Assembly: GCA_003022565.1 (NCBI GenBank)
Contig: PXTN01000023.1
Location: 1 to 40,972, forward strand
Source: Bacteroidetes bacterium QS_3_64_15
GTDB taxonomy: Bacteria > Bacteroidota > Rhodothermia > Rhodothermales > Salinibacteraceae
DNA length: 40,972 nt
Reading direction: 5' to 3'
Part shown: positions 1-40,972 of the stretch, one piece after another
Layout: each line of letters starts with the position of its first letter
Position numbering within the stretch: position 1 is the stretch's first letter
Made by a program: the position numbers and the translations under genes
The notes under the pieces: generated by a model
What the model was told of the DNA's origin: nothing
What the model saw: the letters and a program-made list of their open reading frames with translations, nothing else
The model's database searches: none

Positions 1-903
1 AACCGGATCGACTCGGTGGAGAGCACCAAGCAGGTGACACGGGCCATGAAGATGGTGGCAGCGGCCAAACTGCGCCGGGCGCAGGAGCAGATCTTTCAGG
101 CGCGGCCGTACGCGTACAAGATCCGGGAGCTCACCAATCACCTGAAGCGAGAACTTGATCCGACTGCGCACTCGTTTTTTCAGGCTCCCGACGAGGCCAC
201 TGGTGCCCTGGTGATCGTGATCACGGCCGACCGTGGGCTCTGCGGCTCCTTCAACAGCGACGCGATCGAGACCGCCAAGAATCTGATCGAAACCTCCTAC
301 GCTCGCGAGAAGCGAGGCGACGAACTGTTTCTGCTCTGCGTGGGGGAGAAGGGATACACCCACTTCAAAAAGCGCGATGTCCGCCTTGTCGGAGACTATC
401 AGGGGATCTTCGACGATCTCAGCTTCGACATTGCTCGGCAGGTGGTGCAGGACGCTGTGGAGGGCTTTGAGCGGGGCATTTGGGGCGAGGTGATGGTCGT
501 GTACAACGAGTTCAAGAACACGATCGTCCAGAACCAGATCGTAGAGCCGCTGCTTCCCATTCCGGAGGAGCGCTTCGAGACGCCGGTGATGCGAGAGGAG
601 GCGGACGTATTCGGTTTTCCCGAGAACGGGCAGACCATCAACTATATCTTCGAGCCCGACGCCCGCGGGCTGCTCGACGAGCTCGTGCCGCGGTTCCTCT
701 ACTACCAGATGTGGCGGGCGCTACTGGAGTCGAACGCCGCCGAACAGGGAGCCCGCATGGTGGCAATGGACAACGCCACGGAAAACGCCGAGGAACTGAT
801 CGAAGACCTCACCCTGGAGTACAATCGGGCCCGGCAGAGTGCGATTACCCGAGAGCTGCTGGAGATCACCAGCGGCGCGGAGGCGCTTGAGGAGTCCGGA
901 TAG
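1..903 (+). CDS. atpG: ATP synthase F1 subunit gamma (5'-truncated by window edge)
   Basis: This is the central rotating shaft of F1F0 ATP synthase, which couples the membrane rotor to catalysis in the alpha/beta hexamer on the cytoplasmic face. The frame is open from base 1. The first visible residues, NRIDSVESTKQVTRAMKMV, match the conserved N-terminal gamma helix, so only about 8-10 residues including the start codon lie outside the window. The GTG at 16 is therefore an internal codon and not the start. The C-terminal helix is also typical (MVAMDNATENAEELI, then LEYNRARQSAITRELLEI), and it ends at a TAG at 901-903. The visible 300 residues fit the family length. In most bacteria atpA lies just upstream; that part is not visible here. 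No terminator is evident before the repeat at 954. Confidence 0.97.
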   Translation, partial: NRIDSVESTKQVTRAMKMVAAAKLRRAQEQIFQARPYAYKIRELTNHLKRELDPTAHSFFQAPDEATGALVIVITADRGLCGSFNSDAIETAKNLIETSYAREKRGDELFLLCVGEKGYTHFKKRDVRLVGDYQGIFDDLSFDIARQVVQDAVEGFERGIWGEVMVVYNEFKNTIVQNQIVEPLLPIPEERFETPVMREEADVFGFPENGQTINYIFEPDARGLLDELVPRFLYYQMWRALLESNAAEQGARMVAMDNATENAEELIEDLTLEYNRARQSAITRELLEITSGAEALEESG

Positions 904-953
904 TGCGGGGGGAAGGATGGAGGTGTGGACGGATGGAGGTAGGGATTGTCCCG

Positions 954-1120
954 TTGCGAACCTGTTTGGCGGATGGATACGTAGCTGAGACACAGTGGGC
1001 GAAGTGCAGAACGGTGCCCAAACGACCCCTGTAGTGGACTACCGGGGGAGTGAAGAAGCCGTTCTGCACGAGATCCACGAAGTCACAGGCCGTAGACAGT
1101 CCGCCAAACAGGTTCTGCAA
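954..1120 (+). repeat. Structured inverted-terminal repeat element, copy A
   Basis: A 167 bp element with near-perfect 20/21 bp inverted ends (954-973 against 1100-1120, core CTGTTTGGCGGA/TCCGCCAAACAG). Inside it are a second 11 bp inverted repeat (GTGCAGAACGG at about 1004-1014 with its complement at about 1059-1069) and a small central hairpin (GTAGT-GG-ACTAC). A homologous copy lies in inverted orientation at 12356-12517. The two copies share CACAGTGGGCGAAG and GAGATCCACGAAGTC. At five paired positions the bases differ between copies but pairing is kept. No open frame in it looks coding. It sits between atpG and tRNA-Ser. It could be a MITE, a REP-type element or a structured RNA. Confidence 0.8.
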
Positions 1121-1158
1121 CACTCTCGGCGGTGCGACATATCACTCCAGCAGACGAC

Positions 1159-1253
<95 letters not shown>

Positions 1254-1260
1254 CGCGCCG

Positions 1261-1295
1261 GTCCCGACAGCGGTCGGGACGGGCCTTTTCTTTTT
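1261..1295 (+). terminator. Rho-independent terminator of tRNA-Ser
   Basis: An 8 bp perfect stem, GTCCCGAC (1261-1268) with GTCGGGAC (1273-1280), and a four-base loop are followed by GGGCC and the U-rich run TTTTCTTTTT (1286-1295). It starts nine bases after the encoded CCA of the tRNA and ends 50 bases before the next start codon. Confidence 0.85.
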
Positions 1296-1345
1296 GGGCG
1301 GACCGCTCCGCTGCCTGCATTGGTTCTTCACCACGGTGCTCTCCG

Positions 1346-2833
1346 ATGGCCGAGTCTGCCTCTCATCGTCCGACCGTTGCCATCGCCGGGGCTACGGGTT
1401 CTGTGGGGACGGCCGTATGGGATGCCCTCTCGGCGGACTACGATCTCATTGGTTTGACTCACTCGCCGGTCCGGGCCCATGTCAACGCGACCTCAGCGTC
1501 CGGCGTAGAATGGCGACACTGCGATCTTTTCGATCGGTATGCGGTGCAAGGCGTACTCGCCAGGGCCGACTACGCCATCTATCTCGTCCACTCGATGCTG
1601 CCGTCCGCTCGGCTGTCGCAAGGCCAAGTGGCTGACCTCAATCTCCTGCAGGCAGACAATTTTGCCCGGGCGGCGGAAACGAAGGGGATCAAGCAGATTC
1701 TTTATCTCGGTGCGCTCGTGCCGGACGACACGCCGGACCTGCCGTTTTCCCTCCGCCAGCGGCTGGAGGTGGAGCAGGCCCTCGGATCCACCTCCGTGCC
1801 CCTCACGACGCTTCGGGCCGGTCTCATCGTGGGGGCGGGGGGCACGTGGCTGCGTCTGCTGCTGAATCTAGTGCGGCGGCTGCCCGTGATGGTGCTTCCC
1901 TCGTGGACCCAGGCTGAGACCCAGCCGATTGCCCGCCGCGACGTGGTGCGCGCCCTGAAGAAATGCCTTGGCAATCCGGCCACCTACGGAGCGGTGTACG
2001 ACATCGGGGGGCCGGACGTGATGAGTTACCACGAGGTGCTCCTACGCACGGCTCGCGTGTTGGGGTTGGAGCGACACACGACGACGGTGCCCATGGAATC
2101 GCCGCGTCTCTCCAAGCTTTGGGTGTGGCTGTTCGGCGGCGTGCCGTGGGCCCTCGTGAATCCCGTCGTCGATAGCCTTCGGTACCAGGCGCAGGTCCAG
2201 CTGAACGAGATGCAGGCGTGGCTGCAACGGGACGCGCAGTCGTTTGAGGACGCTGTGGACGCCTCTGTAGACGATCAAGGGCGACCCTTGCCCAATCCGC
2301 GCGATGAGCTCCGGCCCCGCGTGGATGCCGTCATTCGGGACCGGAGCGTGGCCCGGTCGGTGCAACGGATGCCGTGCCCGCCCGACTTTTCGGCGCGCGA
2401 CGTGGCAAATGAGTATCTGCGCTGGCTCCCGCGCTTCGGGTGGCCCTTGCTTCAGGTGCACGTGGAGCACGGGCGCGTGGCGCACTTCGAACTCCGACCG
2501 GTGGGCACCCTCCTTACGCTTCGCTTCGTCCCCGATCGGAGCCCCGAGGGGCGACAGCTCTTCCTCGTCACCGAGGGCCTGCTGGTGGGGGAGGGGGAAC
2601 GATCCGGACGACTCGAATTTCGCAAAATACTGGGCGGACGAGCCGTCCTGGCAGCCGTGCACGACTTTTCACCGCGCCTGCCCTGGTACGTCTACAGCAG
2701 CACACAGGCCCTCATCCATTTGGGAGTGATGTGGGGCTTCCGGCAGCACCTAGAGCACCTGACGCAGCAGCACACCGAGGCTGCGTCGGTCTCGTCGGCC
2801 CTCCGTGGCCCCTCACCCTGTAATTCACTTTGA
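1346..2833 (+). CDS. Atypical SDR NAD(P)-binding protein with C-terminal DUF2867 domain
   Basis: A 495-residue two-part protein. The N-terminal Rossmann domain (residues ~9-290) carries the dinucleotide motif GATGSVG at 15-21 and resembles the atypical, NmrA/complex-I-39-kDa-like short-chain dehydrogenases, in which the usual catalytic Tyr-Lys pair is often lost. The C-terminal part (~340-490; EYLRWLPRFGWPL and, near the end, LGVMWGFRQHLEHL) matches the DUF2867 type often fused to such SDRs. Substrate and reaction are unknown. The ATG at 1346 is chosen because the upstream part of the open frame runs through the tRNA and its terminator, and the Rossmann strand follows directly. The gene stands alone, 117 bp before the helicase. 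Confidence 0.8.
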   Translation: MAESASHRPTVAIAGATGSVGTAVWDALSADYDLIGLTHSPVRAHVNATSASGVEWRHCDLFDRYAVQGVLARADYAIYLVHSMLPSARLSQGQVADLNLLQADNFARAAETKGIKQILYLGALVPDDTPDLPFSLRQRLEVEQALGSTSVPLTTLRAGLIVGAGGTWLRLLLNLVRRLPVMVLPSWTQAETQPIARRDVVRALKKCLGNPATYGAVYDIGGPDVMSYHEVLLRTARVLGLERHTTTVPMESPRLSKLWVWLFGGVPWALVNPVVDSLRYQAQVQLNEMQAWLQRDAQSFEDAVDASVDDQGRPLPNPRDELRPRVDAVIRDRSVARSVQRMPCPPDFSARDVANEYLRWLPRFGWPLLQVHVEHGRVAHFELRPVGTLLTLRFVPDRSPEGRQLFLVTEGLLVGEGERSGRLEFRKILGGRAVLAAVHDFSPRLPWYVYSSTQALIHLGVMWGFRQHLEHLTQQHTEAASVSSALRGPSPCNSL

Positions 2834-2951
2834 GCCTGCTTAGCGGGACCTCTGGGCCTGCGACTCGTTCCATCCGCTCGCCGGACAAGTTCTGTACGCT
2901 TCATCTTCTGAATGACTCCCGCCCGGTTCGAATGGGCGGTTTGTCGAGTCG

Positions 2952-4217
2952 ATGCCGACCTATGCCGATGCCCCCTTCACCGAAGATCAGCAGGAGGCCT
3001 ACGATCGGGTCTACGACCGCCTCGCCCGCGGCGAGCGGTTCACGGGCCTGCGCGGGTACGCTGGCACGGGCAAGACGTACCTCGTGAGTCGCCTCGTGGA
3101 GCAGCTCCTGGACGAGGACTGCGCGGTGACCGTCTGCGCCCCCACCCACAAGGCCGTACAAGTGCTGAGCGAGGAGCTGGGCGATGCACCCGTGCAGATG
3201 CAAACGCTCCACTCATTTCTCGGCCTGCGCCTGAACCCCACGGAGGAGGGGGAATACGAGCTGGTGGCCGAGGAGGAGCGCGACTTCACCGAAGGCGTCG
3301 TGATCGTTGACGAGGCCTCCATGATCGGACGCGAGGAGTGGTCGCACATCGAGGACGCCCCCTTCTGGGTGCAGTGGCTCTTCGTGGGCGATCCGGCTCA
3401 GCTTCCGCCTGTGAACGAGGAGCCCTCGCCCGCGCTCGACGTACCCGGGCCTACGCTGGAGACGATTCACCGCCAAGCCGCCGATAATCCCATCCTGGAG
3501 CTGGCCACAAAGATCCGCACCGGGGCCGACGGGCGTTTCGGCAGCAAGTTCGAGGACGGGAAGGGCGTCGCCGTCACGCGCAACCGCGAGGAGTTTCTCG
3601 ACAGCGTCCTCCGCACGTTCGACACGGAGGCCTTCGCCGAGGACGCCACCCACGCCCGCATGCTCGCCTACCGCAACAAGACCGTCCGCCGCTACAACCG
3701 TGAGATCCGCGCCGAGCGCTACGGCGCCGACGCGGACCGATTCGTAGAGGGAGAGTGGCTGGTGGGCACCGAAACGTGGTTCCACGATGGCGTGCAGCGC
3801 CTCACCAACAGCGAGGAGGTGCGCGTCAAAAAGGCGACCGTCGACACATTTGAGGCCGACGATCAGAGCGAGTGGACGGTGTGGGAACTGAAGGTGCGCA
3901 CGCCGGGCCGCGGGCTCACGCGGACGGTCCACATATTGCACGAGGATGAGTTTGAGCGCTACGAAGAGCGGCTGGAGCGCCGCCGCGAAAAGGCCCAGGA
4001 TGATCCCTCGAAGTGGGACCGGTTTTTTGAGCTGCGGGAGCAGTTTGCGCGGGTCGACTACGCGTACGCCACGACGGTACACCGCGCACAGGGCTCCACT
4101 TACGACACGGTGTTCGTAGACCATCGGGACGTGCGGGTGTGCCGGGGCGACGAGCGGGACGCGCTCCTCTACGTGGCGGTCACGCGCCCGTCCCGCCGCC
4201 TGGCGCTGCTGGTGTAG
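2952..4217 (+). CDS. RecD/Dda-like ATP-dependent DNA helicase (SF1B)
   Basis: A 421-residue superfamily 1 helicase. The sequence shows Walker A GYAGTGKT at 35-42, motif Ia CAPTHKA, Walker B VIVDEAS at about 117-123, motif III GDPAQLPP at about 145, and C-terminal motif V/VI residues in TTVHRAQGSTYDTVFVD and YVAVTRP. The order and the short length fit a stand-alone RecD-like/Dda-type 5'-3' helicase rather than full RecD2 (~720 aa) or RecBCD RecD; no RecB or RecC is near. It probably acts in the cytoplasm on recombination or repair intermediates. The protein is strongly acidic. Its TAG stop (4215-4217) forms the first three bases of the repeat at 4215-4412, so the present C-terminus may have been set by insertion of that repeat. 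Confidence 0.85.
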   Translation: MPTYADAPFTEDQQEAYDRVYDRLARGERFTGLRGYAGTGKTYLVSRLVEQLLDEDCAVTVCAPTHKAVQVLSEELGDAPVQMQTLHSFLGLRLNPTEEGEYELVAEEERDFTEGVVIVDEASMIGREEWSHIEDAPFWVQWLFVGDPAQLPPVNEEPSPALDVPGPTLETIHRQAADNPILELATKIRTGADGRFGSKFEDGKGVAVTRNREEFLDSVLRTFDTEAFAEDATHARMLAYRNKTVRRYNREIRAERYGADADRFVEGEWLVGTETWFHDGVQRLTNSEEVRVKKATVDTFEADDQSEWTVWELKVRTPGRGLTRTVHILHEDEFERYEERLERRREKAQDDPSKWDRFFELREQFARVDYAYATTVHRAQGSTYDTVFVDHRDVRVCRGDERDALLYVAVTRPSRRLALLV

Positions 4218-4412
4218 TACTTCGTCAACCGTAATTTTCTAAACGAAGAGTAGGGCGTGCTGCGTAAGCCGGAGTGCAGTGTGTGAATAGTGATGCGTGA
4301 AGCGTGAGCCGTGAGACGCCGTTTCCTGTACGCATCACGTCTTCACGCATCACGGGAAGGGAAGTAATGGAAAGGATGCCTGTCCCCAAAATAAGCCTTG
4401 ACGCTGTAGCAG
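4215..4412 (+). repeat. ~200 bp direct repeat, copy 1
   Basis: It is homologous along its whole length to 5776-5989 in the same orientation. Both start TAGTACTTCGTCAACCGTAA and end in TGACGCTGTAG. The ends form a weak inverted repeat (TACTTCGTCAAC against TACAGCGTCAAG on the other strand). Inside is a palindromic block of GTGATGCGTGA followed by its complement. The complement is built from a 15 bp unit (TCTTCACGCATCACG type); this copy has one unit fewer than copy 2. No reading frame is conserved between copies, so it is a non-coding repeat, possibly a MITE. Confidence 0.85.
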
Positions 4413-4440
4413 ATCACTACCACGCGACCCGCACTCTCCC

Positions 4441-5679
4441 CTACGACTCCTGAAGGCGTTCAGCCGTGGCCTCCACCTCGTCCCACACGCGGAGCAGGTT
4501 CTCGCCAAGAATTTGCTGGATCTCATTCTCCGAGTAGTCCCGGCGGAGAAGTTCGGCGACGAGGTTGGGGTAGTCCGAGGCGTCCTGCAGGCCCTCCGGC
4601 AGCGCGAAGACGCCGTCGAAGTCCGAGCCCAGCCCCACGTGCTCCGTGCCCACGAGGTCCACGGCGTGATCGATGTGATCGGCCACGTCCGCCACGGTGC
4701 CAATCGGGTTTTCCTTGCGGATCTTTTCCTCGTACACGACGGCCTCCCGGGAGTCCTCGGCCCAGCCCATCGAGTCGATGTGCGCGTTCATGTCCTCGCG
4801 GATCGGGTCGTCCTGTTCTCGATACTCGTTTTGCAGGAACGATGAGCCGAACGTAATCATGACGATCCCACCCGTCTCCGCGATGCCGTCGATGAGCTCG
4901 TCGCTCACGTTGCGTTCCCAGCCGGGGGTGAAGTGACGGCACGACGAGTGCGACGCAATGACGGGGGCTTTGCTCTGCGCCATCGCATCCGTCGCGGTTG
5001 AGTCCGTCACGTGAGACACGTCGACCATGATGCCCAGCCGATTCATTTCGGCCACCACCTGTTCACCGAACGGACTCAGCCCGTTCCAGCGCGGTTCGCT
5101 GTCGTCGTAGGAGGAGTCGCCGATTCGGTTGTGCTCCCCGTGTGCGAGCGTGATGTAGCGGACGCCGCGGTCGTAGAAGTGCTCCACGTTGTCGAGGTCC
5201 CCGCCCAGACCGGCGCCGTTCTCCATCCCCATCGGGAGAGCGATGGCATCGGTGTCGGCAATCTGTCTCACGTCATCCGGGGACGTGGCGAGCGTGAAGT
5301 GGTCGGGGTGCTCCGTCGCGATCCGCTCCACGATGTCGATCAACGCGTTGGCCCGCTTCGTCGCATCGCTCGGGGTGGCCTGAAGGGAGGTGGGGATGTA
5401 GATGGACATAAACGGCGCGTCGAGACCGCCAACTCGGGCACGCGGATAGTCAAAGTCCCCGCCAACGGTCGAGTCGGCCGGGGTTTCGTAAAAGTCGTTC
5501 AGGCGATAGGGCAGGTCGATGTGCCCGTCGACCAGGAGTGCGGCCTGTGTGAGGCTGTCGGCCCGGGCGTCCACGTCCATCTGCGCGGTGGAGGAGCCGT
5601 TGGAGTCGGGCGACTGGCACCCGGCGAAAAGAACCATGAGGACGGCGCAGGTGAGGGCGAAGGGCGTCGACGAGGACAT
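4441..5679 (-). CDS. Membrane dipeptidase, peptidase family M19 (lipoprotein)
   Basis: A 412-residue renal-dipeptidase-type zinc hydrolase that cleaves dipeptides; family members also accept D-residues. The N-terminus MSSSTPFALTCAVLMVLFAGC is a lipoprotein signal with Cys21 as the likely lipidated residue, so the enzyme is probably exported and anchored in the envelope. Metal-site motifs are visible: GHIDLPY (His53, Asp55), ITLAHGEHNRIGD, VDVSHV, VIASHSSCRHF and HVGLGSDFDG. The ATG at 5679 is chosen because the signal peptide starts there; the open frame continues upstream only through repeat DNA. The gene lies between two ~200 bp direct repeats (4215-4412 and 5776-5989) and is convergent with the helicase, so homologous recombination could remove it as a unit. 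Confidence 0.93.
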   Translation of the reverse strand: MSSSTPFALTCAVLMVLFAGCQSPDSNGSSTAQMDVDARADSLTQAALLVDGHIDLPYRLNDFYETPADSTVGGDFDYPRARVGGLDAPFMSIYIPTSLQATPSDATKRANALIDIVERIATEHPDHFTLATSPDDVRQIADTDAIALPMGMENGAGLGGDLDNVEHFYDRGVRYITLAHGEHNRIGDSSYDDSEPRWNGLSPFGEQVVAEMNRLGIMVDVSHVTDSTATDAMAQSKAPVIASHSSCRHFTPGWERNVSDELIDGIAETGGIVMITFGSSFLQNEYREQDDPIREDMNAHIDSMGWAEDSREAVVYEEKIRKENPIGTVADVADHIDHAVDLVGTEHVGLGSDFDGVFALPEGLQDASDYPNLVAELLRRDYSENEIQQILGENLLRVWDEVEATAERLQES

Positions 5680-5775
5680 GGCGGAAACGTTGTCTTCCGA
5701 GAGAGCAGAGATCCCAACGTAGGAAAGCGCGGGAGGAGGGGCAAGGCTGGGAAGGGAAGAGGAAGGAGGGAAGAG

Positions 5776-5989
5776 ATAGTACTTCGTCAACCGTAACTTT
5801 CCAAACGAGAAGGAGGGCGTGCTGCGTGAGTCAGAGTGCAGTGTGTGGGAAGTGATGCGTGAAGCGTAAGTTTTGAGACGCCGTTTTCTTCGCATCACGT
5901 CTTCACGCATCACGTCTTCACGCATCACGGTGGAACGGAAGTAAGGAGAAGGATGCTCGTCCTCAAAATGAGCCCTGACGCTGTAGTGG
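5776..5989 (+). repeat. ~200 bp direct repeat, copy 2
   Basis: Second copy of the element at 4215-4412 in the same orientation. It contains three CACGCATCAC blocks spaced 15 bp apart, where copy 1 has two, so the copies differ by one 15 bp tandem unit. Both boundaries are sharp. The sequence before it (5698-5775) is a purine-rich GGAAG/GGGAGG tract with no visible gene. The repeat fills most of the gap between the dipeptidase start (5679) and the end of the BtuF-like gene (6018). Confidence 0.85.
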
Positions 5990-6017
5990 GAGAGAAGAGC
6001 GGGATTGTGGACTTCGA

Positions 6018-6866
6018 TTACGCGGCTCGAGGGGTGGGGAGGCGTTCCCGGAGGTCGCGCAGGTAAGTGGGCGTGTCCAGCAGGCGGGGGCCGTACCACG
6101 AGAACGGCTGGCCGTCTACGACCTCGACGGGCGTGTCAGGAAGAGCGTTTTCGAGGTCGGCGGTGAATTTGTCCTTCTTGTGGAAGGGGAACGGTTCGCT
6201 GGAGCAGAGGACGACGTCCAGGCCGTTCTCCGCGAGGGCCTCGGGCGTCACCTCGGGGTATCGCGTCTGGTCGCCGTACGCATTCTCGACGCCGCCCCAC
6301 CGCAGCACGTCGTGGATGAACGTGTCTCCGCCCACCGTCATGTGGGGCTCGCGCCAGATAAGATAGGCGGCGCGGAGCGGCGAAAAGTCGGGCAGGGCCT
6401 CGAAGCGGGAAATGATTTTCCCAACCAACGTGGAGGTCTGGTCGGACGTATCCGTGAGCGTGCCGACGATTCGGATCATGTCGAGCGCCTCCTCCACGGT
6501 CCGGACCTCTGTTACAAAGACGGGCGCCACCTCGTCGAGCGCCGCCACGTCCTTGGCCGTGTTTTCCTCATGGTTGGCGAGGATGAGGTCGGGATCGAGG
6601 TCGCGGACCGTCTCGACGTCGACCTGCTTCGTGCCTCCCACGATGGTCTTCGTGGACCGCCAGCCCTCGGGACGCTCGCAGAACCGCGTGATGCCGGCGA
6701 CCTCGCCCCTCAACCCCAGGTGGGCCAGCAGTTCGGTCTGGCTCGGCACGAGCGACACGATGCGGCGCGGCGGGGCATCGAGCGACACAGAGTGGCCGCG
6801 AGCGTCGGTGGCGGCGGGCATATCAATGGTGACCGTTCTTGCTGTTTCGGGACGTGGGCGGTTCAT
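6018..6866 (-). CDS. BtuF-like cobalamin/metal-chelate ABC substrate-binding protein
   Basis: A 282-residue class III periplasmic-binding-protein fold (PF01497 type). The family signature is visible in PPRRIVSLVPSQTELLAHLGL, then DLDPDLILANHEEN and EVTPEALAENGLDVVLCSSE. BtuF/FhuD-type proteins bind vitamin B12 or iron chelates for an ABC importer. No signal peptide is visible from either candidate start (ATG 6866 or ATG 6821), which is odd for a periplasmic protein, and no permease or ATPase gene lies nearby. Cytoplasmic or unexported homologues annotated as cobalamin-binding proteins are known, so the role here is uncertain. The second start (6821, MPAATDARGHS) fits the family N-terminus better; the longer one is kept as the outer limit. 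Confidence 0.82.
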   Translation of the reverse strand: MNRPRPETARTVTIDMPAATDARGHSVSLDAPPRRIVSLVPSQTELLAHLGLRGEVAGITRFCERPEGWRSTKTIVGGTKQVDVETVRDLDPDLILANHEENTAKDVAALDEVAPVFVTEVRTVEEALDMIRIVGTLTDTSDQTSTLVGKIISRFEALPDFSPLRAAYLIWREPHMTVGGDTFIHDVLRWGGVENAYGDQTRYPEVTPEALAENGLDVVLCSSEPFPFHKKDKFTADLENALPDTPVEVVDGQPFSWYGPRLLDTPTYLRDLRERLPTPRAA

Positions 6867-6871
6867 TTCCG

Positions 6872-7075
6872 GCTTTCCACGGGCACGGCGACGCGTTCAC
6901 GCTGCCGGAGGGCGGGCTCGCTCGCCCGTTCCGCGCAGGCCGAGCCCCAAGCAGTCCGCTACGGCGACACCGCGTACGGCCTGCTCTGCTGCCTGGAGGC
7001 GGTCCCCAAACCGTGACCTGGATGACGACGGCGTTTCAGGACGAGCGGGCCGAGGAGGGGCGCGATGGGATACGA
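6872..7075 (+). pseudogene. Relic of class I glutamine amidotransferase C-terminus
   Basis: Three short reading-frame segments line up in order with the C-terminus of GMP-synthase-like class I glutamine amidotransferases. FHGHGDAFTLPEGG (from 6875) matches the WHGDTFDLPEGA region. A shift then leads to AEPQAVRYGDTAYGLLCCLE (about 6940-7000), matching QAFRYGDxVYGLQFHLE. A second shift leads to TWMTTAFQDERAEEG. The triad His of the FHLE motif is replaced by Cys, and at least two frameshifts separate the parts, so this is a decayed fragment. Nothing of the N-terminal nucleophile-Cys half is seen. It lies head to head with the BtuF-like gene. Confidence 0.7.
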
Positions 7076-7133
7076 GCCGTAGGCTTCGCGACACGGCGCG
7101 CACCGTCGTCGGCCGGGGAGCGGCGCTGGTACA

Positions 7134-10100
7134 TCAGTACGCGTACTCGAAGAGCAGGTTGAGCTGCAGGGATTGCTGGTTGGTGCGGGAGCGGAGTCGC
7201 AGGTAGTCGGAAAGCCGGTACTCGAGAGTCACGTCCGGGATGAGCGCGGTGGACTGGATGGAACTTTGCGAGGAGGGAGTGAGGATGGGCTGATCGATCG
7301 ACGCGAAGAATCGCGGCGTTAGGTAGCGGCCCATGGTGAGGTAAGACGCCCCCTCTGTTCGCACGTCGAGCCGGACCACGTCCAAGCCGAGCTCGGTAGC
7401 GGCCAGGTTCTCGACGAAGGTGGAGGCCTGTCCCAGGGCCACTTGTGTGGCAAGACTGCCCCCTTCAGAGCCGCCGGTGAAGAGCTTGTCGGCCGGGCGT
7501 CCGGTGGCCAGATAGGAGAGGATGTCGCGCGTGCTCATCGGCGGCTCCGACGACAGCGACGGGGAGAGGTCGTCGGGACGACCGGAGAGCGACAGGGTGA
7601 TGCGGACCTCGGGGCTCTGGCTCCGCCGCGCCTGCTGGTCGTAGACCGCCGTCAGATCGAGGTAGGGCATGGCCGGATCGCCGTTGAACGTCATCGTCCC
7701 CGCCGTAATTTGGAACTCCTGCCCGAACTGGCGAAGCGTGCTGTGGCTCTCGACGGCCTCGATGGTGCCGAACACGCGCGCATTCTGATCGGGCTCTTTT
7801 TGCACGTCCAGGTTCCCCGTAAACTGCACGTTCATCTCAGGGGTGCTGGTGGAGCGGAACCACGTATCGCTCTGAATTCCCACGTTGAGATCCATGGCAA
7901 GGGCCGCGTAGGTATCGACCGTGGTCGTGTCGGCCGCGGAAAGGCGAAGCCCAAACCGCTCTTCGAGTGTCAACTGGTCCTGTGCGCCGAGCGACACCGT
8001 CGACAGTCCGGAGCCGCTCGCGGCGCGGACCTCGGCATAATGTATGCTTCCCTGCTTTACCTGCACGTCGCCCGCGAGCGACGGACGGCGAACGGTGCCG
8101 CGGAGTGTCATTGTGCCGTCGACCACGACGTGGCGATAGGCTGGCGTGTCGATGGCCAGGAAGTCGGAGGCGTCGAGCGTCAGGTCGTACTCGCCGACCG
8201 TAAGCTTTGGGAGTTTGATGAGGCCGTTCACCCGGAGGGAGCCGCCGTTGGAGGTGCGGACGCGGGCACTTTCGAGCGTCAGTTGGTTGTCCGAAAGCTG
8301 AAGGGTCGCTGTGCCGTTCCGGTAGGTGGTTTCGAGGGTGGGGAGGGTGGCCCCGGCGTCGGAGATCGACGCTGATCCCGAGAGCTCGGGCTGACCGAGC
8401 GTCCCGCGAATATCGGCGTCTGCAGTAAGGGTGCCAGTGATCGAATGCAGGGTGGCCGAGTCGAAGAAAGGATCCACCCAGTCGATGGGAAAGCCATCGG
8501 TGGAAGCCTCGAGCCGAACGGGCCGATCGGACACGTTCGCTGGGGAGGGGGCCTGGAGGCGAAGGTCCGCGGGCACCGAGCCGGCCACCGCCAACTCGCT
8601 TCCGTCCCGGTGCGTCAGTCGCGCATCAAGGGTCGCCTCGAGGTCTTTGTAGCCGATGTCCAGGCGAAGGGTCCCCACATCGTCCTCATCCGAGCGGAGG
8701 GCGAGGTCGAGGGTTCCGTCGAGCGTGGGGGCGGACGCGGCACCGCCAAGGCTCATCTGTCCCGTGGCGGTCCCATCGAGCCCGGAGAGGCCCAGCAGCG
8801 GGGCAAAGCCGCCGAGGCGCACCTGCTCCAAAGACGCTCGAAAATCCTGCGTGCCGCTCGGGTCTACGACCCCGTCGACCTCAATGTACTGCGCCCCGCT
8901 TTCCAGGCGCAGGTCGTCGACGCGATACGCGTTCCCGATACGGAGGGAGGTTTCCCGGGCGAGCGACCACTGGTCGGGGCCCAGGCGCGCGGTAAGCTGA
9001 TGGAGATGAATGTCCAGAGGCTCGGCCGCTGGCTGGAAGGAGGTTTCGAGACGGGCCTCGTGCTCCGAGTCCAGCTCCACGTCCGTCGATACATGGACCG
9101 TGGTCCCGTCATAGGTGGCCTGCAGGCGCGTCTGGGTGGCTGTGAGGTCGACCGCGGCGAGGTAGCCGGCGTCGACCTCAACCTCGAAGCGATCAATCAG
9201 CTGATCGGTGCCGCGCTGTCCCTTGAACGAACCCATTACGTCGCCGAGCCGGACGTCGTCGTAGAGCAATCCATCGAGCTCCACCGTCCCATCGAATTGC
9301 TGACCCCCCACTGGTCCGTAAACGTGGGCGTTCACCGTCCCTCGTTGGAGCCGCAGGGGGGAGACCCCCGCGAGGCGACCCAGCGACGCCGCGTCGGTGA
9401 CCGTTGCCTGCAGGTCGAAGTCCGAGGCGCCGGCCTGTTCGGTGAGCGCAACGGTCCCCTGGCCCCGCGCCTCCACCGCATTGGACTGAACCGTCAGGGT
9501 ATCGAGGCGGAGGAGTCCCCCGTCCACGGTTCCCGCGACCCTCGTCGTGTCGGCGCGAAGCTCGCCGACCTCCACGGAGTCGGCCGAGAAGCGCATCGAG
9601 GCCGACAGGCTGTCCAGCGCGGCCCCCCGGCCCTTCACGGACCACTGCGCAGCCCGGAGGCTGGACTGCAGGGAGTCGAGCCCGGCGAGGGCGTCGATGT
9701 CGAGGGTGCGGGCGGTGGTCGTGAGCGCGTAGCTGGGCGTGTGGTCGAGGCTGTCGAGGTGGCCGCGAAGCCGGAGCGAGCCCCCGGCCACGGCAAACTC
9801 CCCGTTGGCCTCCAGGCGGCCCTGCTCCGTGGTTGCCTCCAGGCGGCCCTCCGAGAGGAGGGCCCGGTTGATGGTGGATTCCCGGAGCGTCAGTTCGCCG
9901 GAAAGAGCGAGGTCGGACGGCGGTCCGCCGCGGGCGGTGAAGGTGAGTCCGCCGGAGAGACCAGTCGTGAGGCCGGACATGCCGGCCAAGGCGCCCAGAT
10001 CCAGGTCGTCAAACGTCGCGTCCGAGACGTCGTAGCGGGGCGTCGCGTCGAACGGGCGGGCCTCCACCGTGAGTTGCGTGCCGCCCTGTGGCGTGTCCAG

Positions 10101-12317
10101 CATCAGGGCAGATTGGAGCGTGCTGTCCCGGATTGTCGCGTCGAGGGACGCCTCCGAAATCTTCTGGCGGTTTATCCGGGAGGTGTCCAGCGTCAGGCGG
10201 GTGTCGAGCTGGAGGGTCTCGGGAGTCGTCCCCTGGACCCGACCCCGGAAAGAGCCCTGGAGGGCACTCGACTGGGTCGTATCCTGAAGGAACGGGCCGA
10301 TGTCGAGACGTCGGACGCGACCGTTTGTCACTTCGACGACGGGGACAGAGGCAAAGGGCCGTCCCGACGCCGAGAGGGACCATTCGCTCCCGTGGAGTCG
10401 GGCGTCGGCCTCTGCAGTGAGTCGGCCCTCGTCGAGGCGAGCCTCGGTGCTCAGGGACGACATCCGGTGTGGCCCGTACCGAGCATCCTGGATGGTGAGC
10501 GTGGCCCGGCCCTCCATCGTCGTCGGCGAAAAGCCCTGCCCCTCCCCCCGGAGAGCAGCTGTGACCCGACTCGCGGTCGTGTCGCCCATGAGCGCCGCCA
10601 CGTTTACGCCGTCGACCCGTGCGGTATCGAGAACGAACCGCTCCGAGCCGTCGAGGGCGGCCTGGCCGGCGACCTGCATTCGGCCCGTGGGGAAGCGCAG
10701 CGCCCCATCGGCCCGGAGGAGCTGGTCGGGGCCGAGAGCGGCCGAGAAGCGCCCGGACTCGATGACCTGAGCGCCGACCCGCGAGTCCGCCAGGGTCGCG
10801 TCGAGTTCGTACCGGGCGGAGTCGGTCGTGAGCGATTGCCCCGTGAACTGTGCGGTGGCCGTGATCGTCCCGTCAATGCCGGCGTCGGGCGCGACCGTCG
10901 CCAGCGACAGATCGCGGACCTGCGTCGACAGGTCTGCCGACGGCGCGGCGTCGAAGGGGCGCGCCGTGCCGTCCACGGAGAGTCCGATGCCGTTCAGCGT
11001 CCCGTTCAGATCCACTTCGGCGGTGCCGTCCCGAACGGTTGATTGCAGGGCGACTTCCGACACGGGCACGCCGTAGAGTCGGCTGTCGGTGATCTCGGCC
11101 TGCATGCTGCCGTTCAGCGCGTCGAGCGCCGGGCCCTCCAGGGTGCCGTCGACGCTGGCGGTAATGGTGGTTTCGGCGGAGTCGGGCGTCCCGATGAGAC
11201 TCGTGGCAAGACGACGTAGATCAGCGTCGAGTTGGTAGTGGAGCGGCGGGCCCTCAGGGATCGTCTCGGTCCGCGGGGTGGCCTCGGCCTCGACCGTCAG
11301 GCGCCCCCCGTCGCGGACGCGGGCCTTCGTCGTGAGGGACAGGCGCTGGCCCGAGCCGGTCAGACGGGCCTTCAGGTTGATGGCTTCGCGGGGATCCACG
11401 GCCAGTGTGGGAGCGAACGCCGTCAGGTCCCCGAGGACCAGCGGGGTCGCCCGGAGGGAGAGCGCGACGTCGTCCAGCGTATCGTAGGGCCCCACCGGGA
11501 GGCGGGCAACGCCGTGGCCGCGCACGTCGCTCCGGGGAGACGTGAGCCGGAGCGTATCGATCCGGAGCTGGCTGGACGAGAGGGCGCCCCGGGCGGCCAG
11601 TCGAAGATCCGTCGTGTCGGCGGGAAGCTGCCCCCGAAGGCCGAGCGTGTCGAGACGGCCTCCGATTGAGGGCCCGAATTCCAGGGCCTCAACCCGCAGA
11701 TCCAGGTCGTGGACGCGGGCCGTCGAGTCCCGTCCCTCCGCGTAAAAGTCTGCGGCAAACCGTCCGTCGGTCAGCCGCAGCCGGTCAATCTGAATCGGCA
11801 TGCCCGCACTCGTGTCGTCCGGCGCTTCTTTCGCGATGGGGGCCAGGCGGACCCAGTCCCAGGACGAGTCGGGGGCCTGGCGCATCGTCACCGAGGGGTC
11901 GCTCAGGGACACCGCGGTCAGGTGCAAACGGCCGTGAAGCAACGCGCCCAGTCGATACTGCACCGCAAGCGTGTCGACGTGGGCCATTCGGGTCGACGAG
12001 GCCGACGCGCTGTCTGGTCGGGCAAGGGATACGTTCGTCAGGCGGAGCGAGCGCACCCAGCTTCCCGACGCCCGGTCGACGGTCAGGGTCGTGTTCGGCA
12101 TCGGGTTGAACTGCCGCGCGAGAAACTGCGCGGCGGCGGTGGCGCCTGTCTCCGTCTGCAGCACGAGCAGCACGAGCCCGGCGAGCAGCACCGCCGTTCC
12201 CACCAGGCCGCCCAGGCCCCACAGTACGCGCCGTCCCCAGCGCCGGAGGGCTGAGGGGGAGGCCTCATCGGGGGAGGAGGCAGGGTCCGGACCGGAGACG
12301 GAAGGCGAGTCGGTCAC
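7134..12317 (-). CDS. tamB: TamB-like translocation/assembly module protein (DUF490)
   Basis: A 1727-residue AsmA-superfamily protein that spans the periplasm as a long beta-groove. In proteobacteria TamB works with TamA in outer-membrane protein assembly and envelope lipid transport. There is one N-terminal membrane anchor (~residues 32-54: VLWGLGGLVGTAVLLAGLVLL). A very long repetitive beta-rich middle follows, with many short strands of the type 'LxLxGxx', and then the DUF490 C-terminus (DLSPSLSSEPPMSTRDILSYL, ending LNLLFEYAY). It is longer than E. coli TamB (1259 aa), as is common for this clade. The start is GTG at 12317. The Omp85 gene lies 206 bp upstream on the same strand, and the structured repeat copy B sits between them. 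Long opposite-strand frames here, including one of 865 codons, are shadows of high-GC coding. Confidence 0.93.
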   Translation of the reverse strand: MTDSPSVSGPDPASSPDEASPSALRRWGRRVLWGLGGLVGTAVLLAGLVLLVLQTETGATAAAQFLARQFNPMPNTTLTVDRASGSWVRSLRLTNVSLARPDSASASSTRMAHVDTLAVQYRLGALLHGRLHLTAVSLSDPSVTMRQAPDSSWDWVRLAPIAKEAPDDTSAGMPIQIDRLRLTDGRFAADFYAEGRDSTARVHDLDLRVEALEFGPSIGGRLDTLGLRGQLPADTTDLRLAARGALSSSQLRIDTLRLTSPRSDVRGHGVARLPVGPYDTLDDVALSLRATPLVLGDLTAFAPTLAVDPREAINLKARLTGSGQRLSLTTKARVRDGGRLTVEAEATPRTETIPEGPPLHYQLDADLRRLATSLIGTPDSAETTITASVDGTLEGPALDALNGSMQAEITDSRLYGVPVSEVALQSTVRDGTAEVDLNGTLNGIGLSVDGTARPFDAAPSADLSTQVRDLSLATVAPDAGIDGTITATAQFTGQSLTTDSARYELDATLADSRVGAQVIESGRFSAALGPDQLLRADGALRFPTGRMQVAGQAALDGSERFVLDTARVDGVNVAALMGDTTASRVTAALRGEGQGFSPTTMEGRATLTIQDARYGPHRMSSLSTEARLDEGRLTAEADARLHGSEWSLSASGRPFASVPVVEVTNGRVRRLDIGPFLQDTTQSSALQGSFRGRVQGTTPETLQLDTRLTLDTSRINRQKISEASLDATIRDSTLQSALMLDTPQGGTQLTVEARPFDATPRYDVSDATFDDLDLGALAGMSGLTTGLSGGLTFTARGGPPSDLALSGELTLRESTINRALLSEGRLEATTEQGRLEANGEFAVAGGSLRLRGHLDSLDHTPSYALTTTARTLDIDALAGLDSLQSSLRAAQWSVKGRGAALDSLSASMRFSADSVEVGELRADTTRVAGTVDGGLLRLDTLTVQSNAVEARGQGTVALTEQAGASDFDLQATVTDAASLGRLAGVSPLRLQRGTVNAHVYGPVGGQQFDGTVELDGLLYDDVRLGDVMGSFKGQRGTDQLIDRFEVEVDAGYLAAVDLTATQTRLQATYDGTTVHVSTDVELDSEHEARLETSFQPAAEPLDIHLHQLTARLGPDQWSLARETSLRIGNAYRVDDLRLESGAQYIEVDGVVDPSGTQDFRASLEQVRLGGFAPLLGLSGLDGTATGQMSLGGAASAPTLDGTLDLALRSDEDDVGTLRLDIGYKDLEATLDARLTHRDGSELAVAGSVPADLRLQAPSPANVSDRPVRLEASTDGFPIDWVDPFFDSATLHSITGTLTADADIRGTLGQPELSGSASISDAGATLPTLETTYRNGTATLQLSDNQLTLESARVRTSNGGSLRVNGLIKLPKLTVGEYDLTLDASDFLAIDTPAYRHVVVDGTMTLRGTVRRPSLAGDVQVKQGSIHYAEVRAASGSGLSTVSLGAQDQLTLEERFGLRLSAADTTTVDTYAALAMDLNVGIQSDTWFRSTSTPEMNVQFTGNLDVQKEPDQNARVFGTIEAVESHSTLRQFGQEFQITAGTMTFNGDPAMPYLDLTAVYDQQARRSQSPEVRITLSLSGRPDDLSPSLSSEPPMSTRDILSYLATGRPADKLFTGGSEGGSLATQVALGQASTFVENLAATELGLDVVRLDVRTEGASYLTMGRYLTPRFFASIDQPILTPSSQSSIQSTALIPDVTLEYRLSDYLRLRSRTNQQSLQLNLLFEYAY

Positions 12318-12355
12318 AGCAGGAACAAGAGGAGAGAGGGGAGGATCGGTGCTTC

Positions 12356-12517
12356 AGAAGCTGTTTGGCGGACGCTCTGTGGCCTGCGACTTCGTGGATC
12401 TCGCGCAAAAAGGCTTCTTCGCTCACCCGGTAGCACCGCTACAGGGTTCGTTTGAGCACCTTTTTGCGGCTTCGCCCACTGTGTCTCGGCTGAACATCAA
12501 TCCACCAAACAGCTTCT
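12356..12517 (-). repeat. Structured inverted-terminal repeat element, copy B
   Basis: Homologue of 954-1120 in the opposite orientation. Terminal arms 12356-12372 and 12501-12517 pair with one mismatch. The internal stem is CGCAAAAAGG/CCTTTTTGCG, where copy A has TGCAGAACGG/CCGTTCTGCA. The central hairpin is GTAGC-GGT-GCTAC, where copy A has GTAGT-GG-ACTAC. In the outer stem one C-G pair of copy A is G-C here. It lies six bases past the tamA-like stop codon and 38 bases before the tamB GTG, so it would be part of any tamA-tamB transcript. Confidence 0.8.
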
Positions 12518-12523
12518 CAGCGA

Positions 12524-14818
12524 TTAAAATGACCGCCCAATGCCGAAGTGGATCCGGAAGCGTCGGATGAAGCGAGTATCAACGTCCGACACAGGTCTCG
12601 GAGTGTCGCCCTGCACGGCCGCTCCCACGTCCTTCGCCGTGCGCAGGTCCAGAGCGTCGGGCGTCAGCTTGTGGGCCAGGTCGATCCGAAGAAAGCCGAA
12701 GGGGGTCTGGTATCGGAGTCCAGCGCCGGCCCCGACCAGAAATTGGGAGGGGGCCGTACTGACGCGCTTCCCGCTCGGGTCCGTGAGGGCGACTCCGGAT
12801 GGAGGCGTCAGATCTAGAGATCCGGCCGTCAGGTAGGCCCCATCCACAAACGCAGCGGTGCGCCAGTCGGACCCAAGCCCGGGTAGGGGGAAGCGTGCCT
12901 CCACGCTCGCGCCGATTTTGGCCCGGGCCCCGATGGGCCGATACACAAACCCCTCTCGGCGTACCGAGGACTCTCGAAGAACCTTCCCTCCGGCAAGACG
13001 AGACGCCCACCCCCGCACGTCGCTCCCGCCGCCGGCGTAGAAGAGGTAGTCGGAGAAGCGATTCTGGTACACTCGACTCTGCTGGAGCTCCTCATCAGAC
13101 GGAGATCCGGGCAGGGTGAGGTTGGACCGGCTCTCCCCAAACGGCCGCAGTGTCCCGGCAAACACTCGCCCCGCCACCTCGACGTACTCGGAGAGGGGCA
13201 GGTAGCCGCTCAGTTCGCCGCTCAGCTTCACGAATTCCACCCCCGACTCAAAGAAATAGCCCCCCAACTGAATGGTGGGGCGGACGATGTACCCCTTCGT
13301 GGGGCTGATAAAGTCGTCGGCGTCCCCGAACGTCCCGTTCACGGTGAAAATGCTCTTGTTGAAAGGGGCGTCCCCTGTGCCCAGGGGCGCTTCGGCCCGA
13401 GCGCTGTCCCGGCTGCCCGGCGCTGAAAACTGCCGGGTGCGGCTGACCGAGTGCTGCAGCGAGAGCGTCCGGTAGGGGAGAAAGTCGTAGACCAGGGTCG
13501 AGTTGAGCCCGTACTGTCGCTCGTTGAGATTCAAGAAGCGATTGGGGTTCGGCGCGAGGGTCGGGTTCAGTCGCTCCTGCACGAAGGGGGCCACGGAGCC
13601 GGAAAGGGCTTCCGAAAACAGGTACGGCTGTCGGAGGGTCACCGAGGCGCGGAACCGACGGCTGAGGGCCTGCGACGATCGGGTAAGAAAGTTCGAGAAG
13701 AAGGTTGGGGGATTTTCGGGGAGTCCCGTCTCGGCCGTCAGGTTGACGATGAAGGTGCGGGCGTTTCCGAGAAAGTTGCGGTGGCGCCAACTGCCCTCGA
13801 GCCGCGCGCCCGAACGCGTGTCGTACCCCACCTGGCCGGAGTACGCCCGGATCTCCGTCTCCCGGACCCGATAGCGCACCGCGACGGTGCTGTCGCGAGG
13901 CTGGTTTGGCACGTCGGCCAGGGCCACCCGAAAGAGGTCGAGGTTGAATAGCTTTCGCTGCCCCTCCCGCACGGCATCGGCCGAAAAGCGATCGTCCACC
14001 GAGAACGGCAGTTCCCGCAGAATAATCGGGTCGTTGATCGATTCGTTACCCTCGATTCGAATCTCGGACACCACGCCGCGAGGCCCCGGGTCCGCGAAAA
14101 CGGTCAGGTCAGCGGCATACTGGATCGTATCCACCGCCGTGCGGACCTCGGCGAAGGCGTATCCGCGGCTTCGGAGCCAGGACTGAATCTGGTCCTCGAT
14201 CTGCGTGCGCTTGAAATCGGTGTAGCGGCCCTCAGTCTGCAGGGTCTCGTCCCGGTAACGCGTCCACGCATCGCGCAGGTCGTCCGGCAACGCCGTCTCG
14301 ATCGCCGTGGTATCCCCGGTGGTCAAAAACTGGGTATTCCGGATCTGTATCGAAGGCCCCTCCCGGATGGTAAAGATGACGTGGATTTGATTGCTTGAGG
14401 TATCGAGTTGCGTAGCCGGATAGTCAACCTCGGGCGTGGGAAACCCGTTCTGCCGGTAGAATTGACGCAGGCGGACGACATCCTTCTGGAGGGTCACTGG
14501 ATCGAACGGGAATCGATGTCGCTGCACGCCCGGCAGAAACGCGAACAGGTTCCGCAGGTGGGCGAGCACTCCGGGGGCGGCCGTCGCAATTTGCTCCTGG
14601 AGCCGACTCGTCTCGAAGGTCTGCTGGTCCATGAACCGGTACGAGACCTCCTGGACTGTGGTGTTGCTGTTTGCGGCCCACAGCGGCGCCTGAGCAGCGG
14701 CCTTGGGGGGGGCGCCCCCCACGAAGCCGGTCAGCAGTGCGGCGAGCAGGAGGCCGGGGGAGCAAACGGGACGATTGGGAGCAAACGAGTGGGGGAGCAC
14801 CGTGGACGAGACGTGCAA
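12524..14818 (-). CDS. Omp85-family outer-membrane protein (TamA/BamA-like)
   Basis: A 764-residue outer-membrane barrel of the Omp85 superfamily. A Sec signal (LLLAALLTGFVGGAPPKAAAQA, ~residues 23-44) is followed by POTRA-type repeats (~55-340; for example DVVRLRQFYRQNGFPTPEVDY and GVVSEIRIEGNESINDPIIL) and a C-terminal 16-strand-type barrel ending in Phe (FRIHFGIGRSF), the usual recognition signal for barrel insertion. The TTG at 14818 is the first possible start of the open frame; a GTG at 14800 is an alternative. Both leave the signal peptide complete. Its place directly before the TamB-like gene suggests a TamA role, although BamA-like architecture cannot be excluded without comparing POTRA counts. 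Confidence 0.88.
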   Translation of the reverse strand: MHVSSTVLPHSFAPNRPVCSPGLLLAALLTGFVGGAPPKAAAQAPLWAANSNTTVQEVSYRFMDQQTFETSRLQEQIATAAPGVLAHLRNLFAFLPGVQRHRFPFDPVTLQKDVVRLRQFYRQNGFPTPEVDYPATQLDTSSNQIHVIFTIREGPSIQIRNTQFLTTGDTTAIETALPDDLRDAWTRYRDETLQTEGRYTDFKRTQIEDQIQSWLRSRGYAFAEVRTAVDTIQYAADLTVFADPGPRGVVSEIRIEGNESINDPIILRELPFSVDDRFSADAVREGQRKLFNLDLFRVALADVPNQPRDSTVAVRYRVRETEIRAYSGQVGYDTRSGARLEGSWRHRNFLGNARTFIVNLTAETGLPENPPTFFSNFLTRSSQALSRRFRASVTLRQPYLFSEALSGSVAPFVQERLNPTLAPNPNRFLNLNERQYGLNSTLVYDFLPYRTLSLQHSVSRTRQFSAPGSRDSARAEAPLGTGDAPFNKSIFTVNGTFGDADDFISPTKGYIVRPTIQLGGYFFESGVEFVKLSGELSGYLPLSEYVEVAGRVFAGTLRPFGESRSNLTLPGSPSDEELQQSRVYQNRFSDYLFYAGGGSDVRGWASRLAGGKVLRESSVRREGFVYRPIGARAKIGASVEARFPLPGLGSDWRTAAFVDGAYLTAGSLDLTPPSGVALTDPSGKRVSTAPSQFLVGAGAGLRYQTPFGFLRIDLAHKLTPDALDLRTAKDVGAAVQGDTPRPVSDVDTRFIRRFRIHFGIGRSF

Positions 14819-14902
14819 TCGATGGGCGGAAACGAATCGTGTGCTGGGCGCCCGCGACGGTCCTGCGAGGGGGACGACGACGAAGGGGAAGAGGAAGGGG
14901 GC

Positions 14903-15997
14903 CTACACGCGTCGGGCGGGTGGAGCGTGCTCGTCAGATCCGTCTTCAGCGTCCACGTCGGCCTCCTCGCCCGCGTCATTGTTCGGAGCCAGAGAGTTCA
15001 GTTGTGTCGGCAGCTCCGCGCCGGGCAGGTCCCCGGCGGTGATGTGTCGATGCTCGCGAAGCGACGCGACGACGGCCCCAAGCATCAGTACGATTCCGGA
15101 GTAGTAAACCCAGAATACGAATGCCACGATGAGCCCGAACGTACTGCCGAGGGCTTCGGTCCCGGTTCCGTATCCGACGTACGTGGCGTAAAACGCGAAG
15201 GCCTGCTTGGCGGCCTCCCACAGGACGGCGGCGAGGAGAGCTCCGACGAGAGCACTTCGCATTCGCGGATGCGGCTTTGGCACAAAGTAGTAGAGTTGAA
15301 AAAACATGGCCGTCGTGAGGAGGAGGGGAAGGAGAAGCCCCGTAATCCAGACGGCGCTCTTCCACAGCCATTGAATCAACCGCTCCGGTCCGATGGCCTG
15401 AGCGATGATCACGTCGTTGACGAAGGGGGGCACGAACATCGATAGCCCGACCGTCAGAAGAAAGAGAATGCCGACCTGGATCACCATTCGAACGTCGAAC
15501 AGGTAGCCCCACCAGAGCGAGCGTTGCTCGTGCCAGGTCTGCTCAAAGGCATTGCTGACGGCAATCCGCAGGGTGATAAACAGCGACATGGCCGAGAGGA
15601 ACAGGCCAATGCCGCCGATGCCTACGATGGTTGCGCTGGCATCCTGAAGCTGCATGAGGAAGTCGATGAGCTGCTGGCTGTGGGTGCCTGGAAGGAGCTC
15701 CCGAATGAACCGGGTGACGGCGGCGAACGCATCGTTTCCTTGGAGGGCGCGGCCCATAATGCCCGTGGCGAGAATGATGATGGGGACGATCGTCACGAGG
15801 ACCTTGAAGGCAATGGCCTGCGCCCAAAGGAAGACGTTTTTGTCCGTCAGCTCCAGGTAGAGTCCGTAACTGTAGTATTTTGCGGTCGCCCACAGATCCG
15901 ACAACGCCTTCCGGACGGAATGTGGGAGCTCGATCCTGGAGAACATGCGATCGGGTAGAATCGCGTCTGCAAATGGCACTTTTACTTTCCGCTCCAT
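14903..15997 (-). CDS. YihY/BrkB-family integral membrane protein
   Basis: A 364-residue inner-membrane protein of the YihY/virulence-factor-BrkB family, once misannotated as RNase BN. About six membrane segments are visible (for example AIAFKVLVTIVPIIILATGIM, GILFLLTVGLSMFVPPFV, LLLPLLLTTAMFFQLYYFVP, and a final FVFWVYYSGIVLMLGAVVASL). The hallmark PHPRMRSALVGALLAA precedes the last segments. The C-terminus (~330-364) is a charged, acidic cytoplasmic tail. The biochemical role is not established; links to permeability or export have been suggested for homologues. The ATG at 15997 opens the conserved cytoplasmic N-terminus. It lies 55 bp after the barrel-protein gene and 84 bp before the Omp85 gene, all on the same strand. 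Confidence 0.9.
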   Translation of the reverse strand: MERKVKVPFADAILPDRMFSRIELPHSVRKALSDLWATAKYYSYGLYLELTDKNVFLWAQAIAFKVLVTIVPIIILATGIMGRALQGNDAFAAVTRFIRELLPGTHSQQLIDFLMQLQDASATIVGIGGIGLFLSAMSLFITLRIAVSNAFEQTWHEQRSLWWGYLFDVRMVIQVGILFLLTVGLSMFVPPFVNDVIIAQAIGPERLIQWLWKSAVWITGLLLPLLLTTAMFFQLYYFVPKPHPRMRSALVGALLAAVLWEAAKQAFAFYATYVGYGTGTEALGSTFGLIVAFVFWVYYSGIVLMLGAVVASLREHRHITAGDLPGAELPTQLNSLAPNNDAGEEADVDAEDGSDEHAPPARRV

Positions 15998-16052
15998 TCG
16001 TACCTGTCAGGGCTGTGCAGTGGTTCCTCTCAAGCCCCGCAGCACCCCTCAT

Positions 16053-18194
16053 TCAGTCAAAAATGGGCCAGAAGACGCCGAATCGAAATTGCTGGGGCGG
16101 CAAGGGATACACGGGCACCACGAAGGTGCCGGGCTGCAGCTGGGTGCCCGCCTGAATGTTTTGGAACGTGAAGAAGAGCTGTGCACTTCGGAGTTGGACC
16201 TCGGCGCGGACGTCGACGGTCCCGCTCGGCCCCACGTCCAGGCCCGGAGCGTTTGGGACTGGGGTCTGCCGGGGGGGAACGACCAGGCGCCCGGTTGGCG
16301 GGTGGAACCAGCGACTGTTCATGGCGGTCCACCCCCGCGCCCGGACGTAGAGGTCTGTGGTGAGGTCGGTGAAGAGGACGAAGCGAGCCCCGATGCGCCC
16401 CTCACCGTACGCCCGGGGCAGGGTGCGGGCCAGGCGTGCGTGAAGGGACGACTCGTTGGCGCGGAGGGATTCCAGGAGCGTGCCGCGACCGGTGGCGTAG
16501 AGGCCGCGGCGGGCGTCCTCGCGCCACCCCAGAGAGAGGGTCAGGCCGGCCCGCTGCACGGGCGTGGACGGGGCGCGGGCCGCCACCGTGTCCGTGATGG
16601 TCGTGGGGGACGAGGCGCCGGTGGACACCGCGTAGAGGTCGACGGCGTTCCGAATCTGGTGCGCGAAGGCGTTCAGTCCGAGGGCGAACGGGCCCACCTC
16701 GATGCGCGCCCCGACCATGCCCTCGATCACGTGATCGGCAATCCCGGACCGCTCACCGTTGAAGGCCCGGACGTACGGCGCGAACCCGTCGTCCTCGATC
16801 CACGCGCCCCGCTGGCCCGTGGCCGTCACCGACGCCGACAGCCGAAGCGGGTCCACGGAGCGACGGGCCCGAGCGGTGAGGGATGGGTAGGTCTGCTCGG
16901 TCGTGACGTGGCCGCCCGCGTCCACAACGAGATCGGTGGCCCCCAGCCGGAGGGAGTCCCGCAGGAGGACGTGGGCCGCGCCCTGGGTGCCGTCGATCTG
17001 GGGCACATTGCCGCCGGCGACCTGCCAGAGGGCGCCCCGCACGCTGCCGGTGAGCGTGTGGGCGCCTACTCTGAGCGACTGCCGGAAGCGGAGGTGTCCC
17101 CCGTCTATTTTGACGGTCCACGTCGTATCGGTCGTCCCTCGGTCCGGGCGGAAGTCGGATGCGTTGGAGGTCCAGCCCGCCGACAGCTCGGCGCGGCGGT
17201 CCAGCAGGGGCACCAGGGGGCCGCGGACCCGTGCGGTCAGATCGTTGCGCACCGTCTTGCGCTGCGCATTCGGGGCGCGCACGCTGCTACCGGCCACCGG
17301 AAGGGCGTAAATCGTCAAAAACGTCTCTCCCGGGGGGATGGCACCGCCGTGGGCCCCAATGCGATAGAGCGATGAACGGTCAGACAGCTCAAAGGTCCAG
17401 TCGTTGGTCTGGTACTGGAGTCGCCCCCAGATGCGTCGCTCCTTGCGCAGGCGACTGCCGTCGTACACGCCGTCGGCCTTCCGCCCTCCATATCCGAGAG
17501 TTAGGTGCAGCAGGCCGGGTCGGCCAAACAGGTCGAGGCGGCGCTTCTGGGAGTGCCCCGCCTCAATGGCGTGCAGTCCGCTGTTGTCGAACCGGTAGCG
17601 CAGCTCGGTGACCGGACGCTTCGGTTCGTACGCGCGCCAGGAGGTGTGCACCCCGACGGCCCCGCCCCCCGGATCGGATCCCGTGCGGGGAGGCGACAGG
17701 AAGGAAGGGGGGAGGAGTTCGAATCGGGGGCGCCCCGTCAGGGCATGGTCCAGCGAAAAGCCGTCGAACCAGAGGTGCACCCGGTGTGGAGCAAGCCCGC
17801 GAGGGCTCCACCCGTGGGGCCACCCGTACTCCCCGAGGTCGTAGAGAAACCCGCCGACCTGGTCGGCGAGCATCATTTCTACGCTCACGTGTGGCAGGCG
17901 GCCGGGGATCGAGTCGGTTCGGGCGCGGCCGTACAGCGGCGGAGCCACGGGTTGCGGCCGGAGCGGTTGCGGCGACGCGTCGGCGGTATCGGCTGGGCTC
18001 GGCTGGGTGGTGTCGGCGGGCGAGCGCCGGGTCGTGTCCGTCGGGGCGCGCTGGAGGGTGTCGGGCGTGGCCGCGTCGGTGGTGTCGACCTGCCCGTGGG
18101 TGCTGCGGAGGGGGCCGAGGGCGAGTCCGAGACCGATCAGGAGTGCGAGCCGGGCGGTCGGGGACAAGACGATGGAACGGTGGGGAGCGGGCAT
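16053..18194 (-). CDS. TonB-plug-like outer-membrane beta-barrel protein
   Basis: A 713-residue exported protein. The Sec signal ends near residue 34 (LALLIGLGLALGPLRSTHG) and is followed by a Thr/Asp/Pro-rich linker (~36-85: repeated DTTxxSPADTT). A plug-like region (~100-180; VSVEMMLADQVGGFLYDLGEYG, then VHLWFDGFSLDHALTG) resembles TonB-dependent receptor plugs. The rest is strand-rich with alternating aromatic residues and ends FRFGVFWPIFD. No TonB box is evident. It could be a TonB-dependent receptor or one of the porin-like barrels of Bacteroidota relatives; the substrate is unknown. The ATG at 18194 is preferred because the signal peptide begins there; the open frame extends to 18323 without a signal. 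Confidence 0.75.
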   Translation of the reverse strand: MPAPHRSIVLSPTARLALLIGLGLALGPLRSTHGQVDTTDAATPDTLQRAPTDTTRRSPADTTQPSPADTADASPQPLRPQPVAPPLYGRARTDSIPGRLPHVSVEMMLADQVGGFLYDLGEYGWPHGWSPRGLAPHRVHLWFDGFSLDHALTGRPRFELLPPSFLSPPRTGSDPGGGAVGVHTSWRAYEPKRPVTELRYRFDNSGLHAIEAGHSQKRRLDLFGRPGLLHLTLGYGGRKADGVYDGSRLRKERRIWGRLQYQTNDWTFELSDRSSLYRIGAHGGAIPPGETFLTIYALPVAGSSVRAPNAQRKTVRNDLTARVRGPLVPLLDRRAELSAGWTSNASDFRPDRGTTDTTWTVKIDGGHLRFRQSLRVGAHTLTGSVRGALWQVAGGNVPQIDGTQGAAHVLLRDSLRLGATDLVVDAGGHVTTEQTYPSLTARARRSVDPLRLSASVTATGQRGAWIEDDGFAPYVRAFNGERSGIADHVIEGMVGARIEVGPFALGLNAFAHQIRNAVDLYAVSTGASSPTTITDTVAARAPSTPVQRAGLTLSLGWREDARRGLYATGRGTLLESLRANESSLHARLARTLPRAYGEGRIGARFVLFTDLTTDLYVRARGWTAMNSRWFHPPTGRLVVPPRQTPVPNAPGLDVGPSGTVDVRAEVQLRSAQLFFTFQNIQAGTQLQPGTFVVPVYPLPPQQFRFGVFWPIFD

Positions 18195-18384
18195 GGCCGG
18201 GGCGCGTAAGAAACGAGGCCGACCGGGAACGTGGGAGTCACACCGAGTCCAGAAGCAGGATTCGGGTGTGGATGGGAGGAGAGCCTGTGCCGATGACTGC
18301 GGCATGTGGAAGGCTGAAAGCACAATGCGTCCTCACGTCCATCCTCCAGCCTTCCATACCCAGGCGACGCTTGCGGAGTTCGTA

Positions 18385-19038
18385 TCACTCGTCCGGAAAC
18401 AATCCAAAGAGCCGACTCTCGATCTGGTTCAGCACAGCCCGACGGTCGTCCTCCTCCTCCACGAAATCGAGCTCGTCCACGTCGACAATCAGCTTTGGGC
18501 CGCGGTCGTAGTTCTCGATCCACTCCTCGTAGTGGCCCTGCAGCCGCTCGAGGTAGTCGATGCGGATGGTCGACTCGTACTCCCGGCCTCGCTGCTGAAT
18601 GTGGTTGACGAGGGTGGGGACCGACGCCCGCAGGTAGATGAGCAGGGAGGGGGGCTGCAGATACGACGTCATGATCGTGAAGAGATCGGTGTAGTTTTCG
18701 TAGTCCCGGGTGCTCATGTGGCCCATCTCGTAGAGGTTTCGGGCAAAGATGTGAGCGTCCTCGTAGATGGACCGGTCCTGCACAACTGATGTCTCCGACT
18801 CCTCAATGCGCTGGAGCTGCTCGAAGCGCTCGGAGAGGAAAAAGACCTGAAGGTTGAAGGACCACCGACGCATGTCGTTGTAGAAGTCGGTGAGGTACGG
18901 GTTGTCGTCGACCTGTTCGTAGACGGTGTCCCAGTCGAAATACTCGCCGAGCACCTCCGTGAGGGCCGTCTTTCCGGCGCCGATGTTTCCGGAGATGGCA
19001 ACGTGCTTGGCCGAGGCATCGTCGGGGAGTTCAGACAT
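18385..19038 (-). CDS. Deoxynucleoside kinase (dAK/dGK type)
   Basis: A 217-residue cytoplasmic kinase that phosphorylates deoxynucleosides for dNTP salvage. The P-loop GNIGAGKT is at residues 17-24. QDRSIYEDAHIFARNLY holds the DRS motif and the family substrate-site region. RGREYESTIRIDYLERL is the arginine-rich lid. The length is normal for the dNK family; dAdo/dGuo specificity is likely but not certain from motifs. The ATG at 19038 places the first strand immediately after a short acidic leader; an in-frame ATG at 19056 is an alternative, and neither has a clear Shine-Dalgarno. The nearest upstream gene on this strand is 182 bp away. Confidence 0.9.
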   Translation of the reverse strand: MSELPDDASAKHVAISGNIGAGKTALTEVLGEYFDWDTVYEQVDDNPYLTDFYNDMRRWSFNLQVFFLSERFEQLQRIEESETSVVQDRSIYEDAHIFARNLYEMGHMSTRDYENYTDLFTIMTSYLQPPSLLIYLRASVPTLVNHIQQRGREYESTIRIDYLERLQGHYEEWIENYDRGPKLIVDVDELDFVEEEDDRRAVLNQIESRLFGLFPDE

Positions 19039-19219
19039 CGCAGAAACAGGACTCATAGACAGAACGAACACACGGCGTTCAAATCTAGGAGCCCGCGTGT
19101 AAAGTCGACACGCCGGACTGATCTTTTTTGTGCGAAGACAGGCAATGCCGGTTGAACCGTTCGCACACATCCACAATAACATTTCGCTCGGGGGCAGACC
19201 GGTCCACCCGGAGACGGTA

Positions 19220-20407
19220 CTACGACCACGACGACGAGGCCTCCCCGCCCCGAAACGACGAGATCGTGGTGAGAACGGTGTGCGAGGAGCCCGAATATCG
19301 ACGGAAGAGCTTGTATCCGCCGTAGACGACGACACAAGCGAGGACGAATACGAAGAATTTTGTATTCTGTACGGCCTGCATCGTCCCCAAGCCCAGGGGC
19401 ACAAAAACGAGAGTGACCAGGATGAAGGCGAGCCCGTGGTACCACTGAAACTTTCGGATCCATTGTTTGAATCGCGCCCACAGTCCCGGAGCGTCGGACG
19501 TGTCGGCCGGGGCGTCGGGCGAGGTCTCGTCTCCCCCCGATGCGTCGACGGCGATCCCTGACCCTACGGTATCTGCCTTGGCGGAGCTCCCCGCAGTGGT
19601 CGCTCCAGATCCTGCGGCGCCGGCAGACGCCCCTCCGGCGGTAGCAGTGGAGGTCCCCCCTGCGGCAGCGGAGGCACTTCCCGGAGCCGTCGAGGACGCG
19701 CCGCCCGCCGCTCCCGACGCACCACTCCAGGAGGTTCCGGCCCCGCCGCCCCCAAAGCTTCCGCCGCCGAATCCGCCAAAGCCGCTCGCGGCCGACCGAA
19801 GCAGTCCGGCGATGGATCCGGCCCCGAACCCGAGAAGGGCCCCACCCGTGAGGGTCTGCTTCCACGCCTGATACCGCTCGGGGGGCATCGATTGAAGCGT
19901 CTGGTAGCCCCAATACGCGACGGCCGGGTACCCCCACGTGAAGACGTAGAAGATCGGCTTCACCAGAAACTCGAGTCCGAGAATCTCCTCCGCCACGAGG
20001 GCCCCTGTAAGCGACCCATAGAAGACGGCAAAGAGCCAGCCCACCCCGAAAAGGAGATAGCGAAGACAGCCGCCGTCCATCACGAGCGACACGGCAAGGA
20101 GCACCGTCGGAAACGCCAGCAGGAGGCTCATTAGGAGGAGCACGATCGGACCGAGGATCAGCACCCCGAGCACCCATTCGAGCACGTTCTCCCCGACCGA
20201 TTCCGTCTCCGCGCTGGACGACGCAGACTCCTGGGCGGAAGCATCCGCTGAGGAGTCCTGAGACGGGGCCTCCTGCCGGAGGGTCTCGACGGCGGCGCGC
20301 TCCGCGAAGGCGGGATGGGCGGGCACGCAGGCCCCGAGGAGCCCGCCGGCCAGGACGATTCCACACAGGAGGGAACGGAGTCGAAACTGCCTGTGGATGT
20401 GGTTCAT
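19220..20407 (-). CDS. Membrane protein with YgcG-like Gly-rich segment, partner of TPM gene
   Basis: A 395-residue protein with an N-terminal signal (LLCGIVLAGGLLGACVPAHPAFA; either lipoprotein cleavage at Cys or ordinary cleavage after AFA). Several membrane segments lie at ~80-185. A glycine-rich stretch, GFGGGSFGGGGAGTSW, is typical of the C-terminal tails of YgcG/TPM-domain proteins. A long Ala/Ser/Gly/Thr low-complexity region (~245-310) and a final pair of membrane segments follow. No TPM domain is present in this protein, but one is encoded 34 bp upstream on the same strand, so the two probably form an operon and may together make up what is one polypeptide elsewhere. Function unknown. 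The start at 20407 is set by the signal peptide. Confidence 0.65.
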   Translation of the reverse strand: MNHIHRQFRLRSLLCGIVLAGGLLGACVPAHPAFAERAAVETLRQEAPSQDSSADASAQESASSSAETESVGENVLEWVLGVLILGPIVLLLMSLLLAFPTVLLAVSLVMDGGCLRYLLFGVGWLFAVFYGSLTGALVAEEILGLEFLVKPIFYVFTWGYPAVAYWGYQTLQSMPPERYQAWKQTLTGGALLGFGAGSIAGLLRSAASGFGGFGGGSFGGGGAGTSWSGASGAAGGASSTAPGSASAAAGGTSTATAGGASAGAAGSGATTAGSSAKADTVGSGIAVDASGGDETSPDAPADTSDAPGLWARFKQWIRKFQWYHGLAFILVTLVFVPLGLGTMQAVQNTKFFVFVLACVVVYGGYKLFRRYSGSSHTVLTTISSFRGGEASSSWS

Positions 20408-20441
20408 CGTGTCGCTCTGAGAATTGGTCGGTCCGACCGGG

Positions 20442-21098
20442 CTATCCATCCCCGTGGTGGAGGCGGTCGGCCCGTTCGTTTTGGGCGTCGGGGCGCGTCC
20501 CCACGCCATGCTCGTCCAGCACCTGCCCGCAGCGCTCGATGCCATTGAGGAGGCCTTGCGTGAGCCGGTCGTCCTCGATGCCCCGCCGAATGTGGTCGGT
20601 CACGTCGGTCCAGGCCGACGCGTCGACCTGTTCGTCGATGCCGCGGTCCGCCAGCACCTCGATGCGGTGCTCGTTGAACGAGACGAACAGGAGAATGCCC
20701 GTCCGGTTGCGGGTGTCGAACAGTTCTTGTTCCAGGAAAGCCTCCACGGCCCGCTGGTACACAGCCCGCCCCTTCTCGTCGGGGGGCGTGAGGGCGCGCA
20801 GGAGGGGCGGCACGGTTCCGGCGGCGACCGCCCCGAGGAGGCCCGTCCCGAGGGCGGCGGCAAGGACGTAGAGATCGGCGAGGTACGGCCACAGCGCCGG
20901 AACCGGGGCGACCCGGAGCAGGGCGGCCGCGCTCGCGACGAGAAGCGCGCCCAGGACGCCCCCCCGCCACCGCGCGGCGGGATAGGGGTCGCTCTGCACC
21001 ACGACGTAGGGCACAATTTCGGCGGACGTGGCGGCTTCGGCCTCGTCAATGGCGTCGGCGATGTGCTGCCGGTCGTCGTCGGAGAAAAGATCGTCCAT
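20442..21098 (-). CDS. TPM-domain membrane protein
   Basis: A 218-residue protein with a TPM (YgcG/TLP18.3/Psb32/MOLO-1) fold. It opens with a typical TPM helix (DDRQHIADAIDEAEAATSAEIVPYVV). Two hydrophobic segments follow at about 47-62 and 74-95. The second half continues the domain (RTGILLFVSFNEHRIEVLADRGIDEQVDASAW, then GIEDDRLTQGLLNGIERCG). There is no signal peptide, so the two hydrophobic segments are probably inserted within the domain and anchor it to the membrane. TPM proteins are linked to photosystem repair in plants and to uncharacterised envelope roles in bacteria. The gene is directly upstream of the Gly-rich membrane protein. Confidence 0.8.
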   Translation of the reverse strand: MDDLFSDDDRQHIADAIDEAEAATSAEIVPYVVVQSDPYPAARWRGGVLGALLVASAAALLRVAPVPALWPYLADLYVLAAALGTGLLGAVAAGTVPPLLRALTPPDEKGRAVYQRAVEAFLEQELFDTRNRTGILLFVSFNEHRIEVLADRGIDEQVDASAWTDVTDHIRRGIEDDRLTQGLLNGIERCGQVLDEHGVGTRPDAQNERADRLHHGDG

Positions 21099-21194
21099 GG
21101 CGTGCGGTGGAGACGGGACCCCGAAGCTTTCTTCGAAGACAGGGCGAAGGACTACAAAACGTAGCCATCCGCACCGGAGAGGTGCAATCTGCGA

Positions 21195-21292
21195 GTGGGG
21201 GACGCGGGGACGCTGGGACGTTGGAACGTTGGGACGCGGGGGAATGGGGGAGTTGGAGAGTGGGGGAATGGGAGAGAGGGAGAAAGGGCGGA
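21195..21292 (+). repeat. G-rich degenerate minisatellite
   Basis: A low-complexity tract of GACGCGGGG / GGGACGTTGGAACGTT units followed by GGGGGAATGGGGGAGTTGGAGAG units. The same two-part composition occurs on the opposite strand at 25732-25855, and the GTTGAACG/GACGCGGGG part recurs at 40781-40918. It lies between the TPM and CIA30 genes and contains no plausible gene. Confidence 0.7.
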
Positions 21293-21318
21293 AGCGAGAG
21301 GGGACTGAAAACGGAGGG

Positions 21319-21834
21319 TTAGGACTGCGGCTCTGTCCCGTCGGCGCGGATCCATTGCACCTCCAGTCGGAAGGGGCCGTCCTGTTCGTCGGCGATTAGG
21401 AACCCGAGCGTGCGCAGCCGAGAGGGGGCGAACGGCGGCGCATCCGGAACCTCGGTGCCGCGGCGGTACGGGGTGAGCGTGCGAAAGGGCACGTCGATCG
21501 TCGTCCAGCGCTCGGAAGGCTCGATCGGCGCGCGATAGCTGATGGGGCCGCCCGCCTCCGTGTAGGTTGTGAGCCGGTAGCGCTGCCCGTCGCCGCGGAG
21601 GCGGAGCCGCAGGCCGTCGGCTCCGCCCAGGTCGTAGGTGGACTCCGGGGCGCGGACCGACGCGAACCCGCCGCCCTGCTTCAGCGACACAGTGCCGGTG
21701 AAGGCGGCCCCCTCGTCGGTCGCCACGAACTGGCTCTCCGACACGCCGCCCATCACCGGGTCGTCGATGCTTCGCCAGGCGGACGGGTCGTGCGGGTCGG
21801 ACGACGAGAAGTCAAATAGAAGAGATGTGGGCAT
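21319..21834 (-). CDS. CIA30-family protein (NDUFAF1-like)
   Basis: A 171-residue beta-sandwich protein of the CIA30 type, related to mitochondrial complex I assembly factor NDUFAF1 and to galactose-binding-like folds. The family N-terminus is clear: LLFDFSS then WRSIDDPVMGGVSES. FTGTVSLKQGGGFASVR and the C-terminal LRTLGFLIADEQDGPFRLEV follow. In bacteria the role is not established, and there is no complex I gene in the window. There is no signal peptide. Its start is 33 bp after the end of the aldo/keto reductase gene on the same strand, so the two may be co-transcribed. Confidence 0.9.
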   Translation of the reverse strand: MPTSLLFDFSSSDPHDPSAWRSIDDPVMGGVSESQFVATDEGAAFTGTVSLKQGGGFASVRAPESTYDLGGADGLRLRLRGDGQRYRLTTYTEAGGPISYRAPIEPSERWTTIDVPFRTLTPYRRGTEVPDAPPFAPSRLRTLGFLIADEQDGPFRLEVQWIRADGTEPQS

Positions 21835-21867
21835 CGCACGAACTGGAGAGGACGCGTCCGCAATGTC

Positions 21868-22821
21868 TCACTCGTCCCAGATTTGGGACTGCGTGTAGGG
21901 GCTGCCTTCAACGGTCCAGTCTTCGGCGGTAAGGTAGCGGTAGCCCCGGTCGAGCGCGGCGATGGCCTCCATGTCGTCGTTCGTCAACTCGAGCTCGGCG
22001 GCCTCCAGGTTCTGCTGGATGTGAGACGGGGTCGTGGACTTCGGAATGACAGCGGTGTCGCGATGCAGGGCCCAGCTGACGAGCACCTGCGCAGGGGAGG
22101 CGTCGTGCGTCTCCGCAATCTCGTGGATCGTGGGCTCGTCGAGCAGGGTCGGTTCGTCGTCCGCCTTCATCGAGTCAGGGCGGTCGTAGGAGCCGAGCGG
22201 GGAGTACGCCGTGAGCGGAATGCCCTGCTCCCGGGCGAAGGACAGCATCTCGGGCTGCTGCAGGTACGGGTGCAGCTCGATCTGATTCATCTCAGGTGCC
22301 ACTCGTCCCTCCTCCTGCAGCAACTGGAGCTTCGGCACGTTGAAGTTGGACACGCCGATGTGCCGGACCCGGCCCTCGGCCTTGAGCTCCTCCATCGCCG
22401 CCCAGGTCTCGGTGAGGGGAGTCTCGTCCAGAGGCACGAGCTTGGAGGGGGAGCTGGGGTAGTCCACGCCGCGCTCGAAAGCCACCGGCCAGTGGACGAG
22501 GTAAAGGTCTAGGACGTCGAGTTGAAGGTCGTCGAGCGTCTGTTCGAGGGCTGGGCGGACGTGCTTCGGGTCGTGCGAGTCGTTCCAGAGCTTCGAGGTG
22601 ATCCACACGTCGTCGCGGTCGGCCATGCCCGCGTCGAGGGACTCGGTCAGGGCCTCGCCCACCTCCGCCTCATTCTTGTAGATCGGGGCGCAGTCGACGT
22701 GCTGGTACCCCACTTCTATGGCCGTCGTCACGGCCTCGTGGGCCTCGCCCGGGGCGGACTTCCAGGTGCCGAGGCCGAGCATGGGCATCTCGTCGCCGTT
22801 CTCAAACGAAATGGTTCGCAT
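21868..22821 (-). CDS. Aldo/keto reductase
   Basis: A 317-residue NADPH-dependent TIM-barrel oxidoreductase that reduces aldehydes or ketones. The catalytic tetrad is complete: Asp43 and Tyr48 in GYQHVDCAPIYKNEAEVG, Lys77 in WITSKLWN, and His110 in LYLVHWP. The C-terminal cofactor signature is also present (VIPKSTTPSHIQQNL). The N-terminus MRTISFENGDEMPMLGLGTW fits the start at 22821; the open frame upstream is not protein-like. The physiological substrate is unknown. It is followed 33 bp later by the CIA30 gene and lies 174 bp downstream of HMG-CoA synthase, all on the minus strand. Confidence 0.95.
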   Translation of the reverse strand: MRTISFENGDEMPMLGLGTWKSAPGEAHEAVTTAIEVGYQHVDCAPIYKNEAEVGEALTESLDAGMADRDDVWITSKLWNDSHDPKHVRPALEQTLDDLQLDVLDLYLVHWPVAFERGVDYPSSPSKLVPLDETPLTETWAAMEELKAEGRVRHIGVSNFNVPKLQLLQEEGRVAPEMNQIELHPYLQQPEMLSFAREQGIPLTAYSPLGSYDRPDSMKADDEPTLLDEPTIHEIAETHDASPAQVLVSWALHRDTAVIPKSTTPSHIQQNLEAAELELTNDDMEAIAALDRGYRYLTAEDWTVEGSPYTQSQIWDE

Positions 22822-22995
22822 GGAGGCATCCTCGTGGAGTTGGTTCTTGCGTCGTCGGAAAGCGCGTCTGTCTCCCACGCCCCCTCGCGCCGGAATGATC
22901 CTCGTGCGGTGCGGCGCCGGGCGCGAATTTGCACGCCGGTCAAACGGCCGCGCGTCGGCGGTCCCCGGATGCACTCTGCGTCCCGTCCGCCGGCC

Positions 22996-24339
22996 CTATT
23001 CCACGTACGCATACGTGCGCTCGCCCATGCCGCCCCACCCGTCGAAGACAAACTCGCCCTCCGGGGTCGTTTGGGGCGAGAGGGGGGTCTCCCGGTTGTG
23101 GTTGTGCGCGTCGTGGATCGCTTCGTACTCCTCGAAGCTGAGGTCGTAGCGCGCCGCCAGTTGCTCGTCGATCGTGAGCTGAGAAATTTCCTCGTCCCAG
23201 CCCGGCTGAACGGTCTCGGCGTGGATCTCGGCCTGGGCGCCGCTCCCGTAAGAGGCCACGAGCATGCGCTCGTCCGCGAGGTTACGGCCCGCCTCGGCGG
23301 CGGCCTGCAGGCCCGACGCCCGGGCCAGGTGCACAGAGCCGGTGTACCAGTTGCCGACGTGGCGGGAGAGGCCCAGCGTCGGCGCAATCGTGCGCTCGTA
23401 CCACTCCTCGTAGTGGGGCGTCTCCATGAGCTTGCCGGTGTACGTCTTGAGCGCATCGAGGTACGCGTCCTCGTCGTCGAAGGCCGTCGGGCGGGGCTGT
23501 GGGCCGATCCGGTCGACGAGCCCACTCCCGACCTCTGTGCCGCGAACGCCGTGGTTGTAGCCCAGCACGGCGGCCTTCCCCACCATTCCGGGGAAGGGCG
23601 TGTGGAAGAGAAAAAGCGCGTGGGCATCAGGGTGTAGGTCGGCCCCGGCCGCATCGAGGTCCTCCAGGGCCTCCTGAATCCGCGCGAGGTAGACCTGCAT
23701 CGAGCGCGTGCCGTCAACGCTGGGATACTGCTGGTTGGGCTTCAGAAAATCCGTCTCGTCGGCGCTGCCGTGGCCCTGATGCGTGCCGAAGGCCACCACG
23801 TCGGGATTGCGGTCGACGAGCATCGCGATGGCACCGGCCCCCTGGGTGGCCTCCCCCGGATCGTTGCGCTCGTAGAAGGCCGTGTCGGTCGTGATGACCA
23901 GCGCCTTTCGGCCTCGGCTGCGGCCCGCCCGGATCCAGTTGAACGCGTCGTCGAGGGACTGCGTCCCCGAGATGCAGGCGAACTTCCGCTCCCCCTTGTT
24001 TGCGTGGCGGAAGTCGCCCTCGAAGACCTGCTCCAGGCACCCCGCCACGTACGTCGAGGCGGGCTTCGACCGGTCGAACGCGCTCTCGGTGGCCACGTCG
24101 ATGCGCCCAATTTCGTCCGGCGACACGCCCTTCCGCCTCAGGAGACGATGGGCGGCGTTGGCCCCCATCGTGACGATGTCCTCATGAACGTCGGGGAGCG
24201 AGGAGGCGTAGAGCCCGAGGCCCTTCGTGTATTTTGCAGGGTCCGTGTCCTGGGCGGGGGCGTAGGTGTCTGCCAGGTCCAGCTTCAGCTTTCCCGTCCA
24301 AATCGCCATGCCGTCGATGCCGACCGCGTCGGTGTGCAT
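22996..24339 (-). CDS. Hydroxymethylglutaryl-CoA synthase
   Basis: A 447-residue thiolase-fold enzyme that condenses acetyl-CoA with acetoacetyl-CoA to give HMG-CoA, the committed precursor of the mevalonate pathway. The catalytic triad is visible: Glu85 in ATESAFDRSKPAS, Cys122 in FACISGTQSL, and His246 in LFHTPFPGMVGKAA. Further signatures are YNHGVRGTEVGSG and VGNWYTGSVHLAR. Length and motifs fit the bacterial/eukaryotic-type enzyme. The ATG at 24339 follows a good Shine-Dalgarno (AGGAG, 10 bases upstream), one of the few in this window. A mevalonate route would feed carotenoid, quinone and other isoprenoid synthesis. HMG-CoA reductase and the later enzymes are not in the window. Confidence 0.93.
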   Translation of the reverse strand: MHTDAVGIDGMAIWTGKLKLDLADTYAPAQDTDPAKYTKGLGLYASSLPDVHEDIVTMGANAAHRLLRRKGVSPDEIGRIDVATESAFDRSKPASTYVAGCLEQVFEGDFRHANKGERKFACISGTQSLDDAFNWIRAGRSRGRKALVITTDTAFYERNDPGEATQGAGAIAMLVDRNPDVVAFGTHQGHGSADETDFLKPNQQYPSVDGTRSMQVYLARIQEALEDLDAAGADLHPDAHALFLFHTPFPGMVGKAAVLGYNHGVRGTEVGSGLVDRIGPQPRPTAFDDEDAYLDALKTYTGKLMETPHYEEWYERTIAPTLGLSRHVGNWYTGSVHLARASGLQAAAEAGRNLADERMLVASYGSGAQAEIHAETVQPGWDEEISQLTIDEQLAARYDLSFEEYEAIHDAHNHNRETPLSPQTTPEGEFVFDGWGGMGERTYAYVE

Positions 24340-24349
24340 AGAGACGCAA

Positions 24350-24354
24350 CTCCT
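24350..24354 (-). promoter_or_regulatory. Shine-Dalgarno of HMG-CoA synthase
   Basis: AGGAG on the minus strand, separated by 10 bases from the ATG at 24339-24337. Most other starts in the window lack such a site, so it supports this start. Confidence 0.5.
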
Positions 24355-24484
24355 GGAGGTGAATGCAGGGAGAGAGCGGAGCGAGTTGACAATCGTCGCA
24401 ACAGGAATGCCTCGCCCGTCCGAATGTTGGGACGTGCGCCCCGGGGGCCCCGCCCACGGTGTGACGGATGTGAAAAACTCCGAC

Positions 24485-25637
24485 CTACACGTCCAGCACG
24501 TCGCGAAGGCCCTGGACGAAGCGGTCAATTTCGTCCTCCGTGTTGTAGTAGTGCACTGAGGCGCGCACGAGGTCGGGCAGGGCGCGGGCCTCGGCGTCGA
24601 GGCGGGTGGAGCTGGGCGTGGACACCGAAACGTTGATATCCCGCTCGCGGAGGGCGGCCTGGATCGCCGGGGCGTTGAGGGGCTCGGCGCTGAAGGTCGT
24701 GATGCCGCAGCGGACCCGGCCCTGGTCGTGGACCGTGACGCCGGGAAGCGCACTCAGTTTGCTGCGCAGGGTGCGGGCGAGGTGCCGATTGCGGTCGAAA
24801 ATGGCGTCCAGGCCGCGATCGAGCGCGTACTCGACGGCCGTGCCGAGGGCGACCTGCCCCGCCACGTGGCTCTCCCACGTCTCGAACCGGCGGGCATCGG
24901 GGTGGACCTCATACGTGTCGGGGCCGGTCCAGGTGGCGGCGTGCAGGTCGAGGAGGGGCGGCTCCAGGCGCTCGATCCAGTCGCGCCGGACGTAGAGGAA
25001 GCCGGTCCCCCGCGGCCCGCGCAGGTACTTGCGCCCGGTGGCCGAGAGCATCGTGCAGCCGAGTTCGTTGACCGGGAGCGGCATCTGTCCGGCCGACTGG
25101 CAGGCGTCGAGCAGCATCGGCACCCCCGCTGCCGTGGACGAGCCCGCCGTTCGTGGGCACGTGGGTGAGGGCGATGAGCGCCACCTGGTCGTCCATCATT
25201 GACCGGAGCGCCTCCACGTCGATCTCGCCCGTCTCGGTGCTGGGGACCACGTCGACCGTCGCTCCCGTCCGCTCGGTCACCTGGAGGCAGGCGATGTGGT
25301 TGCTGGCGTAGGCGGCCCGGGAGGTGAGAATGCGGTCGCCCTCGGCGAACGGCATCGCGTAGAAAGCCATGTCCCAGGCCCGCGTCGCGTTTTCGAGGAG
25401 GGCCACCTCGTCGGCGTCGCAGCCGAGCATGCGGGCGATCGCGTCGTACGTGTTTCGGAGCTGCTCGTCGGCCTCGTCCGCTGCTTCGTAGCCACCAATC
25501 GCGGCCTCCCGCTTCAGGTGGGTCACCTGCGCGTCGAGGACCGACTGCGGCGGGAGCGCAGCGCCGGCGTTGTTGAAGTGGAGGACATTGTTGGTGCCGG
25601 GCGTCTCGGCGCGGAGCTGGTCGACGTCGAAAGGCAT
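24485..25637 (-). pseudogene. Class V aminotransferase (SufS/CefD-like), frameshifted by short deletion
   Basis: A PLP-dependent class V aminotransferase/cysteine-desulfurase-like gene in two frames. The first part starts at ATG 25637 (MPFDVDQLRAETPGTNNVLHFNNAGAALPP) and runs in frame to ALTHVPTNGGLV near 25140. The second part continues in another frame with AAGVPMLLDACQSAGQ, then SATGRKYLRGPRGTGFLYV, which contains the PLP lysine, and ends at 24485. Between GLV and AAGVP, family members usually have about 11 residues; only four bases remain here. So about 29 bases are missing and the frame is shifted. The rest of the protein is well preserved, so the loss looks recent. The native protein would have had roughly 390 residues. 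Confidence 0.85.
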
Positions 25638-25731
25638 CGCTCTGCGTGTGGGCGTTTTGGCGTGTGGGCGTGTCTCTATCCCCCGTTCGTTGTGACTCCT
25701 CGCGTTGGCGCTCCGTTCGGACCGACGCGGC

Positions 25732-25855
25732 CTCCCGCGTCCCCGCGTCCCCGCGTCCCCGCGTCCCCCTCGTTCAACGTTCAACGTACCACGTTCAACG
25801 CAAAACGCCTCCCAGTGTCCCCACGCCCTTTCCCCCACTCCCCCATTCTCCTCTG
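25732..25855 (-). repeat. Minisatellite, opposite strand of the 21195 and 40781 tracts
   Basis: Reading the minus strand it contains GGGGGAATGGGGGAGT-type units, then GTTGAACG units, then four or five perfect GACGCGGGG units. A stretch of about 35 bp (CGTTGAACGTGGTACGTTGA and onward) is almost identical to part of 40781-40918, and the AATGGGGGAG part matches 21195-21292. It fills the gap between the aminotransferase start and the metE leader. Confidence 0.75.
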
Positions 25856-26025
25856 GACTCACCCAACAGCAGTTCCTCCCCCTCGTTCGCGCTCCATGCG
25901 ATCCTCGACTCTCGAACATCGAATGTGGATGTTTTGGGAAATGAGCGGAACGGGGGTAACAATTGCGAGGCCTCCCGTACATCTTGTAGTCTGCACTTGT
26001 CACACAACCGACCCCCCTTACGTCT
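25856..26025 (+). other. Intergenic region upstream of metE
   Basis: About 170 bp without a gene and less GC-rich than its surroundings. A possible Bacteroidota-type promoter is TTTTG (25932-25936) with TAACAATTG (25957-25965), 20 bases apart, resembling the TTTG / TAnnTTTG consensus, but the match is imperfect. No B12-box or SAM-riboswitch core motif is recognised here. Confidence 0.3.
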
Positions 26026-28353
26026 ATGGCGACGGCAACCAACCTTGGCTTCCCCCGCATCGGCGCCCACCGCGAACTCAAACGGGCCGTGGAAGGGTAC
26101 TGGAACGGCGACCTTACGAAAGAGGAGCTCCGCGACGCGGCCCGGGCGCTCCGCACGTCCCATTGGTCCACGCAGCAGGACCTCGGGCTCGACGTGGTGC
26201 CCTCCAACGACTTCTCGTACTACGATCAGGTCCTCGACGCCTGCGCGATGGTCGGCGCCGTCCCGGAGCGGTTTCCGTGGGACGGAACCGAGGTCGACCT
26301 CGACACCTACTTCGCCATGGCCCGTGGCCTGCAGGAGAAGGACCTGGCGGGCGAGGGCTCTGGCGTGCAGGCGATGGAGATGACGAAGTGGTTCGACACA
26401 AACTACCACTACATCGTCCCCGAATTTTCGCGGGACACTGAGTTCTCGCTTTCCTCGACGAAGGTGATCGACGAGTACGAGGAGGCCAAGGCGCAGGGCG
26501 TCGAGACGCGCCCGGTCCTCATCGGGCCCGTCTCGTTTCTGCTGCTCGGCAAGACGCAGGAGGGCGATCTCGACGCGCTCGATCTGCTCGGCGACCTGCT
26601 GCCGGTCTACGCCGAGGTGCTTCGTGAACTGGCCGACGCTGGTTGCGAGGCCGTGCAGCTCGACGAGCCCAACCTCGTCCTCGATCTGAGCGACGAGGAG
26701 CGCGCCGCCGTCGACACGGCCTACGAGGCGCTTTCCCGACAGCTGTCGGGACTGGACCTCGACCTGCACGTCGCCACCTACTTCGGCGGCCTGGAGGACA
26801 ACCTGCCCACGGCCCTCAACCTGCCGATCGACGCCCTGCACCTCGACCTCGTCCGGGCGCCGGGCCAGCTGGAAGACGCCCTCGACCACGGCGTGCCCGA
26901 CGACCTGAGCCTCTCGCTCGGCGTCATCGACGGGCGCAACGTGTGGCGGGCCGACCTCGATACTCTCCTCGACACGGTCGAGACGGCGGTCGGCGCCCTC
27001 GGCTCGGATCGCGTGCTGGTGGGGCCGTCCTGTTCATTGCTGCACGTGCCGGTCGACCTCGACACGGAGCCGGCCCTGAGCGACGAGATGAAGCAGTGGT
27101 TTGCCTTCGCCACGCAGAAGATTGAGGAGATCGTGGCGCTCGCCGAGCGGTCCCGACAGCCGTCGGAAAGCGAGGAGGCCACCGAGGCGCTCTTCGCGAA
27201 GAGCCGCCAGGCCCGCCAGGCCCGCGCCCAGTCCGACTGGATCAACGACGCCGCCGTGCAGGACCGCGTGGCCGACATCGGCGCGTCGATGACCGAGCGC
27301 AACTCCTCCCATGCCAGCCGCCGCCCCCTGCAGCGCGACGCCCTGGACCTGCCGACGCTCCCCACCACCACGATCGGCTCCTACCCGCAGACCGACGACG
27401 TGCGGCGCATGCGGGCGAAGTACAAGAAGGACGAGATCTCGCGCGAGGAGTACGAGGACTTCATCGAAGAACAGATCGCCGACACCATCGCCGCGCAGGA
27501 GGAGATTGGGCTCGACGTGCTCGTCCACGGTGAGAGCGAGCGCGGGGACATGGTCGAGTACTTTGGCCGTCAGCTCGACGGCTTCCTCTTCACCGAGAAT
27601 GGCTGGGTGCAGAGCTACGGCAGCCGCTGCGTGCGCCCGCCCATCATCGCCGGCGACGTGAGCCGCCCCGAGCCGATGACGACGCGCTGGCTCTCCTACG
27701 CCAACGACCAGACCGACCAGCCCGTGAAGGGCATGCTCACCGGGCCGGTCACGATGCTGCAGTGGTCCTTCGTGCGCGACGACCAGCCGCGGGCCGAGAC
27801 GTGCCGCCAGATTGCGCTCGCCATTCGTGACGAGGTGCTCGACCTGGAAGAGGGGGGCATCCAGGCCATCCAGATCGACGAGCCCGCGTTCCGCGAGGGG
27901 CTGCCCCTCCGCGAGAGCCAGTGGGACGACTACCTCGACTGGGCCGTCGAATGCTTCCGGCTCGCCTCCTGTGGGGTCCGCGACGAGACGCAGATCCACA
28001 CCCACATGTGCTACTCCGAGTTCAACGACATCATCGAGGCGATCGCCGACATGGACGCGGACGTGATCTCCGTGGAGGCCTCGCGCTCGAAGATGGAGTT
28101 GCTCGACTCGTTCGACGAGTTTGACTACCCGAACGAGATCGGCCCCGGCGTCTACGACATCCACTCCCCCCGGGTGCCGAGCGTGGAGGAGATGGAAGCC
28201 CTCATCCAGAAGGCCCTGGAGGTGCTCGACCCGGAGCAGATGTGGGTCAACCCCGACTGCGGCCTCAAGACGCGCCGCTGGGTGGAGGTGCGGCCCTCCC
28301 TCGAAAACATGGTGCAGGCCGCCGAGAACGTGCGCGAGCCGGCGGTGGCGTGA
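26026..28353 (+). CDS. metE: Cobalamin-independent methionine synthase
   Basis: A 775-residue 5-methyltetrahydropteroyltriglutamate-homocysteine S-methyltransferase, which makes methionine without B12. Two TIM-barrel halves are visible. The N-terminal half starts NLGFPRIGAHRELKRAVEGYW. The catalytic C-terminal half starts near residue 445 (LPTTTIGSYPQTDDVRRMR). The zinc site is intact: His and Cys in THMCYSEFNDI (about residue 660) and the last Cys in WVNPDCGLKTR (about residue 744). The length is typical. The start ATG directly precedes ATATNLGFPRIG. The protein is strongly acidic, as in salt-in halophiles. It is convergent with the sensor-kinase gene, and the palindromic repeat at 28356-28434 separates the two 3' ends. 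Confidence 0.97.
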   Translation: MATATNLGFPRIGAHRELKRAVEGYWNGDLTKEELRDAARALRTSHWSTQQDLGLDVVPSNDFSYYDQVLDACAMVGAVPERFPWDGTEVDLDTYFAMARGLQEKDLAGEGSGVQAMEMTKWFDTNYHYIVPEFSRDTEFSLSSTKVIDEYEEAKAQGVETRPVLIGPVSFLLLGKTQEGDLDALDLLGDLLPVYAEVLRELADAGCEAVQLDEPNLVLDLSDEERAAVDTAYEALSRQLSGLDLDLHVATYFGGLEDNLPTALNLPIDALHLDLVRAPGQLEDALDHGVPDDLSLSLGVIDGRNVWRADLDTLLDTVETAVGALGSDRVLVGPSCSLLHVPVDLDTEPALSDEMKQWFAFATQKIEEIVALAERSRQPSESEEATEALFAKSRQARQARAQSDWINDAAVQDRVADIGASMTERNSSHASRRPLQRDALDLPTLPTTTIGSYPQTDDVRRMRAKYKKDEISREEYEDFIEEQIADTIAAQEEIGLDVLVHGESERGDMVEYFGRQLDGFLFTENGWVQSYGSRCVRPPIIAGDVSRPEPMTTRWLSYANDQTDQPVKGMLTGPVTMLQWSFVRDDQPRAETCRQIALAIRDEVLDLEEGGIQAIQIDEPAFREGLPLRESQWDDYLDWAVECFRLASCGVRDETQIHTHMCYSEFNDIIEAIADMDADVISVEASRSKMELLDSFDEFDYPNEIGPGVYDIHSPRVPSVEEMEALIQKALEVLDPEQMWVNPDCGLKTRRWVEVRPSLENMVQAAENVREPAVA

Positions 28354-28355
28354 GT

Positions 28356-28434
28356 TGTGATCCGTGATGCGTGAACCGTGAGTTGCCGGATTGGCCGACG
28401 GACCGTCTCACGCATCACGTCCTCACGCATCACG
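28356..28434. repeat. REP-like palindrome between convergent genes
   Basis: CGTGATGCGTGA (28363-28374) is the exact complement of TCACGCATCACG, which occurs twice, at 28408-28419 and 28423-28434, 15 bp apart. The same palindromic block lies inside the direct repeats at 4215 and 5776. It can form a strong hairpin on either strand between the metE and sensor-kinase 3' ends and may end transcription or block exonucleases, although no U-tract follows. The kinase stop codon (28430-28432) lies inside it. Confidence 0.75.
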
Positions 28435-31400
28435 TGTCCGAGGCGTCATCGCGTTCGCCTGTAGCCGTAGCGTCCCGAGGCAGCCGTACGGTGAAGCACG
28501 TGCCCACGCCTTTCTCGGTGTCCACCGCGATGGAGCCCTCCATCTCGGTGACCAGGCGGTCGACGATGGCGAGCCCGAGCCCGCTGCCCTCGTGGGAGCG
28601 GTCCGTACCGGTGGATTCCTGCTCAAAGGCGTTGAACAGCGTCGCCACCTCGGCCGGATCCATCCCAATCCCGGTGTCCTCGACCTCCAGTACAGCCGCG
28701 TCGTCTTCTCGGCGGACGCGAATGCAGGCGCACCCCCCGGCCTCGGTGTACTTGATGGCGTTGCTGAGCAGGTTGTGCTGGATGCGCCGGAGGGCCCCCT
28801 GATCGACGTGGACCCACACCGGCGAGTCCGGGAGCTCGGCCTGGAGGGGGACGCCCGCATCCTTTGCTTTCTGCCGCATCAGGTCCATCGTGTCGCGGAC
28901 CTCTTCGGTAAGCTCGACGGACTTGGGAGAGAGGGTCATCGAGCCGGCCTCCAGTTGTGAGAGGTCGAGCACGGAGTCGAGCGTTTCGAGCAGTCGGGTT
29001 CCGCTCTTTGAAATGTAATGAGCGAACTCCTCGATGGGCGTCTCCTGAGGGTCCGGATCGGAGGCCGCGTCCCCGATGGCGTCGGCGAAGCCGAGAATCG
29101 AGGTCAGGGGCGTGCGAATTTCGTGGCTCATGTTGGCGAGGAAGGCCGACTTCAGACGGTTCATTTCCTCGGCCTCTTCCTTGGCGGCCTTCAACTGCTC
29201 CTTTCGTCGCTTGCGGTCGTCGATGTCCTCGATCATCCCGATCACTTGCGTCTTGCCGGGTCCCTCGTACGGGGACAGGGTGAGGCTGCCCCAGAACGTC
29301 GTGCCCTCCGCGCGAACGAACCGCCGCTCGAGATCGGTGCACTCGTCGTCCGGCCCGGCGGAGCCTTCGACGAGCGGTTCGTCGGCGAGCGGAGCCTCCG
29401 TATGCGTCATCGCCTCCAGGGACTGTCCCTGCAGCGCCTCCGCGTCGCGCGCCAGCATGCGCCGGAGCGCTGGGTTGCTTTCGAGCACGTGCCCGTCCTC
29501 GTCGAGAAGCGCGATGCCGATGCCCGCGTTTTCGAAGATGCCCCGGAACCGCTGCTCATTGCGCCGAAGGGCCTGCTCCTGGTCGATGCGATCGAGGACC
29601 ACCGAGGCGTGGGTTGAGAGGATCTCGAGAAGGCGGAGATCAAATTCAGGGATGCCCCCGGCGTCGTCGGTGCCAATCGAGAGGAGGCCGTGTCCGGCAA
29701 TGGGAAGGAAGGCGGCGGTGTGGAGATCGCCCTGGTCGATGGACAGGTTCGCCTCGTGCAGGTTCTCGGCCACGACGGTCTCGCCGGTGCGGCAGGCGCG
29801 AACAATCTGGGCCTCCGGGTCTCCCGCCGGCGTTGACAGATCAGACAGGGACGTGCGAGCGTCGGGGGACAGGTGGGCGGGGACCAGGGGAGGATCCTCG
29901 GAGAGCTGAATGCTATTGAGGGGATAGTCGAACGTCTCGCGGACGACGTCTTCAATTCGCTGCGTCACGCGCTCCTCGTCGTCGGCCCGGAGGAGACGTT
30001 CGGTGGCGGTGTAGAGGGCTTCTGTTTTTTGCTCCCGCTCGCGCAGGGCGCGCTCCCGCTCTTTCCGCTCTGTCACGTCGACGAACATCACGTATCCCTC
30101 CGTGCGCTCCCCTTCTCGGTACCGGGCAGCAAAGTGAAGCTGGAAGGTGCGCAGGCCGTCCGGCGTCTTCCGTTGCGTCTCGGTGTAGTGGGGGCCCTCC
30201 TCAGAGGCCTGCTGGATGAGGGAGCCCATTGGCGAAGGATCATCGTCGGGGCCGATCAGGGCGCCCATGTTCTCGCCGTGCACAGACGCGGCGTCGTGGC
30301 CGAAGACCTCCTCGAACGCTCGGTTGACGGTCTGCACCTGGGTCCCGTCGTCGGTGAGCACGCCCTGCACCACAGGGGTCGGAAGATTCTGGAACAAGGT
30401 TTCGAAGCGGTCGCGTTCTCGCTGCAGATCCTGCTCCCGCTCTTTCAGGTCGCTGATGTCGGTGACGACTCCGTCCACGTACGCCACCTCGCCGTCCTCG
30501 TCGTGCACGACCGTGCCGTCCAAGAGCCCGGTAAAGGTCGATCCGTCCGTCCGACGAAACGTCACCTCCTGGGCGTCGCTCGACTCTGCCGCAGCAGCAC
30601 GAAACAGGGGCGAAGACGCCTCGGTGTGGGCGTAGAGGGCAGGGGGGGCGAGCCCAAGGACGTCGTCCACCGAAGGGTACCCAAACATGTGGGCAAAGGC
30701 TTCATTGGCGTAGACCAGCCCGTCGTCGGGGGCGATCCGGTAGATGCCGTCGTTGACGTTTTCGGTGATCGATTGGAGGAGTCGTTTGCCCTCACGGAGC
30801 CGCCCCTCCATGGCGTGCCGCTCGGTAATGTCCTGGAGCGTGCCGATGAGCCGCACGGTGTCGTCGAATCGCTCGCGGGCCTTCCCCCGGATGTGCACCC
30901 ACCGTCGTTTGCCCTCGGCCGTGTCCACCGGCGTTTCCAGGGCAAAAGGGTCTCCTGCCTGTAAGCAGCGGACGAGGGCCGCCTTGAGGTCGTCCCGCGC
31001 GGTGGGCGGGTACAGACGGAGGCTCGTTTCCGCGTCGAACGTCACGTCGGTGGGCAAATCGAGGATCCGGTAGAGCTCTTCGGTGCCCTGCACCTCATCG
31101 GCGTCCGGGTCGTACTCCCAGCCGCCGACCTGGGCCACGGACTGTACCCGTCGGAGCAGGTCGCGGTTTTTCTGGAGGGAGGCTTGGGCGAAGGCGAACG
31201 CCCGGTGGCGGCGATAGAGCGCCGCGCAGGTGGCCGTGATGAGGACGGAGCTCCCCCCAATGAACGCCAGGTGGCGGGCCATCTCGGCCGTGAGCACCGG
31301 CGCGCCCGTCCACGCCAGTCCGGAGGGGCCGAGCACGTACACGATGACCGCGACGAGCCCGCCAATGCCAAGCACCTGCAGGGGGCGCAACGGCACGATG

Positions 31401-31843
31401 GCGACGATCACCAGATACATCGGAACGACGTACCCGGTCCCGAATGTGCTTCGCAGCGCGGCCTCGAACGTCGCGACGGTCGCGGTTAGGAGCACCGCGC
31501 CGCCCCCGAAGAGCCGCCCTGCCTGCAGGCTGCATTCCATCTGGGCCAGAACGAGGGCGATAACGCTGAGTGCGGCGACGATCAGCGTGCCGGAGGCGAC
31601 GATTTGGTACTCCAGCCCCGCGGACTGGAAATTTTTGTACGTCCAGTGGATCTCGTAGCCGAGGCCGAGCACGCTGAGGCCCACGTACAAGAGGGTGCCC
31701 ACCAGCCCGATGGCGCCGCACTGGCGGAGGCCGGTGTGGAGAATATCCGTGAGGATCGACCGAAAGTCTGGGTCCCGTTCCTGGGTCTTGGAGACGACGA
31801 AAAATTGCCAGAGGGCCGTCTCCGATGCGTCCGTGCGATCCAT
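28430..31843 (-). CDS. Membrane multi-PAS/GAF hybrid-less sensor histidine kinase
   Basis: A 1137-residue sensor kinase. Five or six membrane segments lie at ~40-215 (for example LIVAALSVIALVLAQ and VLGIGGLVAVIVYVLG). They are followed by PAS domains at ~235-345, ~350-470 and ~485-610 (each ending in a VTDISDLKERE- or DVTERKERE-type linker), a GAF-like domain at ~620-770, and a further PAS at ~775-890. HisKA has the phosphoacceptor His in FLANMSHEIRTPLTSILGF. HATPase_c has the N box LLSNAIKYTEAGG, the G1 box DTGIGM and the G2 box GSGLGLAIVD. There is no receiver domain and no adjacent response-regulator gene. The signal is unknown. The ATG at 31843 (MDRTDASETALWQFF) is chosen; the longer open frame upstream runs into a decayed duplicate of the same N-terminus. 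Confidence 0.92.
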   Translation of the reverse strand: MDRTDASETALWQFFVVSKTQERDPDFRSILTDILHTGLRQCGAIGLVGTLLYVGLSVLGLGYEIHWTYKNFQSAGLEYQIVASGTLIVAALSVIALVLAQMECSLQAGRLFGGGAVLLTATVATFEAALRSTFGTGYVVPMYLVIVAIVPLRPLQVLGIGGLVAVIVYVLGPSGLAWTGAPVLTAEMARHLAFIGGSSVLITATCAALYRRHRAFAFAQASLQKNRDLLRRVQSVAQVGGWEYDPDADEVQGTEELYRILDLPTDVTFDAETSLRLYPPTARDDLKAALVRCLQAGDPFALETPVDTAEGKRRWVHIRGKARERFDDTVRLIGTLQDITERHAMEGRLREGKRLLQSITENVNDGIYRIAPDDGLVYANEAFAHMFGYPSVDDVLGLAPPALYAHTEASSPLFRAAAAESSDAQEVTFRRTDGSTFTGLLDGTVVHDEDGEVAYVDGVVTDISDLKEREQDLQRERDRFETLFQNLPTPVVQGVLTDDGTQVQTVNRAFEEVFGHDAASVHGENMGALIGPDDDPSPMGSLIQQASEEGPHYTETQRKTPDGLRTFQLHFAARYREGERTEGYVMFVDVTERKERERALREREQKTEALYTATERLLRADDEERVTQRIEDVVRETFDYPLNSIQLSEDPPLVPAHLSPDARTSLSDLSTPAGDPEAQIVRACRTGETVVAENLHEANLSIDQGDLHTAAFLPIAGHGLLSIGTDDAGGIPEFDLRLLEILSTHASVVLDRIDQEQALRRNEQRFRGIFENAGIGIALLDEDGHVLESNPALRRMLARDAEALQGQSLEAMTHTEAPLADEPLVEGSAGPDDECTDLERRFVRAEGTTFWGSLTLSPYEGPGKTQVIGMIEDIDDRKRRKEQLKAAKEEAEEMNRLKSAFLANMSHEIRTPLTSILGFADAIGDAASDPDPQETPIEEFAHYISKSGTRLLETLDSVLDLSQLEAGSMTLSPKSVELTEEVRDTMDLMRQKAKDAGVPLQAELPDSPVWVHVDQGALRRIQHNLLSNAIKYTEAGGCACIRVRREDDAAVLEVEDTGIGMDPAEVATLFNAFEQESTGTDRSHEGSGLGLAIVDRLVTEMEGSIAVDTEKGVGTCFTVRLPRDATATGERDDASDT

Positions 31844-31929
31844 TCGCCAGAGCTGTTCTGTAGGAAGGAAGTGCGTATCTGCGGGACAAGGATCATACCA
31901 GACGGTCCTCAGAACGGCCCCGTTGCACG

Positions 31930-32191
31930 GCAGTCGCAGAAGGCCGGCGATACCAATTTTCTGGTCAACGCCAGCATTCCCGACCGCCTCGCAGGTCCAG
32001 GTCCCATCATGTCCGAGGCCAAAGACGCTGAGGCCCACGTACAGAAGGGCGGCAACGGGCCCAATCGTGCCGCACTGGCAGAGGCCGGTGTGCAACACGT
32101 GGGCCGGAACCGACCGTACGTCCGGATCCCGTTCGCGGAAGGAGGAGAACAGTTGCGATGTGTCCGGACGCGTGGTTAACTACGTAGACAT
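31930..32191 (-). pseudogene. Decayed duplicate of the sensor-kinase N-terminus
   Basis: Reading the minus strand, FRERDPDVRSV and then VLHTGLCQCGTIGPVAALLY and VGLSVFGLGHDGTWT closely parallel residues ~20-90 of the downstream kinase (TQERDPDFRSI, ILHTGLRQCGAIGLVGTLLY, VGLSVLGLGYEIHWT). An in-frame ATG at 32191 is followed three codons later by TAG, and similarity stops near 31930 after about 85 residues. It looks like a truncated tandem duplicate or the remains of a second related kinase. It is open into the intact kinase frame, so a long fused reading frame exists but is not a real start. Confidence 0.75.
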
Positions 32192-32575
32192 GCAAACATA
32201 CCTTCGCTCGAGAGTCATCCCGATAGGAATCGAGGACAATGTTCTGAGCGACCGACGACCGAGGGACGAAGCGAGCCGAAGGAACCCTTTAGGCCCCCTC
32301 GATTCCGCTTCGCCCCCCAGGAGTACTCGTCCTGCACGCAGCATGACCCCGACCCTCGCGTTCGCTCCCAGGCACTCGAAAGCGCTTCTTCACTACGCTC
32401 TGGGCACAGCCCAGAGACTACTCGGAATGGCTCATTGTTAAGGTTCTGTTGCGTGTCTACCTAGGCGGCATGACCGAAGAAATGTCTCAGCCTTTTAGAG
32501 GATCAAGGACCATGCCAAGGTGATCGCTGCGAAGGCACAGTAGAAAGACAGTAGAACGTACGGAGGCCATCGCAA
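32192..32575. other. Gene-poor spacer with a possible membrane-peptide relic
   Basis: Most of this stretch (32192-32494) is less GC-rich than its neighbours and shows no gene I recognise. On the minus strand, directly after the dehydratase stop, a 26-codon frame (32575-32495, TTG first) encodes one hydrophobic segment (VLLSFYCAFAAITLAWSLIL) ending in TAA. It could be the leftover C-terminus of a membrane protein or a very small membrane peptide; there is no Shine-Dalgarno. Insertion-sequence scars are possible, but no terminal repeats could be confirmed. Confidence 0.35.
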
Positions 32576-33574
32576 TCAGGCAACGTCGTACTCCTCGAAG
32601 AGCTCGGTCGCGCGCGGGAGGTCCACGTTGCCGCCGCTAACGACCACGCCAATCCGCCGGTCGCGGCCCGGCACCGCGCCGTCGAGCAGGGCCGCGGCGC
32701 CGAGCGCCCCCGTCGGCTCCACGACGATCTTCATCCGCTCCCAGAGCCGGTGCATGGCGCGGACGAGCGCGGCGTCCGAAACGGTGACCATGTCGTCGGC
32801 GTGCTCCAGGACGAGGGGAAACGTCACGTCGCCGAGATAGGGAGTGCGGGCGCCGTCGGCCACCGTGTCGGGATCCTCTACGGTCTGCAGCTCGCCGGAG
32901 TGAAACGAGCGGGTGGCGTCGTCGCCCGCTTCCGGCTCCACGCCGACGACGGTACAGTCCGGGGCGTGGTGCCCGGCCGCCAGGGCACAGCCGGAGAGGA
33001 GCCCACCGCCCCCGCAGCAGACGAGCAGCACGTCGAGGCCCTCCACCTGACGGCACAGCTCGTCGCCCACGGTGCCCTGCCCGGCCACCACGTTCGGGTG
33101 GTCGTAGGGTGGCACGAGGGTGAGCCCGCGCTCCTCGGCGAGCCGCCGGCCCAACTCCTCACGGACGGTGGTCTCGGGATCATACTCGACGACCTCGGCC
33201 CCGTAGCCCCGCGTGGCGTCGAGCTTCACCTGTGGCGCATTCTCGGGCATCACGATGGTCGCGTCCACGCCCAGCAGGCGGCCCGCCAGCGCCACGGCCT
33301 GCGCGTGGTTGCCCGACGAGTAGGCAATCACACCGCGGTCCTTGGCCTCGGGAGACAGCTGCGACACGGCGTTGTACCCGCCGCGGATCTTGAAGGCGCC
33401 GGTGCGCTGAAAATTCTCGCACTTAAAATGCACCTCCGCGCCGACCTGGGCGTCGATCGTGCGGGCCGTCAGAACCGGCGTCTCGTGGACCACGTCGTGG
33501 AGCCGCTCGGCCGCGGCGGCCACGTCGCGGTAGGTGACGGGGAGATCGGGGACATCGGTGGGGGCGGTAGGCAT
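32576..33574 (-). CDS. Threonine/serine dehydratase-like fold-II PLP enzyme
   Basis: A 332-residue PLP enzyme that probably deaminates L-threonine or L-serine to the 2-oxo acid. The PLP lysine is Lys62 in NFQRTGAFKIRGG. The substrate loop is SSGNHAQA, the phosphate-binding glycine loop is CCGGGGLLSG, and the end of the cofactor pocket is VVSGGNVDL. There is no C-terminal ACT regulatory domain, so it is of the short, biodegradative type and not isoleucine-regulated IlvA. Serine racemase and threo-3-hydroxyaspartate ammonia-lyase share this layout and cannot be told apart here. Its start is 13 bp after the HepT gene on the same strand, which may place it under transcription from the toxin-antitoxin operon. 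Confidence 0.9.
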   Translation of the reverse strand: MPTAPTDVPDLPVTYRDVAAAAERLHDVVHETPVLTARTIDAQVGAEVHFKCENFQRTGAFKIRGGYNAVSQLSPEAKDRGVIAYSSGNHAQAVALAGRLLGVDATIVMPENAPQVKLDATRGYGAEVVEYDPETTVREELGRRLAEERGLTLVPPYDHPNVVAGQGTVGDELCRQVEGLDVLLVCCGGGGLLSGCALAAGHHAPDCTVVGVEPEAGDDATRSFHSGELQTVEDPDTVADGARTPYLGDVTFPLVLEHADDMVTVSDAALVRAMHRLWERMKIVVEPTGALGAAALLDGAVPGRDRRIGVVVSGGNVDLPRATELFEEYDVA

Positions 33575-33587
33575 TCCGGGCGGGGAT

Positions 33588-34076
33588 TCATTCGGTAGAC
33601 TCGTCAGCGATGCGTTCGAGCGTGTTGGCGAACGCGCGCAACTCCTCGATCACGTCGTCGCGAACGGCCGGGAGACGGCGGACGAGAGGGGCCATTTGCT
33701 CCGGGTCGAAGTCGACCGTGTACACGTTCCGGACGACGTGCCGAAAGCCCCTGTAGGATTCCAGTCGTCGACGCAGCTCTGTCGAAAGAACGGCCGGACG
33801 CGTGCTGGGGATCGAGCTGCCCATCTGATCCAGAAGGTCTTCGTGCCAGTGCGGGCTCTCGGGCATCGACTGGTCAACGTCTCGCGCGATCGTCTCGAAG
33901 ATGCGTTCCAGGCCCGCGTAAAAATCATGGACGTTCAGGGCGGCGGCGTCCACATAGTATTCGTCGCCGGTATCCCGGTATTGATCCCAGATGGCCCGGG
34001 CCCGTCCGGAAATCGCGGCGATGTCGTCGAGGTCTTGGCGGATACGGCCGGCGACGGCGCGATACGCAGCAGTCAT
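33588..34076 (-). CDS. HepT-like HEPN ribonuclease toxin
   Basis: A 162-residue all-helical protein of the HepT-like HEPN class. The diagnostic segment is SYRGFRHVVRNVYTVDFD (residues ~109-126), with the Arg/His pair of the HEPN RNase site. In characterised HepT-MntA modules HepT is an RNA-cleaving toxin, and MntA silences it by transferring AMP to a Tyr near this motif; a Tyr is present here. Its ATG overlaps the stop of the upstream nucleotidyltransferase by four bases (ATGA, 34073-34076), so the two are translationally coupled in the order antitoxin then toxin. The complete length suggests an active module. Confidence 0.82.
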   Translation of the reverse strand: MTAAYRAVAGRIRQDLDDIAAISGRARAIWDQYRDTGDEYYVDAAALNVHDFYAGLERIFETIARDVDQSMPESPHWHEDLLDQMGSSIPSTRPAVLSTELRRRLESYRGFRHVVRNVYTVDFDPEQMAPLVRRLPAVRDDVIEELRAFANTLERIADESTE

Positions 34077-34441
34077 AGCTCGATCCCGGTGTCTTGGATG
34101 GTCTCACGGAGGGAGGGATGGCAGGACTCCAGGCGGATCAGATCCACGGACCGCGTCTCGGAGACGGATTGCACGCGGGCGACGGCCCGGTAGTAGTCGA
34201 GGCCGGAGAGCCCCGTCACCGCAAGGTCGAGGTCGGAGTGCGGGCTCAGGCGCTCGTTCCGGGCCACCGATCCGAAGAGGACGACCCGCTCAGCTTCGAA
34301 GTCGGCGTGCAGGAGGGCTGCCGCCGCTCGGGCTTCCCGCCGCGCGGTTCGACGAGCCTCTTCCTGCCGCACGCGGGCCGTTGCGTCGCGGCGACGACGC
34401 GTCTCTCGGTATCGGGCGAGGGCTTCGTCGGAGAGGGGCAT
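34073..34441 (-). CDS. MntA-like nucleotidyltransferase antitoxin
   Basis: A 122-residue minimal nucleotidyltransferase. The catalytic pattern is LFGSVARNERLSPHSDLDLAV, with Gly57-Ser58 and Asp70/Asp72 binding Mg-ATP. A basic Arg-rich helix (~residues 10-38) precedes it. The expected job is to AMPylate and so neutralise the HepT toxin whose start overlaps its stop. The ATG at 34441 is chosen. The longer open frame up to 34783 is made of the out-of-frame remains of the DUF5615 gene and should not be read as a fusion. Confidence 0.85.
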   Translation of the reverse strand: MPLSDEALARYRETRRRRDATARVRQEEARRTARREARAAAALLHADFEAERVVLFGSVARNERLSPHSDLDLAVTGLSGLDYYRAVARVQSVSETRSVDLIRLESCHPSLRETIQDTGIEL

Positions 34442-34460
34442 GGGTCTCCGGGCGAACGGT

Positions 34461-34783
34461 TTACAGGAATTCGATGTGTCCACGCATTTCATCTGGCGAC
34501 AGCACGTCCGCAATGAGTGCCAGACCACGAACCATCTCCCCAACTCCACGGCTCTGCGGTGCATAAACAACACCGGGATGATCGGAGGTCTGGTCTGCCA
34601 GACGAAGGAAGTCGTCATCGTACGTGACGATGGTTCGTCCTCTTCGCGGGCAAACGCGAAATGCTCTTCGTCACTGGCGCCAAGCATTTCGGCGTCCACC
34701 AGCGTCAGCACGTCGATGCCCCGACTGTAGAGTCCTTGCGCAACGGCTCCAGGGATGTGCTCATCAAAGTAATATCGGACCAC
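34461..34783 (-). pseudogene. DUF5615 PIN-like toxin, single-base frameshift
   Basis: It starts at GTG 34783 with VRYYFDEHIPGAVAQGLYSRG and LTLVDAEMLGASDEEHFAFA, the usual DUF5615 N-terminus. Near 34640 the frame shifts by one base. The other frame continues GRTIVTYDDDFLRLAD, then HPGVVYAPQ, then VLSPDEMRGHIEFL, and ends at TAA 34463-34461, giving a normal 107-residue family length if one G is restored. All acidic active-site positions survive across the two frames, so the damage is recent or is a sequencing error. It begins two bases after the stop of the DUF433 gene, the standard partner arrangement. Confidence 0.85.
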
Positions 34784-34785
34784 GG

Positions 34786-35097
34786 CTACTGCTCCGTTTC
34801 CTGGAGCTTCCGCTGGAGCTTGGAGGGCGTTGTGCGCTTCAGCTCGTCAACGAAGGCCCGCTCGTCTCGAATGGACGCATCAATCTCCTCGCGGTGGGCA
34901 AAATAGTAGGCGAGGGCCGCGTAGATGTCGGCCAGTTCGAGGTCGTACTCCCCCGCAATCTCGTCCACCGACCAGCCGAGACGGTCGTGCCAGAGCGCGA
35001 TGTTCGGAACCGTGATCCGGTGGCCGGCGATGCGCGGCGTTCCGCCACACACGTCAGGCGTCTGTACGATTCGCTGATCGAGCGTCTTGATAGACAT
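34786..35097 (-). CDS. DUF433 antitoxin-like protein
   Basis: A 103-residue protein with the DUF433 winged-helix-like core: TPDVCGGTPRIAGHRITVPNI, then DEIAGEYDLELADIYAALAYYFAHREEID. DUF433 proteins are usually coded next to DUF5615 PIN-like nucleases and act as their antitoxin and probable operon repressor. Here the neighbouring toxin gene (34783-34461) is frameshifted, so this antitoxin may be orphaned. It probably leads a minus-strand operon through DUF5615, MntA and HepT. The following gap (35098-35366) is divergent from another nucleotidyltransferase gene and shows no further gene. Confidence 0.85.
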   Translation of the reverse strand: MSIKTLDQRIVQTPDVCGGTPRIAGHRITVPNIALWHDRLGWSVDEIAGEYDLELADIYAALAYYFAHREEIDASIRDERAFVDELKRTTPSKLQRKLQETEQ

Positions 35098-35366
35098 AGG
35101 AGGATGCGGCGTGAGGTAGGAGCAGTACGGCAGTCAACTCGAAAACGCTGAATCCGGCGGCGTCGTTTCCGGGTACGATGTGCGCAATTGTGAAGCGAAC
35201 GGACGCTCATCGCATGAGAAGCAGTCCACACGTCGGGAGGGGGATAGCGTTGGGGGTTTGCAGTCCGGCAGTCCTCTCGCTCAGAACGGAGAGTGAACGT
35301 TGACGGAGGCTGGACGTACATTGCATCCAAAATCTAAAATCCCGTGCCTACGAGCCGAGAGGCGTC

Positions 35367-35705
35367 ATGACTGCTCCCGACTCCGAGCATCGCGCTTCGT
35401 CTCCTGATCCCCGCCGCTCTTTGGACATGCTCCGGGCCCGGCTCCGTGCGGAACTGCCGTACCTGCGACGGCGATGGAAGATTGATCGGCTCGGCATCTT
35501 TGGGTCCTATGTCCGAGGCGAAGAGACGGGCGATAGTGATCTGGATCTTTTGGTGACGTTTACGGAAAAGCCTGATCTCTTCGACTACGTGGCGCTCGAG
35601 CGTCATCTGGAGGATCTCCTGGGACTCTCCGTGGATGTCGGGATGACCACGGAACTTCGTCCGTCGTTTCGAGATCGTGTCGAGCAAGACGTGGAGTACT
35701 TGTGA
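35367..35705 (+). CDS. MntA-like nucleotidyltransferase antitoxin (toxin partner truncated)
   Basis: A 112-residue minimal nucleotidyltransferase with FGSYVRGEETGDSDLDLLV (Gly46-Ser47, Asp58/Asp60) and the typical tail LEDLLGLSVDVGM. It belongs to a different MntA subgroup from the one at 34073-34441. A HepT/DUF86 frame begins at a GTG overlapping its stop (35702-35705, GTGA), the normal coupled order, but that toxin breaks off after about 30 residues. The antitoxin itself looks complete. The ATG at 35367 is the first in frame; the first ~20 residues are poorly conserved, so a later start is possible. Confidence 0.85.
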   Translation: MTAPDSEHRASSPDPRRSLDMLRARLRAELPYLRRRWKIDRLGIFGSYVRGEETGDSDLDLLVTFTEKPDLFDYVALERHLEDLLGLSVDVGMTTELRPSFRDRVEQDVEYL

Positions 35706-35791
35706 GTCGAAGCCAAGAAGAGTACCTCCGAGATCTTCTCCGGGCGATGGAAAAGGCCGAGCGATACGTGGAGGGGGTCGGGTCCGAGCAC
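35702..35791 (+). pseudogene. HepT/DUF86 toxin, truncated after about 30 residues
   Basis: It opens with GTG overlapping the stop of the MntA gene and encodes SRSQEEYLRDLLRAMEKAER followed by YVEGV, the standard HepT/DUF86 first helix. After about residue 28 the similarity ends abruptly. The frame continues to 36076, but with a composition unlike a HEPN protein, and the HEPN Arg-His motif is missing. The sequence after the break (35795-35874) is less GC-rich, which suggests an insertion or deletion joined foreign DNA here. Confidence 0.75.
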
Positions 35792-35874
35792 CGCAGACTC
35801 AAGCAGTACTGCGGAGCCGAACGGTCTCAATGCCAAAGTGCCGAGGCGCAACACAGCAACACAACCACATTCAG

Positions 35875-36018
35875 ATGTCGATTCGGGCCTTCCTGCAGCT
35901 CGAACTACACCGAGTGGAGACGGCGATCAGCTTCTACGAGTCGAAGACCGCAATCATTCGAGAAGCGATCCGGGCGTATTTGGCCGATCCGACCCACGTT
36001 CTGCCCTCAAGTACGTAA
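35875..36018 (+). pseudogene. Fragment of a ribbon-helix-helix antitoxin
   Basis: A 47-residue frame whose middle (LHRVETAISFYESKTAIIRE followed by AIRAYLADP) resembles the CopG/RHH helix pair. The N-terminal DNA-contacting strand is not recognisable, so this is probably a decayed gene rather than a full RHH protein (usually 70-90 aa with a partner toxin). The following 36019-36168 shows no gene I can identify. Confidence 0.4.
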
Positions 36019-36168
36019 GTCCTACCCCGTTTTCGGTGCGCCGGTTGCCAGGCCGCGCCGAAGGTCGTCGCGCTGAAGATCTCCGAGGCGGCCTGTCGGA
36101 TGATGGGGCCGGACCACGGAAAGAGAACTGCGCAGTGAACATCCGCAGATGGGGATGAGCAGGGGCGA

Positions 36169-36519
36169 TCAGGGGGACAGAAGATCGATCCCGTCTTCCT
36201 GCACCACAACGGTCCCCAAGTCCTCGGCTGCGATGGAAAGCGCACTGCGCACTTTCTCCATGTGCCGGTCCAAATGACTCGGCACGATGGGATGAACATC
36301 TATGATCACGACCCCGATCTCCCAAGAACTGACATCCTGCTGATAGACGAGATTGGTGTCGAGGGTCAGGAGAACCGCAAACGTTCCCTCGGCTGCCGCG
36401 AGAAGCTCGTCATCGTCGTAATCTGACCACCCCCGATACTGGGCTGTCACCACTACGCATTCCTCCGGGAAGCGTGGGCGAAGCCCATGGGGAATGTCGT
36501 GGTCGAGAAGGACCCTCAT
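36169..36519 (-). CDS. DUF5615 PIN-like toxin
   Basis: A 116-residue PIN-like nuclease family protein. The N-terminal acidic motif LLDHDIPHGL, WSDYDDDELLAAAE and LLTLDTNLVYQQ hold the conserved Asp residues expected for metal binding. Family members pair with DUF433 antitoxins and are predicted RNases. Its ATG overlaps the DUF433 stop by four bases (ATGA at 36516-36519), so translation is coupled. The C-terminal region (VHPIVPSHLDRHMEKVRSAL) is longer than in the frameshifted DUF5615 gene at 34461, and the two are not close relatives, so they are separate acquisitions and not a tandem duplication. Confidence 0.82.
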   Translation of the reverse strand: MRVLLDHDIPHGLRPRFPEECVVVTAQYRGWSDYDDDELLAAAEGTFAVLLTLDTNLVYQQDVSSWEIGVVIIDVHPIVPSHLDRHMEKVRSALSIAAEDLGTVVVQEDGIDLLSP

Positions 36520-36749
36520 GCCGACACGTGGCGGCCTCGTTCGTCCTGGTCGCTGAATTTCCGTCGGTAGACCTCGCGGACGAGGTCGGGGTCAATGTCG
36601 TACTGTTCGATAAAGTCCTCGACCGTGTATCCGTGATTGAGGTACTGGGAGAGGTAGGAGATCGGAATCCGCGTTCCCCGGAAGACGGGGGCCCCGCCGC
36701 GCTTCCCCAGCGAGACCTCAATGGGGTCGTTGTCGGAGAGGCTGTCCAT
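36516..36749 (-). CDS. DUF433 antitoxin
   Basis: A 77-residue DUF433 protein (EVSLGKRGGAPVFRGTRIPI, then YLNHGYTVEDFIEQYDIDPD). It is the coupled upstream partner of the DUF5615 toxin. The ATG at 36749 is chosen; the open frame allows ATG 36785, but the extra residues are not conserved in the family. Part of this gene is repeated as a relic at 38118-38205. The 201 bp between it and the PIN gene (36750-36950) has no gene that I can see and presumably carries the promoter. Confidence 0.85.
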   Translation of the reverse strand: MDSLSDNDPIEVSLGKRGGAPVFRGTRIPISYLSQYLNHGYTVEDFIEQYDIDPDLVREVYRRKFSDQDERGRHVSA

Positions 36750-36950
36750 GGCGGCGTTCGGTCGGTGGGAGGGAGGCCTACGCACGTCAATTTCTATACG
36801 ACAGTCGGCCTTACAGCGGCCTGGGAAACCTGTTTCGGAGACGGGCTACCCTGTATTCTTCAGGAGCTTCACCGGCGAACAGGGACCTACCCTCCGAAAC
36901 CGTCCGGTGGTCGGGCCTGCGATCCAGTGTCCGACCGAATTCAGCGAACG

Positions 36951-37523
36951 CTACAACTGACTGCGGCGCGTCTGAAGGAGCCGGGCTGTCTCTTCCAGCT
37001 GGCTACTTCGAAGGAGATCGAGGTACTCCGTACGGGTTTTCGAGGGCCGCGTTAAAGACCGGCGGTGCGCCGCCGCTACTTGGGCCACCGCCGTCGGAGC
37101 TCGCTCGAACAGACCGGAGATCAGCTCGTCCGGATCGGTGGCCTCGATGTCATGGGGAGCCAGCCTCGAGGTCGGAAAGTCCCGGGTGTTGAACGTAACA
37201 ATGTGACCGGCTCGAACGTGAATCGCGGCCGCCAGAACGTGACGGTCGCTGGCGTCGGGAAGGGACAGGTCGCGGATCCGGCCCTCAAATCCGGAGACCA
37301 AGGCTTCGGGCAGCGCCTCGTCCATCAGCTTCCGGATGCGGCGGAGGTTCCCCATCGTGATGTCCGGGTAGTCCGCGTGGACGTTATCCATCCACTCCTC
37401 ATGGATGCTCTCGGTCCAGTGTGCTCGAACAACCTCTCCGAGGGCCAGCCGCATCAAAAAGTCGCGCAGCTGAGCGGGATAAAGGACGTTTGCGTCATAG
37501 AGGACGACGGGCCGATCTTGCAT
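36951..37523 (-). CDS. PIN-domain toxin
   Basis: A 190-residue PIN nuclease. The conserved acidic residues are Asp10 in VVLYDANVLYP, Glu42/Glu43 in ESIHEEW, and Asp90/Asp93 in LPDASDRHVLAAA, with a further Asp in TFNTRDFP. The length fits the larger PIN subfamily (VapC-like with a C-terminal helical extension) found next to excisionase-type HTH antitoxins. It probably cleaves RNA. It lies 48 bp downstream of the HTH gene on the same strand, in the usual antitoxin-toxin order. Confidence 0.82.
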   Translation of the reverse strand: MQDRPVVLYDANVLYPAQLRDFLMRLALGEVVRAHWTESIHEEWMDNVHADYPDITMGNLRRIRKLMDEALPEALVSGFEGRIRDLSLPDASDRHVLAAAIHVRAGHIVTFNTRDFPTSRLAPHDIEATDPDELISGLFERAPTAVAQVAAAHRRSLTRPSKTRTEYLDLLRSSQLEETARLLQTRRSQL

Positions 37524-37571
37524 CGATCGTCGGCATCGGGGAGACGTGCAGACGAATTTCGAGCGGGGGCC

Positions 37572-38042
37572 TCACTCGTAGCCGAGCCCAAGCTCCTGGC
37601 TGAGCCTGGTCAGTTCCTGCATCGCCTCCTCCGACTGCCTACGGCGCCGGGCTTTGTACGCCAGCACGTCCCGTCGGTAGACGCGGTGATGAGAGCCGAC
37701 CTTGTGGGAAGGAATTTCCCCCTCCTTCAGGAGATCTGTGAGATGGGGGCGAGACACGTTCAACAGCTCGGCGGCCTCTCGCGTCGTAAGTTCCTCGTCG
37801 GCGTCGGCGATGCTGACGGTCCGGCCTTCTGCCAGATCCGAAAGGAGACTCAGCAGCGCCCCTGCTGCAGCGCCGGGAAGAGAAATGGTCACGCCGGGGG
37901 GTCCTTCGATCTGCAGCGTAACGGGCCCCATCTGCTCTTCGTCCCCGGTGCCGACCGGGACCTGCCGAAGCTGCTCCCGAAGGGCAGAGCGCTCCTCTTC
38001 GGACAGAGCGTCTGGATCGATCACGTGTTCGCTTGTGGGCAT
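37572..38042 (-). CDS. Excisionase-type HTH antitoxin of the PIN module
   Basis: A 156-residue protein with a C-terminal excisionase/MerR-like winged helix-turn-helix: LTTREAAELLNVSRPHLTDL, then LKEGEIPSHKVGSHHRVYRR (residues ~93-135). A ~90-residue acidic N-terminal part precedes it and may contact the toxin. It is probably both the antitoxin and the operon repressor for the PIN toxin 48 bp downstream. The ATG at 38042 (MPTSEHVIDPDALSE) is preferred over ATG 38117, because the sequence between them lacks conservation and runs towards the repeat-like DNA. Confidence 0.8.
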   Translation of the reverse strand: MPTSEHVIDPDALSEEERSALREQLRQVPVGTGDEEQMGPVTLQIEGPPGVTISLPGAAAGALLSLLSDLAEGRTVSIADADEELTTREAAELLNVSRPHLTDLLKEGEIPSHKVGSHHRVYRRDVLAYKARRRRQSEEAMQELTRLSQELGLGYE

Positions 38043-38117
38043 AGAGGAACGTTCGGGTGGAGAGTTGACGCGGACATCATCTGTAATAACTGAAACACCC
38101 AGTCGTTCCGATTCCAC

Positions 38118-38205
38118 GGTTGAATGGGGAGGAGGTCGGAATCCGCGTTCCCCGGAAGACGGGCCCCACCGCGCTTCCCCAGCGAAACCTCAATGCGTCG
38201 TTGAA
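38118..38205 (-). pseudogene. DUF433 relic, partial copy of the 36516-36749 gene
   Basis: About 70-85 bases closely match 36650-36735. On the minus strand they encode IEVSLGKRGGA and then, after a one-base loss in the run of G/C, VFRGTRIP. The match spans the most conserved DUF433 segment; the rest of the gene is missing. It lies just upstream of the HTH-PIN pair, so it may be what is left of a duplication or recombination between toxin-antitoxin loci. Confidence 0.75.
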
Positions 38206-38608
38206 TGAGACCGCGGACGGCCGACGACGGACCGCCGGTCAACCCTAAGAGAAGCCGTCTGCCGTCCACCGACCGCCGTCCGCAGTCCGCCACCTGCGGT
38301 CCCCCACGCTCCCACTTCCATACCTCCACACCTCTAAACGTCCACACGTAAACCCCACGCCCGCACGCGGCGCTGAGACGAGGTTGCTACCCATGCGGTT
38401 ACAAATCGTACCGGCGACGGACCGCGGGGGCGACCGGGCGGTTCTGGGTCGCGCTCGACCTGAAGGGCCGCAGTTCCCGGGTCCCCCCGCTCAGACCGCC
38501 GGAATCGGATCTTTTTCAACCAACGGATCACGAAAAGGCGTGTCGGTGAGGGCTTGGCACAGTTCCTGCGGCTCAAATGGGGCGCACATGCGAACGATGC
38601 ATTGCGCG
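38206..38608. other. Gene-free spacer
   Basis: 38206-38345 is low-complexity (GACGGCCGACGACGGACCGCC-like units, then CCTCCACACCTC runs). 38346-38608 shows no gene with a recognisable product on either strand; short frames there have no protein-like composition. It marks the boundary between the toxin-antitoxin island and the pilin region. Confidence 0.5.
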
Positions 38609-38684
38609 ACCGCGGAGACGGGTCTTCGGCTCGGAGGACGGTCTCCGCGGTGCGCGTTCCGCGAATCATTCTTCTAACAAGAAT
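38609..38684 (+). promoter_or_regulatory. Structured leader before the pilin-like gene
   Basis: An 11 bp perfect stem (38609-38619 with 38641-38651, ACCGCGGAGAC/GTCTCCGCGGT) encloses a second 6 bp stem (38622-38627 with 38634-38639). Sixteen bases later, a 6 bp hairpin ATTCTT-CTAAC-AAGAAT (38668-38684) ends 11 bases before the ATG at 38696. No U-run follows the large stem, so it is not a standard terminator. It may control translation or mRNA stability of the pilin-like gene. It does not match a riboswitch I recognise. Confidence 0.45.
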
Positions 38685-38695
38685 AACGTAGTCCT

Positions 38696-39136
38696 ATGGG
38701 ACAGCAGCAGCTTTTACTTCTCGTTTTGAGTACTGTCATCGTCGGCCTCGCCACCGTGGCTGGTATTCAAGCCTTTGATGAAGGACAGTCACAGGCAGCG
38801 AACGATGCACTGACACAGCGGGCCGTTTCGATTGCCTCCGACATCCAGGGCCAGATCAACAAGCCTTCTCAGCTCGGGGGACTTCCTGAACCAGGAGGTG
38901 ACTACAGTAGTACGTCTGCGACAGACGTTGCAAACGCGATCGGACTTGAGAGTGAGACAGACATTCAGGCGGATGGCGCTGGCGATAATGCCTCATGCGA
39001 AATATCCATTAATGGTAGTAGTGAACCGGCAGTTCAATGTGCTGGTGGCAACGCTGAAACGAGCGTCACTGCGACTGTGACAGGTACTACCACTGATGAC
39101 ATCTCAACGTCGTTTGGCAGCGTTGATTCCCTTTAA
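38696..39136 (+). CDS. Small pilin-like exported protein
   Basis: A 146-residue protein whose N-terminus MGQQQLLLLVLSTVIVGLAT resembles the hydrophobic helix of type IV pilins and pseudopilins, with only a one- or two-residue leader and no Glu5. An amphipathic helix (~30-55) and a small Ser/Thr/Gly/Asp-rich globular part (~60-146) with one Cys pair (Cys100, Cys115 region) follow. Codon use is less GC-rich than in the flanking genes. It is transcribed alone or at high level: a structured leader precedes it and a strong terminator follows. It is probably a secreted or surface filament subunit. The sequence is divergent, and it could also be a simple membrane-anchored protein. Confidence 0.6.
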   Translation: MGQQQLLLLVLSTVIVGLATVAGIQAFDEGQSQAANDALTQRAVSIASDIQGQINKPSQLGGLPEPGGDYSSTSATDVANAIGLESETDIQADGAGDNASCEISINGSSEPAVQCAGGNAETSVTATVTGTTTDDISTSFGSVDSL

Positions 39137-39171
39137 CCTCTTACCAGCGCGCTTTCCGCTATGGCGCTGAG

Positions 39172-39200
39172 GGGCCCACTTTCGAGTGGGTCCCTTTTTT
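39172..39200 (+). terminator. Rho-independent terminator of the pilin-like gene
   Basis: GGGCCCACT (39172-39180), loop TTCG, then AGTGGGTCCC (39185-39194) and six T residues (39195-39200). A strong UUCG-type tetraloop hairpin with a U-tract, 35 bases after the stop codon. Confidence 0.9.
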
Positions 39201-39278
39201 ATGGCTAAAAGCCTCGCTGTGCATCTACCGGGATCTCACGGAAGATAAAGGAGCGACACGAACCGAGAAGAACGTTCC

Positions 39279-40784
39279 GTGGTGGCACTTGAGCCTTTCG
39301 ACTGGACGGACGTAAGTGGGAGATCCTTTCTTTTCTGGCTGGTCGGAGCGTACGTTGTCCTCGTTCCCACGCTTTCCTTCCTTCCGTCTTTGCAACCGTT
39401 CAATGAGAAGCGGGCGATCCAGGTTGGCGTCCTCATCGCCGTTGCGGGCGGCCTACTTGCGATGCGTGCGGCGCGCCAGCGGTGGCTTACAACCGTTTGC
39501 AGGCTTCCTCTCGCTGCCCGATGGGGACTCGGCGGCGTGCTTGGGTTGGGCCTCCTGTCTTCTGCGCTGGCGCCAGCCCCGTTTTACGCGTTTCTCGAGG
39601 TAGGACATTTCGCTCTACTTTTCGTGGCGGCGGGACTCGTAGCCTCGGAGGTACGCCGGTCTCCAACATGGACGCAGCGGGCGATTCTGGGCATCGTGGT
39701 CGTGAGCGCGGGGCTCTACGCCGTCTACTTCGTAGTGGGATACGGCGCACATCTGGCCGTTTCGGACATCAAGCCCTGGCCCGAGGGAGGCACCAACTAC
39801 GCGAATATCCGGTTCTTCAATCATCACCAGACCTGGACGCTTCCGCTCCTTGCCGGGGTTGTTCTGAGCCTACCCAGACGGTGGCGAGTGGGGAAAGGGT
39901 TCGCCTTTGGGCTGGTTGCGCTCTGGTGGGCCTTGGTGTTCGCCTCGAGCGTCCGTGGCACCGTCGTGGCGATGGGCGTGGCTGCCATCGGGAGTGGGCT
40001 CCTCTTCCGGGGGCGGGCGAAGAAATGGCTTTTGATACAGGCCGCCGGGGTTCTTCTTGGACTCGGCCTGTATTATCTCCTCTTTTCCGCCGGTGAAGCG
40101 CCTCGGGCCGCTGATAAGTTTGGAGACCCGACCCAGTACTCTCGGCGGCTTCGCCACTGGCGCGTGTGCTTAGAAATGGCCTGGGCCCATCCCATTCTGG
40201 GGATCGGCCCCATGCATTTTGCCTGGTTTCCGTACCCATTCACCGAGCCCGCCAGTCCGCACAGTGCGCTCATGCGGGGGCTCGCGGAGTGGGGCGTGCC
40301 GTCCACGATTGCCATGGTCGGACTCACGGGATGGGGCGGCTGGCAGTGGATGAAGCAAGAACGGAAGACGGAGTCGACCCCGAACGGAGTGCCGAAGGCC
40401 GTGGGCGTAGCACTGGTGGCCTCCGTGCTGGCGGGGGCGGCCCACTCCATGGTCAGTGGACTGATTCTCGCCCCGTTGAGTCAGATGCTTCTCGTGCTCG
40501 TGGGCGGGTGGGCGTGGGGGCGATACCGGCACGCAGAACAGAGCACCGAGATCAACGCTTCCGTTCGATCCCACGTTCTGTTGGGCGCGTTGCTCTTGGG
40601 TTCAATGCTGATCGTAGGAGGTAGCCTCAAGGATCTCTCTACGATCGAGGAACGGCGCTCAGCATTCCGTGAGTCAACCGATCATCGCAACCGGCTCTCT
40701 CCACGATACTGGGCTCAGGGGTACATCGGGGTTCGAGATTCCTCAGTCATCGAGCGTGCCGGATCGGTAGGCGGTTCGGATTGA
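39279..40784 (+). CDS. O-antigen ligase / PglL-like membrane protein (Wzy_C family)
   Basis: A 501-residue membrane protein with about ten to twelve transmembrane segments (for example FLFWLVGAYVVLVPTLSFLP, ALLFVAAGLVASEV and LLGALLLGSMLIVGGSL). The large periplasmic-loop region carries Wzy_C/ligase landmarks: RFFNHHQTWTLPLLAG, and HPILGIGPMHFAWF followed by SPHSALMRGLAEWG. Such proteins transfer lipid-linked glycans onto lipid A (WaaL) or onto pilin (PglL/TfpO). The pilin-like gene lies 142 bp upstream and no other LPS genes are visible, so protein O-glycosylation is a reasonable but unproven role. The start is GTG at 39279. The stop TGA (40782-40784) lies in the first unit of the repeat at 40781. 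Confidence 0.75.
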   Translation: MVALEPFDWTDVSGRSFLFWLVGAYVVLVPTLSFLPSLQPFNEKRAIQVGVLIAVAGGLLAMRAARQRWLTTVCRLPLAARWGLGGVLGLGLLSSALAPAPFYAFLEVGHFALLFVAAGLVASEVRRSPTWTQRAILGIVVVSAGLYAVYFVVGYGAHLAVSDIKPWPEGGTNYANIRFFNHHQTWTLPLLAGVVLSLPRRWRVGKGFAFGLVALWWALVFASSVRGTVVAMGVAAIGSGLLFRGRAKKWLLIQAAGVLLGLGLYYLLFSAGEAPRAADKFGDPTQYSRRLRHWRVCLEMAWAHPILGIGPMHFAWFPYPFTEPASPHSALMRGLAEWGVPSTIAMVGLTGWGGWQWMKQERKTESTPNGVPKAVGVALVASVLAGAAHSMVSGLILAPLSQMLLVLVGGWAWGRYRHAEQSTEINASVRSHVLLGALLLGSMLIVGGSLKDLSTIEERRSAFRESTDHRNRLSPRYWAQGYIGVRDSSVIERAGSVGGSD

Positions 40785-40918
40785 ACGTTGGCGCGTTGTG
40801 CGTTGAACGTGGTACGTTGGACCGTTGAACGTGGTACGTTGAACGTTGAACGAGGGGGGACGCGTTGGGCGTTGAACGTGGCGCGTTGAAGGTTGAACGA
40901 GGGGGACGCGGGGATGCG
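40781..40918 (+). repeat. GTTGAACG / GACGCGGGG minisatellite
   Basis: Seven or more degenerate units of (C)GTTGAACGTGGTAC and GTTGGCGCGTT, followed by GGGGGACGCGGGGATGCGG. About 35 bp are nearly identical to the minus strand of 25732-25855. The first TTGA supplies the stop codon of the ligase gene. Nothing gene-like is visible from here to the window end. Confidence 0.8.
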
Positions 40919-40972
40919 GCGAGGTCGTTGTTTCGTGGTGTCCCCTTTGCTCCGCGTCGGTGCGAACAGAGC

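Follow-up and report, generated by a model that had tools for sequence, protein, structure and literature searches.

The window analysed here, a stretch of 40,972 nucleotides from Bacteroidetes bacterium QS_3_64_15 (contig PXTN01000023.1), contains two copies of a repeat in inverted orientation. Copy 1 occupies positions 958-1115 with its folded (sense) strand on the + strand, and copy 2 occupies positions 12357-12516 with its folded (sense) strand on the - strand; the respective covariance-model matches score 178.6 and 185.6 bits. The two align at a mean column identity of 86%, which bears out the inverted pair described in the initial annotation. Element borders were fixed from target-site duplications together with the covariance model. 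The 3-bp direct repeats around both copies are perfect, with TGC at 955-957 and 1116-1118 bordering copy 1 on its left and right, and TCA at 12354-12356 and 12517-12519 bordering copy 2. Copy 1 is flanked on one side by a 295-aa ORF, which we take from its sequence to encode an ATP synthase gamma-like protein, and on the other by a tRNA gene. For copy 2, the insertion site is a short space separating two - strand genes (ORFs 12524-14818 and 7134-12317), 7 bp after one and 39 bp before the next. From a reading of their sequences, these genes presumably encode outer-membrane BamA/TamA-type and TamB-type proteins.

Both copies fold into one shared rod, with -90.6 kcal/mol (z -11.4) for copy 1 and -77.9 kcal/mol (z -7.9) for copy 2. 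In copy 1, the left terminal inverted repeat (TIR) GAACCTGTTTGGCGGA (958-973, +) is the 5' strand of the outer stem and the right TIR (1100-1115, -) its 3' strand. Between them lie the conserved block GACACAGTGGGCGAAG (989-1004, +), in which GAC and GTGG are paired with conserved loops in between; the 5' strand of a fast-covarying middle stem, TGCAGAACGGT (1005-1015, +); an apical hairpin (1027-1046, +), whose loop houses optional module i in longer copies; the 3' strand of the middle stem, CCGTTCTGCA (1059-1068, +); and the conserved block GAGATCCACGAAGTC (1070-1084, +), the 3' partner of the GACACAGTGG block. Two blocks, CACAGTGGGCGAAG and GAGATCCACGAAGTC, had been described as conserved and unpaired; they are present and conserved, but partly paired, GTGG with CCAC and GAC with GTC. 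The five compensatory pairs reported initially are all there (pair 4 of the outer stem, C-G/G-C; three pairs of the middle stem; one of the apical hairpin), and at least two others had been overlooked, at A2 columns 22/144 (A-T to G-C) and 23/143 (C-G to T-A).

The repeat is a palindromic element of ~160 bp with ends GARNCTGTTTGGYGGA, and its 16-bp TIRs are in many copies exact in pairs. No transposase gene is present within it, and the 94 distinct copies analysed range in size from 75 to 261 nt. Exact 3-bp direct flanks border 58 of these 94, against 1.5 expected and 1-2 at offset controls, and 54 of the 58 duplications read TNA. We also matched the joined flanks of the window copies to same-genus genomes, which revealed orthologous sites lacking the element for copy 1 in G007, G011 and G004 and for copy 2 in G006, G007 and G004. 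At copy 1 the junction aligns clearly on the right; at copy 2, where the intergenic DNA has diverged, the alignment is looser. Since the loci are uninterrupted in these relatives, both window insertions appear younger than the split from them. The element is a MITE; TIRs, target-site duplications and empty orthologous sites together uphold the mobility half of the earlier proposal of a structured mobile element. As judged with a simple hexamer gene caller, the strands of the genes before and after intergenic copies, relative to the folded strand, are ++ in 28 cases, -- in 28, +- in 15 and -+ in 11, with no orientation bias of copies relative to genes; a called ORF overlaps 12 further copies, mostly through partial or weak calls.

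A covariance model built on 27 copies (R1) places the element at at least 28 distinct sites in the window's own genome, in which BLAST with copy 1 as query likewise returns dozens of matching stretches. By the same model, 19 of 27 Salinibacteraceae genomes are carriers, representing 8 of 9 genera of these salt-loving, Salinibacter-type bacteria, and BLAST of genomes from other families of the order gave no match. Matches in named records come solely from Salinibacter (S. altiplanensis and the S. ruber plasmids pSR84 and pSR67), Salinivenus (one MAG) and MAGs assigned to Bacteroidota. A scan of IMG/VR for the exact conserved block found no viral contig with a copy, and Rfam covariance models (HEARO, introns and others) gave no match at the gathering score and none meaningful at E<=10. 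In a literature search with coverage of subscription papers mostly lacking, we found no description of the element in Salinibacter.

IS5-family transposases (NF033580) in the same bacteria reside in elements of 833-935 bp, whose ends include GAGTCTGTTTTGATTT, GAGGCTGTTTAGTAA, GAGGCTATTTGAAA and GAGCCTGTATTCAAAG and which are flanked by 3-bp TNA duplications, a pattern that we take to be that of IS1031/IS427-like groups. In six IS5-type elements from this bacterial family, the ends are GARNCTGTTT-like or similar and the duplications TNA. The MITE shares the GARNCTGTTT-type end and the duplication with these IS5-family elements, but its own ends continue with GGCGGA; autonomous copies end in GTTTTGATTT, GTTTAGTAA and similar sequences, and none was seen with GTTTGGCGGA. 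Long TIR pairs among the retrieved loci, all nested or due to chance, revealed no autonomous parent bearing the complete GTTTGGCGGA end, and an exact end search of 114 genomes of the order, several of them incomplete assemblies that may collapse repeats, found none either. From the common ends and duplications, we infer that the element is mobilised in trans by a putative IS1031/IS427-like DDE transposase of the IS5 family. Overall, the element constitutes a new structured MITE family with IS5-type ends, of a kind already known from bcr1.

Two candidate parents were rejected. The half-length copy L015 is a truncation, and a TIR pair 1.3 kb apart in genome G009 turned out to consist of two inverted half copies on either side of a DUF1223 gene. 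At that locus (L333:1414-2730, G009:C8), two near-identical inverted 3'-half copies surround the gene (PF06764), and the flanks TTCA/TGAA are inverted with no direct duplication; the arrangement may have arisen by inversion or by capture of a gene. Other repeats were met alongside. Genome G016 (L118-L127, L290-L301) holds ~100 copies of another repeat, ~200 bp long, in which the same CTGTTTGGCGGA ends, with their 3-bp duplications, enclose an unrelated interior, which suggests that several MITE families are probably moved by the same transposase. G010 has MITE-like repeats of 157 bp, whose ends GAGACTGTTTTGATTT are of IS5 type, at L078:2068-2225 and L082:1650-1807. A third family in G014 (L138-L146), ~160 bp long with the target-site duplication TAA and ends GAACCTGTTTGGG / GAACCTGTTTTGATTT, is written in other letters and forms a comparable rod topped by a GTAGC..GCTAC hairpin; its covariance-model matches are weak.

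About a third of copies carry extra hairpin modules at four places: in the apical loop (GGCCGAGCGAGAGCGAGGTCATGCCC...), in the 3' strand of the middle stem, and on each side of the internal loop that lies beneath the conserved blocks. The two internal-loop modules could pair in some copies, as GCGAGTA, judged by eye, could with TACTCGC in L172. Longer complete copies measure 264-350 nt, plus one of 622 nt (L172:1937-2558, G009) that has perfect ends, an ACA duplication, a folding z of -9.1 and a further long hairpin nested inside a module. A reading of the modules as independent REP-like repeats was rejected, because their sequences lie inside elements in 81 of 82 cases, albeit in DNA that was enriched for elements.

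Quantitative analysis of 27 aligned copies supported the rod. Standard pairs fill 97.2% of 1350 pair cells, a proportion that falls to 33-42% when the partner is slid by 1-3 columns. Two-sided changes affect 26 of the 50 pairs and amount to 150 cells, whereas shuffles give 40 and slid registers no more than 18. For 81 non-redundant copies, we then scored all ~12,000 column pairs by G-test with APC, using our own R-scape-like version of the covariation test, against 150 alignments simulated on a FastTree tree with each branch's substitutions re-placed. The top 12 covarying column pairs were all structural; under this tree-based null, 14 of the 50 structural pairs reached a two-set E<0.05, and all eight pairs with a whole-alignment E<1 were structural. 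The covariation proposed from two copies has therefore survived comparison with phylogenetic expectation over many copies, albeit with a home-made null: the fold is real and conserved beyond ancestry. Turnover of the middle stem is complete (TGCAGAACGG/CCGTTCTGCA, CCGCAAAAAGG/CCTTTTTGCG, CCTCCACGGA/TTCGTGGAG) while GACACAGTGGGCGAAG and GAGATCCACGAAGTCGCAGGCC stay unchanged, and in both conserved blocks the non-complementary loop letters are retained in 27 of 27 aligned copies.

The fold is also biased towards one strand. A tree-based count of events on the sense strand revealed 138 changes from Watson-Crick to G.U versus 91 to A.C (p=0.002), a moderate, 1.5-fold excess among copies that are related, so that the tests are not independent. 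A symmetric helix picker gave a weaker asymmetry of 212:157 (p=0.005) and chose some false pairs, and the tree-based count is preferred. Pair 13/148 is T.G in 38 of 81 copies and C.A in none, unpaired sites on the sense strand are 36% A and 11% T, and the sense strand folds lower than the antisense in 70 of 81 copies, with 10 of 81 better on the other strand. Because a cause at the DNA level should be strand-blind, these sense-strand asymmetries point to an RNA-like, strand-specific signal. Given the moderate effect and the non-independence of tests across related copies, we rate selection at the RNA level as likely. Covariation above the phylogenetic null and strand bias together sustain the structural half of the earlier proposal, and the initial reading as a candidate structured mobile element was largely right. 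On short terminal branches, we counted 30 changes to G.U, 20 to A.C, 19 other and 9 two-sided. These are nearly random with regard to pairing, which indicates that selection acts on spreading lineages rather than resident copies: mutation in young copies is nearly free, and the fold is maintained in the lineages that spread.

The best explanation, to which we assign a probability of roughly 0.6, is a MITE mobilised in trans by an IS5-family transposase, with a sense-strand fold selected as RNA. The element has no transposase gene of its own, and an IS5-family DDE transposase would supply its mobility. Insertion duplicates 3 bp (TNA) and has taken place between genes, in either orientation and after species divergence. 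Lineages that spread retain the one-strand rod with its conserved A-rich internal loops, compensating stems and optional hairpin modules at fixed loops, a fold presumably selected in RNA made from the element's sense strand. Its likeliest use may be to aid the element itself by binding a host or transposase factor; alternatively, a stable transcript could make insertions between co-transcribed genes tolerable. Regulation of particular neighbours is less likely, since neither the neighbours nor the orientation of copies are conserved and single copies decay almost without constraint, and cis-acting roles in mRNA lack support because there is no orientation bias to genes. Judged from sequence comparison, an RNA role of the fold is the likeliest.

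Stable RNA folds are attributed to many bacterial MITEs, but such a fold is often a trivial consequence of inverted repeats. Here the conserved part is the interior, with fixed loops and fast-turnover stems, on one strand only and with no attachment to particular genes. A long-standing question, whether bacterial MITE folds are selected for the element's own spread, thereby becomes testable; copies occur in the cultivated hosts Salinibacter ruber and S. altiplanensis, and the natural compensatory variants and modules suit structure-function work. A bolder proposal, which we regard as tentative, is that the element is a transposable noncoding RNA, in which a sense-RNA rod with conserved internal loops and pluggable side hairpins would be functional in the life cycle. 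If true, the RNA might, for example, serve as a cofactor in recruiting or regulating the IS5-family transposase, or shield host transcripts where the element has inserted, and fold selection would be acting on a MITE whose mover is a DNA transposase.

Among the rivals, a mutational one survives best, although we consider it unlikely. In an ordinary palindromic MITE, hairpin template switching or gene conversion could correct one arm from the other and so generate covariation with no selection on the fold. Long palindromes are subject to template-switch correction, which provides a precedent; moreover, 111 changes passed on both sides from Watson-Crick to Watson-Crick on one branch, and the indifference of copies to gene orientation fits as well. 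Such correction should, however, make loops complementary, whereas the block loops have kept their mismatched letters throughout the alignment. It also predicts G.T and A.C alike, yet G-U is favoured, T.G persists at pair 13/148 where C.A is absent, and unpaired sites are A-rich on one strand. Arm-to-arm gene conversion, offered as the alternative in the initial annotation, does not by itself account for covariation together with strand bias.

We give somewhat less weight to a fold of single-stranded DNA, extruded when the DNA is replicated, taken up or transposed and then recognised in hairpin form, in the manner of attC sites or IS200/IS605 ends. Integron attC sites are strand-specific folded recombination substrates with variable terminal structure, and G.T wobble is better than A.C in DNA too. 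The strand-specific bulged fold, which tolerates sequence change and extra terminal structure and is independent of gene orientation, also speaks for this mechanism. The likeness to attC is nonetheless one of working only: R'/R'' boxes (GTTRRRY) were looked for at the element ends GAANCTGTTTGG / CCAAACAGNTTC and none was present, and the element has target-site duplications and lies outside cassette arrays. TNA duplications and TIRs instead indicate double-stranded DDE transposition, while HUH single-strand transposition is not known to make target duplications. A family of stand-alone cis-regulatory or small-RNA genes (riboswitch-like, terminator or mRNA stabiliser) with a function at each locus would suit the strong fold and the intergenic positions, some in likely operons such as that of copy 2, but random orientation, sites empty in close relatives, hardly constrained young copies and the absence of an Rfam match largely refute this most improbable of the readings.

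The trans-mobilised, RNA-folding MITE that we favour finds its nearest counterparts in kind in Bacillus cereus bcr1 and pneumococcal BOX. Compensatory changes have been reported for bcr1, and BOX is modular, with serial boxes A-B-C. A REP/RAYT palindrome, with GTAG/CGTC at the hairpin foot and no duplication, was rejected, since GTAG sits in the apical stem here and target duplications are present. Described as a lineage-restricted interspersed repeat of ~150 bp with tens of copies and mobile features (PMC6542083), bcr1 resembles our element in these respects and in its predicted conserved fold, a likeness of described features; Bacillus cereus repeats (bcr group A) are also listed as a structured stem-loop family (PMC2267715). 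In contrast to bcr1, which is tied to a TTTAT motif (PMC6542083), the Salinibacteraceae element has TNA duplications, IS5-type TIRs and modular expansions. BOX shares the structured, MITE-like and modular character of our element, but its boxes are serial where our modules are hairpins at fixed internal loops, and its ends and host phylum are different. In Streptococcus pneumoniae, the BOX, RUP and SPRITE repeats, structured and MITE-like, form clusters and insert into each other (PMC10969869).

The window contains further repeats of other kinds. Inverted short strings (CGTTGAACGTGGTACGTTGAACG) at 25748-25813 and 40793-40925, 88-100% complementary and 15 kb apart, have the appearance of dispersed simple repeats. 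Direct repeats of 113 nt (86%) and 55 nt (84%) link 4215-4409 with 5777-5986 at a spacing of about 1.56 kb, and ACGCATCACGTCTTC units lie between them.

Follow-up and report, generated by a model that had tools for sequence, protein, structure and literature searches.

A probable leaderless type IV pilin and its candidate O-oligosaccharyltransferase head a pilus operon in Salinibacter-group Bacteroidota

The locus

The draft genome of Bacteroidetes bacterium QS_3_64_15 (2.6 Mb, 131 contigs, 84% complete) contains a small pilin-like gene followed by a gene for an O-antigen-ligase-family protein, and the locus raises the question of what the two have to do with each other. The window analyzed is the entire contig (G000:C23, 40,972 bp). 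At its right end a 146-residue open reading frame (ORF), a terminator, a 501-residue ORF and tandem repeats follow in that order. An earlier note had proposed that the pair comprises a surface filament subunit and its dedicated O-glycosyltransferase; it made no mention of missing leaders or of the lack of prepilin peptidase in most of the lineage, which are the wider point. All elements that it described were confirmed in their places, and the proposal is supported by synteny, by the pilus operon and by a C-terminal serine signal. The features are listed below.

About 38604..38657, + strand: GC-rich hairpin in the pilin 5' UTR (folding energy, conservation)
38696..39136, + strand: predicted leaderless major pilin, 146 aa, beginning MGQQQLLLLVL (ORF, ATG start)
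38699..38860, + strand: N-terminal helix (assembly/transmembrane), codons 2-55, right from the initiator Met (DSSP of the AlphaFold2 model)
39125..39133, + strand: C-terminal Asp-Ser-Leu, the last-but-one Ser being the predicted glycan acceptor (serine statistics; role inferred)
39169..39196, + strand: intrinsic terminator between pilin and ligase genes (12-bp stem, then T run)
39279..40784, + strand: Wzy_C-family membrane protein, 501 aa, predicted pilin O-oligosaccharyltransferase, TfpO-like (Wzy_C E 9.5e-13)
40260..40262, + strand: codon of invariant His328, in the PH motif after G-x-G-P-M (invariant in 15 homologues)
40783..40910, + strand: tandem repeats at the contig end (Tandem Repeats Finder)

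The contig stops 188 bases past the ligase ORF, and the tandem repeats probably caused the assembly to end ahead of pilC. Another contig of the same genome (C1, 7,233 bp) carries genes for PilC (797-2173), PilB (2280-4667), two N-anchored proteins (c9 and c10) and the start of a third (c12). This contig should follow the window contig, an order that rests on synteny and not on sequence. No lipopolysaccharide (LPS) genes were recognized beside the ligase in the window, nor among the annotated neighbors in relatives. The remark that none is visible thus holds within the window, though the window is a whole contig that ends soon after the ligase. It had been stated that the proposal would fall if LPS or capsule genes lay just past the edge and the pilin were rare. 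That is not the case: in relatives pilus genes are found there instead, and the pilin is not absent from most of them. Of 60 related genomes, 38 have pilin homologues, frequently more than one and arranged in tandem; across the class, 86 of 117 genomes have them, among the matches listed. The nearest genomes are those of Salinibacter and Salinivenus.

The pilus operon

The gene order in relatives is pilin, ligase (where present), PilC, PilB, minor pilins, PilT-like ATPase, PilM/N, PilO/P and secretin, all on the same strand. PilC was identified by PF00482 (T2SSF, E 4.9e-30) and PilB by PF00437 (T2SSE, E 2.6e-98), which also matches the PilT-like ATPase; the secretin match had an E of 3.1e-32. 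A PilN domain was detected in one of three members scanned (E 7.3e-6), and the PilO/P-like protein was identified from position and size only. The three N-anchored proteins c9, c10 and c12 lie between PilB and the PilT-like ATPase. A wider set of named loci was taken as the best 80 of 288 tblastn-confirmed pilin stretches in GTDB genomes, spanning Salinibacter, Balneolaceae, Neomarinimicrobiota, KSB1, Calditrichota and Melioribacteraceae. Near the pilin, tblastn recovered PilC at 61 of these 80 loci, PilB at 50, the PilT-like ATPase at 49 and the secretin at 23; counts are low where many loci end early. Assembly ATPase, platform protein and secretin are therefore encoded with the pilins, as expected of a type IV filament system, and the pair stands first in a type IV pilus operon.

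An alternative is that the operon encodes a type II-like secretion apparatus, or a pseudopilus for DNA uptake, without a long surface pilus. The minor pilin c10 is relevant here. Its model (pLDDT 82.6) has a helix at residues 2-61 plus a beta domain. Foldseek with this model gave no match at E<=0.001; upon VIA realignment the best entries were EpsJ (Z 10.1), Thermus TTHA1219 (9.8) and XcpW (9.4). All of the top ten entries are minor pilins or pseudopilins of this sort, and the first unrelated entry had a Z of 5.0. By its predicted structure c10 is thus GspJ/PilW-like, with GspJ nearest, and weak GspH/GspG profile matches were also seen among the pilins, as a secretion apparatus would have it. 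However, the operon encodes a further ATPase, which is PilT-like, together with proteins resembling PilM/N/O/P, as is typical of retractable type IVa pili, and it is in surface pili that dedicated glycosylation of the pilin is known, according to the accessible parts of two sources (PMC11626772, PMC6385209). We consider a machine without a surface pilus unlikely, if conceivable, and treat the operon below as one for a type IV pilus.

The predicted pilin fold

The pilin-like N-terminal helix noticed earlier is borne out by structure prediction, which the earlier note had called for. In the AlphaFold2 model of the pilin (86 sequences, mean pLDDT 88.6) a helix at residues 2-55 is followed by a small beta sheet of four strands. 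Foldseek returned nothing at E<=0.001 with this model. In a second look with VIA-align, the 205 chains ranked highest by Foldseek were realigned, and the four best matches were type IV pilins: PilX (Z 7.7, 92 aligned, 3.1 A), PilV (6.9), Haemophilus PilA (5.9) and Acinetobacter PilA (5.7). The best unrelated chain reached Z 5.5. The best PDB match of the family sequence profile was Thermus PilA5 (E 0.002), and weaker ones include Geobacter PilA and PilE1. The type IV pilin fold, a long N-terminal helix on a small beta sheet, is thus met by prediction. By the tool's own scale, a best Z of 7.7 falls in the middling range.

No Pfam or NCBIfam model matched the window ORF at E<=0.1. There is very weak profile similarity of the window pilin to DUF7263, and of 3 of the 86 family members to Pilin_N. 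Archaeal type IV pilins, to which this similarity points, often lack Glu5 too, but have a leader and a dedicated peptidase, as described in the available portion of PMC4471445.

Apparent absence of a leader peptide

A leader peptide, Glu5 and a prepilin peptidase are stated criteria for type IV pilins (PMC4471445, accessible text), and cleavage of the leader by the dedicated peptidase is described as a conserved feature of type IV filaments in the parts of PMC4471445 and PMC6668835 that are available. The window pilin has only three open codons ahead of the upstream in-frame stop, and no alternative start. Among 149 distinct MGQQQ-type ORFs, the upstream stop lies a median of four open codons away, and 143 have no other ATG, GTG or TTG before it; the requirement of a leader of 6-26 residues removed by cleavage is not met by these ORFs. 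In a search whose pattern did not include Met, the codon before GQQQL was ATG in 148/149 and GTG in 1/149. Part of the 149 loci had been fetched with a pattern including Met, and the homology-based loci are therefore the fairer part. Among the pilin homology matches listed, residue 1 of the query coincided with the start in all save the last and weakest. Four canonical N_methyl loci served as a control, a thin one with only two in frame: one has a six-residue leader before FTLVE (L097), and the other several upstream starts (L098).

The observation that Glu5 is lacking also stands, as no acidic residue occurs in the first 26 residues of the window protein and the MGQQQ start is invariant. In the minor pilins the start codon is likewise close to the helix. 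Of the c9 proteins, 17 of 27 have an acid at residue 5 or 6, as do 12 of 24 c10 proteins, and none has one at 7-15; if the start codon lies near the cleavage point, this is the place of Glu5. The alignments leave an uncertainty of up to three residues in the N-terminal register: residue 2 of the minor pilin falls on mature residue 1 by structure, and residue 9 of the major pilin on mature residue 6 by sequence profile. The literature search turned up neither leaderless type IV pilins nor a description of these pili, which is weak evidence of absence since preprints and most subscription papers were not covered.

Prepilin peptidase

The presence of a dedicated prepilin peptidase was assessed in 60 relatives and in 117 genomes of the class. 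By the filter applied, the latter are at least 95% complete, save the window's own, and some are single contigs. Pfam Peptidase_A24 exceeded its cut-off in 4/60 and 12/117 genomes, respectively, and a lineage-tuned model built from ten peptidases of the lineage and its neighbors recovered the same 12 of 117. The lineage model did not support two weak Pfam matches (G053 and G054, E 0.003-0.006), which were rejected. In the window's own genome, which is only 84% complete, no peptidase was found by either model.

Two kinds of PilC were distinguished among the matches listed, one scoring below 80 bits behind leaderless pilins and a second, canonical kind scoring above 90 bits in 14 genomes. Again among the matches listed, the peptidase accompanies the second kind, in 11 of these 14 genomes vs 1 of the 103 others. 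In the 86 pilin-bearing genomes (from the matches listed) it was present in 11/13 with the second PilC vs 0/73 without (Fisher p 3e-12). In three genomes (G035, G038 and G046) peptidase, N_methyl pilins and second PilC lie on one contig; canonical N_methyl pilins were seen in only 6 of the 60 relatives. At genome level, the requirement for a dedicated prepilin peptidase is not met in any of the 73 genomes without canonical PilC. In the outlying phyla, a peptidase was detected in 12/26 genomes with the pilin family, and so the clean absence holds for the class and not for all carriers of the family.

The pilins could nevertheless be processed after all, by an undetectably divergent prepilin peptidase or by an unrelated peptidase acting on a Met-Gly leader. 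Gly2 is invariant in the 86 sequences, removal of a Met-Gly leader would make Gln the first mature residue, and a glycine at -1 is a hallmark of prepilin cleavage (PMC4471445, as far as its available text goes). Against this, neither model detects a peptidase in any of the 73 genomes without the canonical system, several of them single contigs, the basic leader is absent, and among the c9 and c10 minor pilins many begin with residues other than Met-Gly. Methionine aminopeptidase alone could act on Met-Gly. Hidden processing therefore seems distinctly unlikely to us, and the reading we prefer remains that of a pilin made without a leader, the lack of N-terminal processing in the cell being inferred.

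The ligase

The protein encoded after the pilin does belong to the O-antigen-ligase family, as was claimed, by its Wzy_C domain (Pfam), which was matched by 15/15 aligned homologues. Invariant in the 15 sequences are R226-G227, the G-x-G-P-M motif and H328. The last is a candidate catalytic histidine, inferred by analogy with PglS, for which an H324A variant is described in the accessible part of PMC6385209. Neither the ligase nor its alignment gave a notable match in a PDB sequence search, and no solved structure was aligned.

One might suppose that the enzyme is an ordinary WaaL, or a Wzy polymerase, that serves LPS or exopolysaccharide synthesis and lies beside the pilin by chance. Its only recognized domain is Wzy_C, which is common to WaaL, Wzy and O-oligosaccharyltransferases, and no PDB sequence match separates the three. 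WaaL ligates O-antigen to the lipid A core, and its gene usually lies among LPS genes. The distribution of the ligase is hard to reconcile with chance. Using the 15-ligase alignment at E<=1e-20, it was found in 21 of the 117 genomes, and in all 21 it lies 3' of a leaderless pilin, in the same orientation and within about 0.5 kb, among the matches listed (coordinates compared by eye). The synteny that had been proposed as a check is thus observed. In the 60 relatives, 10 of 12 ligase genomes have it adjacent to a pilin. In G026 the ligase is cut by the contig end, with PilC behind; in the exception, G041, the pilin is missing from the 5.7-kb contig of the ligase. At named loci the ligase lies between pilin and PilC in 6/6 loci that bear it; none was found in the pilin-PilC gap of L113. 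Conversely, 65 of the 86 pilin-bearing genomes lack the ligase, among the matches listed, and since these are the majority, it is the ligase that depends on the pilin, not vice versa. The presence of the ligase also tracks the last residues of the pilin (below). The chance neighborhood is rejected on synteny, and an ordinary WaaL or Wzy at this place is very unlikely.

The predicted glycan acceptor

In group I strains of Pseudomonas aeruginosa, TfpO, encoded directly downstream of pilA, glycosylates a C-terminal serine, according to the portions of PMC11626772 and PMC6385209 that are accessible. The window pilin ends in Leu, with Ser last but one. Serine is the terminal residue in 17 of 27 pilins beside a ligase vs 13 of 86 others, and occurs in the last three residues in 24/27 vs 20/86. 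When the first pilin per genome was taken, the last three residues included Ser in 21/21 with ligase vs 6/43 without (p 7e-12). No comparable difference was seen in other three-residue windows of the last 30, and stratification by family preserves the contrast (p 3e-9). The cut at the last three residues was chosen after 17 tails had been seen; in tails unseen when the rule was formed the figures are 9/11 vs 11/50. The test groups related sequences, and the ligase-negative set comprises 43 loci out of 72, families in which no member has a ligase being excluded. Of the ligase-negative loci, 49 (L198-L246) are a hand-picked sample of the 65 ligase-negative genomes.

When pilins of the same genomes are compared, Ser is terminal in 11 of 12 beside the ligase vs 1 of 16 elsewhere (p 6e-6), and the looser rule gives 12/12 vs 9/16 (p 0.01). 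This comparison covers 10 of the 21 ligase-bearing genomes, those with another pilin in hand, and excludes one fragment (L254 of G004). In G011, the chromosome retains a ligase remnant adjoining a pilin that ends in GFD, and the second replicon an intact pair whose pilin ends in SASV.

The suggestion that a Ser/Thr-rich body offers acceptor sites did not survive. The body is not distinctive, its Ser/Thr content being alike in pilins beside the ligase (0.233) and in others (0.225), and it was rejected as acceptor. The likely acceptor is instead the C-terminal serine, a role that is inferred. Three features expected of a TfpO are present, namely the gene directly downstream of a pilin gene (21/21), the Wzy_C domain with a conserved His and the C-terminal Ser on the cognate pilin, here last but one. 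It is very likely that the ligase attaches a sugar to the pilin tail, the transfer itself being inferred.

Proposed mechanism and relation to known systems

With good confidence we interpret the pair as a leaderless type IV major pilin and a dedicated pilin O-oligosaccharyltransferase, with filaments, lack of processing and glycosyl transfer inferred. Translation of the pilin would begin within about three residues of the usual pilin cut site, and the nascent protein would insert its N-terminal helix into the membrane already near-mature. PilB and PilC may then polymerize it from the membrane without prepilin peptidase, and the minor pilins of the operon would follow the same leaderless rule. 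The ligase, predicted to face the periplasm, would move a lipid-linked glycan, an inferred donor, to the hydroxyl of a serine at or near the pilin C-terminus. This transfer would occur before or during assembly, like that by TfpO in Pseudomonas aeruginosa.

As in group I PilA-TfpO (PilO) of P. aeruginosa, the oligosaccharyltransferase gene lies directly 3' of the major pilin gene, the acceptor (here predicted) is a C-terminal Ser, and only some strains or species carry the system, as far as the available text on that system allows comparison. In contrast to PilA-TfpO, the window-type pilin, from another phylum, has neither leader nor Glu5, the pair heads a complete pilus operon, the Ser is last but one or two in some members, and the ligase family could be aligned by sequence to no solved structure. 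The machinery consists of the same kinds of components as that of type IVa pili (PilB, PilC, PilT, PilMNOP, PilQ), in one operon, and the pilin and GspJ/PilW folds are predicted to be shared. It differs in its leaderless major and minor pilins, the undetected prepilin peptidase and the lack of an N_methyl motif. Its machinery and predicted fold place the operon among type IV filament systems, but it fails the leader, Glu5 and prepilin peptidase criteria; therefore it is best described as a new type IV pilus variant with a TfpO-like glycosylation module.

It also seems reasonably likely that there is a leaderless pilus class spanning Rhodothermia/Balneolia, Neomarinimicrobiota, KSB1, Calditrichota and Melioribacteraceae, in which the start codon replaces the peptidase and the ligase and acceptor Ser were gained and lost together repeatedly. 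If this is true, N-terminal processing is not intrinsic to type IV filament assembly. A lineage assembling leaderless pilins would show that the cleavage step is dispensable, and would allow one to ask what processing and Glu5 are for. The signature MGQQQLLL, for which there is no Pfam or NCBIfam model, could be used to annotate several hundred unannotated pilins, and the family adds new pairs of pilin and oligosaccharyltransferase in which the acceptor is short and C-terminal. Salinibacter, Salinivenus, Fodinibius and Gracilimonas are named, cultured hosts, and the claims on leaderless pilins and glycosylation are therefore testable.

The 5' hairpin and the terminator

The structured leader of the pilin mRNA noted earlier was confirmed by folding: positions 38575-38695 have a minimum free energy of -52.6 kcal/mol (z -3.6), and none of 200 shuffles was as good. 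The main hairpin is retained by five Salinibacter-group genomes, where 2 of its 35 pairs show a compensatory change and several changes are one-sided. Its sequence is not kept in two more distant alignment rows, and the hairpin is therefore lineage-restricted. A role in the leader or in mRNA stability is inferred. One Rfam match near the leader (mir-341, far below the cut-off) was dismissed as chance. The terminator between pilin and ligase, described earlier as strong, proved so (z -4.6). It would keep the pilin mRNA, and thereby the structural subunit, in excess over the enzyme, a role that is likewise inferred. T runs were found 3' of the pilin gene in 4 of 14 relatives scanned.

Neighborhood of the pilin gene

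A run of small toxin-antitoxin-like genes was observed upstream of the leaderless pilin gene, at window positions 34073-38117, and includes:

36951-38117, minus strand: PIN_3 protein and HTH_17 partner, toxin-antitoxin-like
within 34073-38117: DUF433 gene, part of the toxin-antitoxin-like string
within 34073-38117: two genes with nucleotidyltransferase domains, part of the same string

At the other side of the pilin-ligase pair, the end of the contig is occupied by GTTGAACG-like tandem repeats (40783-40910), a pattern that was present, among the loci compared, only in those from this contig.

Variation in related genomes

In genome G011, the chromosomal ligase is represented by a decayed remnant of about 113 residues (L041, G011:C1, 10389-10730), and an intact pilin-ligase pair is located on a second replicon of 39.8 kb (L043, G011:C2, 9555-11736). 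A similar replicon in G003 (C2, 35.5 kb) encodes two pilins without a ligase. Co-occurrence of the leaderless system with a second, canonical type II/IV system was detected in G032, G035, G038, G046, G070, G072, G084, G085, G091, G117, and G127; profile searches identified in these canonical systems their own PilC (bits >90) and a prepilin peptidase. In Balneolales, a conserved protein of 166-169 residues, which we take to resemble a cyclic-nucleotide-binding domain, is encoded between PilB and the PilT-like ATPase (loci L108, L110, L113, L128, and L163).
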